Assembly (NCBI GenBank): GCA_910574865.1
Contig: CAJTDN010000004.1
Coordinates: forward strand, 62,001 to 126,000
Reading direction: 5' to 3'
DNA length: 64,000 nucleotides
From: Lachnospiraceae bacterium
GTDB taxonomy: Bacteria; Bacillota; Clostridia; Lachnospirales; Lachnospiraceae
In this document: positions 1 through 64,000 of the stretch, in pieces
Layout of the letters: each line of letters opens with the position of its first letter
Numbering within the stretch: position 1 is the stretch's first letter
Program-made: the position numbers and the translations under genes
Notes under the pieces: model-generated
Seen by the model: only the letters and a program-made list of their open reading frames with translations
What the model was told of the DNA's origin: nothing
The model's database searches: none

Positions 1-1
1 C

Positions 2-1174
2 GGACCGGGCTCGTTGGGAGAAGGTGAAGACCCGTCGGGCGGGTCGGATTCTTCGGGAGAGGACCGGCCGGATGGTACGAACCCGCCGGAAGGGGATCAG
101 AATCCCCCGGGCGGGAACGAAGAGCCGGCCAGGCCGACGATTGGAACACCGTTTCCGGAAGAACTGCGCGGCAAGGAAATCCACACGATGATTTCGGCAG
201 AGTCCCAGGCTTACAACCAGGAAGAGGCGGACGGGAGCGCGGAGCACCCGTACCGTTTCCTTTGCGCGCCGGGAGCGGCAATAGACGCTTCATTTATGAT
301 GGGCGTGCTGGGCGGACAGACGGTCTGCGTGTTCGAGGTGGTGGACGACGTTCAGAACCCGTCCTATATCTTGTATTCCTGGTCGCTTGACGGGCGGGTT
401 CCGGAGAGCGATGATCCGGTGGTGGAGCCGGACGTGCCGGTTGGTCCTTCTTATGAGGAGATACAGCGCCTGATTAAGGAAAAGGAAGAGCAGCTAAAGG
501 AACTGAGTTTGAACAAGAGGGCGGCGGAACTGGAACTTCGCAAGTTGCAGAAGAAATTGAACAACGGGATTGTCACCAGCACCGTGGACGGCACGGTCAA
601 GAGCGTGCAGGACGAAGAGAACGCGAAACTGCAGGGAACCCCGCTCATCAGCGTGGTGGGCGAGGAAGGCTTCTATATCACGGGAACCGTGGCGGAGACG
701 GCACTGGACAAAGTGCCGGTGGGCATGCCGATCACGGTTAATTCTTGGAACAGCGGGGCCATGTACGAGGCCACCATCACCGGAGTTGGCACCGCGCCGA
801 TGCAAGGGTATTATGGAAATAACGCGAACATGTCCTACTATCCGTTTACCGCGGTCATCAAGGGTGACGCGGACTTGCACAATGGCGAGGGCGTTGGCAT
901 TTCCGTCGACGGCATGGGCCAGATGGGCGGCGGGGATGGAATTTATTTGGACCAGGCCTTTGTCAGGGAGGAAGGAAACCAGTATTACGTGTACAAGAAG
1001 GGCGAAAATGACCGATTGACCAAGCAGTACGTGGAAGTTGGGAAAATCGTTTATGGAAGCTACGAGATTCGCTCGGGACTTTCGATGGAGGACGAAATCG
1101 CTTTTCCGTATGGCAAGGACGTGAAAGAGGGGGCCAGGACGGAAAGTGTTGATTCTTTATATGAATATTATTAG
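2..1174 (+). CDS. MacA/HlyD-like ABC efflux adaptor protein, 5' end missing
   Basis: This is the C-terminal part of a membrane-fusion (adaptor) protein that couples an exporter permease to extracellular substrate handling. The frame is open to the left edge, so the N-terminus lies outside the window. Visible parts in order are a Gly/Pro/Glu/Asp-rich linker (about the first 45 residues), a folded segment of about 75 residues containing FLCAPGAAIDASFM, a second linker, a coiled-coil arm (about residues 150-185, Glu/Lys/Leu-rich), and a lipoyl/barrel part beginning TSTVDGTVKSV. The C-terminal beta domain ends in YEYY. The MacB-like permease follows after 11 bases with its ribosome site in the gap, so they form one operon. 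The acidic linker and the extra domain inside the hairpin are the unusual parts. Family placement is firm; the substrate is unknown. Confidence 0.8.
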   Translation, partial: GPGSLGEGEDPSGGSDSSGEDRPDGTNPPEGDQNPPGGNEEPARPTIGTPFPEELRGKEIHTMISAESQAYNQEEADGSAEHPYRFLCAPGAAIDASFMMGVLGGQTVCVFEVVDDVQNPSYILYSWSLDGRVPESDDPVVEPDVPVGPSYEEIQRLIKEKEEQLKELSLNKRAAELELRKLQKKLNNGIVTSTVDGTVKSVQDEENAKLQGTPLISVVGEEGFYITGTVAETALDKVPVGMPITVNSWNSGAMYEATITGVGTAPMQGYYGNNANMSYYPFTAVIKGDADLHNGEGVGISVDGMGQMGGGDGIYLDQAFVREEGNQYYVYKKGENDRLTKQYVEVGKIVYGSYEIRSGLSMEDEIAFPYGKDVKEGARTESVDSLYEYY

Positions 1175-1185
1175 GAGGTGGTCTC

Positions 1186-2442
1186 ATGCTTGAAAACATA
1201 AGACTGGCATTTCAGGGAGTGTGGGATCACAAGCTGCGGTCCATATTGACGATGCTGGGAATTATCATAGGAATCGGCTCCATCATTGCCATCGTGTCCA
1301 CGATCAAGGGGACGAACGAGCAGATAAAGGAGAACCTCGTCGGTTCGGGAAATAACGCGGTGAACATCCAGCTTTACCAGGGGGACTGGACGTTGGATTT
1401 AAGTTACCAGTCGCCGCCTGACGGCGTGCCGGTGATTTCCCAGGAGGTGCTGGAGGAAGTGAAGGCGCTCGACGAGGTGGAGGATGCTTCGCTCTATTAT
1501 ACGAGAAACGAGTATGATGCCGTGTCAAATGGCATCCAGACGCTCAACGGCGGCTTGATTCTCGGCGTGGATGAAAATTACCTGAACGTGTATGGATATC
1601 AGATTACCAAGGGGCGCGGTTTCGTGGAAAAGGACTTTACGGGCAACCGCAAGGTCGCCTTGCTGGATAAGATAGCGGCATCCAACTTGTTTTCGGGGAC
1701 GGATCCGATTGGAAAGACCATAGAGATCAAGGGCGAGCCGTTCACCGTGATCGGCCTGGTTGGCAAGAAGGCGACCGCCCAGCCGGTCATCAATTCGATG
1801 GAGGATTATTACCGCTACATGTCGAATAATTCCAGCGGCGTCGTATGCGTGACGGACGCGGTGTGGCCGATCATTTACCAGTTTGACGAGCCACAGAACC
1901 TGATGGTGCGGGCGAGGAGCACGGATGACATGACGGACGCCGGTGAAAAGGCGGCGGACATATTGAACGCATACCTGACGGTGACGGACGAGACCATCAA
2001 ATATAAAGGCGAGGACTTGCTCGAGCAGGCCAACAAGCTGCAGGAGCTGAGTAACGCCACGAACCAGCAGCTCATCTGGATTGCCAGCATTTCCCTTTTG
2101 GTGGGAGGAATCGGCGTCATGAACATCATGCTGGTGTCGGTGACGGAGCGTACCCGCGAGATTGGCTTGAAAAAGGCTCTGGGCGCGAAAAAATCGAAGA
2201 TTCTGGTGCAGTTTTTGACGGAGGCCGCCGTACTGACGTTGATGGGAGGAATCCTCGGCATCATCGTCGGCATCATATTGGCGTACGTCATTTCCGGGAT
2301 TTCGTCGGCCCCGGTGGCCATCAGCGGCCCGGCCATCGCGTTGGCGGTGGCGTTTTCCACGGTGATTGGCGTGGTGTTTGGCATGGTTCCGTCGGTGAAG
2401 GCGGCGAACATGAACCCGATTGACGCGCTGCGGCATGAATAG
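1186..2442 (+). CDS. MacB-like ABC transporter permease (FtsX superfamily)
   Basis: 418 residues. An N-terminal membrane helix (about residues 20-42, with LTMLGIIIGIGSI) is followed by a large extracytoplasmic MacB_PCD domain (about 45-275). The C-terminal FtsX domain has three helices starting near LIWIASISLLVGGIGVMNIM, with the cytoplasmic coupling segment TERTREIGLKKALGA typical of MacB/LolC permeases. ATG follows an AGGAGGTGG ribosome site and comes right after the adaptor gene. No ATPase gene lies downstream, so it is presumably upstream of the window. The complex probably exports a peptide, antibiotic or lipid-linked compound; the substrate cannot be read from sequence. A strong terminator closes the operon. 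Confidence 0.9.
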   Translation: MLENIRLAFQGVWDHKLRSILTMLGIIIGIGSIIAIVSTIKGTNEQIKENLVGSGNNAVNIQLYQGDWTLDLSYQSPPDGVPVISQEVLEEVKALDEVEDASLYYTRNEYDAVSNGIQTLNGGLILGVDENYLNVYGYQITKGRGFVEKDFTGNRKVALLDKIAASNLFSGTDPIGKTIEIKGEPFTVIGLVGKKATAQPVINSMEDYYRYMSNNSSGVVCVTDAVWPIIYQFDEPQNLMVRARSTDDMTDAGEKAADILNAYLTVTDETIKYKGEDLLEQANKLQELSNATNQQLIWIASISLLVGGIGVMNIMLVSVTERTREIGLKKALGAKKSKILVQFLTEAAVLTLMGGILGIIVGIILAYVISGISSAPVAISGPAIALAVAFSTVIGVVFGMVPSVKAANMNPIDALRHE

Positions 2443-2452
2443 AAGTTGAAAG

Positions 2453-2504
2453 AAAGAGGTTACGGATAGGACATCTTTTCCACTATCCGTGACCTCTTTG
2501 TTTT
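2453..2504. terminator. Bidirectional rho-independent terminator
   Basis: A 16-bp inverted repeat with one mismatch (arms 2453-2468 and 2484-2499) is followed by a T-rich run on the plus strand and preceded by A residues. It lies between the ends of the convergent MacB-like and glycosyltransferase genes, so it can serve both. Confidence 0.85.
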
Positions 2505-2533
2505 CTATGGAGGGACGATTATGCCGGGCGCTT

Positions 2534-3907
2534 TTATGATAGCGCGTCCAGCGTGTTTTTACCAATTCGCCTTGCAAATTCCTGATAGTCGGCGATTTCT
2601 TTCCCGTCAAAGCCGGCGAAAAGGGCTTTTTCATAATCCCTTCGCGCGTCCTCGATGTCCTTGAGGATGGAATCGGCGGCTTCGAGCAGTCGGTAAACTT
2701 GTGTCTTGTCTGTTTTTTCCGCCTTGTCCGTTTTTTCTGCCCGTTCCGTTTTTTCTGTTTTTCCCGCCGCTCCCTTGCCGGCTGGCTCGGAAGTGGTAAC
2801 GAGGTTTTTGACCGCCAGTTTCCCCAGGGAAAGAATCAGGGCGTTGCGGGAGATGCCGAGGCAGTCGGCGATTTCCTTTTGGGAGACGGCATGGTCGGTT
2901 TCCGACAAGTACAAAATCAATAACGTGTCGTTCAGGGTCAGGTTATTCTTTAAGGCGACCGTCTCCAGGTAACGTTCCAGGAGCTTCCGTCCCCGATAGG
3001 CCCGAATAAGCATCCCGTCCCCGGCGATGGATTCCGGGCGCAGGCTCAAACGCTCGTCCCCCAGCTTGTGCGTGCCGGGCAAGGGAACGGGCAACACGAA
3101 GCCGTCGCTGGCACTGTCCATAAAATAGCGGTAGACCTGGTGGCGGTTGGCCTCGTAGTCCTCCTCCGTCAGTACTTGTTTGTAAAAATTATTATAATAT
3201 TCAAATACCATCAATTTCATTTTCACGGTATTGCTGATGCTCATGCCCTGACTGGCAAGGGAACCCTTCGTCCTCACATAGTAATAAATCGGCACTTGCA
3301 GCGCGTAAAATACCTTCGCATGGCGGAAATATTCCAGGTTGAACATGAAGTCCTCGCACCAGCTGATTTCCGTGTTCATGCGCAGGTGGTGCTCTTCCAC
3401 GATATCACGGCGGAAGAGCTTGTTCCAGAGTACGCCGTAATAGAAGTCGGCCGGATTTTCCACCATGTGGGCGGCAAACGTTTCCAACGTCATCACGCCG
3501 TCCGCCTCGATGTCGCCCTTGTGTGCCAGATGTTCGCCGACGACGCGGTAAAAATCAGAGATGACCATGTCGCAATGGTAGTTTTCGGCGGCGCGGACCA
3601 ACAGCTTGGTGGCATCCGGCGTGATCCAGTCGTCACTATCCAAAAACTGCAGGTACTTGCCCGCCGCGTGGCCGATGGCGATGTTGCGGGTGTCGGAAAC
3701 ACCGGTGTTTTCCTTGTGGATGACACGGACGCGTGCGTCCTCTTTTGCATATTCGTCGCAAATCTGCGGGGAAGCGTCCTTGCTTCCGTCGTTGACCAGG
3801 ATTAACTCGAAATCCGTATATTCCTGGTTCAAAATACTGTCCACACAGCGGTTTAAATACTTTTCCGCATTATATATGGGGACAATGATACTTACCGTAG
3901 GGTTCAT
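2534..3907 (-). CDS. Family 2 glycosyltransferase with C-terminal MarR-like winged-helix domain
   Basis: 457 residues. The first 240 or so form a GT-A glycosyltransferase: the start motif SIIVPIYNAEKYL, the nucleotide-binding ILVNDGSKD and the metal-binding LDSDDW (residues 89-94). It probably transfers a sugar to a surface polysaccharide or glycolipid. From about residue 320 the chain changes to a MarR-like helix-turn-helix (LNDTLLILYLSETD, QKEIADCLGISRNALILSL). The expected wing carries a Lys/Thr/Glu repeat (about 383-403), and a long helix and dimerisation-like tail follow. Start ATG has AAGGAGGA upstream. A hairpin repeat lies in its leader, and its promoter is divergent from cysK. The fusion sits in one unbroken frame. 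Acceptor sugar and DNA target are unknown. Confidence 0.8.
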   Translation of the reverse strand: MNPTVSIIVPIYNAEKYLNRCVDSILNQEYTDFELILVNDGSKDASPQICDEYAKEDARVRVIHKENTGVSDTRNIAIGHAAGKYLQFLDSDDWITPDATKLLVRAAENYHCDMVISDFYRVVGEHLAHKGDIEADGVMTLETFAAHMVENPADFYYGVLWNKLFRRDIVEEHHLRMNTEISWCEDFMFNLEYFRHAKVFYALQVPIYYYVRTKGSLASQGMSISNTVKMKLMVFEYYNNFYKQVLTEEDYEANRHQVYRYFMDSASDGFVLPVPLPGTHKLGDERLSLRPESIAGDGMLIRAYRGRKLLERYLETVALKNNLTLNDTLLILYLSETDHAVSQKEIADCLGISRNALILSLGKLAVKNLVTTSEPAGKGAAGKTEKTERAEKTDKAEKTDKTQVYRLLEAADSILKDIEDARRDYEKALFAGFDGKEIADYQEFARRIGKNTLDALS

Positions 3908-3940
3908 GTGTGTTTCCTCCTTACTATGGGCTTGTCATGA

Positions 3941-3974
3941 GCACTTAGCACCTGTATTTTGGGTGCTTACGTGC
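3941..3974 (-). repeat. Leader hairpin, diverged copy of the intergenic repeat family
   Basis: A hairpin with outer arms GCAC/GTGC and inner arms AGCACC/GGTGCT around an AT-rich loop. It matches the hairpin of the 21221-21580 tandem repeat in layout, loop sequence and flanks, but a base pair has changed on both sides (A-T for G-C at the base of the inner stem). It lies in the 5' leader of the glycosyltransferase, about 35 bases before its start codon; sequence to about 4020 also resembles the rest of the repeat unit. Confidence 0.6.
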
Positions 3975-4044
3975 GATACACGTCGTCGCCGTCAGTGAGG
4001 TTTTTTCGAACTTACCAGACGACGCATGGTGCAACTCTCACACA

Positions 4045-4073
4045 ATTATAGCATTGAAAATTTATTCTGTACA
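4045..4073 (-). promoter_or_regulatory. Sigma-A-like promoter of the glycosyltransferase gene
   Basis: Read on the minus strand: TGTACA (4068-4073), 17-base spacer, TATAAT (4045-4050). It would give a leader of about 130 bases containing the hairpin repeat. The -35 box is a palindrome shared with the divergent promoter of cysK. Confidence 0.55.
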
Positions 4074-4096
4074 GAAGTGATTTTTTTTGATACAAT
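4068..4096 (+). promoter_or_regulatory. Sigma-A-like promoter of cysK
   Basis: TGTACA (4068-4073), 17-base spacer, TACAAT (4091-4096). The same palindromic -35 hexamer serves the opposite promoter, with identical spacer length. The leader to the chosen cysK start is about 90 bases. Confidence 0.5.
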
Positions 4097-4194
4097 TCTA
4101 TAGATAGGGGTTCCGTATGCAATGGAAGCCATGGTCAATGATACGAAGGCTGCATAATTTAAGTATGTGAAATAACTTGGGAAAGGCGAAGGTT

Positions 4195-5133
4195 ATGGTT
4201 TGTAAAAACATATTAGAGGCAATCGGACGCACCCCGCTCGTGCAATTGCAACGTATGGCCGACCCGGAGTCGGCGCGCGTGCTGGTGAAGTTCGAGGGGC
4301 TTAACGTGGGCGGTTCGATTAAGACGCGGACGGCCTACAACATGATTCGCAAGGCGGAGGAAGCGGGACTTCTCGACAGCGAGTCCGTCATCGTGGAGCC
4401 GACCAGTGGGAACCAGGGAATCGGGCTCGCGCTCGTCGGCGCGGTGAAAGGATACCAGACCGTCATCATCATGCCGGATTCGGTCAGTGTCGAGCGCAGG
4501 TACCTGGTGGAGCATTATGGGGCGCGTGTGATATTGGTGCACGACGCGGGCAACATCGGGGAATGTATCGAGGAGTGCGTGAAGAGGGCGAGGCGCATGG
4601 CGGCGAAGAATCCGCACGTGTTCATCCCCCAGCAGTTCGAGAACGAGGCCAATCCCGAGGTGCACAAGCATTATACCGGATTGGAGATTTTGCAGCAGGT
4701 GGCCGGCCCGATTGACGGATTCTGCTCCGGTGTCGGCACCGGCGGCACGATTACCGGCATTGGGGAGACGCTGAAGGCCCAGAACCCGGACATCGTGATT
4801 TGGGCCGTGGAGCCGGAGAACGCGGCGATATTGGCGGGTGGCACGATTGGCACGCATATCCAGATGGGCATCGGGGATGGCGTGGTGCCGAAGATCTTGA
4901 ACCAGGACATTTACGACGACATCGCCATCGTCTCGGACGAGGAGGCTTTGCAGACGGCAAAGGACTTGGCGAAAAAGGAAGGGCTCCTGTGCGGGATTTC
5001 CAGCGGGACGAACGTGGCGGCGGCACTCAGGCTGGCAAAGAAGCTGGGAAAGGGCAGGACGGTCGTGACGATATTGCCGGATACGGCGGAGCGGTATTTT
5101 TCCACGCCGCTGTTCGGCCAGGAGGTGTGTTGA
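4195..5133 (+). CDS. cysK: Cysteine synthase family PLP enzyme
   Basis: A fold-type II PLP enzyme expected to make cysteine from O-acetylserine and sulfide. ATG 4195 is preferred over TTG 4177 because GGGAAAGGCGAAGG lies just before it and the protein then starts MVCKNILEAIGRTPLVQL, as the family does. PLP lysine is K43 in GGSIKTRTA. The substrate loop is PTSGNQGIGLA and the phosphate loop GVGTGGTITG. SIKTR in place of the more usual SVKDR, and Q in place of T after SGN, mark a divergent clade, so a related substrate (for example O-phosphoserine or another acyl-serine) is possible. It heads the amino-acid block continued by an AsnC regulator and an aminotransferase. Confidence 0.85.
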   Translation: MVCKNILEAIGRTPLVQLQRMADPESARVLVKFEGLNVGGSIKTRTAYNMIRKAEEAGLLDSESVIVEPTSGNQGIGLALVGAVKGYQTVIIMPDSVSVERRYLVEHYGARVILVHDAGNIGECIEECVKRARRMAAKNPHVFIPQQFENEANPEVHKHYTGLEILQQVAGPIDGFCSGVGTGGTITGIGETLKAQNPDIVIWAVEPENAAILAGGTIGTHIQMGIGDGVVPKILNQDIYDDIAIVSDEEALQTAKDLAKKEGLLCGISSGTNVAAALRLAKKLGKGRTVVTILPDTAERYFSTPLFGQEVC

Positions 5134-5220
5134 CCCTTGGTACTTGCGAATTGCCCCGCGCATCGTGCCTCCGCAATTCGAAAGAGTCATAAAACTAGGA
5201 AGAAAGAAGGTCGTGTAATC

Positions 5221-5322
5221 ATGAAATTGTATGACAAAAGGTTCCGGCGGTGGGTATCCGCCCTGATATTGGTGATTATCGTGGCGATGGTGGCCACCAT
5301 GGTCATTCCATACCTGATATAA
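5221..5322 (+). CDS. Single-pass membrane microprotein (33 aa)
   Basis: A very short gene with an ATG ten bases after AAGAAGGT. It encodes a basic N-terminus (MKLYDKRFRRW) and one hydrophobic helix (about residues 13-33) that reaches the C-terminus. Size and topology resemble the Prli42-type stressosome membrane microproteins of Firmicutes, but the sequence is too short for a firm assignment. The next gene starts three bases after its stop codon, which suggests translational coupling. Confidence 0.55.
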   Translation: MKLYDKRFRRWVSALILVIIVAMVATMVIPYLI

Positions 5323-5325
5323 GCC

Positions 5326-6486
5326 GTGAAGGTCGGAAATTTGTCACAGACCGTATGGCGGCGGTCCGTGTCAAGACAACTGCAATCAGGACAGCTTCAT
5401 AAAAAAGAAGGAACGTGGTTGCTTCCACCGGTGCCGGGGGAACGCTGCACGGCCGTGAAGCATATGGAATGCGGCACGGGAGAGCACTGTCGGGAAAGCT
5501 GCCATGCGGCAGGCTGCTTTTTCGTCAGTGCTTACGCGTCCGTGTCGGGAAACCGCGTGTCGATTGCGGAACACGCCGTTCTCCAGGCGGCCAATGACGC
5601 GATTTGCCGGGGAGGCGTGCCACGGAGCGTGGAATTGCAAGTGTTGTTTCCCGTCTGGGCCGAGGAAGCGCACGTCCGAGCATTGGTGGGCGCGGCGCAA
5701 AGCATTTGCGACCGCCTTGATGTGGAACTTGCCGCGTTCCAGGCACAGGTCGTTCCCGCGGTGGGACAAATCCTCGTGTCGGTGACGGCACGCGCCCATG
5801 CGGCACGTTTGCTGCGCATGCAGGATGCGCGGGCCGGGCAGGAAATCGTGGCGTGCGGTTTTGCCGGATTGGAAGGGAGCCTGCGGATTGCCGGGGAGCG
5901 TAAGGCGGAACTGGAAGGACGGTTTGCCCCGGCCTTTTTACGGCAAATGGAGGGACTGAAGGTACATTTGGGCCAGGCGGGCGCGTTGCAAGTGGCGAGG
6001 GAATGGCATGAGGGTGAAATAGGGCAGGCAGGGGCGCCCTCGCCAGCCGCACGGCAGGTCACGCCGGTGGTTCCTCGTGTCTTTGCCATGCAACAGGCGG
6101 CGTCGGGCGGCATTTTTGCCGCCTTGTGGGAACTTTGTGAGGCGGCGGGAACCGGCCTGGAGGTTGATTTGAAGAAAATCCCGATACGGCAGGAAACGAT
6201 AGAGGTTTGCGAGTGTTATCAATTGAACCCGTACCAGATGACCTCGGCGGGATGCGTGCTGCTGGTGACGGACGACGCGGAAGGAGTACTGGACGAACTG
6301 GCGGAAAATGGGGCTGGGGGGGCGCGAATCGGCAGGATTACCGCCGACAAGGCGCGAATCGTGTTAAATGGCGGGGAGAAAAGGTTTTTGGAGCGCCCCG
6401 CGCCGGACGAGCTGGCAAGGTTTCAGGAACGCGGGCCGGCATGTGGACGGGGTGGGGCAAAACTTGTTTTGACCCCAACATCTTGA
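5326..6486 (+). CDS. AIR-synthase/HypE-like protein
   Basis: 386 residues from a GTG start that lies 3 bases after the microprotein stop. Length, the start MKVGNLSQTVWRRSV and the C-terminal half resemble the PurM/HypE (AIR synthase-related) family. That half has GGIFAALWELCEAAG, an ECYQLNPYQMTSAGCVLL segment, and a terminal GGARIGRI strand. In working family members the N-terminal half holds an acidic ATP/Mg loop (GxDCA-like); here that region reads PGERCTAVKH and does not show the usual aspartate. Either the protein binds a different ligand or it has lost ATPase activity. No hydrogenase maturation genes are nearby, so a HypE role is doubtful. Confidence 0.6.
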   Translation: MKVGNLSQTVWRRSVSRQLQSGQLHKKEGTWLLPPVPGERCTAVKHMECGTGEHCRESCHAAGCFFVSAYASVSGNRVSIAEHAVLQAANDAICRGGVPRSVELQVLFPVWAEEAHVRALVGAAQSICDRLDVELAAFQAQVVPAVGQILVSVTARAHAARLLRMQDARAGQEIVACGFAGLEGSLRIAGERKAELEGRFAPAFLRQMEGLKVHLGQAGALQVAREWHEGEIGQAGAPSPAARQVTPVVPRVFAMQQAASGGIFAALWELCEAAGTGLEVDLKKIPIRQETIEVCECYQLNPYQMTSAGCVLLVTDDAEGVLDELAENGAGGARIGRITADKARIVLNGGEKRFLERPAPDELARFQERGPACGRGGAKLVLTPTS

Positions 6487-6520
6487 ATATTGAAATATCA
6501 TGAAGAAAGAGGTGCGTGTC

Positions 6521-7021
6521 ATGAAAGAGAAGGAAACGATAAGGATGGAGATTTTGCGCAATCTGGAAAGGAACGGCCGGATTGACCTGGGCGAGCTGGC
6601 GGTGCTTTTGGGATTTCCCGAGGCCGAGGTGGCAAACGAGGTGGCCGCGATGGAGAAGGAAAACATTATTTGCGGATACCACACGATGATTGACTGGGAC
6701 AAGACCGGGGTGGAGACGGTGACGGCGTTGATCGAGGTGCGCGTGACCCCGCAGAGGAACCAGGGGTTTGACCACATTGCGGAGCGCATTTACAATTATC
6801 CGGAGGTCAACTCCGTATATTTGATTTCCGGCGGCTACGACTTGCTGGTGACGTTGGAGGGAAAGACTTTGAAGGAAGTGTCCAGCTTCGTGTCGGAAAA
6901 GCTTTCCACCAGCGATTCCGTCATCAGCACGGCAACGCATTTTATTTTGAAAAAATATAAGGACCACGGCACGATTATGGCGAAAAAGGCCGGGTCGGAA
7001 AGGATGCTGGTGACACCGTGA
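6521..7021 (+). CDS. Lrp/AsnC family transcriptional regulator
   Basis: 166 residues from ATG 6521, chosen because GAAAGAGGTG is placed correctly before it; ATG 6500 has no ribosome site. An N-terminal winged helix (MEILRNLERNGRIDLGELAVLLG) precedes a RAM ligand-binding domain (about 60-145, with GYDLLVTLEGKTLKEV). Such proteins sense amino acids as octamers and control neighbouring metabolism. Its stop codon overlaps the aminotransferase start by one base (TGATG), so the two are translated together and it probably controls this block. Confidence 0.85.
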   Translation: MKEKETIRMEILRNLERNGRIDLGELAVLLGFPEAEVANEVAAMEKENIICGYHTMIDWDKTGVETVTALIEVRVTPQRNQGFDHIAERIYNYPEVNSVYLISGGYDLLVTLEGKTLKEVSSFVSEKLSTSDSVISTATHFILKKYKDHGTIMAKKAGSERMLVTP

Positions 7022-8190
7022 TGAAGAACCCATTATCGAAAAAAATTGTCCAGGTGCAGCCCTCCGGCATCCGCAAGTTTTTTGACTTGGCAAACGAGAT
7101 GGACGACGTGATTTCCCTCGGGGTGGGCGAACCGGATTTTGACACGCCGTGGCGCATTCGCGAGGAGGGCATCTTCTCGTTGGAACGCGGCCGCACGTTC
7201 TATACGTCCAACGCGGGACTTTTGGAGTTGCGCAAGGAAATCTGCAATTACTTAAATAGGAAAATCGGGGTGCAATATGACCCGCAGAAGGAGACGATGG
7301 TGACGGTCGGCGGCAGCGAGGCGATTGACGTGGCCCTTCGGTGCATGCTCGACCCGGGCGACGAGGTGCTGATCCCGCAGCCGAGCTATGTTTCCTACCT
7401 GCCTTGTACCGTGATGGCGGACGGCGTGCCGGTCATTGTTGAATTGAAAAATGAGAACGAGTTCAAGCTGACGGTGGCCGATTTGGAAAAGCACGTGAGT
7501 GAACGTACGAAGATTCTGGTGATGCCGTTCCCGAACAATCCGACCGGGGCCATCATGACGGGGGAGGATTTGGGGCCGATCGCGAAATTCGTGGAGGAGC
7601 ATGACTTGTACGTGCTTTCGGACGAGATTTATTCCGAATTAAGCTACAAGGGAAAGCACGTGTCGATTGCCAGTTTCCCCGGCATGCGCGAACGCACCAT
7701 CGTGATTAACGGGTTTTCCAAGGGATTTGCCATGACTGGTTGGCGGCTGGGGTATTGCTGCGGGCCGGAAAACATTTTGAAGCAGATGATTAAGCTGCAC
7801 CAGTTCGCCATCATGTGCGCACCGACGAACAGCCAGTACGCGGCCGTCGAAGGGTTGCGCCATTGCGGGGAAGAGGTGGAAGAAATGCGCAAGGCCTATG
7901 ACCAGCGCAGACGTTTCCTGATGCACGAGTTCAAGCGGATCGGGCTGGATTGCTTCGAGCCGTTCGGGGCGTTTTACGTGTTCCCGGACATCCGCAAGTT
8001 CGGCATGACATCGGACGAATTTGCCAGCCGCCTATTATATGAAGAAAAAATCGCGGTCGTGCCGGGCACGGCTTTCGGCGCGTGCGGGGAAGGGTTCCTG
8101 CGGATTTCCTACGCGTACTCGCTGGAGGACTTGAAAGTCGCGCTGGAGAGGATTGAGCATTTTATAAAAGGGCTGCAAAAACCGCGTTGA
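7021..8190 (+). CDS. Class I/II PLP-dependent aminotransferase
   Basis: 389 residues. Fold-type I aminotransferase of the AspC/PatA group: GVGEPDFDTP near the start, NNPTGA, a DEIYSEL aspartate that holds the PLP ring nitrogen, the Schiff-base lysine in NGFSKGFAMTGWRLGY, and the C-terminal RISYA arginine that binds substrate carboxylate. Likely substrates are aspartate, aromatic or branched-chain amino acids; the sequence does not settle which. It begins inside the stop codon of the AsnC regulator. Its last codons lie inside the first copy of a 35-bp tandem repeat that reaches into trmL. Confidence 0.9.
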   Translation: MKNPLSKKIVQVQPSGIRKFFDLANEMDDVISLGVGEPDFDTPWRIREEGIFSLERGRTFYTSNAGLLELRKEICNYLNRKIGVQYDPQKETMVTVGGSEAIDVALRCMLDPGDEVLIPQPSYVSYLPCTVMADGVPVIVELKNENEFKLTVADLEKHVSERTKILVMPFPNNPTGAIMTGEDLGPIAKFVEEHDLYVLSDEIYSELSYKGKHVSIASFPGMRERTIVINGFSKGFAMTGWRLGYCCGPENILKQMIKLHQFAIMCAPTNSQYAAVEGLRHCGEEVEEMRKAYDQRRRFLMHEFKRIGLDCFEPFGAFYVFPDIRKFGMTSDEFASRLLYEEKIAVVPGTAFGACGEGFLRISYAYSLEDLKVALERIEHFIKGLQKPR

Positions 8191-8272
8191 GCATTTTTAT
8201 GGAAGGGCTGCAAAAACCGCGTTGAGCATTTTTATGGAAGGGTTGCAAAAATCATGTTGAACATTGTTTTAT
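8170..8272 (+). repeat. 35-bp tandem repeat spanning the aminotransferase/trmL junction
   Basis: Three direct copies start at 8170, 8205 and 8240. The first contains the last codons and stop of the aminotransferase and the third contains the trmL start. Copies one and two are nearly identical; the third differs at several bases. The duplication creates two mini-ORFs (8199-8225 and 8234-8260), each starting ATGGAAGGG and encoding 8 residues that copy the aminotransferase tail (GLQK). The second overlaps the trmL ATG. Confidence 0.85.
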
Positions 8273-8745
8273 ACGAGCCGGAAATCCCGGCAAACACCGG
8301 AAATATCGGCAGGACCTGCGTGGCGACGGGGACGCGGCTGCACCTTGTCGAGCCGCTCGGATTCCGGTTGGACGAGAAGTCGTTGCGCCGTGCGGGGATG
8401 GACTACTGGAAGGACTTGGACGTGACCACGTATGTCAACTATGAGGAGTTTTTGGAGAAGAATCCGGGGGCGAAGATTTACATGGCGACGACAAAGGCCA
8501 GAAAGGTGTACACGCAGGCGGCTTACGAGCCGGACTGCTACATCATGTTCGGCAAGGAGAGCGCGGGGATACCGGAAACGTTGCTGGTGGAGAACGAGCA
8601 AAATTGTGTGCGCATCCCGATGATAGGGGGAATTCGGTCTTTGAACCTTGGCAATTCGGTGGCCGTGGTGCTCTACGAGGCACTCAGGCAGAACGGGTTC
8701 GCGGGAATGAACTTAATGGGGCGGTTACATGAACTGCATTGGTAG
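8254..8745 (+). CDS. trmL: tRNA (cytidine(34)-2'-O)-methyltransferase
   Basis: 163 residues, the usual length of this SPOUT (trefoil-knot) methyltransferase, which methylates the wobble nucleotide of certain leucine tRNAs using SAM. Diagnostic segments are LYEPEIPANTGNIGRTC at the N-terminus, the FGKESAGIPE loop, and the knot motif IPMIGGIRSLNLGNSVAVVLYEA, where the family motif normally reads IPM...RSLNLSNS. The ribosome site (GGAAGGG) sits within the third copy of the upstream 35-bp repeat. Confidence 0.92.
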   Translation: MLNIVLYEPEIPANTGNIGRTCVATGTRLHLVEPLGFRLDEKSLRRAGMDYWKDLDVTTYVNYEEFLEKNPGAKIYMATTKARKVYTQAAYEPDCYIMFGKESAGIPETLLVENEQNCVRIPMIGGIRSLNLGNSVAVVLYEALRQNGFAGMNLMGRLHELHW

Positions 8746-8823
8746 GGATTGGAAATTTGCATAAAAAATGTGGCAAATACAAACAATTGTATAAGAAAAA
8801 TATGAAAAAATCGTAAAAAATGA

Positions 8824-8852
8824 TGGACTGAATAGATGAATTGTGCTATTCT
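8824..8852 (+). promoter_or_regulatory. Candidate promoter of the V-ATPase operon
   Basis: TGGACT (8824-8829), 17-base spacer, TATTCT (8847-8852), in an AT-rich gap after trmL. It gives a leader of about 125 bases before the first V-ATPase gene. Confidence 0.45.
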
Positions 8853-8983
8853 TAACTAGTATGTTGTTATGGGAAGAAATGGGAACGACTTGCCATTAAC
8901 AAGAGGTCCAGCAATTTTGGGGGGACCAAAGAAAAACTGCCTGCCGTGAAAGTGGCGGACGGGGAAAAGGTGGTGAGGAAAGT

Positions 8984-9295
8984 ATGGTGGAAGAAACCAT
9001 TGAGACAATCCGGAAGGCGGAAGCCGAAGCGGAAACCATTGTCAGGGAGGCGGAGCAAAAGTGCGAGCAGATTTTGACGGAAGCCAGGGAAACGGCACGG
9101 CAGAAAAAGGCCTCCGGCAGTGAAAAGTCCAAGGTATTGGCTGATGCGCGCATGGAAACCGCGAAGTCGGATGGCGAGAAAGCGCGGGCCGAAGCGGCCG
9201 AGGTGACCGAGAAAGAGGTGGCGGCACTTAAGGAGCTTGCCTCGCAGAAGGAAGAGGCGGCCATTGACATGGTATTGTCGAAGCTGGTGTCCTGA
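8984..9295 (+). CDS. V-type ATPase peripheral-stalk subunit G/H
   Basis: 103 residues, almost wholly coiled coil rich in Ala, Glu and Lys (ETIRKAEAEAETIVREAEQK). This is the pattern of the small stalk subunit (G/H, NtpF-like) that pairs with subunit E. First gene of the operon, with GAGGAAAGT before the ATG. The identification rests on composition and position; coiled coils of this length are not specific alone. Confidence 0.75.
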   Translation: MVEETIETIRKAEAEAETIVREAEQKCEQILTEARETARQKKASGSEKSKVLADARMETAKSDGEKARAEAAEVTEKEVAALKELASQKEEAAIDMVLSKLVS

Positions 9296-9412
9296 GCCAT
9301 TGACATTTGGGCAAGTCAGCGGCACGCCACGCGGGTGTCCTGACACAAAAAGAAGAATTCATGCGCGCCTTTAGGCGGGCAACTAGATTTAGAAAAAGAG
9401 GAGGAGGACAAT

Positions 9413-11913
<2,501 letters not shown>

Positions 11914-11947
11914 ATATAGAAAACTCTAATAACGAGGAGCGGAAGAT

Positions 11948-12538
11948 ATGAGCGGATTAGACAAAATCAAGAGTCAAATCCTTAATGAGGCCAACGCGTC
12001 GGCGGCGGAAAAAATTGCCCGTGCCAAGAAAGAGGCGGACGCGATACTGACCAAGGTGGAACAGGAAGTGGCGGAAGAGAGTGAAAGATGCGCGCGCCAG
12101 GCCGAGGAAAAGGTGAAAAACCATGCCGAGCGCGTCGCGTCGGCTTGTGACATGCAACGGCGCAAGGCTCTTCTGGACGCCAAGCAACGGATGATTACGG
12201 ACGTGCTCGACAAGGCGTACGAGCGCGTGTTGTCATTACCGCCGGAGAAGTATTTTGCCATGGTCACGAACATCCTTGCGCAGTACGTGCAGCCGGAAGA
12301 GGGCGTGATGTACTTTAACAAGGCGGACCTGGCAAGACTGCCGGAAGGATTTGAAGCAGAGGTGGATAAAATTGCGAAGTCGAAGGGCGGAAGCCTTACG
12401 ATTTCCAATGAGTCGAAAGAAAAGGACGGCGGGTTTGTGCTGGTATATGGCGGCGTCGAGGAGAATTGTACGATTAAGGCCATGTTTGCGGCCAAACGGG
12501 ACGAGTGGTCGGATTTGGTGCAGAAAGTTCTTTTTTAG
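11948..12538 (+). CDS. ntpE: V-type ATP synthase subunit E
   Basis: 196 residues. A long N-terminal helix (about 1-85, Ala/Lys/Glu-rich) pairs with subunit G/H in the peripheral stalk. The C-terminal globular part (about 105-196) ends with GGFVLVYGGVEENCTIKAMF, typical of subunit E. Ribosome site GAGGAGCGGAAG before ATG. It connects the catalytic head to the membrane stator. Confidence 0.9.
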   Translation: MSGLDKIKSQILNEANASAAEKIARAKKEADAILTKVEQEVAEESERCARQAEEKVKNHAERVASACDMQRRKALLDAKQRMITDVLDKAYERVLSLPPEKYFAMVTNILAQYVQPEEGVMYFNKADLARLPEGFEAEVDKIAKSKGGSLTISNESKEKDGGFVLVYGGVEENCTIKAMFAAKRDEWSDLVQKVLF

Positions 12539-12544
12539 GAGGGT

Positions 12545-13522
12545 ATGAGATTGAACGAATTAGAATATACGTATGCGGTCGCCCGCGTGCGTGCGTTGGA
12601 AACATCCCTGCTCACCGATTCCACCATCGACCAGCTGGTAAATTGCAAGACGACGGAGCAATGCCTGCAGCTCTTGGAGGAAAAGGGCTGGGGGGCGCAT
12701 GACGCGGACGTTGACGCGGAGGGAATGCTTAAGCGCGAGGAGGAGAAGGCGTGGGAGGCCATCATGGACGTGGCGCCCGACTTGTCCGTGTTTGACGTGC
12801 TTTCCCTGCAGAAGCTGTACCATAACCTGAAGGCGGCCGTCAAGGCGGTCTGCACGGACGTGCGGGGCGGCAACATTTTCTACGAGGACGCGAAAATTTC
12901 CGGTCGGGAAATGATGGGAATCGTGGAAAACAAGGAGTTTTCCCGCCTGCCAGGCCACATGGCAAACGCGGCAAGGGAGGCTTACGAGACCTTGCTTCAG
13001 ACCCGGGACGGGCAGTTGTGCGACATCATCATCGACAGGGCGGCGCTGGACGCGATTTACGCGGCCGGCAGGCAGTCGAAGGACGAGATTATCCGTGATT
13101 ATGCGGAGTCGACCGTGGCCATCGCCGACATCAAGGTGGCCGTGCGCGGCGCGAAGACCGGCAAGTCGCAGGAGTTCATGAAGCGCGCGATGGCGCCATG
13201 TGGCAGCCTTAACATAAACGAGTTGGTCAGGGCCGCCCAGGGCGGGACGGATTCCGTCAAGGAATATCTAGGCACGACCACGTATGCGGAAGGAGCGGCG
13301 GCCTTGGAGGAATCGCCGTCGGCGTTCGAGCGGTGGTGTGACAACCGCATGATGGAGACGATGCGCCCGCAGAAATATAACGCGTTTTCCGTGGGACCGC
13401 TGGTGGCATACTTGTTTGCGAGACAGAACGAGATTAAGACGGTACGGATTATCCTGACCGGGAAGCAGAACGGCTTTTCAGACGAGATGATTCGGGAAAG
13501 GGTAAGGGCGATGTATGTATAA
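12545..13522 (+). CDS. ntpC: V-type ATP synthase subunit C
   Basis: 325 residues, all helical, of the V0D/AC39 family: the funnel that joins the central shaft to the c-ring. Family-like segments include YTYAVARVRALETSLL at the start and ARQNEIKTVRIILTGKQNG near the end. The ribosome site AGGAGGG overlaps the ntpE stop codon. The 3' end overlaps subunit F by 8 bases, implying coupled translation. Confidence 0.92.
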   Translation: MRLNELEYTYAVARVRALETSLLTDSTIDQLVNCKTTEQCLQLLEEKGWGAHDADVDAEGMLKREEEKAWEAIMDVAPDLSVFDVLSLQKLYHNLKAAVKAVCTDVRGGNIFYEDAKISGREMMGIVENKEFSRLPGHMANAAREAYETLLQTRDGQLCDIIIDRAALDAIYAAGRQSKDEIIRDYAESTVAIADIKVAVRGAKTGKSQEFMKRAMAPCGSLNINELVRAAQGGTDSVKEYLGTTTYAEGAAALEESPSAFERWCDNRMMETMRPQKYNAFSVGPLVAYLFARQNEIKTVRIILTGKQNGFSDEMIRERVRAMYV

Positions 13523-13838
13523 GATTGCGGTATTGGGCGATTACGACAGCATTTACGGGTTTGCCACGCTGGGTCTTAGCATCTGTCCGGTAAAGACTCG
13601 GGAAGAAGCAAGCGACATGTTCAGGCAGTTGGCGGCCGGTGAGAAGTATGGCGTCATTTACGTGACGGAAAGCGTCGCGGCGCAGCTTGGCGAAGAGATT
13701 GAGAAGTATCGGGAACAGACATTTCCGGCCATCATCCAGATACCGGGCGTATCCGGCAACACGGGAGCGGGCGTGGAAAATGTAAAGAAGACCGTGGAGC
13801 AGGCGGTCGGTTCGGACATTTTGTTCTCGGCGGAGTAA
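13515..13838 (+). CDS. V-type ATP synthase subunit F
   Basis: 107 residues, the usual length of the central-shaft subunit F (NtpG-like). It begins MYKIAVLGDYDSIYGFATLG and has the segment AIIQIPGVSGNTG. It overlaps the subunit C gene. A 120-base structured gap with no gene separates it from subunit A. Confidence 0.9.
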   Translation: MYKIAVLGDYDSIYGFATLGLSICPVKTREEASDMFRQLAAGEKYGVIYVTESVAAQLGEEIEKYREQTFPAIIQIPGVSGNTGAGVENVKKTVEQAVGSDILFSAE

Positions 13839-13958
13839 ATTTTCAAGAAACGTCCGTGACGCCAAGCCCCGCGAAAGCGATTTGCAGGGGACGGATCGGG
13901 CGGACGTATTTGGCAGGCGTTAGTATAACCGCTTGTAAATAGAAAGGTAGGACGTTAC
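13839..13958 (+). other. Structured gap between V-ATPase subunits F and A
   Basis: Contains a perfect 7-bp inverted repeat ACGTCCG/CGGACGT (13850-13856 and 13901-13907) enclosing a shorter CCCC/GGGG stem. No T-run follows, so it is not a simple terminator. It may stabilise or process the polycistronic mRNA between the stator and head genes. Confidence 0.4.
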
Positions 13959-15725
13959 ATGAGCAGAGGCGTGATAAAAAAAGTCGCAGGCCCGCTGGTC
14001 ATTGCATCGGGTATGCGTGACGCGAACATGTTTGACGTGGTTCGTGTAAGTGAACAGAGACTGATTGGGGAAATCATCGAGATGCACGGTGACGAGGCCT
14101 CCATTCAGGTATATGAGGAGACTTCCGGCCTGGGGCCGGGAGAGCCGGTAGAGTCCTCGGAAGTGCCGATGTCGGTAGAACTTGGGCCAGGACTGATTAC
14201 CAGCATTTACGACGGCATCCAGAGGCCGCTTGACGACATCATGAAGGTGTCGGGCAATAACTTAAAGAGGGGTGTCGAGGTGCCTTCGTTGAAGCGCGAC
14301 CTCAAGTGGGAGTTCGTTCCCGTGGCGAAGGTCGGCGACGAGGTGGAGGCCGGCGACGTGTTGGGAACCGTGCAGGAGACCATCGTCGTGCAACAGAAAA
14401 TCATGGTTCCTTATGGAATCAAGGGTACGGTCAAGGAAATCAAGGCCGGGAAGTTCACGGTGGAAGATGTGGTTGCCGTGGTGGAAACCGCCGAGGGCGA
14501 CAAGGAGCTGACCATGATGCAGAAGTGGCCGGTTCGCCGCGGCCGTCCGTACCAGAAGAAGCTTCCCCCGGTGATGCCGCTTGTTACGGGGCAGCGCGTT
14601 GTCGACACGTTCTTCCCGATTGCCAAGGGCGGCGTGGCCGCGGTGCCGGGGCCGTTTGGAAGCGGCAAGACCGTCATCCAGCACCAGTTGGCGAAGTGGG
14701 CCGAGGCCGACATCGTCGTCTATATCGGATGCGGCGAGCGTGGAAACGAGATGACGGACGTTTTGAACGAGTTCCCGGAGTTGAAGGATCCGAAGACGGG
14801 GCAGTCCCTGATGCAGCGGACGGTGTTGATTGCCAATACCTCCGACATGCCGGTGGCGGCGCGCGAGGCATCCATTTACACGGGTATCACGATTGCGGAG
14901 TATTTCCGCGACATGGGCTTTTCCGTGGCGTTGATGGCGGACTCCACGTCCCGTTGGGCGGAGGCGCTGCGTGAGATGTCAGGACGTCTGGAAGAGATGC
15001 CGGGCGAGGAAGGCTACCCCGCGTACTTGGGAAGCCGCCTGGCGCAGTTCTACGAGCGTGCGGGACAGGTCGTGGCACTTGGAAAAGAAGGAAGGGTCGG
15101 CGCGTTGTCGGTTATCGGGGCCGTGTCACCTCCGGGCGGAGATATTTCCGAGCCGGTGTCGCAGGCGACGCTGCGTATCGTGAAAGTGTTCTGGGGACTG
15201 GATTCGGCGTTGGCTTACAAGAGGCATTTCCCGGCCATCAACTGGCTGACCAGCTATTCGCTTTATTTGGACAACATGGCGAACTGGTTCAATGAGGAGG
15301 TGGAGCCGGACTGGATGGATAACCGGCAGAAGATGATGCTTCTTTTGCAGGAAGAGGCGGAACTGGACGAAATCGTCAAGATGGTCGGCATGGACGCGCT
15401 CTCCGCGGGCGACCGCCTGAAGATGGAGGCGGCACGTTCCATCCGCGAGGACTTCCTGCACCAGAATTCGTTCCATGAGATTGACACGTATTCATCGCTC
15501 AAGAAGCAGTATATGATGATGAAACTGGTACTCGCATATTATGAGCAGGCCGTGGAGGCATTGGCGGGCGGCGCGGCGCTGAACGCGTTGATTTCCATGC
15601 CGGTGCGCGAGCAAATCGGCCGTTTCAAATACACGAAGGAAGAGGATTTGGACGTGGAGTATGCGAAGGTGAGCGAGGAGCTTCACATTGAAATCGCCAA
15701 CAGCATGAAAAAGGAGGAGTTCTAA
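13959..15725 (+). CDS. ntpA: V-type ATP synthase catalytic subunit A
   Basis: 588 residues, full length. The P-loop is [13 protein letters not shown] (about residues 230-242); the Walker B and catalytic parts include [33 protein letters not shown]. The N-terminal barrel is followed by the non-homologous region (about 115-190) that marks A subunits against B. It hydrolyses or makes ATP in the A3B3 head. GAAAGGTAGGACG precedes ATG. Subunit B begins directly after its stop codon. Confidence 0.97.
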
Positions 15726-17096
15726 ATGCCAAAAGAATATAGAACCATACAAGAAGTAGCGGGTCCCCTGATGCTGGTGCGCGGCGTGGAGAATGTTTCC
15801 TATGATGAATTGGGAGAAATCGAGTTGGCGAACGGCGAGGTTCGCCGTTGCAAGGTATTGGAAATCAACGGCAGCGACGCGATGGTACAGCTGTTCGAAA
15901 GCTCGACGGGCATCAACCTTTCCAACAGCAAGGTGAGGTTTTTGGGGCGTAGCATGGAGCTGGGAGTGTCCGAGGACATGCTTGGCCGTGTCTTTGACGG
16001 CATGGGTAACCCGATTGACGACGGCCCGGAAATCTTGCCGGAGGCGCGCATGGACATCAACGGCCTGCCGATGAACCCGGCCGCCAGAAGTTATCCGGAG
16101 GAGTTCATCCAGACCGGCGTTTCCGCCATTGACGGACTGAACACGCTGGTTCGTGGACAGAAACTGCCGATTTTCTCGGCATCCGGTTTGCCGCACGCGC
16201 AGCTGGCGGCGCAGATTGCAAGACAGGCCAAGGTGCTGGGAACGGACGAGAATTTCGCCGTCGTGTTCGCCGCCATGGGTATCACGTTTGAGGAATCCAA
16301 CTTCTTTATCGAGAGTTTCAAGGAGACGGGAGCCATCGACCGTACCGTGTTGTTCATCAACCTGGCGAACGACCCGGCCATCGAGCGTATTTCCACGCCG
16401 AAGGTGGCGCTGACCGCCGCCGAGTACCTGGCGTTTGAAAAGGACATGCACGTATTGGTCATCCTGACCGACATCACGAACTACGCGGACGCGTTGCGCG
16501 AGGTTTCCGCGGCCCGCAAGGAGGTTCCGGGACGCCGCGGGTATCCGGGATATATGTACACCGACCTGGCGACGATGTATGAGCGTGCCGGCCGGCAGAA
16601 CGGCAAGAAGGGCAGTATCACGATGATACCGATCCTGACCATGCCGGAGGATGACAAGACGCATCCGATTCCGGACTTGACCGGATATATCACGGAGGGA
16701 CAGATCATCCTGAGCCGTGACTTGTACCGTAAGGGCGCGATGCCGCCAATCGACGTGCTGCCGTCACTTTCCCGTCTGAAAGACAAGGGAATCGGCGAAG
16801 GCAAGACCCGTGCTGACCACGCCAACACGATGAACCAGCTTTTCTCCGCCTACGCGAGAGGAAAGGACGCGAAGGAATTGATGGTCATCCTGGGCGAGGC
16901 CGCGTTGACGGAAATAGACATCTTGTATGCGAAGTTTGCCGACGCTTTCGAGGAAAAGTATGTTTCCCAGGGGTACACGACGGACCGGAGCATCCAGGAG
17001 ACGTTGGACATCGGCTGGGAGCTGTTGTCCATGTTGCCGAGGTCGGAGCTCAAACGTATTGATGACAAGTTCTTAGACCAGTATTACAAGGGCTGA
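15726..17096 (+). CDS. ntpB: V-type ATP synthase subunit B
   Basis: 456 residues, the nucleotide-binding but non-catalytic partner of subunit A. It starts [18 protein letters not shown]. It has the degenerate P-loop region [20 protein letters not shown] in place of a Walker A. Family segments include [21 protein letters not shown] and [21 protein letters not shown]. The ribosome site (AGGAGTTCTA) lies at the end of the subunit A gene, so their translation is coupled. Confidence 0.97.
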
Positions 17097-17115
17097 CGGA
17101 CATAAATGAAGGTTG

Positions 17116-17162
17116 CTATTCACGGCCGTTTCGCATACAAAGTTTTATCCGGCTGTGAATAG
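17116..17162 (+). other. Intra-operon hairpin between ntpB and ntpD
   Basis: 13-bp inverted repeat with one G-U pair (arms 17116-17128 and 17150-17162, CTATTCACGG-type) and a 21-base loop. No T-run follows, so read-through to subunit D is expected. A processing or mRNA-stability role is an inference. Confidence 0.55.
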
Positions 17163-17202
17163 TGACAACGAAAAAGCAGAAAACGGAAAGAGGTGAGAGA
17201 GC

Positions 17203-17850
17203 TTGGCATCTACACAAGTAAATCCTACCCGTATGGAGCTGACCCGGTTAAAGAAGAAACGAATCACCGCGGTGCGGGGACACAAGCTGTTGAAAGACAA
17301 GCGCGACGAGCTGATGCGCCAGTATCTTGACCTCGTGCGCGAGAACATGGAAGTCCGCAAACGGGTGGAGGCCGGCATCTTGTCGGCCAACAAGAACTTC
17401 GTGATTGCCAAGGCCGGCATGTCGGAGGCGGAACTGCACACGGCGCTTCTGGCTCCCAAGCAGGAAATCAACCTGGTCGCGGGGCAGCGAAATGTCATGA
17501 GTGTTGACGTTCCCACCTTTGAATATAAGACGAGGACGGCGGACGAGAACGACATTTATTCTTACGGTTTCGCGTTCACGTCCAGCGATTTGGACGGGGC
17601 GGTCAAGTCCCTGGCAGACATCCTGCCGGACATGATCCGCCTGGCGGAAATCGAGAAGTCGTGCCAGCTGATGGCGGCCGAGATTGAGAAGACGAGACGG
17701 CGCGTGAACGCGCTTGAGCATGTCATCATCCCGGAGACGGAGAAGAATATCAAGTATATTACCATGAAGCTGGACGAGAACGAGCGTAGCACGCAAATCC
17801 GCCTGATGAAGGTGAAGGACATGATGCTGGCCGAGGCACACGGGTATTAA
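17203..17850 (+). CDS. ntpD: V-type ATP synthase subunit D
   Basis: 215 residues, the central rotor shaft made of two long antiparallel helices. TTG at 17203 is chosen because GGAAAGAGGTGAG is well placed and the protein then begins MASTQVNPTRMELTRLKKK, the usual family start. The C-terminal helix contains RRRVNALEHVIIPETEKNI, the conserved family segment. Last gene of the operon; a strong terminator lies 210 bases further on, after repeat-family sequences. Confidence 0.95.
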   Translation: MASTQVNPTRMELTRLKKKRITAVRGHKLLKDKRDELMRQYLDLVRENMEVRKRVEAGILSANKNFVIAKAGMSEAELHTALLAPKQEINLVAGQRNVMSVDVPTFEYKTRTADENDIYSYGFAFTSSDLDGAVKSLADILPDMIRLAEIEKSCQLMAAEIEKTRRRVNALEHVIIPETEKNIKYITMKLDENERSTQIRLMKVKDMMLAEAHGY

Positions 17851-17871
17851 TCGAAAGCAATTGGCATTGAA

Positions 17872-17947
17872 CGCTTGGCGAGCGCGGGACGCGCGAGTCT
17901 AGCGAGAAAGCCCATCCCGAAACTTGACAAGGTGCTTCGAGCCTAGT
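17872..17947. repeat. Two diverged copies of the CTTGGCGAG...GAGCCTAG repeat
   Basis: 17872-17906 and 17922-17947 carry the pattern CTTGgC-gAG-(n)-GAGcCTAG that also occurs in each 101-bp unit at 21221-21580 and once at 22501-22530. The 464-base gap between ntpD and the next gene (17851-18314) otherwise holds the operon terminator and no convincing ORF. Confidence 0.5.
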
Positions 17948-18063
17948 TGAGTGGATGTTACGATTTGAGCCATAGGCGAAATTGAACTTAGTGCGAGGTT
18001 GTTCTTTGAGATTAGCAAGGCCATGGGCCGAGCTTGGCGAAAAGAACCTCCTCCCCCTCAAGA

Positions 18064-18116
18064 AAAAGGAGAGGGGTTTCCCAAGGAAACAAGGGAAATC
18101 CCTCTCTTTTTTTCTT
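18064..18116 (+). terminator. Rho-independent terminator of the V-ATPase operon
   Basis: 14-bp stem (18069-18082 with 18093-18106, one G-U pair), 10-base loop, followed by seven T residues (18107-18113) and matched on the left by A residues. Confidence 0.9.
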
Positions 18117-18314
18117 GTATAATCCTTGGAAATCGTCTATACTTATAAGCGAAACATCCATGTCGTCTGACGGCGACACCACCACGGGTAAAAGTCGATT
18201 GCTTCGTGCAGGGCATTCCCGCAATCGCCACCCGCATTCACAATTCGGCATACATTTTGTGGGGAGGAATCGGAATATAAATATAGGAGCAAGAGGAAGG
18301 AGCGTGTCAAAGTT

Positions 18315-20057
18315 ATGCCCGCAAAAATTTCAATAGGAAACCAGAGTTTTGAGTATGCACGAAAAGAAAAAGCATTTTATATTGATAAAACCAAGTTTAT
18401 CAAAGAGTGGTGGGAATGCAAGGACATCGTCACCTTGATTACCCGTCCCCGCCGTTTTGGCAAGACTTTGAATTTAAGCATGATGAATTGTTTCTTTTCC
18501 ACGACATTCTCCCAGAGGGGGGACTTGTTCGAGGGGCTTTCCATCTGGGATGAGGAAGAATATCGGAAGACGCAGGGAACATGGCCGGTCATCTCTCTAA
18601 GCTTCGCGGGAGTAAAGTCCACCAATTTCCAGGACGCGAGAGATGGCATCGTGAAAGTGATTTCAGACACTTATAAGGCACATAGATATTTGAAAGATGG
18701 TGATGTCCTGAGTGCTACGGAAAAAGCGGATTATGACGTGTTTCAAAAATATTCGACTGATTCGGATCCAGACAAGAAGATTAATACGACGCTTATAACG
18801 TCGGCATTGAACGTGTTGGCTGAATATTTGGAACGTTATCATGGCAAGAAGGCTCTTATTTTTCTGGACGAGTACGACACGCCGCTGCAGGAGGCATATG
18901 TGTACGGTTATTGGAAGGAAATGGTGGAATTTATCCGTGAACTGTTCAACAACACGTTCAAGACGAACGAGTACTTATACCGTGCCCTGCTGACCGGCAT
19001 CACCCGCGTGAGCAAGGAATCCATCTTCTCGGATTTGAATAATTTAGAAGTCGTGACCACGACCTCGGAGAAATATTGTACCGCGTTCGGATTCACGGAG
19101 GAAGAGGTGTTCGGGGCCTTGGACGAGCGCGGGCTTTCGGGTGAAAAAGAAAATGTGAAATTCTGGTATGATGGTTTCGTGTTTGGAAATAAAAGTGAGA
19201 TTTATAACCCCTGGTCGATTTCGAAATATCTGGATTCAAAAAAGTATGGAACATATTGGGCCGATACCAGTTCCAATGCCTTTGTCTCTATGTTGTTCCG
19301 TCAAGGTGACCCGGAATTGAAAATGCAGTTGGAAGACCTTCTGGAAGGGAAGGCTTTGGAAGTGATTTTCGATGAGCAAATCATTTTTGAACAATTGGAG
19401 GATACGCCCGGTGCCGTCTTCAGTCTTCTTATGGCCAGCGGTTATCTGAAGCCGGTGAGTATGGAGTATTTGATGGATTCCGGCGAGTCTAAGTATCGGT
19501 TGCAGATTACGAATAACGAGACATTGTTCATGTTCCGGAAAATGGTTTCCGGGTGGTTTTCAGCATACCGTACGTCGTATGGAAATTTCAAGAAAGCCCT
19601 GGTACAAGGAGACTTAAAATACATGAACCGTTTCATGAACGACGTGGCGAAGGTGATGTTCAGTACGTTTGATACGGGGAACAAACCGTCGGAGACGGCG
19701 GAGCCGGAACGCTTCTACCATGGATTTGTGTTAGGCTTGGTTGTGGATTTGGCGGGGAGATACAATATCCGTTCCAACCGCGAGAGCGGTTTCGGGCGAT
19801 ATGATGTCATCATGGAACCGAAGGAGAAGTCTGATGATGCCATCATCATGGAGTTCAAGGTTCATGACGAGGATGATGAAACTTCGTTGGAAGATACGGT
19901 GGCGAACGCGCTAAAACAGATTGAGGAAAAGGCGTACGACTCGGAACTGCTTGACAAGAAAATCCCGAAAGAGAAAATCCGGCACTATGGGTTCGCGTTC
20001 CAGGGGAAAAAGGTTTTAATTGGGGAAGGTTCAAGTGTGAAGCACTTCAGGGCATAG
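18315..20057 (+). CDS. AAA-ATPase-like / PD-(D/E)XK nuclease superfamily protein
   Basis: 580 residues. The N-terminal AAA-ATPase-like domain has Walker A in TRPRRFGKTLNLSMM and Walker B in KALIFLDEYDTPL. The C-terminal PDDEXK-type domain shows GRYDVIMEP (D) and AIIMEFKVHD (ExK). The family is frequent, often multi-copy, in Bacteroidetes and Clostridia, is of unproven function, and is suspected of a defence or mobile role. The gene is richer in A+T than the ATPase operon before it. ATG 18315 has AGGAAGGAG about 13 bases upstream. An Rpn-type remnant follows, which suggests a local hotspot of nuclease-fold elements. Confidence 0.88.
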   Translation: MPAKISIGNQSFEYARKEKAFYIDKTKFIKEWWECKDIVTLITRPRRFGKTLNLSMMNCFFSTTFSQRGDLFEGLSIWDEEEYRKTQGTWPVISLSFAGVKSTNFQDARDGIVKVISDTYKAHRYLKDGDVLSATEKADYDVFQKYSTDSDPDKKINTTLITSALNVLAEYLERYHGKKALIFLDEYDTPLQEAYVYGYWKEMVEFIRELFNNTFKTNEYLYRALLTGITRVSKESIFSDLNNLEVVTTTSEKYCTAFGFTEEEVFGALDERGLSGEKENVKFWYDGFVFGNKSEIYNPWSISKYLDSKKYGTYWADTSSNAFVSMLFRQGDPELKMQLEDLLEGKALEVIFDEQIIFEQLEDTPGAVFSLLMASGYLKPVSMEYLMDSGESKYRLQITNNETLFMFRKMVSGWFSAYRTSYGNFKKALVQGDLKYMNRFMNDVAKVMFSTFDTGNKPSETAEPERFYHGFVLGLVVDLAGRYNIRSNRESGFGRYDVIMEPKEKSDDAIIMEFKVHDEDDETSLEDTVANALKQIEEKAYDSELLDKKIPKEKIRHYGFAFQGKKVLIGEGSSVKHFRA

Positions 20058-20194
20058 CAACCCCGTTGGACGCGTGGTTGGTCTTTTTGAGCGTAGATGA
20101 ACCGAAATGGATAGAAAAGCTAATCCAGTAGTATCCCTAATTCGTCCCTTTATATGAGGAGGCTTACGCGATTTGCAAGAATGTGGAGAGAATC

Positions 20195-20422
20195 ATGGGA
20201 ATATTTTCGGAAGAACTAAAAATAATGGATAGGAACACCGTTCAACTGATGATTGACGAAATGCAAGACGAGATTGATGGGATGAAGGAACTGCTGGGAC
20301 AGAAGGATAAGCAGCAGAGTCAGAAAGACGAGGCATTGCGCCGTAAAGAAGAATTGTTGTTACAAAAGGAGGAGAAAATCAAACAGTTAGAGAAGCGTCG
20401 TGAAGAATTATCTTTGACGTGA
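20195..20422 (+). pseudogene. C-terminal remnant resembling an Rpn-family PD-(D/E)XK transposase
   Basis: 75 residues: MGIFSEELKIMDRNTVQLM followed by a charged coiled coil of Lys/Glu/Gln heptads. Rpn-family (recombination-promoting nuclease, PDDEXK) proteins of Clostridia commonly end in a segment of the form DRNTVQYMIEE plus a coiled coil. Here only that tail is found and no nuclease domain lies upstream. GGAGAG precedes the ATG, so it may still be made as a small protein. The remnant call is inference from the tail motif. Confidence 0.5.
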
Positions 20423-20466
20423 CTTGATGTCGGCACCGATGTCGTTATTGTTGCTACCAATTCAAT

Positions 20467-20505
20467 TCAGCCGGGGCTATGCGTCTCTTACGCTGCCCCG
20501 GCTGA
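20467..20505. terminator. GC-rich hairpin between converging genes
   Basis: Perfect 11-bp inverted repeat TCAGCCGGGGC/GCCCCGGCTGA (20467-20477, 20495-20505) with a 17-base loop. It lies 36 bases beyond the end of the minus-strand lipoprotein gene and after the plus-strand Rpn remnant. Neither side has a good T-run, so termination is uncertain. Confidence 0.5.
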
Positions 20506-20540
20506 GCCGCTATGGTGATTCACTTGTCTTCCATGCGTTT

Positions 20541-21197
20541 TCAATTGCCGCTGTTCCAGTCCACGTCATAATTTTTCTCGACGGTGAACCTCGTCAGCAT
20601 CTTGTCCTCGGAACCAAATATCAGGCTATAGTCGTATTCCTTGGTCAAATGGGAAAACCACATGTTGTCGTCGCCGGTGAAGTCCGGGAACATTTCCCCG
20701 GCCTTTTCCCGTGAAATCTCGTTGACCGGCACCCCGTTTAGGGAAATCTGCGCGTTGGCCTCCGGATTGTCATAATCCAGGTAAAATTCCAGGTGGGCGA
20801 TTACCGCGTCGCCCATGCGCCTGGTGGCTCGCGTCGTCACCACGGAAATATGGGTGAAAATCGAGTCGGTAATCCAGATGCTGGCCCCGCTGTAGTAGGA
20901 GTTTGGCTCCATTTCCATTTCCGGGTCGATTTCATACTGGGTATACTGGTTGTTCTCGTCCAACTCCGACACCGTAACTTTGAAACCCGCGTCCAGGAGT
21001 GCTTGCACGGTCGTCTCGCCGACGCGAATCTCGGTTTCTCCGATGGAAATCGGGTAAAGCACGTCCGCCGAGCCCTCCGGTGCTTCATCTTGTTTGGAAT
21101 CCGCGTTTTCGTCGTCATTCGAGCCGCAAGCGGCGAGGGAAAGACAAAGGATTAAAATCAGGGCGAGGGATAACCCCTTTTTCAGACACTTTTTCAT
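20541..21197 (-). CDS. Lipoprotein of unknown function
   Basis: 218 residues with a clear lipoprotein signal: MKKCLKKG, a hydrophobic core, then LAAC with the lipidated cysteine at position 24, then an Asp/Glu/Ser linker to about residue 45. The remaining domain is mixed alpha/beta, acidic, with DFTGDDNMWFSHLTKEYDYS near the end. I do not recognise the family. AAGGAGGAC precedes the ATG. Upstream lie three and a half 101-bp hairpin repeats, the nearest starting 24 bases before the start codon. Confidence 0.75.
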   Translation of the reverse strand: MKKCLKKGLSLALILILCLSLAACGSNDDENADSKQDEAPEGSADVLYPISIGETEIRVGETTVQALLDAGFKVTVSELDENNQYTQYEIDPEMEMEPNSYYSGASIWITDSIFTHISVVTTRATRRMGDAVIAHLEFYLDYDNPEANAQISLNGVPVNEISREKAGEMFPDFTGDDNMWFSHLTKEYDYSLIFGSEDKMLTRFTVEKNYDVDWNSGN

Positions 21198-21220
21198 AAA
21201 GCAACGTCCTCCTTACAATG

Positions 21221-21580
21221 AGCACTTGGCACTCGTATTTTGAGTGCCTACGTGCGAATGTAGTTACCTGCAACTTGGCGAGGTGTTTTCGAGCCTAGTG
21301 CAGCGTAACTTCCTTGCTACAAGCACTTGGCACTCGTATTTTGAGTGCCTACGTGCGAATGTAGTTACCTGCAACTTGGCGAGGTGTTTTCGAGCCTAGT
21401 GCAGTGCAACTTCCTTGCTACAAGCACTTGGCACTCGTATTTTGAGTGCCTACGTGCGAATGTAGTTACCTGCAACTTGGCGAGGTATTTTCGAGCCTAG
21501 TGCAGTGCAACTTCCTTGCTACAAGCACTTGGCACTCGTATTTTGAGTGCCTACGTGCGAATGTGGTTAACTGCAACTTC
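21221..21580 (-). repeat. 101-bp tandem repeat with internal hairpins (about 3.6 copies)
   Basis: Copies begin at 21221, 21322, 21423 and 21524, the last cut short about 10 bases before the thiT stop codon. Each unit has a hairpin with outer arms GCAC/GTGC and inner arms GGCACTC/GAGTGCC around an AT-rich loop, then a segment CTTGGCGAGGTGTTTTCGAG and CCTAGTGCAG. Units differ at only a few bases, so the amplification is recent. It fills the space between thiT and the lipoprotein gene, in the leader direction of the latter. No ORF is likely here. Confidence 0.9.
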
Positions 21581-21586
21581 TTTATA

Positions 21587-22156
21587 TCAGGCTTTCGTCT
21601 GTGCCTTTACGAGTTGCATGGCTTTCATGACCGGGGGTAGCGAAATAATAATTAAGGTAATGATGCCTTCCACTCCCAGATACGAACCTTGGTATGCGGC
21701 CGAATACGCGAGCGGATGCATCCCCTTTGGGGCATAGTCGGCGAAAAAGATGACGCCGGAAAGCGTGGAACAGACGAAACGTCCCAGTACGCCTATGACG
21801 TAGCCGATTTGTAATCCCCATTTCTTGTCATGGAAAAACCCGGATAACCCGAGTGCCCCGAATGCCAGTGGGTAGTCCAGAAGCACCTGCGGGATGCTCA
21901 AAATGTACGGGTCGATAAAAAACTGTAACAAGCCGTAGGCGACACCGGTCAATAGTCCGTATTTGGGGCCGAACCAGTATCCAATCAGGCAAATAAACAG
22001 CATGGACATCAAAGTAATAGAACCGCCCATCGGCATCTCCCATAGCTTAATGTAGGAGGTGACGGTCGCGAGGGCGATTGCCGCCGCCGAAAATACAAGT
22101 TTTTTTACCGCGGACATGGAAGTGCCGCGGGTCGTGCTAATCGTGGTCATATTCAT
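21587..22156 (-). CDS. thiT: Thiamine ECF transporter S component
   Basis: 189 residues with six membrane helices. This is the thiamine-binding S component that works with a shared ECF module encoded elsewhere. Start ATG at 22156 has AAGGAAGGAG directly upstream and follows the riboswitch; longer upstream frames would run through the aptamer. ThiT-like segments are MSMLFICLIGYWFGPKYG, LLQFFIDPYILSIPQVLLDY and FFADYAPKG. Control by TPP is expected from the riboswitch. The last tandem-repeat copy reaches almost to its stop codon. Confidence 0.92.
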   Translation of the reverse strand: MNMTTISTTRGTSMSAVKKLVFSAAAIALATVTSYIKLWEMPMGGSITLMSMLFICLIGYWFGPKYGLLTGVAYGLLQFFIDPYILSIPQVLLDYPLAFGALGLSGFFHDKKWGLQIGYVIGVLGRFVCSTLSGVIFFADYAPKGMHPLAYSAAYQGSYLGVEGIITLIIISLPPVMKAMQLVKAQTKA

Positions 22157-22160
22157 TTTC

Positions 22161-22373
22161 TCCTTCCTTACGCCGGCATTATCCGGATCAAGTTCCGTGC
22201 GACTTTGCGAGTGCCACCCGCGGTAACTGTCAAGGCCGTGGAAGCCTTTCACCTGCCGCTTGCAAAAACAAAGTCGTACAAGGGTCTGTGTAAATACACA
22301 TCTCAGCCATGTGTGGAATTGCCCGAATGGGTCTGCCAATGTGGCATGTCCTGGCAATCCTTAGCGCCCCAAT
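22161..22373 (-). promoter_or_regulatory. TPP riboswitch with an inserted structured domain
   Basis: On the minus strand the conserved pieces appear in order: GGGGCGC, a long P3 arm, GGCTGAGA (about 22309-22316), ACCCTT (22280-22285), then GAACTTGATCCGGATAATGC and CGGCGTAAGG, ending before the thiT ribosome site. Between ACCCTT and GAACTTGATC, where a few bases are usual, there are about 80 bases closed by a perfect 8-bp stem CGACTTTG/CAAAGTCG (22200-22207, 22269-22276). Confidence 0.85.
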
Positions 22374-22379
22374 GAAAGT

Positions 22380-22408
22380 ATAATAAGTTTTTTGCGATGA
22401 TTTGTCAA
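22380..22408 (-). promoter_or_regulatory. Promoter of the TPP riboswitch-thiT transcript
   Basis: On the minus strand: TTGACA (22403-22408), 17-base spacer, TATTAT (22380-22385). Transcription would start around 22373, at the left edge of the aptamer. Confidence 0.7.
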
Positions 22409-22486
22409 TAATAAGTTTCAAAATAACTGCTATTGTCCTTTTGTCATAAAAAAATAATTTGTTCTAACACATGACGCGACATTGAT

Positions 22487-22530
22487 GGTATAATATGAAC
22501 ACTTGGCGAGGTGTTCCGCGAGCTTAGTGG
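22487..22530 (+). promoter_or_regulatory. Extended -10 promoter followed by a repeat-family copy
   Basis: TGGTATAAT at 22487? to 22494 (TATAAT 22489-22494 with TG one base upstream) makes an extended -10; no good -35 is seen. Immediately after, 22501-22530 is one copy of the CTTGGCGAGGTG...GAGCTTAGTGG repeat element, here in the leader of the GH43-like gene. Confidence 0.5.
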
Positions 22531-22573
22531 TTATGGTACAATAAAAAGTGGAAGAGAAAGGGAGGAGAAAAGC

Positions 22574-23566
22574 ATGGAATTAGAAAAGAATTTATATACT
22601 GGATATTTATATGCATATTTTAGATGGATACGTCCGGGGCAGGATTTGCAGCAGGTGTATTTTGCCCTTAGCCGTGACGGGCTACATTTTGTTCCGTTGA
22701 ACAACAATCGCCCCATAATAGAAGCGACGCTTGGAACAAAAGGCATACGTGATCCGCATATTTTTCGTTCTGAATTAGATGGAAAATTTTATTTGCTAGG
22801 CACGGATCTTGATGCTAATAAATGTAAGTGGCATGAATACATGGCTTATGGCAGCAAGTCCATGTCGATATGGCAATCGGACAACCTCGTGGACTGGGGG
22901 GAGCAAAGTCTGGCTGTCATAGCGGATGAAACAATCGGCTGTGTTTGGGCTCCAAAGGTGTGTTTTGATAAAGAACAAAACAAATATGCCATGTTTTTTT
23001 CCGGCAGCGAGGCGGGCACGACAAATCTGAAAGTATGGTATGTTTACACCAGTGATTTTGTATCCTTTACAAAACCGAGAGTATTGATTGACAAGAAGGA
23101 AAATACGTCCAAGGCAAAATGGGGGAAGATTGGGTTTGCAAAAAAGTGGATTACGTTTATTGATTCGACCACGGTGCCCGTGGAGGGTTCCTATTATCGG
23201 TTTACTAAAAACGAGGTTTTGAAAACGATACAATGTGAGACAAGCAATCATGTCATTGCTGATTATACCATGGTGGAGCCCTTGGTGGCCGGCGAGCGAG
23301 GAGTTGAAGGGCCTTGTGTCTATAACCTGATTGAACAGGACAAATGGATATTGCTGCTGGATGGCCATTTGGGGCCGAATAGCGGAAAGGGTTATTTTCC
23401 GTTGAGTGCATCGACGCAAGAACTGAAGAAAGGCATCTTCCATCGCCTTTCAGAAAAAGATTATACTTTCCCGGAAGGATGTAAACATGGTTCGGTAATG
23501 CCGGTGACACAAGACGAGTATGAGCGTTTGCTGCGTAGGTGGCCGAGTGACGTGAATGACAATTAA
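22574..23566 (+). CDS. GH43-like five-bladed beta-propeller protein (putative glycosidase)
   Basis: 330 residues from ATG 22574, chosen for GGGAGGAGAAAAGC before it. The chain has the blade pattern of family 43/arabinanase-like propellers: GIRDPHIFRSELDGKFYLLG (the RDP aspartate motif), CVWAPKVCFDKEQNKYAMFF, and GVEGPCVYNLIEQDKWILLLD (the EGP glutamate motif). No signal peptide is visible, so it is probably cytoplasmic or works on imported oligosaccharides. Low GC compared with the housekeeping genes. A GH32 pseudogene faces it from the other strand, so this may be an eroding sugar-use island. Exact substrate unknown. Confidence 0.7.
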   Translation: MELEKNLYTGYLYAYFRWIRPGQDLQQVYFALSRDGLHFVPLNNNRPIIEATLGTKGIRDPHIFRSELDGKFYLLGTDLDANKCKWHEYMAYGSKSMSIWQSDNLVDWGEQSLAVIADETIGCVWAPKVCFDKEQNKYAMFFSGSEAGTTNLKVWYVYTSDFVSFTKPRVLIDKKENTSKAKWGKIGFAKKWITFIDSTTVPVEGSYYRFTKNEVLKTIQCETSNHVIADYTMVEPLVAGERGVEGPCVYNLIEQDKWILLLDGHLGPNSGKGYFPLSASTQELKKGIFHRLSEKDYTFPEGCKHGSVMPVTQDEYERLLRRWPSDVNDN

Positions 23567-23567
23567 A

Positions 23568-23995
23568 AACACTTTCGGGTCGCGGAAACTATATGAAAAC
23601 GCGTCATTAGTTTTTCGGATGATTTCCGTCTCATGCATAAAATGGATGCCGTCCGCCGACGTGACCATGGTCTGGTATGTACGGTATCCTTTTCCGTGTC
23701 CTCCGGCGGACCGAAGGGCCTGGTGAGATAAAACACGATTTTGTCATCAAGTGCCACCGCGCTGCCGGAAAAAGCCCCGCCTTTTTATTCCTGGCGTTTA
23801 AGATTTCTGGCTGGGGTTCTAAGACATGGGGAAGGTGCACCTGGTGGAGTAAATCCTTGCTCGCCGCATGTCCCCAGTACATGTGCCCCCATTCTTGCGC
23901 GTGCGGGTTCGCCCGATAATATGGTAGTATCCTTTATAATAGCGGAGTCCGTTTGGGTCATGGGGCAGCGGGGCGCTGGAGAAGAAACATAATTT
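23568..23995 (-). pseudogene. Broken GH32 (sucrase/inulinase-type) gene fragment
   Basis: Read on the minus strand, family 32 motifs occur in order but in different frames. HDPNGLRYYKG (the DPNG nucleophile region) is followed by WGHMYWGHAASKDLLH, LEPQPEIL, VALDDKIVFYLTRPFG, then TSADGIHF and FSYSFRDPKVF (the RDP motif). At least two frameshifts and loss of everything after RDP are needed to explain this. About 140 of the usual 450 or more residues remain. It ends next to the stop of the GH43-like gene. Confidence 0.8.
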
Positions 23996-23999
23996 CTCG

Positions 24000-24341
24000 G
24001 TGGACTATTTTGAGGTGCGTGAGTTGTTTGAGCAAAACGGCGTGAGAATCATATCGGAAGCAAAATTCACAAATAAAGACGGGGAGAAAGAAATCAGCGT
24101 TTCGGACGTGTATGACTCTTTGTCCGTCAATGGTTTCATGATGGATTATACGATGTACGGCGTGTATGCGGATGTCGGGAGAAGCGCCCTTCTTGACATG
24201 GAGATTCAGGAGGACGGGTTGGAGGAATATGACATTGCAAACGTGTCCGATATTACCGAAGCCTCAATATTGTTGGAAATAGAGGATGAGAATTATAATA
24301 CAATTGCAGAACCGAAAGTAAAAATTGAGTTCGGACAATGA
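24000..24341 (+). CDS. Orphan acidic protein, possibly a truncated C-terminal domain
   Basis: 113 residues from a GTG start with a weak ribosome site (GGAGAAGAA, about 12 bases upstream). Mixed beta-rich sequence ending in a run of acidic strands (EASILLEIEDENY) without signal peptide or known motif. It lies right behind the 5' end of the GH32 pseudogene and may itself be the remaining 3' part of a larger secreted-protein gene. I do not recognise the family. A terminator begins seven bases after its stop. Confidence 0.5.
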   Translation: MDYFEVRELFEQNGVRIISEAKFTNKDGEKEISVSDVYDSLSVNGFMMDYTMYGVYADVGRSALLDMEIQEDGLEEYDIANVSDITEASILLEIEDENYNTIAEPKVKIEFGQ

Positions 24342-24347
24342 AGGAGC

Positions 24348-24388
24348 AAATAGCATTCGACCAGAGATGGCGGGATGCTATTTTTTTG
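24348..24388 (+). terminator. Rho-independent terminator
   Basis: Stem AAATAGCAT/ATGCTATTT (24348-24356, 24375-24383) followed by a run of T to 24387. Confidence 0.8.
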
Positions 24389-24414
24389 AACATTTTCTAT
24401 AATGGATTGCCTTG

Positions 24415-24444
24415 TTGCAAATGAGAATGGTCGTATGTTATACT
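24415..24444 (+). promoter_or_regulatory. Promoter upstream of the response regulator
   Basis: TTGCAA (24415-24420), 18-base spacer, TATACT (24439-24444). A second TATACT occurs near 24569, closer to the gene, with no clear -35, so there may be two start sites. Confidence 0.5.
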
Positions 24445-24603
24445 ACGGTTAATGCAAAACTAAAATCAGGATGTCAGAACGGCCATGGAGGTGCCGGAGG
24501 AAGATTTTTAAGGGGATTCTTTAGAATTTCTTTGGTTTCTCCCGGTTTATTCCTTTAGGAGAGTCCGTTATACTAAAAAAACAGCAAAAGGAGAACGCAC
24601 GTT

Positions 24604-25302
24604 ATGGAAACAAATCACATTTTGGTCGTGGAGGACGACAAGGAAATTCGCGAGGGTATCAAAATCTACCTGCAAAGCCAGGGATACGAGGTATTTCAGG
24701 CCGCCGACGGCATCGAGGGGTTGGAAGTCATGGGACGCGAGGAAATCCACCTGGCCATCGTGGACATCATGATGCCGCGCATGGATGGCATTCACATGAC
24801 GATGAAGCTGCGGGAGAAGTATGACTTCCCGGTCATCATGCTGTCGGCAAAGTCGGAGGAAGTGGATAAGGTGATGGGACTTAATATCGGTGCCGATGAT
24901 TATGTCACGAAGCCTTTCCAGCCGATGGAGTTGATTGCCCGCGTCAACTCCCAATTGCGTCGTTATCGTCGTTTTCTGGAGAAGCTGGAACCCAAGGAGA
25001 ACGTGCACGTCATTGGCGGGCTGGAACTGAACGAGGATACGATTGAGGTGTCGGTGGACGGGAAGCCGGTGAAGGTGACGCCGATCGAGTACAAGATTCT
25101 ATTACTTTTGATGAAGCATCCGGGGCGCGTGTTCTCTGCTGAGGAAATCTATGAACGAGTCTGGCAGGAGCGGGCAATCAGCACGGACACCATTATGGTG
25201 CACGTGCGCAACATCCGTGAGAAAATCGAGCTGGACCCCAAAAATCCAAAATATTTGAAGGTGGTGTGGGGAGTTGGATACAAAATTGAAAAACAGCCCT
25301 GA
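24604..25302 (+). CDS. OmpR/PhoB-type response regulator
   Basis: 232 residues. Receiver domain 1-120 with acidic pocket D11/D12, phospho-acceptor D54 (AIVDIMMPRMDG) and lysine in DDYVTKPF. The C-terminal winged-helix DNA-binding domain (about 138-232) ends GVGYKIEKQ. AAAGGAGAACGCACGTT precedes ATG. The downstream histidine kinase overlaps its end by 29 bases, so the two are a cognate pair. Target genes cannot be inferred. Confidence 0.93.
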   Translation: METNHILVVEDDKEIREGIKIYLQSQGYEVFQAADGIEGLEVMGREEIHLAIVDIMMPRMDGIHMTMKLREKYDFPVIMLSAKSEEVDKVMGLNIGADDYVTKPFQPMELIARVNSQLRRYRRFLEKLEPKENVHVIGGLELNEDTIEVSVDGKPVKVTPIEYKILLLLMKHPGRVFSAEEIYERVWQERAISTDTIMVHVRNIREKIELDPKNPKYLKVVWGVGYKIEKQP

Positions 25303-27808
25303 CTGGAAGTGGGAAGGGAAGAAGCTCGTGGAGAAGGCGGGGGCGAGCCGCAACTTTATTTATGTCGCCATAGCCATGTTGCTTCTTTACGCGGCTTGTA
25401 ACATGGTCGTTTCCTACCCGGGGTACGTAAACAGCATCGACCGCGAGGCGACGGAGCAACAGTACCAGGAAGGCCAGCTGGTTGACATCGTCCGTACCAT
25501 GATGAGGGGGACCATGTTCCTTTCCGCGCAGGTAAACGAGCGGGCGGAAAATGAGATGACCTATAAAACCGTCATGGAAAGTTATGGAGAGGATGATTTT
25601 TTCTTGTTGAAAAAATTTCTTTCTTATGAGATTACGGACGAGAAGGGCGAAGTGAGAGTGTCCACCTTGGGCGGGGACGCGCAAGGGGAGCTTTTGGCGG
25701 GGGCGGATTCTTACGCGTTGTATGTGAGGTTTGCGTATGACGAATATGGCGAACTTCGGTCGGTGGATGTGACGGGCGGGGCGGTAGACAAGGAATTGCA
25801 GAACGGGTTGGAACAGATGTGCTATTCGTATGACACCGAGATTTCGGGGCTGAAAACGGAGATTCGCATGCCGGAGAATGTGGTGGCCGTTTATGCGATA
25901 TCGCAACAGTCGTTGGAGGAATATTTGGAATTGACGAGGGAAGACGAGGTTTACGGCTATTCGACGCATGCGATAAACGATGACGAGACGGGGAACCTTA
26001 TCGAGTTCTACTTGGACGGTTTGTCCAACCGTATGTACGCGTGGGCGATATTCATCGTGCTGGTGGCCCTTTTGATTCCGTTCAACAAGGCGTGGGACAT
26101 CAGCAGGGAAGGCATTTTCTCCGTTTGCCTGGAAGCGGTGCTGGCCGTTTGGTTTTTCATCTCGCTTTTTGCGAACGCGTTTACGTACAGCGTTTTGATG
26201 CCTGCATTGCAGGTTCAGGCAAATTATTCGGGTAACGGAATCGTGCGGCTTTTCAGGGCGGGACGTTTGTATGACGTGTTCCTGAACATGTTTATTTGGT
26301 TTTTGCTGTTCGCGGCCGTGTACTGGTCGGCAACCTGCCTGCGCGCCGTGTTCACGATGCGGGGCGATTATTTCCGCCAACGAGTCTGGTGCATCCGCAA
26401 ATTCCGCAGTTGGAGGATACAAAAGGCGGAGCATAAGCGGGCGGTGGCCGAGGGGCGCGCGCAAAAGCAGCGGTTCAGCCTGAGAAGGTGCCTGAAAAGC
26501 TGGATGGACGGGATCCAAGGATGTTTCCTGAACGTTTATGACACGCTTTTGCACATTGACTTCCAAAACCGTACGAACCGCACGATACTGACCATTGTCG
26601 TCATCAATTTCTTCGTGTTGCTGGCCATTACGTGGCTTTGGTTCTACGGCGTGTTCGCACTGTTGGTTTACTCGGTACTTTTGTTCTATTTCCTGCGGCG
26701 TTATTTTGATGACATCCGCATGAAGTACACGTTGCTTTTAAAGTCCACCAACCAGCTGGCGGCGGGCAACTTGGACGTGGAGATTGAAGGTGACTTCGGG
26801 ATTTACAACCCGGTAAAGGATGAATTGAAAAAAATCCAGGCCGGTTTTCAGCGGGCGGTGCAGAAAGAAGTCAAGAGCGAACGCATGAAGACGGAGCTGA
26901 TTACGAACGTTTCGCATGACTTGAAGACGCCGCTGACGGCAATCATTACTTATGTCGATTTGCTTAAGGGCGAGCCAAACGAGCGGAAGCGGGAGGAGTA
27001 CTTGGCGATTTTGGATCGGAAGTCGCAGCGGCTGAAGGTACTGATAGAGGACTTGTTTGAAATCAGCAAGGCCGCCAGCGGGACGGTGACGCTTGACTTG
27101 ATGAACGTGGACATCGTCGGCCTGCTCAAGCAGGTGGTGTTTGAAAACGAAGACAAAATCAAGGTGGCGGACGTGAAGTTCCGTTGGAGGCTTCCGGACG
27201 AGAAAGTGGTCATGGCCCTGGACAGCCAGAAGACGTACCGCATCTTTGAAAACCTGGTCGTCAACATCACGAAGTACGCGCTCCCCGGCACGCGGGCCTA
27301 CATCGACATGCAGGCGTCGGAGAGGGAAGTGTCCATCATCATGAAAAACGTCTCGGCAATCGAGATGGATTTTAACACGGACGAGATTACCGACCGCTTC
27401 GTACGCGGCGACGCTTCACGCAACGCGGAAGGATCGGGGTTGGGGCTGGCAATCGTCAAGAGCTTCACGGAGCTGCAGAAAGGGACGCTTAAAATCACGA
27501 CGGAGGCCGACTTGTTCAAGATTTGCGTCACATTGCCAAGGCAGCTCGTGGAACCGGAACAGATGATGGAGTCCGTGCAGGAGACGGCGCGGAAAGTGGA
27601 TTCGGAGTGGAGAGAAGAGTCCGCGCCGGTGATGGATTCGGGCTGGAAGGAAGAAACGGCGCCGGTGATGGCCTTGGATTGGAAGGAAGGGGCCGTGCGG
27701 GAAGAGGACTCGGAATGGAAGGAAGAAACCGTGGCGGAGACGGTGCGGGAAATGAGGATGGAAATAGCCAGGGAAATTGGTTTGGATAACGTGGAGGGTG
27801 CGTCTTGA
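25274..27808 (+). CDS. Large multi-pass sensor histidine kinase
   Basis: 844 residues from TTG 25274 (MDTKLKNS); GTG 25328 with GGGAAGGGAAG is an alternative start. One membrane helix (about 27-45) precedes a sensor region of about 200 residues. Then come several helices (about 255-305, 335-370, 435-480), a HAMP-like linker, and a DHp domain with H548 in TNVSHDLKTPLTAI. The ATPase domain has an altered N-box (NLVVNITKYA) and an intact G-box (GSGLGLAIVKSF). After the kinase core the tail (about 755-835) holds imperfect repeats built on a D/W-x-E-E pattern such as DSGWKEETAPVM and DSEWKEETVAE. The last codons form the terminator stem. Confidence 0.9.
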   Translation: MDTKLKNSPDWKWEGKKLVEKAGASRNFIYVAIAMLLLYAACNMVVSYPGYVNSIDREATEQQYQEGQLVDIVRTMMRGTMFLSAQVNERAENEMTYKTVMESYGEDDFFLLKKFLSYEITDEKGEVRVSTLGGDAQGELLAGADSYALYVRFAYDEYGELRSVDVTGGAVDKELQNGLEQMCYSYDTEISGLKTEIRMPENVVAVYAISQQSLEEYLELTREDEVYGYSTHAINDDETGNLIEFYLDGLSNRMYAWAIFIVLVALLIPFNKAWDISREGIFSVCLEAVLAVWFFISLFANAFTYSVLMPALQVQANYSGNGIVRLFRAGRLYDVFLNMFIWFLLFAAVYWSATCLRAVFTMRGDYFRQRVWCIRKFRSWRIQKAEHKRAVAEGRAQKQRFSLRRCLKSWMDGIQGCFLNVYDTLLHIDFQNRTNRTILTIVVINFFVLLAITWLWFYGVFALLVYSVLLFYFLRRYFDDIRMKYTLLLKSTNQLAAGNLDVEIEGDFGIYNPVKDELKKIQAGFQRAVQKEVKSERMKTELITNVSHDLKTPLTAIITYVDLLKGEPNERKREEYLAILDRKSQRLKVLIEDLFEISKAASGTVTLDLMNVDIVGLLKQVVFENEDKIKVADVKFRWRLPDEKVVMALDSQKTYRIFENLVVNITKYALPGTRAYIDMQASEREVSIIMKNVSAIEMDFNTDEITDRFVRGDASRNAEGSGLGLAIVKSFTELQKGTLKITTEADLFKICVTLPRQLVEPEQMMESVQETARKVDSEWREESAPVMDSGWKEETAPVMALDWKEGAVREEDSEWKEETVAETVREMRMEIAREIGLDNVEGAS

Positions 27809-27820
27809 CGCACCCTTTTT
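27796..27820 (+). terminator. Terminator overlapping the kinase stop codon
   Basis: Stem GGGTGCGT/ACGCACCC (27796-27803, 27808-27815) with five T residues after it. The kinase stop codon lies at the loop and second arm (27806-27808), so coding and terminator sequence are merged. Confidence 0.85.
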
Positions 27821-27869
27821 CCATTTGTGCATATAGTAAGGTATATTTTTAAAATTAGGAAGTGCGAAC

Positions 27870-28250
27870 ATGAGCCTGAAACTGCCTTTTTACATGGCAT
27901 ATCCGATGCCTTTTGCATACGATGACGAGCGCGTGGAACGCCGCGATTATGAATACATGAAAAGCCTTTATCCAGAAACGGCAAAGAAGCTCCTTCCTTT
28001 TATCGAGGAGGAATGTGACCGTTGCGAATGCCCTTGCAGCATGATGTACGACGAGTATCCGGATCGCCTGCAGCTTCGGATGATGTGCGGAAGAATTTGC
28101 GACAAGGCCAGAAAAGAATTGAAATTCGACATGGAAAAGGAAAAAGCGCTGGATGACAGGTGGCTTGGGGAATTGGCGGAAGTCATGCTGTACCAGGAGT
28201 TATACAAGCGGCGCAGCGACGACAGGAGGACGCGGCGGAAATATTATTAA
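27870..28250 (+). CDS. Conserved Clostridial protein of unknown function
   Basis: 126 residues, soluble and charged. It starts MSLKLPFYMAYPMPFAYDDE and has a Cys cluster ECDRCECPC (about residues 49-57) plus CGRIC (about 74-78) that could bind metal. The last 20 residues are strongly basic (RRSDDRRTRRKYY). The family seems widespread in Lachnospiraceae, but I cannot assign a role. AGGAAGTGCGAAC precedes the ATG. It lies directly after the kinase terminator and has its own short upstream gap. Confidence 0.7.
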   Translation: MSLKLPFYMAYPMPFAYDDERVERRDYEYMKSLYPETAKKLLPFIEEECDRCECPCSMMYDEYPDRLQLRMMCGRICDKARKELKFDMEKEKALDDRWLGELAEVMLYQELYKRRSDDRRTRRKYY

Positions 28251-28561
28251 GAACCGGGGACAGTATTTTGAAGGCGTCGGCCGCCATTTTGGGTGGATGC
28301 CGGCTGGCGGGATGACGGACCGGTACCCGTGGTGAAAAAATGGTTGTATTTTTGGACAAAAGATAGTAGAATAGACAATGTTGCATCGTCGTTAGCGGCA
28401 TCGCGTGTTTTGCCGTACGCGTTCGCATACCCAAGGGTACCCCGTAACGCATGCCCCGATGGGGCGGGCGAACGCTTTGCGTTCAACATGGCATAAAACC
28501 ACGAAGGGGTGCGGCGCGTGGATGAGGGCGGCCTTTGGCCGCCATGACGAAAGAGGACGTT
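28251..28561 (+). other. Gap before aroK with four short hairpins
   Basis: No ORF is likely. It holds short perfect inverted repeats with two- or three-base loops: ACCC/GGGT (28429-28438), GCCCC/GGGGC (28453-28465), GAACGC/GCGTTC (28470-28484) and GGCGGCC/GGCCGCC (28527-28543, loop TTT). The last ends just before the ribosome site. A weak promoter candidate is TTGTAT (28344) with TAGAAT (28367), spacer 17. Confidence 0.5.
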
Positions 28562-29104
28562 ATGAAAAAAGATGGCGAAAGAAAGTATGGTACGGGAAGA
28601 AGTAACTTGATTTTCATAGGGATGCCGGCCGTCGGCAAGAGCACCGTGGGCGTGGTCGTGGCAAAAAGGCTGGGCAAGAAGTTTGTTGACACGGACCTTC
28701 TGATCCAGGAGCGGGAGAACAAGCTGCTGCGGGAGATTATTGCGGAAGTGGGAGAAGAAGGGTTCCTGCGAATCGAGAACCAGGTAAATTGTGGCGTGGA
28801 TGTCGAAAACGCGGTGATTTCCCCGGGCGGGAGCGTCGTGTACTGCGAAGATGCCATGAAACATTATAAAGAAATTGGAACGGTGGTATATTTAAAGGTC
28901 TCTTATCAAACAATAGAGAGTAGGATTCGCGATCCCAGGAAACGGGGCGTCGTATTAAGGCCGGGCCAGACCTTGCGCGACTTGTACGAGGAGCGTGGCA
29001 GGCTGTTTGAGAAATATGCAGATGTCACAATTTGCGAGGATGGCTGCCGTCTAGAGGAAACGATAGAAAGCGTGCTGGAACAAGTGGGAAGGCTGTCAAA
29101 TTAA
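28562..29104 (+). CDS. aroK: Shikimate kinase
   Basis: 180 residues from ATG 28562, chosen because AAGAGGACG lies at the right distance; upstream in-frame starts have no ribosome site. It phosphorylates shikimate in the chorismate pathway. P-loop GMPAVGKSTVG, shikimate-binding VDTDLLIQ, GGSVVY motif in ISPGGSVVY, and the lid arginine in RKRGVVLRPGQTLRDLYEER. Last-domain length is normal. It stands alone, without other aro genes, followed by murA with its own promoter. Confidence 0.88.
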   Translation: MKKDGERKYGTGRSNLIFIGMPAVGKSTVGVVVAKRLGKKFVDTDLLIQERENKLLREIIAEVGEEGFLRIENQVNCGVDVENAVISPGGSVVYCEDAMKHYKEIGTVVYLKVSYQTIESRIRDPRKRGVVLRPGQTLRDLYEERGRLFEKYADVTICEDGCRLEETIESVLEQVGRLSN

Positions 29105-29156
29105 GTGCCTGGCTTCCACGTTGCCATTGTGCAAAACAACCAAAATATAAGAGAAA

Positions 29157-29197
29157 ATTGTAAACAATTGTAAAAAAGATTTTACAAAATTGTAAAA
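29157..29197 (+). promoter_or_regulatory. Operator-like palindromes before murA (TGTAAA-N6-TTTACA)
   Basis: ATTGTAAA occurs at 29157, 29167 and 29189. The second copy with the following inverted copy gives the perfect palindrome TTGTAAA-N6-TTTACAA (29168-29187). A second palindrome, TTTTACAA-AA-TTGTAAAA (29180-29197), overlaps it. They cover the -35 box of the murA promoter, suiting a repressor. The same TGTAAA-N6-TTTACA occurs at 30962-30979. Confidence 0.6.
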
Positions 29198-29208
29198 TGT
29201 GGTATAAT
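29181..29208 (+). promoter_or_regulatory. murA promoter
   Basis: TTTACA (29181-29186), 16-base spacer, TATAAT (29203-29208) with an extended TG one base before. The leader to murA is about 205 bases and holds two perfect hairpins: GGGCG/CGCCC (29293-29304) and GGAAACC/GGTTTCC (29313-29329). The 317-base gap has no ORF. Confidence 0.75.
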
Positions 29209-29421
29209 GTCCACGCAAGCAATGTGCAGTGCCAAAATGTAAAATGACAAAATGACTGCCTTCAGGCGGATTTGCCAGGGTGCGTTTTGATAGGGCGGAC
29301 GCCCGTGAACGAGGAAACCAAAGGTTTCCGGGTATGCACTGTGGGGTGCCTGGCGAGTTTTTGCGGGCCTTGGCGGCCACCAGAAGAATCCTGACAATTC
29401 ATTGGATGATAGGGGTGCTAT

Positions 29422-30714
29422 ATGGAGCAATATGTTATAAAAGGCGGGAATCCGCTGGTTGGAGAAGTAGAGATTGGCGGCGCGAAGAATGCGGCTTTGG
29501 GAATCTTGGCGGCGGCAATCATGACGGACGAGACGGTATTGATTGACAACATGCCGGATGTCAACGACACGAACGTGATGTTGGAGGCGATTGCCGGGAT
29601 TGGCGCGACGGTGCAGCGGGTTGACCGCCACACGGTCAAGATTAACGGCGGCACGATTCGTGACTTGAACATCGAGTATGAGTTTATAAAGAAGATTCGG
29701 GCTTCCTATTATCTTCTGGGTGCGCTGCTGGGGAAATACAAGCGGGCGGAAGTGGCCCTGCCCGGCGGGTGCAACATCGGCAGCAGGCCGATAGACCAGC
29801 ACTTGAAAGGGTTTCGTGCCTTGGGGGCGGACGTGGATATTGAGCGTGGCAAAATCGTGGCCGAGGCGGACCACTTGCGGGGGACGCATCTGTATTTCGA
29901 CGTGGTGACGGTGGGCGCGACGATTAATGTCATGATGGCGGCGGCCATGGCGGACGGCGTGACGATCATGGAGAACGTGGCCAAGGAGCCGCACGTGGTG
30001 GACGTGGCGAACTTCCTGAACAGCATGGGGGCTAATATCCGTGGCGCGGGGACGGACGTGATTCGGATTCGCGGCGTGAAGTCCTTGCACAAGACCGAGT
30101 ATTCCATCATTCCGGATCAGATCGAGGCCGGAACGTTCATGTTCGCGGCGGCGGTGACGCGGGGCGACGTGACCGTGAAGAACGTGATTCCCAAGCACTT
30201 GGACGCGACGATTTCCAAGTTGATTGACATTGGCTGCGAGATACGGGAGTCGGATGACGCGGTGCGCGTGGTGGCGAACAAACAGCTTCGCTGCACGCAG
30301 GTAAAGACTTTGCCGTATCCGGGTTACCCGACGGATATGCAGCCGCAGATTGGCGTGGCCCTGGCATTGGCCAAGGGGACGAGTACCATCACGGAAAGCA
30401 TTTTCGAAAACCGGTTCAAATACCTTGACGAATTGGCGAGGATGGGGGCCAACATCAAGATAGAGGGGAATTCCGCCACGATTGAGGGCGTGAAAAAACT
30501 TTCGGGGGCGCGCATCAGCGCGTTGGACTTGCGGGCCGGGGCGGCCCTCTGTATAGCGGGGCTGGCGACGGACGGCATCACGGTTATTGACGATATCAAG
30601 TATATCCAGAGGGGCTACGAGCGTTTTGAGGAAAAGCTGCAGGGCCTGGGCGGTATGATTGAGCGGGTGGCCAGCGAGAAGGAAATACAAAAATTCCAGT
30701 TCAAGGTGTCGTAG
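29422..30714 (+). CDS. murA: UDP-N-acetylglucosamine 1-carboxyvinyltransferase
   Basis: 430 residues. It transfers enolpyruvate from PEP to UDP-GlcNAc, the first committed step of peptidoglycan synthesis. It starts MEQYVIKGGNPLVGEVEIGG with KNAAL for the phosphate-binding lysine. The catalytic, fosfomycin-reactive cysteine is C117 in LPGGCNIGSRPIDQH. The C-terminal inside-out barrel has GYPTDMQPQ. Preceded by AGGGGTGC. Single gene under its own promoter, possibly controlled by the palindromes over its -35 box. In Clostridia two murA paralogues are common; this is one of them. Confidence 0.95.
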   Translation: MEQYVIKGGNPLVGEVEIGGAKNAALGILAAAIMTDETVLIDNMPDVNDTNVMLEAIAGIGATVQRVDRHTVKINGGTIRDLNIEYEFIKKIRASYYLLGALLGKYKRAEVALPGGCNIGSRPIDQHLKGFRALGADVDIERGKIVAEADHLRGTHLYFDVVTVGATINVMMAAAMADGVTIMENVAKEPHVVDVANFLNSMGANIRGAGTDVIRIRGVKSLHKTEYSIIPDQIEAGTFMFAAAVTRGDVTVKNVIPKHLDATISKLIDIGCEIRESDDAVRVVANKQLRCTQVKTLPYPGYPTDMQPQIGVALALAKGTSTITESIFENRFKYLDELARMGANIKIEGNSATIEGVKKLSGARISALDLRAGAALCIAGLATDGITVIDDIKYIQRGYERFEEKLQGLGGMIERVASEKEIQKFQFKVS

Positions 30715-31064
30715 GGGAACGGCGATTATGTCGGCGAAATGGCCGTCGAGTGGAAAGTGGAATAAAAAGGGAATAGAAATGACGGCACAGATTTCCGAGA
30801 GGAGGTCTGTGCTTGTTATATTTTTGGAAGGTTTTTTGTGGTTGTAAAATGGTTTTAGAGTCGGTGTACAGATGACAACATGCCTCACCCCATCTGTGTA
30901 CCGATGTCATGATTGGAAAAATAAAAAACAGATATTGGAAAAAAGTAGTATTTAGATAAAATGTAAAGTGTATTTTACAAACTTGATATATTGATAAAGA
31001 AACATTAAAATGTATTTTATACTTTGACGGACTCGAAGAGTGCTTAATGGAAAGAGGTGACTTT
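30715..31064 (+). other. Gap between murA and the AAA_14 gene
   Basis: Holds a weak terminator-like hairpin GCACAGA/TCTGTGC (30785-30812) followed by a T-rich stretch, and a second imperfect hairpin at about 30863-30902 (arms ending CAGATG/CATCTG). The AT-rich second half has the palindrome TGTAAA-N6-TTTACA (30962-30979). No ORF is convincing. Confidence 0.5.
30962..30979 (+). promoter_or_regulatory. Operator-like palindrome TGTAAA-N6-TTTACA
   Basis: The same half-sites and spacing as the palindrome over the murA -35 box. The layout (two inverted half-sites separated by 6 bases) is that of CRP/FNR-family operators. It lies about 85 bases before the AAA_14 gene start. Confidence 0.5.
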
Positions 31065-32255
31065 ATGATAGATAGAAAAGAATATTTGGAAAATCTTATA
31101 AATTTTAAAGAAAAGAAAGTAATCAAAGTAATTACCGGCATTCGCAGATGCGGGAAGTCAACCATGTTCGAGCTATATCAGGACTATCTTGTCAGTCAGG
31201 GGATTGAAAAGGAGCGGATTGTTTCGATTAATTTGGAAGACGGGAACTATCGAATGCTTCGTGATCCGCAACGCTTGTATGATTATATTGAAAATCTTTT
31301 GATTACAGGGCGAATGAATTATGTGTTTCTCGACGAAATCCAGCAAGTGCCGGATTTTCAGAGGGCGGTAGATTGGCTCTATGTGAAGAAAAACGTAGAT
31401 TTGTATATCACGGGCTCGAATGCGTTTTTGCTTTCGGGAGAACTCGCCACGTTATTGTCCGGCAGATACGTTGAGATTAAAATGTTGCCGCTGTCATTTA
31501 AGGAATACGTGTCGGCGTTTCCCGAAAATCAAAATGTCGCGGCATTATACATGAATTATTTGACGAACAGTTCCTTCCCGGGAACGCTGGAGTTAAATAG
31601 GAAAAAGGATGTCCGGGCGTATTTGGAGGGGATTTATAACACGATTTTGTTAAAAGACGTCGTGACAAGAAAAAGAATCGCGGATCCCGCCTTGCTTGAA
31701 AGCGTGGTGGAATTTGTGTTTGACAACATTGGAAATCTGTGTTCTTCCACGAAGGTGGCAAATACGATGACTTCGGCAGGACGAAGAATTAGCGTGCCGA
31801 CGGTGGAAGGCTATTTGGCCGCGTTGCGTGACAGTTTTATCGTGTATAAGGCGGATAGGTACGATGTAAAGGGGAAGCAACGTTTGACCACCGGCGCCAA
31901 ATATTATGTCACGGACATTGGATTGCGATATTATTTGCTGGGGACGAAACAAGCGGACATGGGCCATATTTTGGAAAATGTCGTATATCTGGAACTGCTT
32001 CGGCGGGGTTATGAAGTGCATGTGGGAAAGGCGGGGGACGCGGAGGTGGATTTTATCGCCATCAATGACGAGGGGGAAGAGTATTACCAAGTGTCCCGGA
32101 CGGTGATGGAGGAGAAGACGCTGCGGAGGGAATTGGCGCCATTGGAATCCATCCATGACCACAATCCGAAATATTTGTTGACGATGGATTTTGTTCCAAT
32201 GGTATCACATAATGGAATTAAGCAGATGAACGCGTTGGACTGGTTGCTGAAATGA
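31065..32255 (+). CDS. AAA_14/DUF4143 family ATPase
   Basis: 396 residues. ATG 31065 is used because the upstream in-frame ATG at 31047 is part of its ribosome site (GAAAGAGGTG). The N-terminal AAA_14 domain has Walker A in TGIRRCGKST and Walker B in YVFLDEIQQVP; sensor-like TGSNAFLLSGE follows. The C-terminal DUF4143 half has LENVVYLELLRRGYEVHVGK and EVDFIA, the shape of a PDDEXK-like nuclease core. The family is scattered by gene transfer and its function is unproven. The gene is clearly poorer in GC than its neighbours, consistent with acquisition. Confidence 0.9.
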   Translation: MIDRKEYLENLINFKEKKVIKVITGIRRCGKSTMFELYQDYLVSQGIEKERIVSINLEDGNYRMLRDPQRLYDYIENLLITGRMNYVFLDEIQQVPDFQRAVDWLYVKKNVDLYITGSNAFLLSGELATLLSGRYVEIKMLPLSFKEYVSAFPENQNVAALYMNYLTNSSFPGTLELNRKKDVRAYLEGIYNTILLKDVVTRKRIADPALLESVVEFVFDNIGNLCSSTKVANTMTSAGRRISVPTVEGYLAALRDSFIVYKADRYDVKGKQRLTTGAKYYVTDIGLRYYLLGTKQADMGHILENVVYLELLRRGYEVHVGKAGDAEVDFIAINDEGEEYYQVSRTVMEEKTLRRELAPLESIHDHNPKYLLTMDFVPMVSHNGIKQMNALDWLLK

Positions 32256-32268
32256 CAAGGCAGGCCTT

Positions 32269-33504
32269 TCACATCCGCATCATTTTCCGATACTGGCTGG
32301 GCGTGATGTCCGTATATTTTTTGAAAACGCGCGAAAAGCGGCAGCAGTCTGGGATGCCGACCGCGGAGGCCACCTGCGTGACGGAAGTCGCGCCCTCGTT
32401 AAACAGGCGCACTGCGGCGCGGACGCGCTCCTTTTGAATATATTCCGTGACGGTCTGCCCGGTTTCTTTTTTGAAAAGCGCGGAGAGGTAGGAAGCGTTT
32501 TTTCCTAGATTGTCGGCAAGGACTTGCAGGGAAAGGCTTTCCGCAAAATGCTCTTCCACGTACAATCTGATTTTCCATGTCAGGAGGGAGCATTCAGAAT
32601 TCGCGTGGTTCTGGGACAAGAGGCAGTATTTTCGAACCATCTCGTGAAATAATTTGTACAAGGCGATGCCTTTTGTTTCAAATTGGATGCGTTGGCTCAT
32701 CGTGTGCCAGAGACGGCATATGGAGAACGCGGGAATGTGGGTGTCCAGCATCCTTCCGAAAAAGAGGGTGTTGAAGCCTGCCAGTTCGGTTTTTAATTTA
32801 CTGGCCGGGGTCATGTCGGAAATGTGGCGCGAGGACAAAAGTTTTTGCATCCGCGCCCAGGCTTCCCGTGCATGTCCGCGCTCGATAAGTTCCAGTAAAG
32901 CTTGCAGTTCTTTTGTAAAATTTTCCGCCATTTCGGAGGAAAACACGTAGACTTGCGTTTCGTTTTCCGTGAAGAAACGCTCATTTTTAGAATACCGTAT
33001 GAACTTTAACGGGGCGGATTCGAACTGGGGCAGAAAGGCGCCGACAAGGTGGCTTGTCATGGCAGTCAGCTCGTCCGGGTCCACGACGGGCAGGGATTCG
33101 TAGAATTGCTTTAAAACGGGAACGTGTCCTTGTAAGATGGGCGCGCTCGCAATGATTTTTTTGAAAAAAGAATCAGTGATGGAATGGGTGCAAAACGGGC
33201 CGATGGTAATGAAATCCGGATTTTCCCCGGGGGTCGTGAAGGCGATGAGGTTGTAGAAGCCGAGCACGCTCTCGACGAGGAAGAACTGGTGGCGGTCGGC
33301 CAAAGTCTGGTTGTGAACGTCCCACCTTCCGTCGTTTTCGTTAGAAAAGTCCGCCCAGACCATCTCGCGGAATCCTTTGTCAATTTGTTCCAGTCCCTGG
33401 TAAGGGTAAGAGAAATAATACGCGTCAACTTTAAACGCGTCCGTCAAGATTTGGCGGATAAATGGAAAAGCCTCTTTGACCGTTTGTGCTTGCGTGATTA
33501 ACAT
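32269..33504 (-). CDS. AraC family transcriptional regulator
   Basis: 411 residues from ATG 33504 (GGGAGAAAG before it); the frame continues upstream but without ribosome site. An N-terminal sensor-type region of about 300 residues has no membrane segment. The C-terminal AraC DNA-binding domain (about 315-411) has two helix-turn-helix units: SLQVLADNLGKNASYLSALF and VTQVASAVGIPDCCRFSRVF. Divergent from the sugar-binding lipoprotein and the GH2 gene, which it probably activates in response to the transported sugar or its product. Confidence 0.88.
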   Translation of the reverse strand: MLITQAQTVKEAFPFIRQILTDAFKVDAYYFSYPYQGLEQIDKGFREMVWADFSNENDGRWDVHNQTLADRHQFFLVESVLGFYNLIAFTTPGENPDFITIGPFCTHSITDSFFKKIIASAPILQGHVPVLKQFYESLPVVDPDELTAMTSHLVGAFLPQFESAPLKFIRYSKNERFFTENETQVYVFSSEMAENFTKELQALLELIERGHAREAWARMQKLLSSRHISDMTPASKLKTELAGFNTLFFGRMLDTHIPAFSICRLWHTMSQRIQFETKGIALYKLFHEMVRKYCLLSQNHANSECSLLTWKIRLYVEEHFAESLSLQVLADNLGKNASYLSALFKKETGQTVTEYIQKERVRAAVRLFNEGATSVTQVASAVGIPDCCRFSRVFKKYTDITPSQYRKMMRM

Positions 33505-33604
33505 AAATCTTTCTCCCGTCTTGGTACGATTCTTTCGTTCCTGATTATAATCCAAAAAATAGACAAATGCAACAAAAAAAGAACAAGTAATGTGGTGGAA
33601 AAGG

Positions 33605-33613
33605 TGATATACT
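33605..33613 (+). promoter_or_regulatory. Extended -10 of the binding-protein promoter
   Basis: TGATATACT, an extended -10 (TGn-TATACT), 75 bases before the binding-protein gene. The -35 is poor, as expected for an activator-dependent promoter beside an AraC gene. Confidence 0.45.
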
Positions 33614-33688
33614 CTTTGCAAGATTTCATAATCGCGCGATGAAACGGCACATAAAAATTTGAGTTTTGGAATGTAAAGGAGAAAAAGG

Positions 33689-35683
33689 ATGAAAAACAAG
33701 ATAGTGAAGCGATTTTTGGCAGGAGCCTTGTCGGCATTGCTCGCGGCAGGCCTGCTTGCCGGTTGCGGCGGCAACGCGGATGACAAGAAAGGCTCGGACG
33801 AGAAGGTTTCGGGCGGGGAGACGAAAGGCGGAAGCGGGATTACGGCCGAGTTTACGTGGTGGCTTTACACGCATGACGGGCAGGGCATGTATTATGAGGA
33901 CTACGAGGACAGCCCGGTGGTGCAGTTTGTCAACCAGCAATATTGGGACATTGAAAACGGCGGCATCGCCGAGGCGGGAAATGGAAATCGGCTGCACCTT
34001 TCCTTCTTGACGCCGATTACGGGGGAGGAGCGGAACAATTTCAACACGATGCTTTCGACCGGGGATTATCCGGAGATGTTCGTCTTGCATGCGGCAACGG
34101 AGAGTCCGCAGGCGATGTGCGAGTCGGGAATCTTGATGGAGGTTACGGAGTACGTGGAGAAATATATGCCGAATTATTTGGCGTACCTGGACGCGAATCC
34201 GGAATTAAAGCCTTTGGTGACGGTGAAGTCGGACGACGGGAAGATTCATTATTATGCCATCCATTCATTCGTGGACGGCGTGGAGGATCCGTGGCAGGGT
34301 ACTTGCTATCGCCGCGACTGGGTGGTAAAATATGCTACGCCGACGGAATACGTGTGGGACTGGGACAGCGATTACGTGAAGGAAAACGGACACCCGGAAG
34401 TGACGCCGCTTGAAAAGGCCGTGAAAGAGAACAACCTGGAGGGATGGAAGAAAAACGAGGTGACGAAGTTTACCTCGGATTGCGGGGAAAACCCGTCAGA
34501 AGATTACACGGACAACGTGGTTTTCCCAAGTGGCAAGAGCGACCCGCTGACAATCAGCGACTGGGAGTGGATGTTCGAGGCGTTTAACAAGGCGATTGAC
34601 GAGCGCGGATGGTCGGGGGACAGCAATTCCTATGTCTATACGATTCCTTATTCGGGATATTCCGGGACGGGTGACCTGGTTTCGTCCTTTGGCGGAGGAA
34701 CGGGTTCCTACTATGTAAATGACGGAGAAGTGTCATATGATGGGACTTCCGAGAATTTCAGGACGTATCTGGAATGCGTGGGCAATTGGTACGAAAAAGG
34801 ATGGCTCGACTCTCAGTTTAACACGCGGGCAAATGACGCGTTTTATCAAATCAATACTGCCGGAACCAATCAGGGAAAGGTGGGCATGTGGTGCGGCATG
34901 GTAAGCTCTTTGGGAACGGCGATTCGAGTTTCCTGCCAGAATGAGGAGGATATGGCGGACGCCTATGTCATGGGTTGCGCGCTTCCGATAAACGACATGT
35001 ATGGAACCGCGGAACAAATGTATAAGGAGCCGGACGCGATGTACCAACAGAGCCGCAAGGGGACGGGAATCGGCATCACGTCGAAGGCGCAGGAGAAGTC
35101 GGAAGAGGAACTGGCCACGTTGTTTACTTATCTCGATTGGGCATATACGATGGAGGGAGCCAGGACCATCCGTCTGGGTCTGACCGCCGAGCAGTTGGCA
35201 TCCGTGACCCTGGATCCGGATGTGTATGCGGAGTATGACGTGGAAAGTGCTTACGAGGTGACGGAAAACGAGGAAGGGGTCACGGTTTATAAGGCGAACG
35301 TGGATAAATCGAGTACGCTGTTTAACGCGACCAATGGCCAGCGTATGGATATCGGGCTCAAACCGACGACAAATGAGAATTATATCGTCGATACGGGAAA
35401 TCCGAAGGTGAATCAGGACGCGGTCAATGCATGGAGACAATATTTGAACAAGGGCAACGTGCTGGTTTATTCGCAGCTTTTGAATACGGAGGAATCGGAA
35501 AGCTATGGCAAGATTTCTACGGTACTCGCCGATTACCAGGCGCAAACCATTCCCAATGTCATAAAGGGAACGATGAACTGGGAAGACTATGTGGCGGGCA
35601 TCGACGCGTTGGAACCGGGCGCGGCGTTGGAATATCTGCAGAAATACGTGGATTTGGCGAACGTCTCGAAGGGAATCGAGTAA
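33689..35683 (+). CDS. Extracellular sugar-binding lipoprotein of an ABC importer
   Basis: 664 residues, large for the family but like LplA-type binding proteins. Signal peptide with lipobox LLAGC (lipidated C26), an acidic/Gly linker to about residue 50, then a two-lobed solute-binding domain beginning EFTWWLYTHDGQGM. It should capture an oligosaccharide at the cell surface for import. AAGGAGAAAAAGG precedes ATG. The permease genes usually next to such proteins are absent; the next gene is a GH2 glycosidase, so it must share a transporter encoded elsewhere. Confidence 0.85.
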   Translation: MKNKIVKRFLAGALSALLAAGLLAGCGGNADDKKGSDEKVSGGETKGGSGITAEFTWWLYTHDGQGMYYEDYEDSPVVQFVNQQYWDIENGGIAEAGNGNRLHLSFLTPITGEERNNFNTMLSTGDYPEMFVLHAATESPQAMCESGILMEVTEYVEKYMPNYLAYLDANPELKPLVTVKSDDGKIHYYAIHSFVDGVEDPWQGTCYRRDWVVKYATPTEYVWDWDSDYVKENGHPEVTPLEKAVKENNLEGWKKNEVTKFTSDCGENPSEDYTDNVVFPSGKSDPLTISDWEWMFEAFNKAIDERGWSGDSNSYVYTIPYSGYSGTGDLVSSFGGGTGSYYVNDGEVSYDGTSENFRTYLECVGNWYEKGWLDSQFNTRANDAFYQINTAGTNQGKVGMWCGMVSSLGTAIRVSCQNEEDMADAYVMGCALPINDMYGTAEQMYKEPDAMYQQSRKGTGIGITSKAQEKSEEELATLFTYLDWAYTMEGARTIRLGLTAEQLASVTLDPDVYAEYDVESAYEVTENEEGVTVYKANVDKSSTLFNATNGQRMDIGLKPTTNENYIVDTGNPKVNQDAVNAWRQYLNKGNVLVYSQLLNTEESESYGKISTVLADYQAQTIPNVIKGTMNWEDYVAGIDALEPGAALEYLQKYVDLANVSKGIE

Positions 35684-35817
35684 AGAAGGTCGTGGGATGA
35701 ACCGTACATGATAGACCGTACGTGCATGAGGGGTGGAACGTAATGGAAGGGGCTGTCAAAAAACGGGCGGCCCTTATATTACATGGAGGAAATCACAATG
35801 GAAGGAAAGGATGAATC

Positions 35818-38175
35818 ATGATGACTAGGATGGAATGGAACGACGGGTGGAAGTTTTCGAAGGAAAAGCTGGAAAGGGAAATCATCGAATCCAGGGACGC
35901 GGGTTCCGTCTTGCGGCGGGGGGCATGGGAGGACGTATCCCTGCCGCATACATGGAACGGGAAGGACGGCCAGGACGGCGGCGAGGATTATTACCGGGGA
36001 ACCTGCTTGTACGTGAAAACATTGTCGCTGAAAGAGGCTTTCGATGGGGAAGTTTACCTTGAGTTTTTAGGAGCCAATTCCTCGGCGGATTGTTACGTGA
36101 ACGGCAACCTGGCCGCGCACCATGACGGCGGGTATTCGACTTGGCGCGCAAATCTCACGCCATACCTTTCGGCAGAAAACGAAATCGTCGTGGCGGTGGA
36201 CAACGCGCCGAATCAGACGGTGTATCCGCAGATGGCGGACTTTACCTTTTACGGCGGGTTGTATCGTGGCGTGAACCTTTTGACGGCTGGAAAGAAACAC
36301 TTTGACCTGGAGTATTATGGAAGTGCGGGCGTGCGCGTCGTCCCGAAGGTGGAAGGGGAAGGCGCGACCGTGCAAGTCGAAGCGCGGTGCGTTGGAACCG
36401 AAGGGACGGAGCGGCTGGAGTATGCCATTTTGGACGGGGAGCACGTCGTGGCGCAATGCGTCATGGAAGCGATGCGTGACGAAGGGGGAGCCGTGACGAA
36501 GGGCGTTTCCCCAAGCGGGGCGGCGCCACAAGACGGAGGACGCGCCACGCTAAACTGCGCCCGCATGCAGATTCCAAAGGTGCATTTGTGGAACGGGCGA
36601 AAGGATCCGCATTTGTACACGTTGGCGGTGAAACTGGTCGAGGACGGACGGGTCTTGGATGAACGCGAAATCCGGTTCGGTTGCCGAACGTTTTTCGTGG
36701 ATTCGCAGAAAGGATTCTTCTTGAACGGGGAGCCATATCCGCTGCGCGGCGTTGCCCGTCATCAGGACTGGAAGGACATCGGGAACGCGCTTCACAAGGA
36801 ACACCACGAAAGGGACATGGAGCTGATTTATGAAATGGGGGCGACCACGATTCGGCTGGCACATTACCAGCATGACCAGTATTTTTATGATTTGTGTGAT
36901 GAAAAGGGACTGGTCGTGTGGGCGGAGATACCTTACATTTCTGTGCACATGCCGGAGGGAAGGGAAAATACCATTTCGCAGATGAAGGAATTAATCGTGC
37001 AGAACCACCACCATCCGAGCATCGTGGTGTGGGGATTGTCGAATGAAATCAGCATGCGGGGCGCGAATAACCCGGATTTGATGGACAATCACCATGTGTT
37101 AAACGACATGGTACACGAGATGGATCCGACGAGGCTCACTACCATGGCGGTAATTGGATCTTGCAACATGGATGACGAGTACGTGCACGTTCCGGACACG
37201 GTTTCCTATAATCTGTACCTTGGCTGGTACGAGGGGACGATTGAGGATAACGGAAAATTCCTTGACCGTTTCCATGAAAAATATCCGAATCGGCCGCTTG
37301 GAATGAGCGAATACGGGTGCGAGGCGCCTTTGAACTGGCACAGTTCCAAGCCGCGGCAGGGGGATTATACGGAAGAATACCAGGCGCATTATCACGAAGA
37401 GTTAATCAAGCAAGTTGCCGCGCGCCCGTGGCTGTGGGCGACGCATGTGTGGAACATGTTCGATTTCGCGTCCGACGCCAGGGCGGAGGGCGGAATCAAC
37501 GGCATGAACTGCAAGGGCCTGGTCAATTTTGACCGCAGTTATTGCAAGGATTCCTATTATGCGTACAAGGCATGGTTGTCTGACGAACCATTCGTGCATA
37601 TTTGCGGGAAACGCTACGTGAACCGGGCGGAGGACGTTACGCGCGTCACGGTGTATTCCAACCAGCCGTGGGTGGAGCTTTATGCAAATGACAAATTGGC
37701 CGCGCGGCAGGAGGGGGAATGTTTCTTCTATTTTGACGTACCCAATCAAGGCGAGACAAGGTTGGTGGCGAAAGCAGGCATGTGCCATGACGAGGCCCGT
37801 ATTTGCAAGGTGGACGAGTTTTACGAGGCGTATCGGATGAAGGAGAGCGGCGACGTGCTTAATTGGTATGAGATTGAAGAGCCGGAAGGGTATTTTTCCC
37901 TGAAGGACAAACTGAAAGACATCATGGCGACGGAGGAGGGAAAGGAATGCCTTGGCTCCTTGATGGCAAGAATGTTCGGGAAACGGCCGGAATCGAAGAA
38001 CTTGGAAGGAGGCACGGCCGAGACGGACGTAAATAAGGCAATGGACGTCATTTCCGGCATGTCGGTAAAGCGGCTGCTCTCCGTGATGGGGGGACGAAGC
38101 AAGGAGGCGCAGATAGGAAGGGAAGGGATGCTGGAATTAAATGAAAAATTGAACAAAATAGCCAAGCCGAATTAG
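35818..38175 (+). CDS. Glycoside hydrolase family 2 (beta-galactosidase/glucuronidase type)
   Basis: 785 residues. The sugar-binding jelly roll (DVSLPHTWNGKDG at about 39-51), an immunoglobulin-like domain, then the TIM barrel. General acid E410 lies in IVVWGLSNEIS; the nucleophile is E498 in GMSEYGCEAP. After about residue 690 a helical tail of 95 residues (FSLKDKLKDIMATEEGKECL) extends beyond the core. No signal peptide, so it hydrolyses imported oligosaccharides inside the cell. It follows the binding protein by 134 bases and both are probably under the AraC regulator. Sugar specificity cannot be read from the sequence. Confidence 0.9.
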   Translation: MMTRMEWNDGWKFSKEKLEREIIESRDAGSVLRRGAWEDVSLPHTWNGKDGQDGGEDYYRGTCLYVKTLSLKEAFDGEVYLEFLGANSSADCYVNGNLAAHHDGGYSTWRANLTPYLSAENEIVVAVDNAPNQTVYPQMADFTFYGGLYRGVNLLTAGKKHFDLEYYGSAGVRVVPKVEGEGATVQVEARCVGTEGTERLEYAILDGEHVVAQCVMEAMRDEGGAVTKGVSPSGAAPQDGGRATLNCARMQIPKVHLWNGRKDPHLYTLAVKLVEDGRVLDEREIRFGCRTFFVDSQKGFFLNGEPYPLRGVARHQDWKDIGNALHKEHHERDMELIYEMGATTIRLAHYQHDQYFYDLCDEKGLVVWAEIPYISVHMPEGRENTISQMKELIVQNHHHPSIVVWGLSNEISMRGANNPDLMDNHHVLNDMVHEMDPTRLTTMAVIGSCNMDDEYVHVPDTVSYNLYLGWYEGTIEDNGKFLDRFHEKYPNRPLGMSEYGCEAPLNWHSSKPRQGDYTEEYQAHYHEELIKQVAARPWLWATHVWNMFDFASDARAEGGINGMNCKGLVNFDRSYCKDSYYAYKAWLSDEPFVHICGKRYVNRAEDVTRVTVYSNQPWVELYANDKLAARQEGECFFYFDVPNQGETRLVAKAGMCHDEARICKVDEFYEAYRMKESGDVLNWYEIEEPEGYFSLKDKLKDIMATEEGKECLGSLMARMFGKRPESKNLEGGTAETDVNKAMDVISGMSVKRLLSVMGGRSKEAQIGREGMLELNEKLNKIAKPN

Positions 38176-38216
38176 GCATTTGCCTTAATCTGTCTGTATT
38201 TTTTGCGTCATATTTA

Positions 38217-38245
38217 TTGACATTTATAGGATGAGCGTGTAGAAT
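38217..38245 (+). promoter_or_regulatory. Promoter of the SAM riboswitch-metK transcript
   Basis: TTGACA (38217-38222), 17-base spacer, TAGAAT (38240-38245). Confidence 0.8.
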
Positions 38246-38325
38246 GAATATTGTCATCGGCGAGAGGCCGGCGGCAGAATTTCCCCACCGGGGAAAAGGA
38301 AAACAAAATAACACTTTATCAACTT

Positions 38326-38427
38326 TCTCTTATTCAGAGCAGTGGAGATACAAAGGATCTGTGAAACTGCGGCAACCCCTTGGAAAAGGAAGGTGCCAGC
38401 CTGAGCGAGTAATCGAACAATAAGGGG
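38326..38427 (+). promoter_or_regulatory. SAM-I (S-box) riboswitch
   Basis: Conserved S-box pieces in order: CTTATTCAGAGCAGTGGAG, GAAACTGCGGCAACC, GGTGCCAGCCTG, GCGAGTAATCGAACAATAAG. The P1 stem is CTTATT (38329-38334) with AATAAG (38419-38424). A terminator follows at 38445, so high SAM should stop transcription before metK. Confidence 0.93.
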
Positions 38428-38444
38428 ATTGTTATGAATGAATG

Positions 38445-38473
38445 GCAGTCCACTTTTTGGGGACTGCTTTTTT
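38445..38473 (+). terminator. Riboswitch-controlled terminator before metK
   Basis: Stem GCAGTCC/GGACTGC (38445-38451, 38461-38467) followed by six T residues; the expression platform of the SAM-I riboswitch. Confidence 0.9.
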
Positions 38474-38544
38474 CTTGTCATAGGAAACTTTGTTCTAAGC
38501 GGGCAAATCCTCCAAAAGAGAAAGCAAAAAGAAAGGAGAACATG

Positions 38545-39732
38545 ATGGAAAAGAGATTATTTACATCAGAATCAGTAACGGAAGGGCACCCGGACAAGAT
38601 GTGCGACCAGATTTCAGACGCGATTCTGGACGCGCTCATGGAGCAGGATCCGATGAGCCGCGTTGCGTGCGAGACTTGCACGACGACGGGTATCGTGATG
38701 GTGATGGGCGAGATTACGACCAAGGCCTACGTGGACATGCAGAAAATCGTGCGCGACACGGTGCGCGAGATTGGCTACACCAACGCGGAATATGGGTTTG
38801 ACGCGAATACCTGCGGCGTGCTCACGGTAATCGACGAGCAGTCGGCCGACATCGCCATGGGAGTGGACAAGGCGCTGGAGGCAAAGGAAAACCGCATGTC
38901 CGAGGACGAGATCGAGGCAATCGGGGCCGGCGACCAGGGCATGATGTTCGGTTATGCGTGTGACGAGACGGAAGAGTACATGCCGTACCCGATCGCGCTC
39001 GCGCACAAGCTGGCACTGCAGCTTACCAAGGTGAGGAAGGACGCGACGCTTCCCTACCTGCGCCCGGACGGCAAGTCGCAGGTGACCGTCGAATATGACG
39101 AGAACGGCGTGCCGCAAAGGCTGGATGCGGTGGTGTTGTCCACGCAGCATGACCCGGATGTTTCGCAGGAACAGATTCGCGAGGATATTAAGAAATATGT
39201 GTTTGGCCCGGTGCTTCCGGCAGAGCTGGTTGATGAAAACACGAAAGTTTTCGTGAACCCGACCGGACGCTTCGTCATCGGCGGGCCGCATGGGGACAGC
39301 GGGTTGACGGGGCGCAAGATTATCGTTGATACATATGGCGGCATGGCGCGTCACGGCGGCGGCGCGTTCTCCGGGAAGGACTGCACGAAGGTGGACCGCT
39401 CGGCTGCCTATGCGGCGCGTTACGCGGCCAAGAACATCGTGGCGGCGGGGCTGGCGAAGAAGTGTGAAATCCAGCTCTCCTACGCGATTGGCGTGGCGCA
39501 ACCGATGTCTGTCATGGTGGACACGTTCGGAACCGGCAAGGTTTCGGATGAGAAGCTGGTGGAAATCATTCGCGAGAACTTCGACCTGCGCCCGGCGGGC
39601 ATCATCCGCATGCTGGATTTGAGGAGGCCGATTTACAAGCAGACGGCCGCATATGGACATTTTGGCAGAAATGATTTGAATTTACCATGGGAAAAGCTTG
39701 ATAAGGTTGACGTATTGAAAAAATATCTGTAA
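38545..39732 (+). CDS. metK: S-adenosylmethionine synthetase
   Basis: 395 residues from ATG 38545 (ATG 38542 is adjacent; AAAGGAGAA serves both). It makes SAM from methionine and ATP. Family signatures: [20 protein letters not shown] at the start, [12 protein letters not shown], and [16 protein letters not shown] for the P-loop-like phosphate site. Frames starting upstream would run through the riboswitch terminator and are not used. Feedback control by its own product through the S-box is clear. Confidence 0.97.
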
Positions 39733-39739
39733 AATGGAG

Positions 39740-39771
39740 GGGACGGTGAAAACACCGTCCCTTGTTCAATT
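39740..39771 (+). terminator. Terminator-like hairpin after metK
   Basis: Perfect 9-bp stem GGGACGGTG/CACCGTCCC (39740-39748, 39753-39761) with a four-base loop; the T-run after it is broken (TTGTTCAATTTT). Confidence 0.7.
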
Positions 39772-39897
39772 TTACAAACGGGCATGTTTGGGCAAAATTG
39801 GGGAAGGGGAACTCGTGCCGGTCGGCAAAGCCAAGGGATGTTTGCCAGCAGGCGCACGTATTGGTTACGATTCATAGTCAGATGAAAGGAAAAACGT

Positions 39898-40953
39898 ATG
39901 AAGTTAAAGACCAAGTTGATTATCGCGTTCATGGTGGTCATGACATTTCCGACGGTACTTATGACGCTTGTGGCATTTTTTGCGGGAGAAAGGCAAATCA
40001 TAGAGATGCAGCAGTTGTTCCTGCTGATGGTGTTCGTCACTTCAGGGGTGTTGATTTATTGGATTTACCGGACGGTGTCCGTGCCTCTATCCAAGCTGCA
40101 GAAGGCCGCGCGCAATATCAAGGAGGGAAATCTGGATTTTGAGATTCGGGCGGACGCGGATGACGAGATTGGGCAGCTCTGCCAGGATTTTGACGAGATG
40201 CGCCAACGTCTGAAGGCCAACGCGGAGGAGCAGCAGGAGACGGAGCGGGAGAACAAGGAGCTGATCAGCAATATTTCCCATGACTTGAAGACGCCGATTA
40301 CCGCCATCAAGGGTTACGTGGAGGGAATCATGGACGGCGTGGCTGATACGCCGGAAAAGATGGACAGATACATCAAAACGATATATAATAAGGCGAACGA
40401 GATGGATTTGCTGATTAACGAGCTGACGCTGTACGCCAAGATTGACACGAACCGCATCCCTTATGATTTCACGACGATTTCGGCGATAGAATATTTCGGG
40501 GACTGCGCGGACGATTTGGCAATCGAGCTGGAGTCGAAGGGAACGGAGTTCGAGTACGGCAATTATATTGACGAGGATTCCAAAATCATCGTGGATCCCG
40601 AGCAAATGCGGAGGGTGATTAACAACATCGTCTCGAACTCGGTGAAATATATGGACAAGCCGCAAGGACACATTACGATGAATTTAAGGGACGTGGGAGA
40701 TTTTGTGCAAGTGGAGCTGGGTGATAACGCCAGGGGAATCGCGGCAAAGGACCTGCCATATGTTTTCGACCGGTTTTACCGGGCGGACGCGTCGCGTAAT
40801 TCTTCCAAGGGAGGAAGCGGCATCGGGCTTTCCATCGTGAAGAAAATCGTGGAAGAGCATGGCGGGAAAATTTGGGCGACAAGCGTGGAGGGGGAAGGCA
40901 CGACCATGTTTTTCGTGGTGAGAAAATATCAGGAGGTACCAGTAAATGAGTAA
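39898..40953 (+). CDS. Two-helix sensor histidine kinase with HAMP domain
   Basis: 351 residues. Two membrane helices (about 8-28 and 38-58) are separated by only about ten residues, so there is almost no extracellular sensor and it may sense within the membrane, as cell-envelope stress kinases do. HAMP about 58-110; H128 in SNISHDLKTPITAIKGY; N-box in INNIVSNSVKYM; G-box GGSGIGLSIVKKI. The gene is followed, with an 8-base overlap, by its response regulator. AAAGGAAAAACGT precedes ATG. Confidence 0.93.
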   Translation: MKLKTKLIIAFMVVMTFPTVLMTLVAFFAGERQIIEMQQLFLLMVFVTSGVLIYWIYRTVSVPLSKLQKAARNIKEGNLDFEIRADADDEIGQLCQDFDEMRQRLKANAEEQQETERENKELISNISHDLKTPITAIKGYVEGIMDGVADTPEKMDRYIKTIYNKANEMDLLINELTLYAKIDTNRIPYDFTTISAIEYFGDCADDLAIELESKGTEFEYGNYIDEDSKIIVDPEQMRRVINNIVSNSVKYMDKPQGHITMNLRDVGDFVQVELGDNARGIAAKDLPYVFDRFYRADASRNSSKGGSGIGLSIVKKIVEEHGGKIWATSVEGEGTTMFFVVRKYQEVPVNE

Positions 40954-41638
40954 ACGTATTTTTATCGTGGAAGATGAAGAGAGCATCGCGGATTTGGAAA
41001 AGGACTACCTGGAACTGAGCGGTTTCGAGGTCGAGGTGGCCAACGACGGGTCCGTGGGCTTAAACCGGGCGCTGAGTGAGGATTTCGACTTGATGATTCT
41101 CGACCTGATGCTGCCGGGGGTGGACGGCTTTGAAATCTGCCGCCAAGTGCGTGACAGCAAAAACGTGCCGATTATCATGGTGTCTGCCAAGAAGGACGAC
41201 ATTGACAAGATTCGCGGCTTGGGGCTCGGGGCGGACGACTACATGACCAAGCCTTTCAGCCCGAGCGAGCTGGTGGCGCGCGTGAAGGCGCACCTGGCCA
41301 GATATGAGCGGCTGATTGGCAGCAGCGTGGAGGAGAACGAGATTATTGAGATTCGCGGATTGAAGATTGACACCACCGCGAGGCGCGTGTGGGTCAACGG
41401 GGAGGAACGGTCGTTCACGACGAAGGAGTTCGACCTGCTCACGTTCCTGGCGGGACATCCGAACCATGTGTATACGAAGGAAGAACTGTTCCGCGAAATC
41501 TGGGACATGGAATCCATCGGGGACATTGCCACCGTGACCGTGCACATTAAGAAAATCCGTGAGAAGGTGGAATACGATACCTCGCACCCGCAGTACATCG
41601 AGACGATTTGGGGCGTGGGATACCGGTTCAAGGTGTGA
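40946..41638 (+). CDS. OmpR/VanR-type response regulator
   Basis: 230 residues. Receiver with acidic pair E9/D10, phospho-acceptor D53 (MILDLMLPGVDG) and lysine in DDYMTKPFSP. The winged helix (about 133-230) ends in TIWGVGYRFKV. The ribosome site AGGAGGTACC lies inside the kinase gene and the genes overlap by 8 bases. The gene order, kinase first, is opposite to the pair at 24604-27808. Confidence 0.94.
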   Translation: MSKRIFIVEDEESIADLEKDYLELSGFEVEVANDGSVGLNRALSEDFDLMILDLMLPGVDGFEICRQVRDSKNVPIIMVSAKKDDIDKIRGLGLGADDYMTKPFSPSELVARVKAHLARYERLIGSSVEENEIIEIRGLKIDTTARRVWVNGEERSFTTKEFDLLTFLAGHPNHVYTKEELFREIWDMESIGDIATVTVHIKKIREKVEYDTSHPQYIETIWGVGYRFKV

Positions 41639-41643
41639 TGCCG

Positions 41644-41746
41644 GGGGCAAAAAGTCATGCGGTTCATGCTTGCATGAGGACGCATGACTTTGAGCCCCGC
41701 CAAAACATGAGAATGTAGCCCGAGTAGGGCGGAATTCGAATGTTTT
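41644..41746 (+). other. Two large nested hairpins after the response regulator
   Basis: First hairpin 41644-41698: GGGGC/GCCCC outside, AAGTCATGCG/CGCATGACTT in the middle, TCATGC/GCATGA inside, two-base loop. Second hairpin 41702-41746: AAAACAT/ATGTTTT outside, GAAT/ATTC, then GCCC/GGGC. Neither has a T-run directly after. Further on, GCGGTTCGTGGGTGTCACGG (near 41777) is repeated with changes near 41830. Confidence 0.6.
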
Positions 41747-41873
41747 CAGAATCGCTTGAGCACGAAGTGCGCAGCGGTTCGTGGGTGTCACGGTGCGTGA
41801 CAATCTGGAGAGTGCGGAGTGAGCATGCGGTTCGCGGGCATCACGGCGAGCGGTTGGAAAGGATAAAGTTTTT

Positions 41874-42716
41874 ATGATTACCAGTACGTCGAATGTTAAA
41901 ATCAAAGAAATCGTGCAATTACAGAAGAAGAGCCGCCTGCGTAATGAGCGGGGGATTTTTCTCGTGGAAGGGCTGCGCATGGTGCAGGAGATTCCGATGG
42001 AACGAATCGAGAAAATGTACATGACGGAGGAGTTCTACAAGAAGAAAGGGAAGGCGTTGCTACAAGAGCAGGCAATGTCACGCAAAAGGGCCTCCCCGCA
42101 GGGGAAGGAGCCTTTGCGGGAAGAGGCGGCGCAAGGGAAGGTCTTGGAGTTGGTGACCCCGACGGTGTTTTCCTACATGTCGGACACGAAGACCCCGCAG
42201 GGGGTACTGGCTGTCGTGCGGCAGGGTGGTTTTGCAAAGGAGGCGTTGATGGACGCGAAGGACGCGCACCTGCTCGTGTTGGACAACATACAAGATCCGG
42301 GCAATTTGGGAACGATTTTCCGCACGGCGGAGGCGGCGGGCGTGACCGGAGTGTTTTTGAGCCGTGACTGTGCCGACATTTACAACCCGAAGACGGTTCG
42401 TTCCACGATGGGCGCGATTTTCCGCCAGCCGTTCGTGTACGTGGAAGATTTACCCGGGACGATTGCCAGGATGAAGGAGAAGGGCATTTGCGTGTTTGCG
42501 GCTCATTTACAAGGGGAACGTTCTTATGACCGCGAGGATTACCGAAAAAAGACGGCGTTCTTGGTCGGGAACGAGGGAAACGGCCTGCGTCGGGAGGTGG
42601 AGGAGATGGCCGACGTGCGCGTTCGCATTCCCATGGCCGGACGCGCGGAGTCATTGAACGCGGCAATCGCGGCGGGAGTCTTGATGTTCGAGGTGGCAAG
42701 GCAGCGGCGGGAGTAA
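41874..42716 (+). CDS. SpoU/TrmH-family RNA 2'-O-methyltransferase
   Basis: 280 residues. The N-terminal substrate-binding domain begins MITSTSNVKIKEIVQLQKKS. The C-terminal SPOUT knot has LVLDNIQDPGNLGTIFRTA, FLVGNEGNGLRREV and IPMAGRAESLNAAIAAGVL, the three SpoU motifs. It probably methylates rRNA (RlmB-like group), but the exact site is unknown. A charged insertion of about 25 residues (KRASPQGKEPLREEAAQ, near residues 68-90) interrupts the N-terminal domain. GGAAAGGATAAAG precedes ATG. Confidence 0.88.
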   Translation: MITSTSNVKIKEIVQLQKKSRLRNERGIFLVEGLRMVQEIPMERIEKMYMTEEFYKKKGKALLQEQAMSRKRASPQGKEPLREEAAQGKVLELVTPTVFSYMSDTKTPQGVLAVVRQGGFAKEALMDAKDAHLLVLDNIQDPGNLGTIFRTAEAAGVTGVFLSRDCADIYNPKTVRSTMGAIFRQPFVYVEDLPGTIARMKEKGICVFAAHLQGERSYDREDYRKKTAFLVGNEGNGLRREVEEMADVRVRIPMAGRAESLNAAIAAGVLMFEVARQRRE

Positions 42717-42909
42717 CAGTTTAGCCGGGTTGGTGTGTTCATTCGTGCCGACCGTGCGAAAACGTGATGGAGGAAAGGCGTGCGGCCCATCGCAGAGTGA
42801 TTTTAATGGCCATATGCCGTACGGTTCACCTTTGGCCGAACTGTTGCCGGCGTGTTGTCTTTTTGTACACCGACGCTGACATTAAATATTAAAAGGAAGG
42901 ATGAGAAAC

Positions 42910-43905
42910 ATGAATTTGAAAGGAAGGAATTTTTTAACCCTGCGTGATTTTACGACGGAGGAAATTTTGTATTTGCTGGATTTGTCCGAGGAGGTGAAGA
43001 ATAAAAAGAAGAAGGGCATTCCGGTGGACAATTATAGGGGAAAGAACGTCGTGCTTTTGTTTGAGAAGGACAGCACCAGGACGCGCTGCGCGTTCGAGGT
43101 GGCGGCGCATGACATGGGAATGGGTGCGACATACCTTGGGCCGACCGGCTCCCAGATGGGCAAGAAGGAGAGCATCGAGGACACGGCGCGGGTGCTTGGC
43201 AGGATGTATGACGGAATCGAGTATCGCGGCTTTGGTCAGGACATCGTGGAGGAAATTGCGAAATATGCAGGCGTGCCGGTATGGAACGGCCTGACGAACG
43301 AGTATCATCCGACGCAGATGCTGGCGGACATGCTGACGATTCGGGAGAGCCTTGGCAGGTTGGAGGGCGTGAAGCTGGTGTATCTCGGGGACGCCCGTTA
43401 CAATATGGGAAATTCCTTGATGGTGGCGTGTTCCAAACTGGGAATGCATTTCGTGGCGTGTACGACGGCGAAATATTTCCCGAACGAAGAATTGGTGGCG
43501 GCTTGTAAGGAGTATGCGGCCGAAAGCGGCGGCAGCGTCACGCTGACCGAGGATGTCAAAGAGGGAAGCAGGGATGCCGACGTGGTCTGCACGGACGTAT
43601 GGGTGTCGATGGGTGAGCCGGACGAGGTATGGGAAGAGCGTATTCGTGAATTGACCCCGTACAAGGTGACGAAGGACGTGATGGCGAATGCCAAAAAGGA
43701 TGCCATCTTCTTACATTGCCTGCCATCGTTCCATGACCTCAAGACCCGGATTGGCGGCGAGATGGGCGGGCGTTTTGGCATCACGGAGATGGAAGTGACG
43801 GACGAAGTGTTCGAGTCGGAGCAGTCCAAGGTGTTTGACGAGGCGGAAAACCGCATGCACACGATAAAGGCGGTCATGATGGCGACGCTTGGCGTGGAGG
43901 CGTAA
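42910..43905 (+). CDS. argF: Ornithine carbamoyltransferase
   Basis: 331 residues from ATG 42910; AGGAAGG is correctly spaced for it, while ATG 42901 has none. It makes citrulline from ornithine and carbamoyl phosphate (arginine synthesis or the deiminase pathway). Carbamoyl-phosphate motif [12 protein letters not shown], the HPTQ motif in [10 protein letters not shown], ornithine loop [11 protein letters not shown], and HCLPSFHD with the catalytic cysteine. No other arg or arc genes are nearby, so its direction in metabolism is open. Confidence 0.94.
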
Positions 43906-44002
43906 ATGGTATTGGCCGTCGCCGCGCGGCCGGGCGCGGTGAAGTAAATGGCATCGTCCGGCCATCGCCGTGCGAGGCCGGGGCATGAAGGAGTAGGAAA
44001 TT

Positions 44003-45082
44003 TTGAAAGCGGAAATCTTAAATGTGCTGCGCGAGAGCGGGGACTATGTGTCCGGGCAGCAGTTGTGTGACTTGTTTGGCGTGTCCCGCACCGCGGTGTG
44101 GAAAGTCATAAACCAGTTAAAAGAAGAAGGATACCAGGTGGACGCGGTGCGTAACCGGGGGTATCGCATCATGGACAGCCCCGATGTCTGCACGAAGGAG
44201 GAACTGGATAGTTTGATGTACCGTAAGACCGTCTGGGCCGGGCAGAATGTCCGCTATTTTCAGGAGACGGATTCCACGAACATTCAGGCAAAACAAGCGG
44301 GAGAACAGGGCGGGCCGCACGGTACGCTCGTGGTGGCGGAAACGCAGACGGCCGGGCGCGGCCGGCGCGGGCGAGGGTGGATGTCGCCCCCGGGTGGAAG
44401 CATTTACATGTCCTTGCTGCTGCGGCCGACGTTTGAGCCGGACAAGGCGGCGATGCTGACGTTGATTATGGCGTATAGCGTCGCGCGGGCGTTGCAACAC
44501 TGCCTTGCCGCGGATGAGGAGACGTCTCGCGTAGGCCCGGAGGCGTGGATTTCCACGTCATCCATGGGGGATGGGACAACGGAAGCCGTTTCGCGCAAGG
44601 AACAAAAAATTCAAATAAAGTGGCCAAACGACATCGTGTTAAACGGTAAAAAAATCGTTGGCATACTCACGGAAATGAGTACGCAGGTTGACTACATCAG
44701 CCACGTGGTCATCGGGGTGGGAATCAACGTCAACATGGAAAGCGTCCCCGGGGAAATAAGGGAGGCGGCAACCTCGCTGCGGATTGAGGCGGGGCGGCGC
44801 TTTCGGCGGGCGCCGCTTATCGTGGAAGCGATGTGTCAGTTTGAAAAAAATTATGAACGGTTCGTCCGTCAAGGGGACTTGTCCTTCTTGCGGGAAGAAT
44901 ATGACGAGTTGCTTGCCAACAAGGGGAAAGACGTGATGGTTCATGACGCGAGGGGAGCATATCGGGCGCATGCCCTGGGAATCAATGACAATGGCGAGCT
45001 GCTGGTGCGCCGCGAGGACGGCCGCGAGGAGGCAGTTTACGCGGGGGAAGTGTCGGTGCGCGGCCTTTACGGGTACGTTTAA
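44003..45082 (+). CDS. birA: Bifunctional biotin ligase / biotin operon repressor
   Basis: 359 residues from TTG 44003 (GGAGTAGGAA upstream). An N-terminal winged helix (SGQQLCDLFGVSRTAVWKVI) shows it can bind DNA. The ligase domain has QTAGRGRRGRGW (biotinyl-AMP loop), KWPNDIVLNGKKIVGILTE, and a C-terminal SH3-like domain ending GEVSVRGLYGYV. It attaches biotin to carboxylase subunits and senses biotin for control. Between the RGRGW loop and KWPND there is an extra segment of about 30 residues (near EETSRVGPEAWISTSSMG). The upstream gap (43906-44002) contains an imperfect duplication of GC-rich sequence. Confidence 0.92.
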   Translation: MKAEILNVLRESGDYVSGQQLCDLFGVSRTAVWKVINQLKEEGYQVDAVRNRGYRIMDSPDVCTKEELDSLMYRKTVWAGQNVRYFQETDSTNIQAKQAGEQGGPHGTLVVAETQTAGRGRRGRGWMSPPGGSIYMSLLLRPTFEPDKAAMLTLIMAYSVARALQHCLAADEETSRVGPEAWISTSSMGDGTTEAVSRKEQKIQIKWPNDIVLNGKKIVGILTEMSTQVDYISHVVIGVGINVNMESVPGEIREAATSLRIEAGRRFRRAPLIVEAMCQFEKNYERFVRQGDLSFLREEYDELLANKGKDVMVHDARGAYRAHALGINDNGELLVRREDGREEAVYAGEVSVRGLYGYV

Positions 45083-45158
45083 AGTGACGTCCGGGATGCC
45101 ATGGAAAGTGGCGGTCGCAAGGATGGGCGGCGGAAATGTTTTGTGAGGAAATAAGGAT

Positions 45159-45506
45159 ATGGAAATCAATGACATGGAAGAAATCGTGCTGTGCGCGGCC
45201 AGCGCCTACGAGCAGAAATTTTATTTAAATCCCGAGTTTAAGGACCTTCCGGAGGAGGTTCGCCAGGAATTACAAATCATGTGCGTCCTTTACACGGAGG
45301 AAATTGGAGGTATTTTGCTCGTGGCCTTTGACGAGGACGGATATCTGCAATTGAAAGTGGAACACAAGGAAAATGATTTCGCTTATGACGAGATTGGCGG
45401 CGCGCTGAAAATCAAGCAATTACAACAGACGAAGCGGGAACTGTTTGAATCATTGGAACTATATTATAAAATTGTATTCATGGGGGAGGAAATGCCATGC
45501 TCTTGA
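45159..45506 (+). CDS. DUF6145-like conserved Clostridial protein
   Basis: 115 residues, soluble, acidic, without signal or membrane segment. [19 protein letters not shown] and [16 protein letters not shown] are the distinctive segments. They match what I recall of the DUF6145 family, which is common in Lachnospiraceae; this is from memory and moderately certain. No function known. Its 3' end overlaps coaX by ten bases, so the two are translated together and form part of a birA-coaX-dusB cluster. Confidence 0.65.
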
Positions 45507-46273
45507 CGATTGACGTGGGAAATACGAACGTGACAATGGGCGTGTTCGAGGGCGACGTGCTGCGGGGGACGTTCCGCATGACGACCAAGCAGCCGAGGAC
45601 GTCCGACGAATATGGATTTCAGATTTGCGGGATTTTGGAGCATCGGGGAATTAAGGCGGAGGGTATCCATGCCGTCATCGTGGCTTCCGTCGTGCCCGAC
45701 ATCATGCATTCCCTATCGAGCGGCATCATCAAATATTTGAACGTCCGTCCGCTGGTTGTGTCCGCGGGCGTGAAGACGGGGATCCGCATCGTGACCGAGA
45801 ACCCGAAGGAAATCGGGCCGGACCGTATCGTGGACGCGGTGGCCGGGTATGAGCTGGCGAAGGGCGCGGCCATCGTTGTGGATTTCGGGACGGCGACCAC
45901 GTACGACTTGATTGGGCCGAACGGAACCTTCGAGGCGGGAGTGACCGCGCCCGGCATCGAGACGGCGGGGCGTTCCCTTTGGGGCGGGGCGGCGATGCTG
46001 CCGGCAATCGAAATCCGCAAGCCGTCCTCGATTTTGGCCAAGGAAACCATTTCCAGCATGCAGGCGGGACTGGTTTACGGAGCCATCGGGCAGACGGAGT
46101 ATATTGTCCGCAGGATGAAGGAGGAGTCCGGTCACGAAAATGCCAAGGTGGTCGCGACGGGCGGCCTGGGGCGGATTATCGCGGAGGAAACGGACGTCAT
46201 AGACGTGTACGATCCGGATTTGACATTGACCGGCCTGCGGCTGATTTACGAGAAAAATAGGAAACGGGTTTGA
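45497..46273 (+). CDS. coaX: Type III pantothenate kinase
   Basis: 258 residues. It catalyses the first step of coenzyme A synthesis. ASKHA fold: [19 protein letters not shown] for phosphate, [14 protein letters not shown] for pantothenate and ribose, [16 protein letters not shown] for Mg/ATP, and ATGGLGRII. Start overlaps the previous gene by ten bases; the ribosome site GGGGGAGGA lies inside it. Next to birA, so CoA and biotin, the cofactors of acyl-carboxylation, are made from one cluster. Confidence 0.95.
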
Positions 46274-46353
46274 CGCGGGAGAGTGGAAAAGCATGGACGG
46301 CCCGTGGAAAAGCCGGAACGTGAAAATGAAACAAGAAGCAGGTATGATTTTTT

Positions 46354-47328
46354 ATGAAAAAGTTAACAATAGGAAACGTGATTCTTGACAACTCATATAT
46401 ACTGGGACCCATGGCAGGCGTGACCGACCTGCCATTTCGCTTGCTCTGCCGGGAACAAGGGGCAGGGCTTTTGTGCATGGAAATGGTCAGTGCCAAGGCC
46501 ATTTATTATCATAACAAGAATACCGAGGCGTTGTTGGCCATCCATCCAAAGGAGCCGCCGGTTTCCCTTCAGCTGTTCGGTTCCGACCCGAAAATCGTCA
46601 GCGAGATGGCGAAACGAATCGAGGAACGGCCGTTTTCCATCTTGGACATCAACATGGGCTGCCCGGTGCCGAAGGTCGTGAAAAACGGCGAGGGTTCCGC
46701 GCTGATGAAAAACCCGGGGTTGGTGTACGAGTTGGTAAACGCGACGGTAAAGGCGATAAAGAAGCCGGTCACCGTGAAAATTCGCAAGGGTTTCGACGAC
46801 ATGCACGTCAATGCCATGGAAATCGCCCGCATTGCCGAAGAGGCCGGGGCCTCGGCCGTGGCGGTGCATGGGCGCACGCGGGAGCAATATTACTCCGGCC
46901 GGGCGGATTGGGATATTATTCGGCAAGTGAAGGAGGCGGTGCGCATACCGGTCATCGGAAACGGTGACGTCACGTCGGGGGAGACGGCCGCCGCCATGAT
47001 GAGACAGACCGGTTGCGACGGGGTGATGATTGCCCGGGGCGCGCAGGGCAATCCGTGGATTTTTTCGGAGCTGACCACGTACGAGGAAACGGGGATGCAT
47101 CCGCCCCGGCCATCGGTGGCGGAAGTGCAGGAGATGATTTTGCGGCATGCAAGGCTGCAGGTGGACCACAAGGGCGAACTTGCCGGCATCCGGGAAATGC
47201 GCAAACACATGGCGTGGTATACCAAGGGAATCCGCGGGGCGGCGAAGTTCCGCGGGGAGACGAACGTGGTGTCCACGTATGCGGAGTTGGAAAAAATGGT
47301 CGCGAAACTGGCGGAACTGGGCGATTAG
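46354..47328 (+). CDS. dusB: tRNA-dihydrouridine synthase
   Basis: 324 residues. A flavin enzyme that reduces specific uridines in tRNA. The TIM barrel begins GPMAGVTDLPFRLLCREQGA. The signature INMGCPVPKVVKNGEGSALM contains the catalytic cysteine, and VKIRKGFDD, AVHGRTREQYYSG and IGNGDVTSG bind FMN. The C-terminal helical domain (about 245-324) recognises tRNA. Placement directly before greA and lysS is common in Clostridia. Confidence 0.94.
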   Translation: MKKLTIGNVILDNSYILGPMAGVTDLPFRLLCREQGAGLLCMEMVSAKAIYYHNKNTEALLAIHPKEPPVSLQLFGSDPKIVSEMAKRIEERPFSILDINMGCPVPKVVKNGEGSALMKNPGLVYELVNATVKAIKKPVTVKIRKGFDDMHVNAMEIARIAEEAGASAVAVHGRTREQYYSGRADWDIIRQVKEAVRIPVIGNGDVTSGETAAAMMRQTGCDGVMIARGAQGNPWIFSELTTYEETGMHPPRPSVAEVQEMILRHARLQVDHKGELAGIREMRKHMAWYTKGIRGAAKFRGETNVVSTYAELEKMVAKLAELGD

Positions 47329-47359
47329 GGGGAATGGCGGCGAGACAAAGATAAATTGC

Positions 47360-47388
47360 TTGACATCATTCGGCCGATTGGGTATAAT
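47360..47388 (+). promoter_or_regulatory. Consensus sigma-A promoter of greA
   Basis: TTGACA (47360-47365), 17-base spacer, TATAAT (47383-47388): a perfect match in both boxes and spacing, consistent with strong constitutive expression of greA-lysS. Confidence 0.9.
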
Positions 47389-47523
47389 ATTGAAATTGTG
47401 AAATATAAATGGTGTTGGGGACAAAAGGTATTTTGGCCTCGGCATCATTTCGACGGATGAGATGGCGACTACGGGGTGGAAGGTTTAAATATTTATTATA
47501 GGTAAAGAAAGGAATTGGTGATC

Positions 47524-48009
47524 ATGGCAGAGTCAAAGAAAAAACTACTGACTTATGCGGGGCTCAAGGCCTTGGAGGACGAGCTGGAGGAACTGAAAGT
47601 CGTAAAACGTAAGGAAGTTGCTACTAAGATTAAAGAGGCCAGGGAGCAGGGAGACTTGTCGGAGAATGCCGAGTACGACGCGGCCAAGGACGAGCAGCGC
47701 GATATCGAGGCGCGAATCGAGGAATTGGAAGGAATTCTGAAGAACGCGGAAGTGGTGGTAGAGGACGAAGTTGATTTCGACAAGATTAACGTCGGATGCG
47801 CCATCAAAGTGTTCGACGTCACTTTTGACGAGGAAATGGAGTTTAAAATCGTCGGTTCCACCGAGGCGAACAGCCTGGAAGGGAAGATTTCCAACGAGTC
47901 GCCGGTAGGGCAGGCGTTGATGGGCAAAAAGGTCGGCGACGTGGTGGATGTCGAGACGCAGGCCGGGGTGATACAGTACAAGGTGCTGGAGATTAGCCGG
48001 TCGATGTAA
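47524..48009 (+). CDS. greA: Transcription elongation factor GreA
   Basis: 161 residues from ATG 47524 (GAAAGGAATT upstream). It rescues backtracked RNA polymerase by stimulating transcript cleavage. The N-terminal coiled coil has LTYAGLKALEDELEEL and the acidic tip SENAEYDAAKDEQ, whose D/E pair reaches into the polymerase active site. The C-terminal FKBP-like domain has ISNESPVGQALMGKKVGD. Length is typical. Confidence 0.96.
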   Translation: MAESKKKLLTYAGLKALEDELEELKVVKRKEVATKIKEAREQGDLSENAEYDAAKDEQRDIEARIEELEGILKNAEVVVEDEVDFDKINVGCAIKVFDVTFDEEMEFKIVGSTEANSLEGKISNESPVGQALMGKKVGDVVDVETQAGVIQYKVLEISRSM

Positions 48010-48102
48010 GGACGGGAAGGATTTGCGGGGCCGTGGGAAAGAGGCGGTATCGCGGGAACGCGGTGATATCGCGGTAGGACATGGCAGGAGGAAGGAGAAA
48101 AA

Positions 48103-49602
48103 ATGGGCGAGCAGCAGAAGAACGCGCAGGCGCAGGAACCAGACATAAACCAGCTTCGGAAGGTACGCCGGGAGAAATTGGCGCAGTTGCAGGCGGATGG
48201 CAAGGATCCGTTCGTCATCACGAAGTATGAACAGACGCATCACAGCCAGGAAATCAAGGACAAGTTTGACGAGCTGGAAGGAAAACAAGTTTCCATCGCG
48301 GGCCGCATGATGTCCAAACGCGTGATGGGAAAAGCTTCTTTCTGTAACTTGCAGGATTTGAAGGGGAACATCCAGTCCTACGTGGCGCGGGACAGCGTGG
48401 GCGAGGAGGCATACAAGGACTTTAAGAAATTTGACGTGGGCGATTTGGTCGGCATCGAGGGCGAGGTCTTTCGGACGAAGACGGGGGAAATCTCCGTCCA
48501 TGCCGCCAACATCACGTTGCTGGCAAAGAGCCTGCAGATTTTGCCGGAGAAATACCACGGCCTGACGAACACGGACTTGCGTTACCGCCAGCGGTACGTG
48601 GACTTGATCATGAATCCCGGGGCGAAGGAAACGTTTGTCAAGCGTTCGAAAATCATCAGTGCCATCCGCGCGTATTTGAACGGGGAGGGCTTCATGGAAG
48701 TGGAGACCCCGATGCTGGTACCAAACGCGGGAGGCGCGGCAGCGAGGCCGTTCGAGACGCATTTCAACGCGTTGGACGAGGACATCAAGCTGCGCATTTC
48801 GCTGGAATTATATTTGAAGCGGTTAATTGTCGGCGGGTTGGAGCGCGTCTACGAAATCGGGCGCGTGTTTCGGAACGAGGGACTCGACACGAGGCACAAC
48901 CCGGAGTTTACCCTGATGGAACTTTACCAGGCCTATACGGATTACCACGGCATGATGGACTTGACGGAAAATCTCTACCGCCACGTGGCGCAGGAAGTGC
49001 TCGGGACGACGAAAATCGTCTACGGCGGGGTGGAGATGGATTTGGGACGTCCGTTCGAGCGCATTACCATGGTGGATGCCGTGAAGAAATACTCCGGCGT
49101 GGACTGGAACGAGGTAAAGACACTGGACGAGGCGCGCGCGCTGGCGAAGGAGCATCACGTGGAGTACGAGGAGCGGCACAAGAAGGGTGACATCCTGAAC
49201 CTCTTCTTCGAGGAATTCGTGGAGGAACACTTGGTGCAGCCGACGTTCGTGATGGATCATCCGGTGGAGATTTCCCCGTTGACGAAGAAGAAGCCGGAAA
49301 ATCCGGATTACGTGGAGCGTTTCGAGTTCTTCATGAACGGTTGGGAGATGGCGAACGCCTACTCCGAGTTGAATGACCCGATTGACCAGCGGGAGCGTTT
49401 CAAGGCGCAGGAGGCATTGCTCGCGCAGGGCGACGAGGAGGCCAACACGACGGACGAGGACTTTATGAACGCGCTGGAAATCGGCATGCCGCCGACCGGG
49501 GGCATAGGTTTCGGGATAGACAGGATGTGCATGCTGCTTACGGACTCCGCGGCGATACGGGACGTAATCGCGTTCCCGACAATGAAGCCCATCGACAAAT
49601 AA
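48103..49602 (+). CDS. lysS: Lysyl-tRNA synthetase, class II
   Basis: 499 residues, full length, with AGGAGGAAGGAG before the ATG. The OB-fold anticodon domain is at about 60-165. Class II motif 1 lies around [20 protein letters not shown], motif 2 is [19 protein letters not shown], and motif 3 is [17 protein letters not shown]. It charges tRNA-Lys. The C-terminus (FPTMKPIDK) is complete, so the mobile element that begins just after the stop codon has not damaged it. Confidence 0.97.
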
Positions 49603-49682
49603 ACCCAGTAAAATCAAGGGTTTCCGGCTCCTCAAATCCGAGTTGACAACAAATTGACAACAATTTTTCGTATCAATACGAA
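49603..49682 (+). other. Probable left attachment site and integrase-binding repeats of the ICE
   Basis: Immediately after lysS there is a 7-bp inverted repeat AAACCC/GGGTTT (about 49601-49624). Then come two direct copies of TTGACAACAA 11 bases apart (49643-49652, 49654-49663), and a perfect palindrome TTCGTAT-CA-ATACGAA (49667-49682). Direct repeats of this kind near an element edge are typical arm-type sites of tyrosine integrases. The exact core crossover cannot be fixed without the other end. Confidence 0.5.
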
Positions 49683-49740
49683 GAATTACGACGCAGAATG
49701 AATAGTTGGCGGCTGAAACGCAATACAGCACGTATCGCTG

Positions 49741-49786
49741 AGAGAACACTTTTTGAAAGAAATTTCAAAGGTGTTCTCTTTTTTTC
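49741..49786 (+). terminator. Strong rho-independent terminator
   Basis: Stem GAGAACAC/GTGTTCTC (49742-49749, 49771-49778), with further TTTGAAA/TTTCAAA pairing inside, then seven T residues. It probably ends lysS transcription and protects the element from read-through. Confidence 0.85.
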
Positions 49787-49836
49787 GTTTGGTGCAACTC
49801 TCTGTCGAACAACAAATTGAATGGAGGATTTAATTT

Positions 49837-50109
49837 ATGATTAGTGACAGGACGAAAGCCTATTATGATTTGAAAAAACGAAATGATGTGCGAGAAAGTG
49901 CAAAGAGACTGCGCAGGCAGTTCCTCCGGTATAAGGATGCAGAAATCGTCTATAGCATTACGCACAAGAAACTGTTGGAGCTCGCGGGTAAAGCAGGAGC
50001 CATATATCGAATGGATGGAACCGTTCTGATTAACCGGGATATTTTTGATGAATATCTGGAACAGTTTCATGAGCCGAGTACCTTGGCTTCACAGGAGGAT
50101 AAAGAATGA
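49837..50109 (+). CDS. DUF6462-like excisionase-type protein
   Basis: 90 residues with a winged-helix of excisionase type: EIVYSITHKKLLELAGKAGA, then IYRMDGTVLINRDIFDEYL. Proteins of this form (annotated DUF6462 in ICEs, from memory) stand at the first position of many Clostridial conjugative elements and may act as Xis or as a repressor. ATG follows ATGGAGG. It overlaps the next gene, a paralogue, by four bases (ATGA). Confidence 0.7.
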   Translation: MISDRTKAYYDLKKRNDVRESAKRLRRQFLRYKDAEIVYSITHKKLLELAGKAGAIYRMDGTVLINRDIFDEYLEQFHEPSTLASQEDKE

Positions 50110-50591
50110 GCGGAAATCTATGGATGTTCTCGGATATGCTGGATGATGAGGATGCAAAGATGATACAGCATGAATTCGTCACCTACTATGAAGGTGCTGA
50201 TTATTACGGACTGGGTCTGAAGGTTTTTACAAGATTGGCTCATGAGGCAGGGGCGGTATATAAGATTGGAAAACGGGTTTTAATACGGCGAGATATTTTT
50301 GAAGAATATCTCAGAATATTGCGACGCAAAGAAGATGCGTCTGAGCAGGATGAAAATACGAAAAGTGAGGATAATGATATGAGACAAGGAGCGTTAACGT
50401 TAGATGCCCAGACTGGGCGAATGGACATCCGATTTGATCTGGAGAATTATTACGGAGGTCTCCACTGCGGAGAGTGTCTGGATATTCTTATCAATGGAGA
50501 TTGGGTACCGACCAGAATTGAAATGGGAGACGGTTGGTATCTGACTGGGATCAAGACGGACAATCTTGAAGGTCTGATTGTAAGAATTTAA
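50106..50591 (+). CDS. Excisionase-type domain fused to a DUF5348-like domain
   Basis: 161 residues. Residues 20-75 are a second copy of the excisionase-type winged helix (LKVFTRLAHEAGAVYKIGKR, VLIRRDIFEEYL). After a Glu/Asp/Ser linker, residues 93-161 match the small ICE protein type annotated DUF5348: RMDIRFDLENYYGGLHCGE and PTRIEMGDGWYLTGI. In related elements these are, as I recall, separate genes. An internal ATG at 50380, preceded by GTGAGGATAATG, could also give the DUF5348-like part alone. A terminator lies 16 bases after the stop. Confidence 0.65.
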   Translation: MSGNLWMFSDMLDDEDAKMIQHEFVTYYEGADYYGLGLKVFTRLAHEAGAVYKIGKRVLIRRDIFEEYLRILRRKEDASEQDENTKSEDNDMRQGALTLDAQTGRMDIRFDLENYYGGLHCGECLDILINGDWVPTRIEMGDGWYLTGIKTDNLEGLIVRI

Positions 50592-50606
50592 TAGTAACTT
50601 ATCGCC

Positions 50607-50641
50607 GGGCGGTTTCTATTTACAGGAGCCGCCCTTTTTTT
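50607..50641 (+). terminator. Rho-independent terminator
   Basis: Stem GGGCGG/CCGCCC (50607-50612, 50629-50634) followed by seven T residues. It separates the two excisionase-type genes from the transfer module. Confidence 0.88.
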
Positions 50642-50672
50642 ATGCCCATTTTCAAAAGAGGAGGTGTTCCGA

Positions 50673-51746
50673 GTGAAGTGTCTGATGAAATATCAGTGGG
50701 TAAAGCTGCCCAGAAATCGTCTGCCTGAGGGCAAGGGGGTAATGGGCGCATGGGCGCGTCTGGCATCCCGTGCGGCATTCCGCAAGGGACAAGCCCTCTA
50801 CTGTGGGCATATAAACGCTGTAAGCCCCGGAATGTGGTCAGGAGGTGTCGTAGGGTTAAAGAGCGTCCTCGGCTTAAAAAGCCGTCAGAAGGCTCTGGAA
50901 GTGGTTCAGACGCTGGCTGACCTAGGTTATGTGCAGTATACGCTTGACTCTAAAACGAAAAAACTGACATATCAAATTACAGATTGGGTAGTGAAATGTT
51001 CCGGAGAGGAATGTATGCAGGGCACTGTTTATGCCACAGAGGGCTATGGTTTTCTATGCCTTCCCCGCGATATCACGGACAGACTTGCCGATCAGCGATA
51101 TAAATTTGAAGAGGCGGACGCATGGCTTGACCTTTGGTGTCATTCAGTATCAGAGGATCCAAACAATGCGTTTTCTTTTATGGCTCCAACTGTCCAGTAT
51201 GGGAAGTACGGGGCTTTACTCACATTGGAAACCTTGGGACAGCGCTGGGGCTGGGAAAAGACAAAGGTATGGAGGTTTATGAAAAAGCATGGGGATGTCT
51301 TTGCCCTATACCGCCTTCCAGGCTCTTATGGCTGTCTCATTTTTAATAAACTGTATCCGACAGGATCAGAGGTTTCAGTTCCAAGCCAGGAGGAAGTTAT
51401 GCGTATTCTTGGCAAAATACGCATTTGTGGTGCAAATACGCAGAAGTCAGGTTCAGACCATGAGCATATGAATAAGCTCATTACATGGTATAGCCGCAGA
51501 CTGACTGGAAGTAACCTGTCAGATGCAGCCATACAGAATGCTGAAAATCGCGTTGCACTTTCAGACCCTATAATACGCGCGTATCTTTCTCCGTGTAGGA
51601 ATTGTAAGAATTGTGGATATGACTGCCAAGGTAAAGGTTATATAACACAGGCAGTGATTGAAACGAGTAAAATCCGCGGGCCATGTGAGCCAGTGGATAT
51701 CACAAAAATAGCAAAGGAGTATTTTACATATGAGCAGGCAGGATGA
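50673..51746 (+). CDS. ICE-encoded protein, probably replication/initiation type
   Basis: 357 residues from GTG 50673, with AGAGGAGGTG seven bases upstream; ATG 50685 is an alternative. The first 110 residues look like a winged helix (KSRQKALEVVQTLADLGYVQY). The middle part has GALLTLETLGQRWGWEKTKVWRF, a second helix-turn-helix. The C-terminal part has a Cys cluster CRNCKNCGYDC (about residues 309-319) that may bind zinc. This protein type lies ahead of the transfer genes in related ICEs; a replication role is inference. It overlaps the next gene by 17 bases. Confidence 0.55.
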   Translation: MKCLMKYQWVKLPRNRLPEGKGVMGAWARLASRAAFRKGQALYCGHINAVSPGMWSGGVVGLKSVLGLKSRQKALEVVQTLADLGYVQYTLDSKTKKLTYQITDWVVKCSGEECMQGTVYATEGYGFLCLPRDITDRLADQRYKFEEADAWLDLWCHSVSEDPNNAFSFMAPTVQYGKYGALLTLETLGQRWGWEKTKVWRFMKKHGDVFALYRLPGSYGCLIFNKLYPTGSEVSVPSQEEVMRILGKIRICGANTQKSGSDHEHMNKLITWYSRRLTGSNLSDAAIQNAENRVALSDPIIRAYLSPCRNCKNCGYDCQGKGYITQAVIETSKIRGPCEPVDITKIAKEYFTYEQAG

Positions 51747-52362
51747 AAAAAAGCTGTATGAACAGCAGGAAAACAGGATATTGGCGCAGTCAGACGCATT
51801 TATTTCCCTTCTTACAAAGCGAGGGATTCTTGGAGATCAAAAAATTGATGATGAAAAGGTGCGTGCTGCCCAGAAGGAGAAAAAGCGGAATGCTTATCAC
51901 AATACCCAGATGCTTCTCAAGAATTACCGGAAGATGGTTTGGGTGTTCAGCTGTTACCCGGAGGAGATTTTGCAGGAACTGGAAGCTCCGTTTGAGAACT
52001 TTGACCGGATGGTGGACAGGCTGGATCTGGAGATGGCCATTGGGAACAAAAGGATGGAGAGCCGTCTGGAAGCTGCGGCAAGGTCGAGACTGCTGCTGGA
52101 TCGGTTTAACGAGGCAATGGCGGTTCTCCGTAAGGAGCCGACACGAGGTGAAAAGCTGTATCAGCTGATTTATACGGCCTATCTGGCGCCGGAAAAGCTG
52201 AAGCTGGAGGAGATCCTGTTCCGGTTGGATTTGTCACAGAGGCATTATTACAGGCTTCGTGAGCAGGCAATCTCCATTCTTTCCATTCGTCTGTGGTCAG
52301 CACCCAGTGAGGATGTGGATGTATGGCTGGAGCTGCTGACACTTTTTGAACATTTGGAATGA
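51730..52362 (+). CDS. ArpU/sigma-like regulatory protein of the ICE
   Basis: 210 residues, helical. The C-terminal part has a sigma region 4-like helix-turn-helix (LEEILFRLDLSQRHYYRLREQ), as in phage ArpU-type late regulators. The start lies inside the end of the previous gene, with AAAGGAG eight bases before. It stands directly before the promoter of the type IV secretion genes, so it may activate them; this is inference from position and fold. Confidence 0.55.
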   Translation: MSRQDEKKLYEQQENRILAQSDAFISLLTKRGILGDQKIDDEKVRAAQKEKKRNAYHNTQMLLKNYRKMVWVFSCYPEEILQELEAPFENFDRMVDRLDLEMAIGNKRMESRLEAAARSRLLLDRFNEAMAVLRKEPTRGEKLYQLIYTAYLAPEKLKLEEILFRLDLSQRHYYRLREQAISILSIRLWSAPSEDVDVWLELLTLFEHLE

Positions 52363-52410
52363 CAATTTCAGGGTGAATAAATTGGCACAAAAATGGCATA
52401 TGTTCCGCCG

Positions 52411-52439
52411 ATGACAGGGGAATAAAGCCGTGCTATACT
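52411..52439 (+). promoter_or_regulatory. Candidate promoter of the transfer operon
   Basis: ATGACA (52411-52416), 17-base spacer, TATACT (52434-52439). A short hairpin ATCCCA/TGGGAT follows at 52445-52459. Confidence 0.6.
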
Positions 52440-52472
52440 TGTATCATCCCAAACTGGGATTGGGCAGACAAA

Positions 52473-52518
52473 GATGCCGTTTCTGAAGCTGAAATGCTTT
52501 TAGAGGCGGCATTTTTTA
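52473..52518 (+). terminator. Attenuator-like hairpin before the transfer genes
   Basis: Stem ATGCCG/CGGCAT (52474-52479, 52507-52512), then a T-run to 52517. It lies between the candidate promoter and the VirB2-like gene, so it could limit expression of the whole secretion module until antitermination occurs. Confidence 0.65.
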
Positions 52519-52548
52519 TCGTCTAAAATCAAAAAGGAGGTACTCGGC

Positions 52549-52908
52549 ATGGTTAAACAAATCAAAAGAGGCGGAGGGCGCATGAAGACCGCGTACTGGT
52601 CGCTGGTTGGTATGGCGTCTGCAATGCTGATTTCGCTGCAGCCTGTCATGGCAGACACAATCTGGAATCGTTTTTCCACGATCATGAAGGATGTGTACGG
52701 TCAACTGGTGGGAATCAGTACCATTGTGGCGGTAACGGCAGCGGCTATTGCGCTGATTGTCAGGATGATTTCCAGAAACCAGCGTGCAGTCGATGAAGCG
52801 ACTTCATGGCTCAAACGAATTGTAGTGACTTGGATTGTCCTCAATTCCCTGGGTTTCATTGTTGCCTATCTGCAGCCCCTCATTGCCGGCGGCAACTACA
52901 CAGGATAA
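52549..52908 (+). CDS. VirB2/TrbC-like pilin-type membrane protein
   Basis: 119 residues: a basic start, a signal-like helix with a possible cleavage after QPVMA (about residue 35), then two hydrophobic helices (about 52-72 and 86-110) as in VirB2/TrbC conjugative pilins. AAGGAGGTACTCGGC precedes ATG. First gene of the secretion module and directly before the VirB6-like gene. Small size and low conservation mean the family is assigned by topology and position. Confidence 0.7.
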   Translation: MVKQIKRGGGRMKTAYWSLVGMASAMLISLQPVMADTIWNRFSTIMKDVYGQLVGISTIVAVTAAAIALIVRMISRNQRAVDEATSWLKRIVVTWIVLNSLGFIVAYLQPLIAGGNYTG

Positions 52909-52945
52909 CCAGAAAAGAGAAAGCAGATGGAGGAGGTGATAAAAG

Positions 52946-55036
52946 ATGCTTGATTGGATTTTTGAGGGAATTGTAAATTGGATCAGCAGCATTGTCTCAC
53001 AGATGATGGATGCGGTATCTGGTTTGTTCCTTCAAGCTTTGGGAACGGATATGACAGCGATGGAAGAATACTTTCCATTCGTGTCTAAGGCATTTACGGT
53101 CATGCAGTACACAGCATGGGCGATTCTGTTCCTTGTAACGGTATGGCAGCTTTTCCGTGTCTTTGGAGGACCAATCACAGAGGCAGAAAATCCGTGGGTG
53201 CTTTTGGCAAGAGGTTCAATCTTTGCTTTATTGATTGGCTATGCAAAGCCGATTTTCATGATTGTGCTGGATATCGCCCGTGCGCCATATACGGCTTTGA
53301 TGGAGATTACCATGTCGGCAGAGGATTTTACCTTTGCAGGTGTGGAACAGGCGCTGTCCAATGGTTTGACCACGATTGTAGCTATCGTATCGGTGGTAGG
53401 GCTGCTGCTTCTCATCATTTTGGAGATTGCCCTTGGGTGGAATTATTTTAAGCTGTTACTGGAAACCGTTGAACGCTATATTGTGGTTGGCGTACTCTGT
53501 TACACCTCCCCTCTGGCTTTTTCTATGGGTGCTTCCAAAACAACGGCGCCGGTTTTCAAAAGCTGGTGTCGTATGGTGGGCTCACAGCTTTTGTTGCTGG
53601 TGATGAATGTATGGTTCCTCAGGGGCTTTAACAGCTCCATGGGACAGTATATCGGAAATGGCGGTGCGCTCTCCACAGGTCAGGGCAGTATTTTTCTCTG
53701 GCTGTTCTGTGCGCTGGCATTTTTGAAGACGGCGCAGAAGTTTGACAGCTACCTGGCGGCCATGGGGCTGAATGTTGCCCAGACCGGTTCCAGCATGGGT
53801 ATGGAGCTTTTGATGGCAGCGCGGGTGATCAGCGGCGTGGGTGGCGGTGTGAAAAATGCAGGCAGTATGTTCCATAGTGCAAGCACTGCAACCGGAACGG
53901 GTGCAGCCGCAAGCGGATTTGCTTCCGGGTTCGCATCACGCTTCAAGCCAAATTCTTTTGTCCGTGACGCAGTTGTGGATGGCGGAAGCCGTATGGGTGC
54001 CGGTGGCAGCATCGGTTTTGTCGGTCGTGCCTTTGGCGGCATGGCGGCACGTAATGGTGCTACTCTTACAGGAGACTCCATTTCTTCTGTAGCTTCAAGA
54101 AATCCTGGTGTTTCCGGGACAATTGCCGGGGACATTGCAGACCGCAGCCTTGCGGGCTATATGCCCCAGCTGCAGGGCCACCAACTGAAAGACACCCAGA
54201 TTACAGGAGGTCAGATCAGTACAACTTCAATTGGTGCAAATGGAAAGAGCACAGCGCTTGAAATGTATAACGCATCACAGTTTGAGAAACCAGATGCGCC
54301 ACATTCCGTGGTTACAGCTTCTGATGGAAGCCAGTGGTACCAGATGGCAAGCGGAGCCGGGGCAGGTGCATTTTATGATGCGCCGGCATTTATGGGAAGC
54401 CCGTCAGAAGCGGCGCAGGTTGCGGCGGCTTTCCCCGATGCTTCCGAGGGAACGACCCTCAGGACGGTTGGCGATGGCGTGATCGAGGCAAGCTCCGAGT
54501 CTGGCAATACCATGTGGTACAACAGTGCCTACTATGATGAGCCGGATGCGCCGCATACGATTATGCAGTCGGCAAACGGTGTAGACTGGTATGCGATGCA
54601 GCAGCACGCAGAAACACCTGCCTTTGAGCAGGGCGAGGCAGCTTTTGCCTATAACCAGGCGCAGTTCCAGCAGTTTATGCCGGGATATGAACAGCAGGTA
54701 TCCTCTGTGGATGGATCCGGGCGTAAGGATGGCCATTTTGAGGTTCGCCATGAAAATGGATCCGGAACCATGTTCTATGATACATCCCAGTATGCGGCTC
54801 CCCGTGGGGATTATCAGGTGTTTGAAGACGCCCGCGGAGGCCAGTGGTATGCGATTCGCGGCGAAGCCGCCGTGGAACGCAAGCCGGTGTACCAGGATGG
54901 CAAGCCGGTTTATGACGGTGACAGTGTACGGACAGTCTCTGTGGAAACTGTTCGGTATAAGAATACGCCATCACGCTTTGGAGAGCCAAAACCCCGCAGC
55001 CATGGGGAAATGAAACCGCCGAGGCGGAAACGGTAA
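52946..55036 (+). CDS. VirB6/TrbL-like conjugation channel protein with repeat tail
   Basis: 696 residues. The first 290 hold about seven membrane helices with YTSPLAFSMGASKTTAPVFK, typical of VirB6/TrbL in Gram-positive ICEs. A Gly/Ala/Ser-rich stretch (about 290-400) follows, then a hydrophilic tail with three imperfect repeats built on P-D-A-P-H...G-x-x-W-Y-x-M: KPDAPHSVVTASDGSQWYQM, EPDAPHTIMQSANGVDWYAM and the more diverged RGDYQVFEDARGGQWYAI. GGAGGTGATAAAAG precedes ATG. It forms part of the inner-membrane DNA channel; the tail may contact the outer cell wall or the coupling protein. Confidence 0.82.
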   Translation: MLDWIFEGIVNWISSIVSQMMDAVSGLFLQALGTDMTAMEEYFPFVSKAFTVMQYTAWAILFLVTVWQLFRVFGGPITEAENPWVLLARGSIFALLIGYAKPIFMIVLDIARAPYTALMEITMSAEDFTFAGVEQALSNGLTTIVAIVSVVGLLLLIILEIALGWNYFKLLLETVERYIVVGVLCYTSPLAFSMGASKTTAPVFKSWCRMVGSQLLLLVMNVWFLRGFNSSMGQYIGNGGALSTGQGSIFLWLFCALAFLKTAQKFDSYLAAMGLNVAQTGSSMGMELLMAARVISGVGGGVKNAGSMFHSASTATGTGAAASGFASGFASRFKPNSFVRDAVVDGGSRMGAGGSIGFVGRAFGGMAARNGATLTGDSISSVASRNPGVSGTIAGDIADRSLAGYMPQLQGHQLKDTQITGGQISTTSIGANGKSTALEMYNASQFEKPDAPHSVVTASDGSQWYQMASGAGAGAFYDAPAFMGSPSEAAQVAAAFPDASEGTTLRTVGDGVIEASSESGNTMWYNSAYYDEPDAPHTIMQSANGVDWYAMQQHAETPAFEQGEAAFAYNQAQFQQFMPGYEQQVSSVDGSGRKDGHFEVRHENGSGTMFYDTSQYAAPRGDYQVFEDARGGQWYAIRGEAAVERKPVYQDGKPVYDGDSVRTVSVETVRYKNTPSRFGEPKPRSHGEMKPPRRKR

Positions 55037-55048
55037 AATAAGTGCAGG

Positions 55049-55084
55049 CAGCCGAATCAGAGAGATGCTGGTTCGGCTGTTTTG
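55049..55084 (+). terminator. Intra-operon terminator-like hairpin
   Basis: Perfect 8-bp stem CAGCCGAA/TTCGGCTG (55049-55056, 55072-55079) with four T residues after it. Probably a partial terminator between virB6-like and the hydrolase gene. Confidence 0.6.
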
Positions 55085-55144
55085 CATATTTCATGTTGAA
55101 ATTACGCTGCTTTTGCAGCAGCTTGATATAAGGAGGTGGACCCA

Positions 55145-57166
55145 ATGGCTGAGCCAGAAAAACAGCAAATCGGTGATGGCTCTGATAATTATGGACAGGC
55201 AGCCGGGCAAATGGCAAAAGCGGCAAAGCAGGCAGGCCAGGAAGCAGCAAAGCAAACGGCAGCAAAAGGTGCGGAGGCTACGGCTAATGCGGCCGCCGCT
55301 ACAGTAAAGGCCAGTGTGGAGGGTGGAAAGGCCGCCGCAGAAATCGCTGCCGGTACTGCCGCAGGTGGTCCATGGGGCGCTATCCTGTCTGCGGCATGGG
55401 CAATGCGCCATACTCTTTTTAAAATACTGGTATGTATCTGTCTGTTTCTGTTGTTCCTGATTACCATGATTGTTTCCCTGCCGACGATTGTATCAAACAG
55501 TATTTTCGGACTGGATGGTACAAAGCCGACAGAAGGAGCAACCCTGATGTCAGCCTATACGGAGATGTCAGGTGCCGTGTCTGGTGTGGTAGATGAAGGA
55601 TATAACCAATCGCTTTCTCATGTGGATCAGCTGATTACAAACGGTGGATATGATTATGATCTTTCGATGGATGCACTTATCAATTACGCACAGAGTTCCG
55701 CCGGATATGATGTCTGTTATATACTGGCAGCTTATTCAGCGTCCATGCAACAGCAAAATACAGGCAAGGATGATATGGTATCAAAGCTTAGAGGCTGTGC
55801 CGGGGAGATGTTCCCCGTTACATCAGAAGAAAAGGAAAAAGAGATCATCATTCCTGTTTCCTATTATACATATAAGCCGATAACACTTACCGTAGTTACG
55901 AATAAGGTGCAGACCGGGACGATTAACGGTACGCCCCAATATCGGTATGATACGGCATCAAAGACCTACTATCTTCCGGATGAGGCGTATAGCAGCGATA
56001 CGGCTGTCACGGTGGATGCCTATAAAGAGGTGGCGGTGGATATTCCCGTTTATTCCGGTGGGAAGATTACGGGAACAACCACGGCAAGCTATTATGTGGC
56101 TAACGGACAGGAAACACTGACCCCAGGTACAGAGATCATCAAATATCTGGAGTGTACCATTCATCCATTTGATAATACAGTGGTTGCCAAAGCGTTTGGC
56201 ATTGACCTAAATGCAAAATACGATCAGTTTAACCTTACTTATGGCGAAGTAATCCAGAACATGGCGAATGCGTTAAAACGGACGCTGTATGGTTCTGTGA
56301 GCGGCGGACAGGCGGTTCCCCTGACGGACGCCGAGCTGATTGCTTTTGTGAACCGGCAGAACTGTAGTGCGACAAGAAAGCACATCTTGAGCACCGCTCT
56401 GTCCCTTGTGGGCAAGGTTCCTTATTTCTGGGGTGGTAAGTCAGCACCCGGGTGGAACGATGAATGGAATACGCCAAAACTGGTAACAGCTGCAGGATCT
56501 TCTACGACAGGCACGATACGTCCTTATGGGCTGGACTGTTCAGGCTTCAGTACATGGGTATTTAATACTGCTGTGGGTGTAGAAATTGGTGCAGGTTGTA
56601 ACGGGCAATATCCAAATACCTATGGGATTTCTGCATCAGAGCTTTTGCCTGGTGATTTGGGATTTTTAGCAGATGATGACGGATGGGGACATGTCCTTAT
56701 TTTTGCCGGGTATGGGGAGAGCGGAGAACGAATGTGGGTGCATTCTTCTGGTGGACAGGGCGTTATTCTAAATACGCCAAGTTATGAAGGAAGCCTTTCC
56801 TACCGGCGTCTTAGCATTGTAGATTACGATGCACCGGTATTGGGTGAGATTTCAGGAACACCCATTTCTACTTTAGAAGTGGATGTCACCCATTACTGTG
56901 CATGTGCAAAATGCTGCGGCAGTAATGCAGACGGAATTACCGCCCGCGGCAAACAGGCGGCCCGCGGCATGGTGGCAATGTCAAGCTATTATCCGTTTGG
57001 CACGCAGATTATGATAAACGGAACCATGTATACCGTAGAGGATCGCGGTGGTTCCGGCATTGAAAATGACATCCACCGTGTGGATATTTTTGTGCCGGAT
57101 CATAACGAAGCGCTGCGTTTGGGCAGATACAAGACAACAGCTACGATTTACAGAATAGGCAGGTGA
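55145..57166 (+). CDS. VirB1-like wall hydrolase: NlpC/P60 plus 3D domain
   Basis: 673 residues from ATG 55145 (AAGGAGGTGGACCC upstream). An Ala/Lys/Glu-rich cytoplasmic part (about 1-75), one membrane helix (about 92-118), then an extracellular region. NlpC/P60 peptidase: catalytic cysteine in GLDCSGFSTWVF and histidine in GWGHVLIFAGY. A C-terminal 3D (double-psi barrel) domain follows, with THYCACAKCCGSNADGITA and VEDRGGSGIENDIHRVDIF, whose aspartates give the domain its name. It should cut peptidoglycan locally so the conjugation channel can cross the wall. The pairing of an endopeptidase with a 3D domain, in place of the lysozyme-like partner common in ICEs, is notable. Confidence 0.85.
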   Translation: MAEPEKQQIGDGSDNYGQAAGQMAKAAKQAGQEAAKQTAAKGAEATANAAAATVKASVEGGKAAAEIAAGTAAGGPWGAILSAAWAMRHTLFKILVCICLFLLFLITMIVSLPTIVSNSIFGLDGTKPTEGATLMSAYTEMSGAVSGVVDEGYNQSLSHVDQLITNGGYDYDLSMDALINYAQSSAGYDVCYILAAYSASMQQQNTGKDDMVSKLRGCAGEMFPVTSEEKEKEIIIPVSYYTYKPITLTVVTNKVQTGTINGTPQYRYDTASKTYYLPDEAYSSDTAVTVDAYKEVAVDIPVYSGGKITGTTTASYYVANGQETLTPGTEIIKYLECTIHPFDNTVVAKAFGIDLNAKYDQFNLTYGEVIQNMANALKRTLYGSVSGGQAVPLTDAELIAFVNRQNCSATRKHILSTALSLVGKVPYFWGGKSAPGWNDEWNTPKLVTAAGSSTTGTIRPYGLDCSGFSTWVFNTAVGVEIGAGCNGQYPNTYGISASELLPGDLGFLADDDGWGHVLIFAGYGESGERMWVHSSGGQGVILNTPSYEGSLSYRRLSIVDYDAPVLGEISGTPISTLEVDVTHYCACAKCCGSNADGITARGKQAARGMVAMSSYYPFGTQIMINGTMYTVEDRGGSGIENDIHRVDIFVPDHNEALRLGRYKTTATIYRIGR

Positions 57167-57172
57167 GAAATT

Positions 57173-57595
57173 TTGGATGAAAAGGAGTACAGCAATATTT
57201 ATGCCATACCGGCGAACTATACAGATTCCGGCAAGATTTTTGGCGGAATGCTGGAGCCGAGGAATGCAGTAGAGACAGGGATATTATTAGTCATTTTGGG
57301 ATATCCGGAATTGATGTTGATTCCCATGTCCGGAACGATTCGCATCGTCGTTATGACGCTAACACTTTTACCTCTTGCTGTTCTTTCCATGATGGGTATT
57401 GACGGCGATTCGCTGTTTCAGTATATAGGACACATCATTCGGTATTTTGCAAGCAGGAGAAAATTACATTACAGAAGGGTGGGATATAGATATGACCCAA
57501 AGCAGCTCCGAAAAAAGAAAAAAGGCAGCTCGGCAAAGAAAAAAGGCAAAAAAACCGGAAAAGCTGGAGTTCGTTCAGGACTTCATTCCGGTTAA
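57173..57595 (+). CDS. PrgI/VirB3-like conjugation protein
   Basis: 140 residues from a TTG start with AGGTGAG five bases upstream. It has the PrgI shape: a short N-terminal part (IYAIPANYTDSGKIFGGML), two membrane helices (about 37-75), then a hydrophilic end. From about residue 107 it is Lys-rich (RKKKKGSSAKKKGKKTG). That end overlaps the VirB4 start region by 104 bases in another frame. PrgI proteins pair with VirB4 at the base of the channel. Confidence 0.75.
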   Translation: MDEKEYSNIYAIPANYTDSGKIFGGMLEPRNAVETGILLVILGYPELMLIPMSGTIRIVVMTLTLLPLAVLSMMGIDGDSLFQYIGHIIRYFASRRKLHYRRVGYRYDPKQLRKKKKGSSAKKKGKKTGKAGVRSGLHSG

Positions 57596-60038
57596 AAGTC
57601 TCCAGAATGGTATTATTGAAACGACTGATGGGAGATATATTCGGATTCTTGAAATTGAGCCGATTAACTTTATGCTGCGTTCCGGAGAAGAACAGTTTAA
57701 TATCATATCGTCTTTTGCCAGCTGGCTGAAAATTTCTCCTATGCGGCTTCAGTTTAAAAGCATTACCAGAAAGGCAGACTCAGATAAGCACGTCGCCATG
57801 ATTCACGAAGAACTGGAAGCAGAGGAAAGTGAAGAATGCCGGCACCTTGGAGAAGGTTATATCCGTCTGATTAAGGATGTGGGAAGCAGGGAAGCGCTTA
57901 CAAGGCGCTTCTTTTTAATTTTCCAGTATGAAGAAATCCGCCGTGGAGATGGAGATGATTTCTCCCAGATTTATGGCATGATGCAGACAGCGGAGCAGAA
58001 TGCCCGTGCTTATTTTCTGCAGTGTGGGAATACGATTCTCCAGCCGAAAGATCCGGATGAGGCAACGGCGGAGATTTTATATATGTTTTTTAACCGTCGG
58101 TCTTGTGTGGATGAGCCGTTTTCCTCCCGCGTGAACCGTGTGGTCGTGGATACGATGGCGGCAAAGGATAAGGTCATTGGCGTGGATCCCATCCCGCCGA
58201 TCCGCATGGCGCATTTTCTGTCGCCGCGCGGCATTGATCTGACCCATCATAATTATGTTGTGATGGACGGATTGTATTATTCGTTCCTGTTTATCAAAGG
58301 AAACGGTTATCCGGGTATGGTACGGGCAGGATGGATGTCGGCACTCATCAATGCCGGGGACGGGATTGACATAGATGTGCAGCTGCGGCGTGAGAATCGG
58401 AGTAAGACAATTGATAAAGTAGCACAGCGCATTCGCCTCAACCGCACGAAGCTGAAAAGCATGCAGGATACCAGCACCGACTATGAGGAATTGACCAATT
58501 CCATACAGGCGGGCTACTTCATAAAGAATGGCATTGCCAACAACAATGAGGACTTGTTCTATATGTCCGTGTTCGTTACGGTTTCCGCCAAAGGCTATGA
58601 GGAACTGATGTGGCGTAAACAGCAAATCGTGGATATGTTAAAGTCTATGGATATGTATGTGAGCGACTGTCGTTTCCAGCAGGAAGCGGCGCTCCGCTCT
58701 GTGATGCCGTTCTTAAAGATTGAGCCGTCACTGGAAAAGAAATCAAAACGGAATGTGCTGACCAGCGGCGCAGCCTCTGCCTATATGTTTACATCTTTTG
58801 AAATGTCGGACGATACAGGCGTGCTGCTGGGCATCAACCGGCACAATAATTCGCTGTGTATCGTGGATCTGTTCAATACAAAGAAAAACAAGAACGCCAA
58901 CCTGAATCTGCTTGGCACCAGCGGCGCAGGCAAGACCTTTACCATGCAGCTTCTGGCGCTCCGTATGAGAATGAGGGGGATCCAGTGTTTTATCCTGGCA
59001 CCAATCAAGGGACACGAGTTCCGCAGGGCCTGCAAGAAGATCGGCGGCGAGTTCATCAAGATTGCTCCCGGTTCCCCGCACTGCATCAACATCATGGAAA
59101 TCCGGCATACCATCTCTCCGGAGATGGAGCTGATTGACGAGATTGACTACAGTGAAATGGATTCCATGCTGGCTCGTAAGATTCAGCAGCTGATGACGTT
59201 CTTCTCCCTGCTGATTCCGGATATGTCCAATGAGGAAGAGCAGATGCTGGACGAGGCTTTGATTCAGACTTATGCAAAGTTCGGAATCACACACGACAAT
59301 GATTCGCTGTATGTAAGTCGCAGCGTCTCCCCGCCGAAGATGAAAAAAATGCCGATTATCGGGGATCTTCATGAGGAATTGCTGAAAAATCCCATGACGA
59401 AGCGCATTGCTATTATCATCAGCCGCTTTGTAACAGGTTCCGCCCAGAGCTTCAACCAACAGACCAACGTGGACCTGTCCAATAAATATATCGTGCTTGA
59501 CCTTTCGGAACTGAAAGGCAAATTACTTCCGGTCGGTATGTTCATTGCACTCGATTACGTGTGGGATACGGTTAAGGCAGATCGTACCAAAAAGAAAGCC
59601 ATTATGATTGATGAAATATGGCAGCTGATCGGCGCCAGCTCCAACCGGATGGCGGCAGAGTTCTGCTTAACTATCTTCAAAACCATAAGGGGCTTTGGTG
59701 GTGCCGCCGTCTCCGCAACACAAGACTTGTCCGATTTCTTCGGTTTGGAGGATGGCAAGTATGGACGTGCGATTATCAATAACAGCAAGAATAAGATTAT
59801 TCTGAATCTGGAGCCGGATGAAGCCAAGTATGTGCAGGAAGTGCTGAAACTGACCAAAACAGAGATCCGTTCTGTTACCCGGTTTGAGAGGGGCGAAGCA
59901 TTGGTCTGTTCTAACAATAACAAAGTTCCTGTTGTGATCAAAGCTTCCAAAGAGGAGCAGGAAATGATTACAACCGACCGGGCTGAGTTGGAGGCGCTTT
60001 TAAAGGAGCGCCAGCAGGAACAAACACATTCTGCGTAA
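57492..60038 (+). CDS. VirB4/TraE-like conjugation ATPase
   Basis: 848 residues from ATG 57492 (AGAAGGGTGGG upstream); the frame is open further upstream but without ribosome site. It powers pilus and channel assembly. Walker A GTSGAGKTFTMQLL (about residue 475), Walker B KAIMIDEIWQLIG (about 705), and a conserved ATQDLSDFF motif. A basic N-terminal tail (SSSEKRKKAARQRKKAKK) is encoded by the region shared with the PrgI gene. Confidence 0.94.
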   Translation: MTQSSSEKRKKAARQRKKAKKPEKLEFVQDFIPVKSLQNGIIETTDGRYIRILEIEPINFMLRSGEEQFNIISSFASWLKISPMRLQFKSITRKADSDKHVAMIHEELEAEESEECRHLGEGYIRLIKDVGSREALTRRFFLIFQYEEIRRGDGDDFSQIYGMMQTAEQNARAYFLQCGNTILQPKDPDEATAEILYMFFNRRSCVDEPFSSRVNRVVVDTMAAKDKVIGVDPIPPIRMAHFLSPRGIDLTHHNYVVMDGLYYSFLFIKGNGYPGMVRAGWMSALINAGDGIDIDVQLRRENRSKTIDKVAQRIRLNRTKLKSMQDTSTDYEELTNSIQAGYFIKNGIANNNEDLFYMSVFVTVSAKGYEELMWRKQQIVDMLKSMDMYVSDCRFQQEAALRSVMPFLKIEPSLEKKSKRNVLTSGAASAYMFTSFEMSDDTGVLLGINRHNNSLCIVDLFNTKKNKNANLNLLGTSGAGKTFTMQLLALRMRMRGIQCFILAPIKGHEFRRACKKIGGEFIKIAPGSPHCINIMEIRHTISPEMELIDEIDYSEMDSMLARKIQQLMTFFSLLIPDMSNEEEQMLDEALIQTYAKFGITHDNDSLYVSRSVSPPKMKKMPIIGDLHEELLKNPMTKRIAIIISRFVTGSAQSFNQQTNVDLSNKYIVLDLSELKGKLLPVGMFIALDYVWDTVKADRTKKKAIMIDEIWQLIGASSNRMAAEFCLTIFKTIRGFGGAAVSATQDLSDFFGLEDGKYGRAIINNSKNKIILNLEPDEAKYVQEVLKLTKTEIRSVTRFERGEALVCSNNNKVPVVIKASKEEQEMITTDRAELEALLKERQQEQTHSA

Positions 60039-60083
60039 AATACGCATTTTAAGAAAAATACGCACAAAAAGGAGGTGTTGCCT

Positions 60084-60635
60084 ATGCTGCTGCAAGATGA
60101 GCAGTATGTTGTAAAGTGGCTCTCACAGTACGGAGCCCTGCCGAAAACTCAGATTACACGAATGCTGCAAAAGCCAGCCCAGACCGCAGATAAAATCCTT
60201 CGGAACCTGAAGAAGCAGATGCGGATTGCGGATGTGTCGAGCGGCTATTATATTGGGCTGGATGCGATGGATAAACCGGATCAGCGGACTATTCTTGCCG
60301 TATGGGTTCTTTTGAAATTCATTGATTATGTTGACCCAATGGCGCATTATCCAGCGGTTTATCCATCTCAGCTTTTTTTCTTAAAGGAGAATACCGGTTA
60401 CGAAATCGTGGTGTTATACGAAGGCGAGCAGAATCTTTTGAAACTGCTCCAGCCTCAGGAGGATTTGAAGTATATTATTGTCCTTCCCCGTATCTCTATG
60501 GCATACGGGATGCGGCTTCCTTATGCTCCCTGCCTGTTTGCGACTGTGGATTTTCAGGGGGATGAGGAGCCAGGGGTTACTTTCTATTCAGAGGAGGCGG
60601 TGAGCGATGATAAAATTTCTGGACACGATGGGTAA
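60084..60635 (+). CDS. DUF5697-like ICE protein
   Basis: 183 residues from ATG 60084 (AAAAAGGAGGTG upstream). A winged-helix-like start, VKWLSQYGALPKTQITRML, is followed by an alpha/beta part without membrane segment. It resembles proteins annotated DUF5697 in conjugative elements, from memory. A similar start (LLSFVGEFPFKSL) is seen in the gene at 61458, so the two may be distant relatives. The role is unknown. The end overlaps the next gene by 29 bases. Confidence 0.55.
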   Translation: MLLQDEQYVVKWLSQYGALPKTQITRMLQKPAQTADKILRNLKKQMRIADVSSGYYIGLDAMDKPDQRTILAVWVLLKFIDYVDPMAHYPAVYPSQLFFLKENTGYEIVVLYEGEQNLLKLLQPQEDLKYIIVLPRISMAYGMRLPYAPCLFATVDFQGDEEPGVTFYSEEAVSDDKISGHDG

Positions 60636-61278
60636 AATCGTGAGATTGGAAAAGCGATTGCAGGAGCAGCTTGCTTCTATACAATGGTTTTGTGAAAATG
60701 GGAGCACTTATGAAGTTTATCTGCATTCACTTAATATGGAAGAAACAGCGGAGCGGCTGGTTCTTTTGACACGGACGCTTCCCGCTTACATCGGTGTGCC
60801 GAATGCAAAGCTTGAGGTAGAGCGTCGGATAAAGGATTGTATTCCCGTAGAAATCGGTTTTACGGCGGAGGGCTGGTTTTGTCTCCGCATCCCGGCTTTG
60901 CTTCCGAAAAAGTCGGGCGGGTCGGCGGATTATATCCGCTCTTTTTTATATCCTGCTATGCGGGCTTTTTTTGAAAAGCAGCCTCCTGTGCGGTATCGGG
61001 ACGGTATCCTGATTTATCGTCATGTATATGACAAAGCCAGACCCGAAAGAAAAAAGCGGGATCATGACAACATTGAAATCAATATGGTTTCGGATATCGT
61101 AGCCATGTATGTGATGACGGACGATGGCCCATCGGTCTGCTCTCATTATTACTGCAGCGCAGAAGGATCGGAGGACCGGACTGAGGTTTATGTAGTGCCA
61201 AAATGGGACTTCCCCATTTGGCTGGTAAAGGAAACAGGGATACCGGATGAGGGGGTACTGCTCTATGAAAAAAGGTAA
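60607..61278 (+). CDS. DUF6100-like ICE protein
   Basis: 223 residues, soluble. The C-terminal half has RHVYDKARPERKKRDHDNIE and the Cys/His segment CSHYYCSAEG, with EVYVVPKWDFPIWL, which look like the family annotated DUF6100 (recollection, moderately certain). The RDHDN segment resembles the metal-binding motif of RusA-type Holliday junction resolvases, suggesting a nuclease-like fold, but this is inference. Start ATG lies inside the previous gene (GAGGCGGTGAGCG upstream). Confidence 0.55.
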   Translation: MIKFLDTMGKIVRLEKRLQEQLASIQWFCENGSTYEVYLHSLNMEETAERLVLLTRTLPAYIGVPNAKLEVERRIKDCIPVEIGFTAEGWFCLRIPALLPKKSGGSADYIRSFLYPAMRAFFEKQPPVRYRDGILIYRHVYDKARPERKKRDHDNIEINMVSDIVAMYVMTDDGPSVCSHYYCSAEGSEDRTEVYVVPKWDFPIWLVKETGIPDEGVLLYEKR

Positions 61279-61441
61279 ATTTAACCGAAAAAACATATGT
61301 AAAAACGATGCTTATCGGGCGGAGAAAAAATACATATCTTCTGAGAGGGCAAAAAAGCCCAGTATAGCAGCAGTTTGGGGGCGTCATTACGCCGGAAATT
61401 CCGACAAAGAGAGCAGTCATGTTGTCGGAAAATGCTTATGA
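61265..61441 (+). CDS. Small basic protein, doubtful
   Basis: 58 residues starting inside the end of the preceding gene. Basic and polar (KKGKFNRKNICKND), with no motif. A start this deep in another gene can be used by coupling, and the following gene has its own ribosome site overlapping the end, so it may be real, but the coding evidence is only an open frame that fills an otherwise empty 180-base gap. Confidence 0.3.
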   Translation: MKKGKFNRKNICKNDAYRAEKKYISSERAKKPSIAAVWGRHYAGNSDKESSHVVGKCL

Positions 61442-61457
61442 GCGGAGGTGAGGGTCT

Positions 61458-62612
61458 ATGGTTCATTTCCGCCCGGGCAGTCAGGTCTGGCAGATCATCA
61501 CGCTCCTTTCATTTGTGGGGGAGTTCCCATTCAAAAGCCTCTCTCTGCTTGGGAGTGAACGGGTCTATAAGGCTCTTATTTCCAGACTGACTACGCTTCA
61601 GACGATTCGTAATTTCAATTCCGGTGACGAAATCACCTGCCGCCTCCTGACCGTATCCGGGAAAGGGGCGGGCAAGACCATACGGCTCTACAAGGGTGCG
61701 CTTCCCATACTGGAATGGCTGCATCCGGGTGTGTATGGATATTATATGGATTCATTCTGGGGACACCGCTTTCCAGGAGACGTATCACACCGGGACAGGA
61801 ACCACCGGGTTGCGGAAGCTGCGGCGATGTTCCTGAAAGCCGGTATGGAGGCAAGGCCATATCTTCTCCCCAGGCTTCAGAACAGGGAGATTCTGCAGGT
61901 TGTGCATGGTACGCCCTGTTTTTATCTGGCTAAGGATCTGAAGAAAGTTGGGGAAGCGGAGATGAACAAGACCATGTTCACCCGCATGGCCGGCGCATTA
62001 TTTTCTTCCGGCAGATGTTATGCCGTTTATAATACGAGGGATGCTGTGATGAAGTGGAGCGGCATGGGTGAGTATAAAGCCCTCCACAGTCTGATCGAGC
62101 TGGCAAGACTGAATGCCGGTATTTTGGAGGTGGATTCAGCGATACTGTTTGGTCAGTCTGGAGAGACAGCGCTGCGAACCCTGTTAGAATCAGACAAAAC
62201 CAGACGGCTGGAGTTTCGATTCGATTCCATTTACCGCCATGTCCATTTTATCCCAATGAACGGGGACGGTATCCGGCAGCTGCGTCTTCTTTCTGCACCA
62301 GATTGGAAAGCGCAGCTCCTTGAACTTTTATTTGAGCCTGAGGTCAGATCCTATGACCGAGGGCTTTTTGAATACGACGCCTGTGTGAATGGCGTAAATA
62401 TCTTATCGCATCTGGATGGGGACATTGCAAGACTCATTCGCTTTCGGGATGCAATTGAAAACCAAACCGGACGGTTTGAGGTTCTATGCTTTCCCCACCA
62501 GACGCACTTCCTCCGGGAATACTTGGGCGGGCTTGCCAGCATCAAAACCATCGGAATGGACTCGGTGGAAGCGGAGCTTTGCCCAGAGAGGAGGAATTTG
62601 TTTGAAAGATAA
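61458..62612 (+). CDS. ICE protein with winged-helix start, replication-relaxation-like
   Basis: 384 residues; GCGGAGGTGAGGGTCT precedes ATG. The N-terminus (IITLLSFVGEFPFKSLSLLG) and the next 60 residues look like a winged helix, as in replication-relaxation family proteins of conjugative elements. The rest is alpha/beta, with a GEYKALHSLIELARL segment and no P-loop. Located directly before virD4, which it overlaps by eleven bases. The DNA-processing role is inferred from position and the N-terminal fold. Confidence 0.5.
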   Translation: MVHFRPGSQVWQIITLLSFVGEFPFKSLSLLGSERVYKALISRLTTLQTIRNFNSGDEITCRLLTVSGKGAGKTIRLYKGALPILEWLHPGVYGYYMDSFWGHRFPGDVSHRDRNHRVAEAAAMFLKAGMEARPYLLPRLQNREILQVVHGTPCFYLAKDLKKVGEAEMNKTMFTRMAGALFSSGRCYAVYNTRDAVMKWSGMGEYKALHSLIELARLNAGILEVDSAILFGQSGETALRTLLESDKTRRLEFRFDSIYRHVHFIPMNGDGIRQLRLLSAPDWKAQLLELLFEPEVRSYDRGLFEYDACVNGVNILSHLDGDIARLIRFRDAIENQTGRFEVLCFPHQTHFLREYLGGLASIKTIGMDSVEAELCPERRNLFER

Positions 62613-64000
62613 AAAAAGGACAGTCGGCATTACCATGGCTGTCATACTGGGATGCACAGCGTTTTTCTATCTTGGCGGAATGCTTGGCCAATTGTTTTCA
62701 AATTACGCAGCCTGGATGCAGGCGGATGGGCTTGCTGGTGAGGCGGCTATGAAACCGGTCAGTTGGAACCCTGTGGTGTGCTTCCCAATGGCGTTTACCC
62801 CAGACGGGCTGAAAGGATTGCTCGGAATCTTGGTTCTTGGCGGAGGAGTCTTTGCATATGTCAAGCTTCATGATAAGTTTGACGGAAAAAGCTATGACCC
62901 TAGAGGTTTCACCAAAAGCAAGACCGGAATTTACGGAACCGCCTCATGGATGGAAGAAAAAGAAATGCACGAGGTGCTGGAGGTGTCCTCTGTCGATAAA
63001 GCAGAAGGAACGATTCTGGGTGAGTATAAGGGAAAAGCGGTCTGTATGCCGAAGGACACCAGACTCAACCGGCATATCGCCATATTCGGTGCATCGGGTA
63101 CCATGAAATCACGCGCTGTCATCCGGAATTCACTATTCCAGGCACTAAAGCGTGGTGAGTCTGTGATTATCACGGACAGTAAGGCAGAATTATATGCCGA
63201 TACGGCAGAGATGTACCGGCAGGCAGGCTACGAGGTAAAAATCTTTAACCTGGTCACGCCTGAGCATGGGGATTCGTGGAACTGCATGTCAGACCTAAAC
63301 GGCGATACCCTGATGGCTCAGGTACTCACTAACGTCATTATCGGCAATACCAGTTCCGGCAAAGGTGACCATTTTTGGGACAATGGAGAAGGAAACTTGT
63401 TGAAGTCTTTGATTCTTCTGGTAGACCAGGACAGAACCCGAAGTCCCGATATGAAACACCTTACTGCAGTATATCAGCTCCTGACCCAGAACAGCGAGCG
63501 GCAGCTGACGGCAATGTTTGACAAGCTTCCGCTTGATCATCCGGCAAGGGCGCCTTTTAATTTATTCGCTCAGTCCAGCGACACCGTGAAATCTGGCATT
63601 ATCTTAGGACTCGGCACACGGCTGCAGGTGCTGCAGAACCAGGCGGTTCAGCGGATCACAAGTCAGTCTGACATTGATTTGACTTCCCCTGCCAGACACA
63701 AATGTGCATATTATATTATCCTGAGCGACCAGGACGCCACTATGGCATTCCTGTCATCGCTCTTTTTTTCGTTCATGTTTATCAAACTGACTCGGTATGC
63801 AGACAGTCGGCCAAATGGCCGCTGCGATGTGCCTGTAAATTTAATCTTGGATGAGTTTAACAATGTGGGCCGCATTGGTGGTGCAGAAGACGGGTCGGAT
63901 TTTGCCCGGTCTCTTTCGGTTGTCCGTTCCAGAGATATCCGGGTCATGCTGGCAGTGCAGAGCTTGGGTCAGTTACAGAACCGGTATCCCAATAACCTGT
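62602..64000 (+). CDS. VirD4/TraG-like type IV coupling protein, 3' end missing
   Basis: The first 466 residues are in the window, from TTG 62602 with GAGGAGGAATTT before it. Two N-terminal membrane helices (about 9-32 and 70-90) are followed by the ATPase. The P-loop reads GASGTMKSRA, with Met in place of the usual Gly before the Lys, a form also seen in other Firmicute coupling proteins. Walker B is NLILDEFNNVG. A further motif, LAVQSLGQL, lies at the window end. It brings the relaxase-DNA complex to the channel. The frame is open at 64000. Confidence 0.92.
   Translation, partial: MKDKKRTVGITMAVILGCTAFFYLGGMLGQLFSNYAAWMQADGLAGEAAMKPVSWNPVVCFPMAFTPDGLKGLLGILVLGGGVFAYVKLHDKFDGKSYDPRGFTKSKTGIYGTASWMEEKEMHEVLEVSSVDKAEGTILGEYKGKAVCMPKDTRLNRHIAIFGASGTMKSRAVIRNSLFQALKRGESVIITDSKAELYADTAEMYRQAGYEVKIFNLVTPEHGDSWNCMSDLNGDTLMAQVLTNVIIGNTSSGKGDHFWDNGEGNLLKSLILLVDQDRTRSPDMKHLTAVYQLLTQNSERQLTAMFDKLPLDHPARAPFNLFAQSSDTVKSGIILGLGTRLQVLQNQAVQRITSQSDIDLTSPARHKCAYYIILSDQDATMAFLSSLFFSFMFIKLTRYADSRPNGRCDVPVNLILDEFNNVGRIGGAEDGSDFARSLSVVRSRDIRVMLAVQSLGQLQNRYPNNL

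Follow-up and report, generated by a model that had tools for sequence, protein, structure and literature searches.

A dispersed two-hairpin palindrome at Shine-Dalgarno sites in a Lachnospiraceae genome, probably a non-autonomous mobile element

What is a hairpin-bearing repeat of 101 bp doing in tandem directly in front of a gene, and does it belong to a mobile palindromic element or to a family of leader RNAs? The locus lies in a stretch of 64,000 nucleotides from a Lachnospiraceae bacterium, referred to here as the window. The original prediction described three complete units and part of a fourth, each with a nested hairpin (GCAC/GTGC outside, GGCACTC/GAGTGCC inside), and this description of the array is confirmed. 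Tandem Repeats Finder (TRF) returns a period of 101, 3.6 copies and 98% matches for 21221-21579, the three full units share 98, 99 and 100 of 101 bases in pairwise comparison, a covariance model aligns to three full units and a partial fourth, and the nested hairpin is present in every unit. Both genes flanking the array are on the minus strand, and the element precedes a gene start on that same strand (Table 1). The gene on the other side was called thiT in the initial reading of the sequence; in front of it, at 22148-22381, there are TPP riboswitch-like matches of 37.3 and 23.2 bits, below the gathering score of 54.3, which together look like a single aptamer with a long insert in an arm.

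Table 1. Positions in the window of the array, its parts and the other copies of the element
Feature	Position	Strand	Basis
Array unit nearest the gene: H2, linker and H1, ending in the Shine-Dalgarno sequence of the lipoprotein-like gene	21207..21313	-	128.8 bits, covariance model
Second full array unit	21314..21414	-	104.6 bits; TRF period 101
Third full array unit	21415..21515	-	105.0 bits, covariance model
Partial fourth array unit: H1 and linker, H2 cut down	21517..21579	-	46.4 bits, model positions 41-100 at 21517-21576; TRF array end 21579; sequence
Hairpin H1 of the first unit; recurs at +101, +202 and +303	21222..21255	-	sequence
Hairpin H2 of the first unit, core CTAGGCTCG..ACCTCGCCAAG	21263..21309	-	sequence; fold; paired changes
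Shine-Dalgarno sequence AAGGAGG, directly after the element	21208..21214	-	sequence
Gene downstream of the array, lipoprotein-like by its first residues (..LAACGS); start 9 nt beyond the model end	20544..21197	-	sequence
Diverged copy before gene 2537-3907 (glycosyltransferase according to the initial reading)	3926..4032	-	60.8 bits; sequence
Diverged copy of another subfamily, no credible gene start there	17856..17961	-	40.6 bits; context
Lone hairpin of the same type between TGGTATAATA (22486-22495) and TGGTACAATA (22534-22543), plus-strand reading	22486..22543	-	sequence; pattern match in L001

Read on the minus strand, each unit runs from a left end, AAGGA, through a long hairpin H2 (core CTAGGCTCG-N-ACCTCGCCAAG) and the linker CTACATTC to a hairpin H1, GCAC GTA GGCACTC .. 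GAGTGCC AA GTGC. After H1 the last unit continues with TCATTGT, the Shine-Dalgarno (SD) sequence AAGGAGG and the start codon of the lipoprotein-like gene. The initial description captured H1 and missed the second, longer hairpin. The hairpin is indeed read in the sense direction before a ribosome site, here on the minus strand, but not at the proposed distance of 20-40 bases: the foot of the hairpin is 7 nt from the SD in the array and 18 nt from it in the 3926-4032 copy. Both stems are irregular, with an A.A mismatch in the H2 core and a GTA/AA loop in H1, and the tetranucleotides GTAG/GTAA occur within H1. By reading, the ends of the element (AAGGA.. and ..CATAG) are not inverted repeats.

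The stems show paired substitutions, the check that had been set for them. In alignment A1, which holds 32 of the 38 pattern matches (without L015, L016, L034, L038:72, L039 and L041), RNAalifold predicts 21 pairs, 13 of them with changes on both sides. Two further alignments, A2 with 17 copies and A3 with 18, between them take in 35 of these 38 matches, L041 and two array duplicates being left out. Under the two-hairpin structure 94.5% of the cells in A2 pair, 12 of 31 pairs show changes on both sides, and all seven apical pairs of H1 vary on both sides. The covariation score of A2 is 0.261 against 0.125 for shuffled alignments (500 shuffles, none as high), and versions in which the structure was slid along reach at most 0.076. 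A3, comprising a second class of H2 (ACTCC..GGAGT) and covering H2 and the linker helix only, scores 0.180 against 0.095, above all shuffles. One of the five covariation measures, the number of further pair types, behaves otherwise, at 18 against 23.2 in A2, below all shuffles, and 13 against 12.2 in A3, near the shuffled mean. Five units were folded; they are 3.1 to 4.7 standard deviations better than shuffled sequences, and the SD is left unpaired in them. In Rfam 15 the array has no match at the gathering score (whole window) or at E≤5 (around the array).

Does this covariation reflect a helix in RNA or in DNA? If it were RNA, read in the sense direction, the helix would be expected to tolerate G-U better than A-C. 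Among the six inner pairs of H1, counted over 57 distinct helices (copies with at least six of seven apical pairs classifiable, each distinct helix once), GT/TG and AC/CA each occur 11 times, so that neither strand is favoured; these counts, small as they are, give no support for a constraint at the RNA level. A raw excess of A-C (42 vs 27, 18 vs 8, 41 vs 12) had seemed to indicate the functional strand, a reading we rejected, as much of the excess can be traced to redundancy and to the first pair, at the edge of the stem.

Three other places in the window had been linked to the repeat, and all three belong to the family. The hairpin at 3941-3974 is real and forms part of a longer copy, with the paired change from G-C to A-T as stated; the 3′ flank of this copy, CAAGCCCATAGTAAGGAGG, resembles the end of an older copy. 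The fragment at 17872-17947 falls inside a diverged copy. This copy has the linker ATGGGCTTTC in common with four other diverged copies (L042, L222, L225 and L226); the flank 3′ of these five is TGCCAGTTGCT in two and a variant of it in the other three, and none of the five is at a credible gene start. At 22501-22530 the fragment proves to be a single hairpin of this kind, which lies upstream of the next gene on the plus strand; the sequences on its two sides both resemble extended −10 boxes. Copies from other genomes have this −10-like box at their flanks too, as found by a pattern search that itself demands the box and so provides no test of enrichment. Elsewhere in the window there are a Clostridiales-1 RNA (41636-41790, 114.6 bits) and a SAM riboswitch (38327-38426, 71 bits).

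The five copies on which the original prediction was based are a small part of the family. With one unit as query, BLAST finds 67 matches in the genome, and a covariance model built from 32 copies finds many more structured copies, at least 124 at E≤0.01, some of them partial; this count is a lower bound, 150 of 1260 candidates having been scored. The 124 matches group into 85 clusters. At E≤1e-4, 13 of 41 genomes contain matches, namely all 12 of the genus and one of the 29 others (G016, with two), and under stricter filters the genomes of the genus carry from 1 to 94 apiece. The exact core pattern is found in at least 118 stretches of the genome collection. Most of the 80 titles listed are Lachnospiraceae; the outlier among them, Dongia deserti, is probably a chance match. 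Carriage by plasmids or phages was considered and rejected, since one unit has no match at E≤1e-5 in either collection; the exact core pattern occurs in two stretches of the viral collection. Among the literature matches listed, no title or abstract opening describes this two-hairpin family.

Enrichment just upstream of start codons had also been proposed as a check, and it is seen in the genome. A strict test asks for an open reading frame (ORF) of 100 aa or more whose start codon lies 3-13 nt beyond the element; 54 of the 85 clusters pass it and 31 fail. On the outward side 3 of 85 pass, and among 20,000 random positions 12.2% do. For clusters of at least 80 bits, a start lies 3-13 or 17-27 nt on in 39 of 41. 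Relaxing the test to a start within 30 nt and an ORF of at least 50 aa raises the count to 70 of 85 clusters, with 16 of 85 on the other side, but this is weak evidence, since random positions pass at a rate of 40.2%. The same weakness applies to the stretches from the relatives G001 and G002, picked because copies lie in them, in which a start is found within 30 nt in 40 of 50 clusters and on the other side in 13 of 50 (random about 40%). The loci from the collection scan, mostly of other genera and with a few congener-like loci among them, show no placement bias: the scan gave 78 matches in 100 of 118 loci, and a start lies within 30 nt of 16 of the 78 on either side. Three copies, L218, L221 and L223, overlap the first 6-7 nt of one tRNA-Asp and two tRNA-Cys genes.

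The genes that follow the element have little in common. No Pfam family occurs in more than three of 64 downstream proteins (E≤1e-5), the 64 being 70 minus six judged to be spurious ORFs or doubtful sites (L037, window:17251-17841, L232, L230, L228 and L218). Ten downstream proteins were compared with NCBIfam, and valine-tRNA ligase (valS), DnaB helicase, proC and rmlD are among them; a gyrase/topoisomerase IV A-type subunit and an ABC permease are further examples. Such unrelated genes argue against a regulon or a riboswitch-like leader.

Five sites of the genome were queried in relatives, and at four of them there is a congener without the element and with a short gap in its place. The array of the window is missing in G001, where the flanks are 84-89% identical. 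The junction opposite the array reads ..TATAAGGAAGTAAGGAGG.. and retains AAGGAAG, the left end of the element, for which reason the G001 site may represent a loss rather than a site that was never filled. At L201:2950-3153 both units are missing in G002, and their place in G001 is taken by a lone H1 of the other type; L030:3887-4094 is missing in G002, with other sequence at that place in G001; L030:2599-2803 is present in G002 and missing in G001. The last of these shows one apparent paired change in H2 in G002, A-T to G-C, and both of its units differ together between this genome and G002. The fifth site, L201:8052-8158, is occupied in G001 by a different stretch of similar length, and G002 is unmatched beyond the upstream gene.

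Copies of the element are also found inside the hairpins of other copies, at YAAG (for example L034, L041, L039 and L038). In the aligned copies from this genome, G001 and G002, 17 end at YAAGT[G/T], the tail by which the nested class was set, and some of these (such as L034, L038, L039, L015 and L016) were read by eye in a host hairpin. Again by eye, a copy at L010:4789-5167 is interrupted by another long palindrome, so there may be other nested palindrome families in this genome besides the present one. Even copies with CAAGTGC as their target carry the left end AGGAA, and the few empty sites leave the exact junction base unfixed. Direct repeats at the left and right of 40 double-hairpin copies from the collection average 6.03 nt against 3.82 in shuffled sequence, an ambiguous excess in that arrays (L156, L166 and L176), or arrays cut short, would give it too. 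Nested copies such as L034 and L038 have no flanking direct repeats, and a clean target-site duplication is not seen.

The linker between the hairpins offers a clue to how the target might be chosen. One base of the linker comes to lie, in the fitted alignments, opposite the base that immediately follows the element; 165 of 176 aligned rows could be scored for this pair, the other 11 being gapped at the tested columns. The two bases are a Watson-Crick match in all 17 nested-type copies (shuffled mean 12.0), in 82 of 93 terminal copies with an SD-like tail (66.1) and in 106 of the 120 terminal copies that are not nested (75.3), figures that lean towards pairing as the alignments were fitted to the structure. 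The array-internal copies, aligned in the same way, match at chance (18 of 28, shuffled 17.5), and they are a useful control since the bases next to them belong to another unit and not to a chosen target. A selected RNA helix would give the same linker/target match in terminal copies. Complementarity between the linker and the right flank in the 40 collection copies is only slightly raised, at 3.55 against 3.18 shuffled (p=0.0055, the copies being related), and in the −10-type copies L148 and L151 the linker GGTATA lies opposite a flanking TATACC.

How does the element compare with known systems? REP and REPIN elements are described as short imperfect palindromes, present in high copy between genes and thought to be moved in trans by the transposase TnpA-REP, or RAYT (PMC8266576; PMC6006769). 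The present element resembles them as a high-copy dispersed palindrome with a stem mismatch and differs in having two unlike hairpins in a fixed order, mostly at SD sites. Nor does any Y1 transposase track its copy number. A search with the PF01797 model, from which a divergent enzyme could escape, found three partial matches in this genome, none in G002, which has 73 elements, and 11 in G008, which has six. Twelve of 24 matches were scanned as loci; 11 of the 12 have no element hairpin, and at the remaining one, L244, there is a fragment beside one copy. With counts that do not follow those of the element, and loci mostly empty of its hairpin, the Y1 transposase was rejected as the partner. 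One partial match, G000:C1:428639-428770, lies about 170 bp upstream of copy L020:3863-3971.

IS200/IS605 elements (IS608) and their miniatures have been described as carrying a hairpin close to each end and a short guide by which the target is recognized through pairing (PMC6006769). Here, too, hairpins lie near the ends, and the one target base formally compared matches a linker base in most terminal copies. By comparison with IS200/IS605, the paired target bases of our element lie 3′ of the hairpin and the linker 5′, on the same strand, and the Y1 search yielded no transposase to go with it. BOX elements of Streptococcus pneumoniae are reported to be modular dispersed stem-loop repeats, with middle units that occur in tandem and little connection to what the neighbouring genes do (PMC3049150), and to be over-represented between convergent genes (PMC3049150, Table 1). 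By description our element can be set beside BOX in each of the first respects, whereas it is found mostly at gene starts rather than between convergent genes. The working of the element may be REPIN-like or like that of an IS200/IS605 miniature. Membership in either group would be defined by a Y1 transposase, which is absent or partial where the copies are most numerous.

Taken together, dispersal, presence and absence between congeners, nesting and unrelated downstream genes, along with the lack of a G-U preference, favour a mobile palindrome, one half of the original prediction, over a leader RNA family, the other half. It is probable that the element is a non-autonomous, REPIN/MITE-like palindromic mobile element with a preference for SD sites. 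In the scheme that we envisage, an element of about 100 bp (left end AAGGA, H2, short linker, H1, then target) would insert directly 5′ of YAAGG, in practice the SD sequence, or alternatively 5′ of YAAG inside the hairpins of older copies, and local duplication after insertion would make tandem arrays such as 21221-21579. We further infer a fold that is active in single-stranded DNA, a part for the linker in the choice of target, and mobilization of the element by an enzyme supplied in trans. Insertion 5′ of YAAGG would give it a fixed orientation in the 5′ leader and leave the SD and the gene usable, and such a junction rule would explain the placement at gene starts without a regulatory role.

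A cis-regulatory leader RNA family, whose two hairpins would govern the translation or decay of each mRNA, possibly by way of a shared factor, would account for the fixed sense orientation and the position at the SD, for the strong paired changes and for an SD that stays unpaired in the five units folded. We consider it unlikely: the genes downstream are too diverse, copies are absent at orthologous genes of congeners, they nest in each other and abut tRNA genes, the array is unmatched in Rfam, and G-U is not preferred over A-C. An element beside an SD could nevertheless have a leader effect on individual genes. A related explanation, to which we give somewhat less credence still, is that a selfish element came first and was later recruited at many loci as a 5′ leader, so that its placement reflects survival and not targeting. 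Copies landing elsewhere could be lost, stems stay paired and arrays sit in leaders, all as this explanation would have it. Against it, the junctions of nested type are not at an SD, yet the linker base matches in every one of them, a point short of decisive in that these copies are mostly in a leader as well, 13-36 nt from the start where one was found. It is very improbable that the repeats arose and spread without transposition, by recombination or replication slippage alone. Slippage fits the near-identity of the array units and the joint differences of the two units at L030:2599 between this genome and G002, but it does not account for 85 separate clusters that mostly share one kind of junction.

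We raise as a speculation, with the odds against it, that Lachnospiraceae harbour a class of guide-programmed palindromes in which the linker between the hairpins pairs with the target, and whose subfamilies are aimed at the SD (YAAGGAGG), at extended −10 boxes (TGGTATAATA, opposite strand), at tRNA 5′ ends and at their own hairpins, all moved by a single-strand enzyme yet to be described. Whatever moves them, these dispersed palindromes lie exactly at the translation start signals of ordinary genes, some of which are likely to be essential, and they provide natural pairs of filled and empty sites for measuring the effect of a structured leader on expression. If it is true that the linker chooses the target, a miniature element would carry a naturally varied and readable targeting code.
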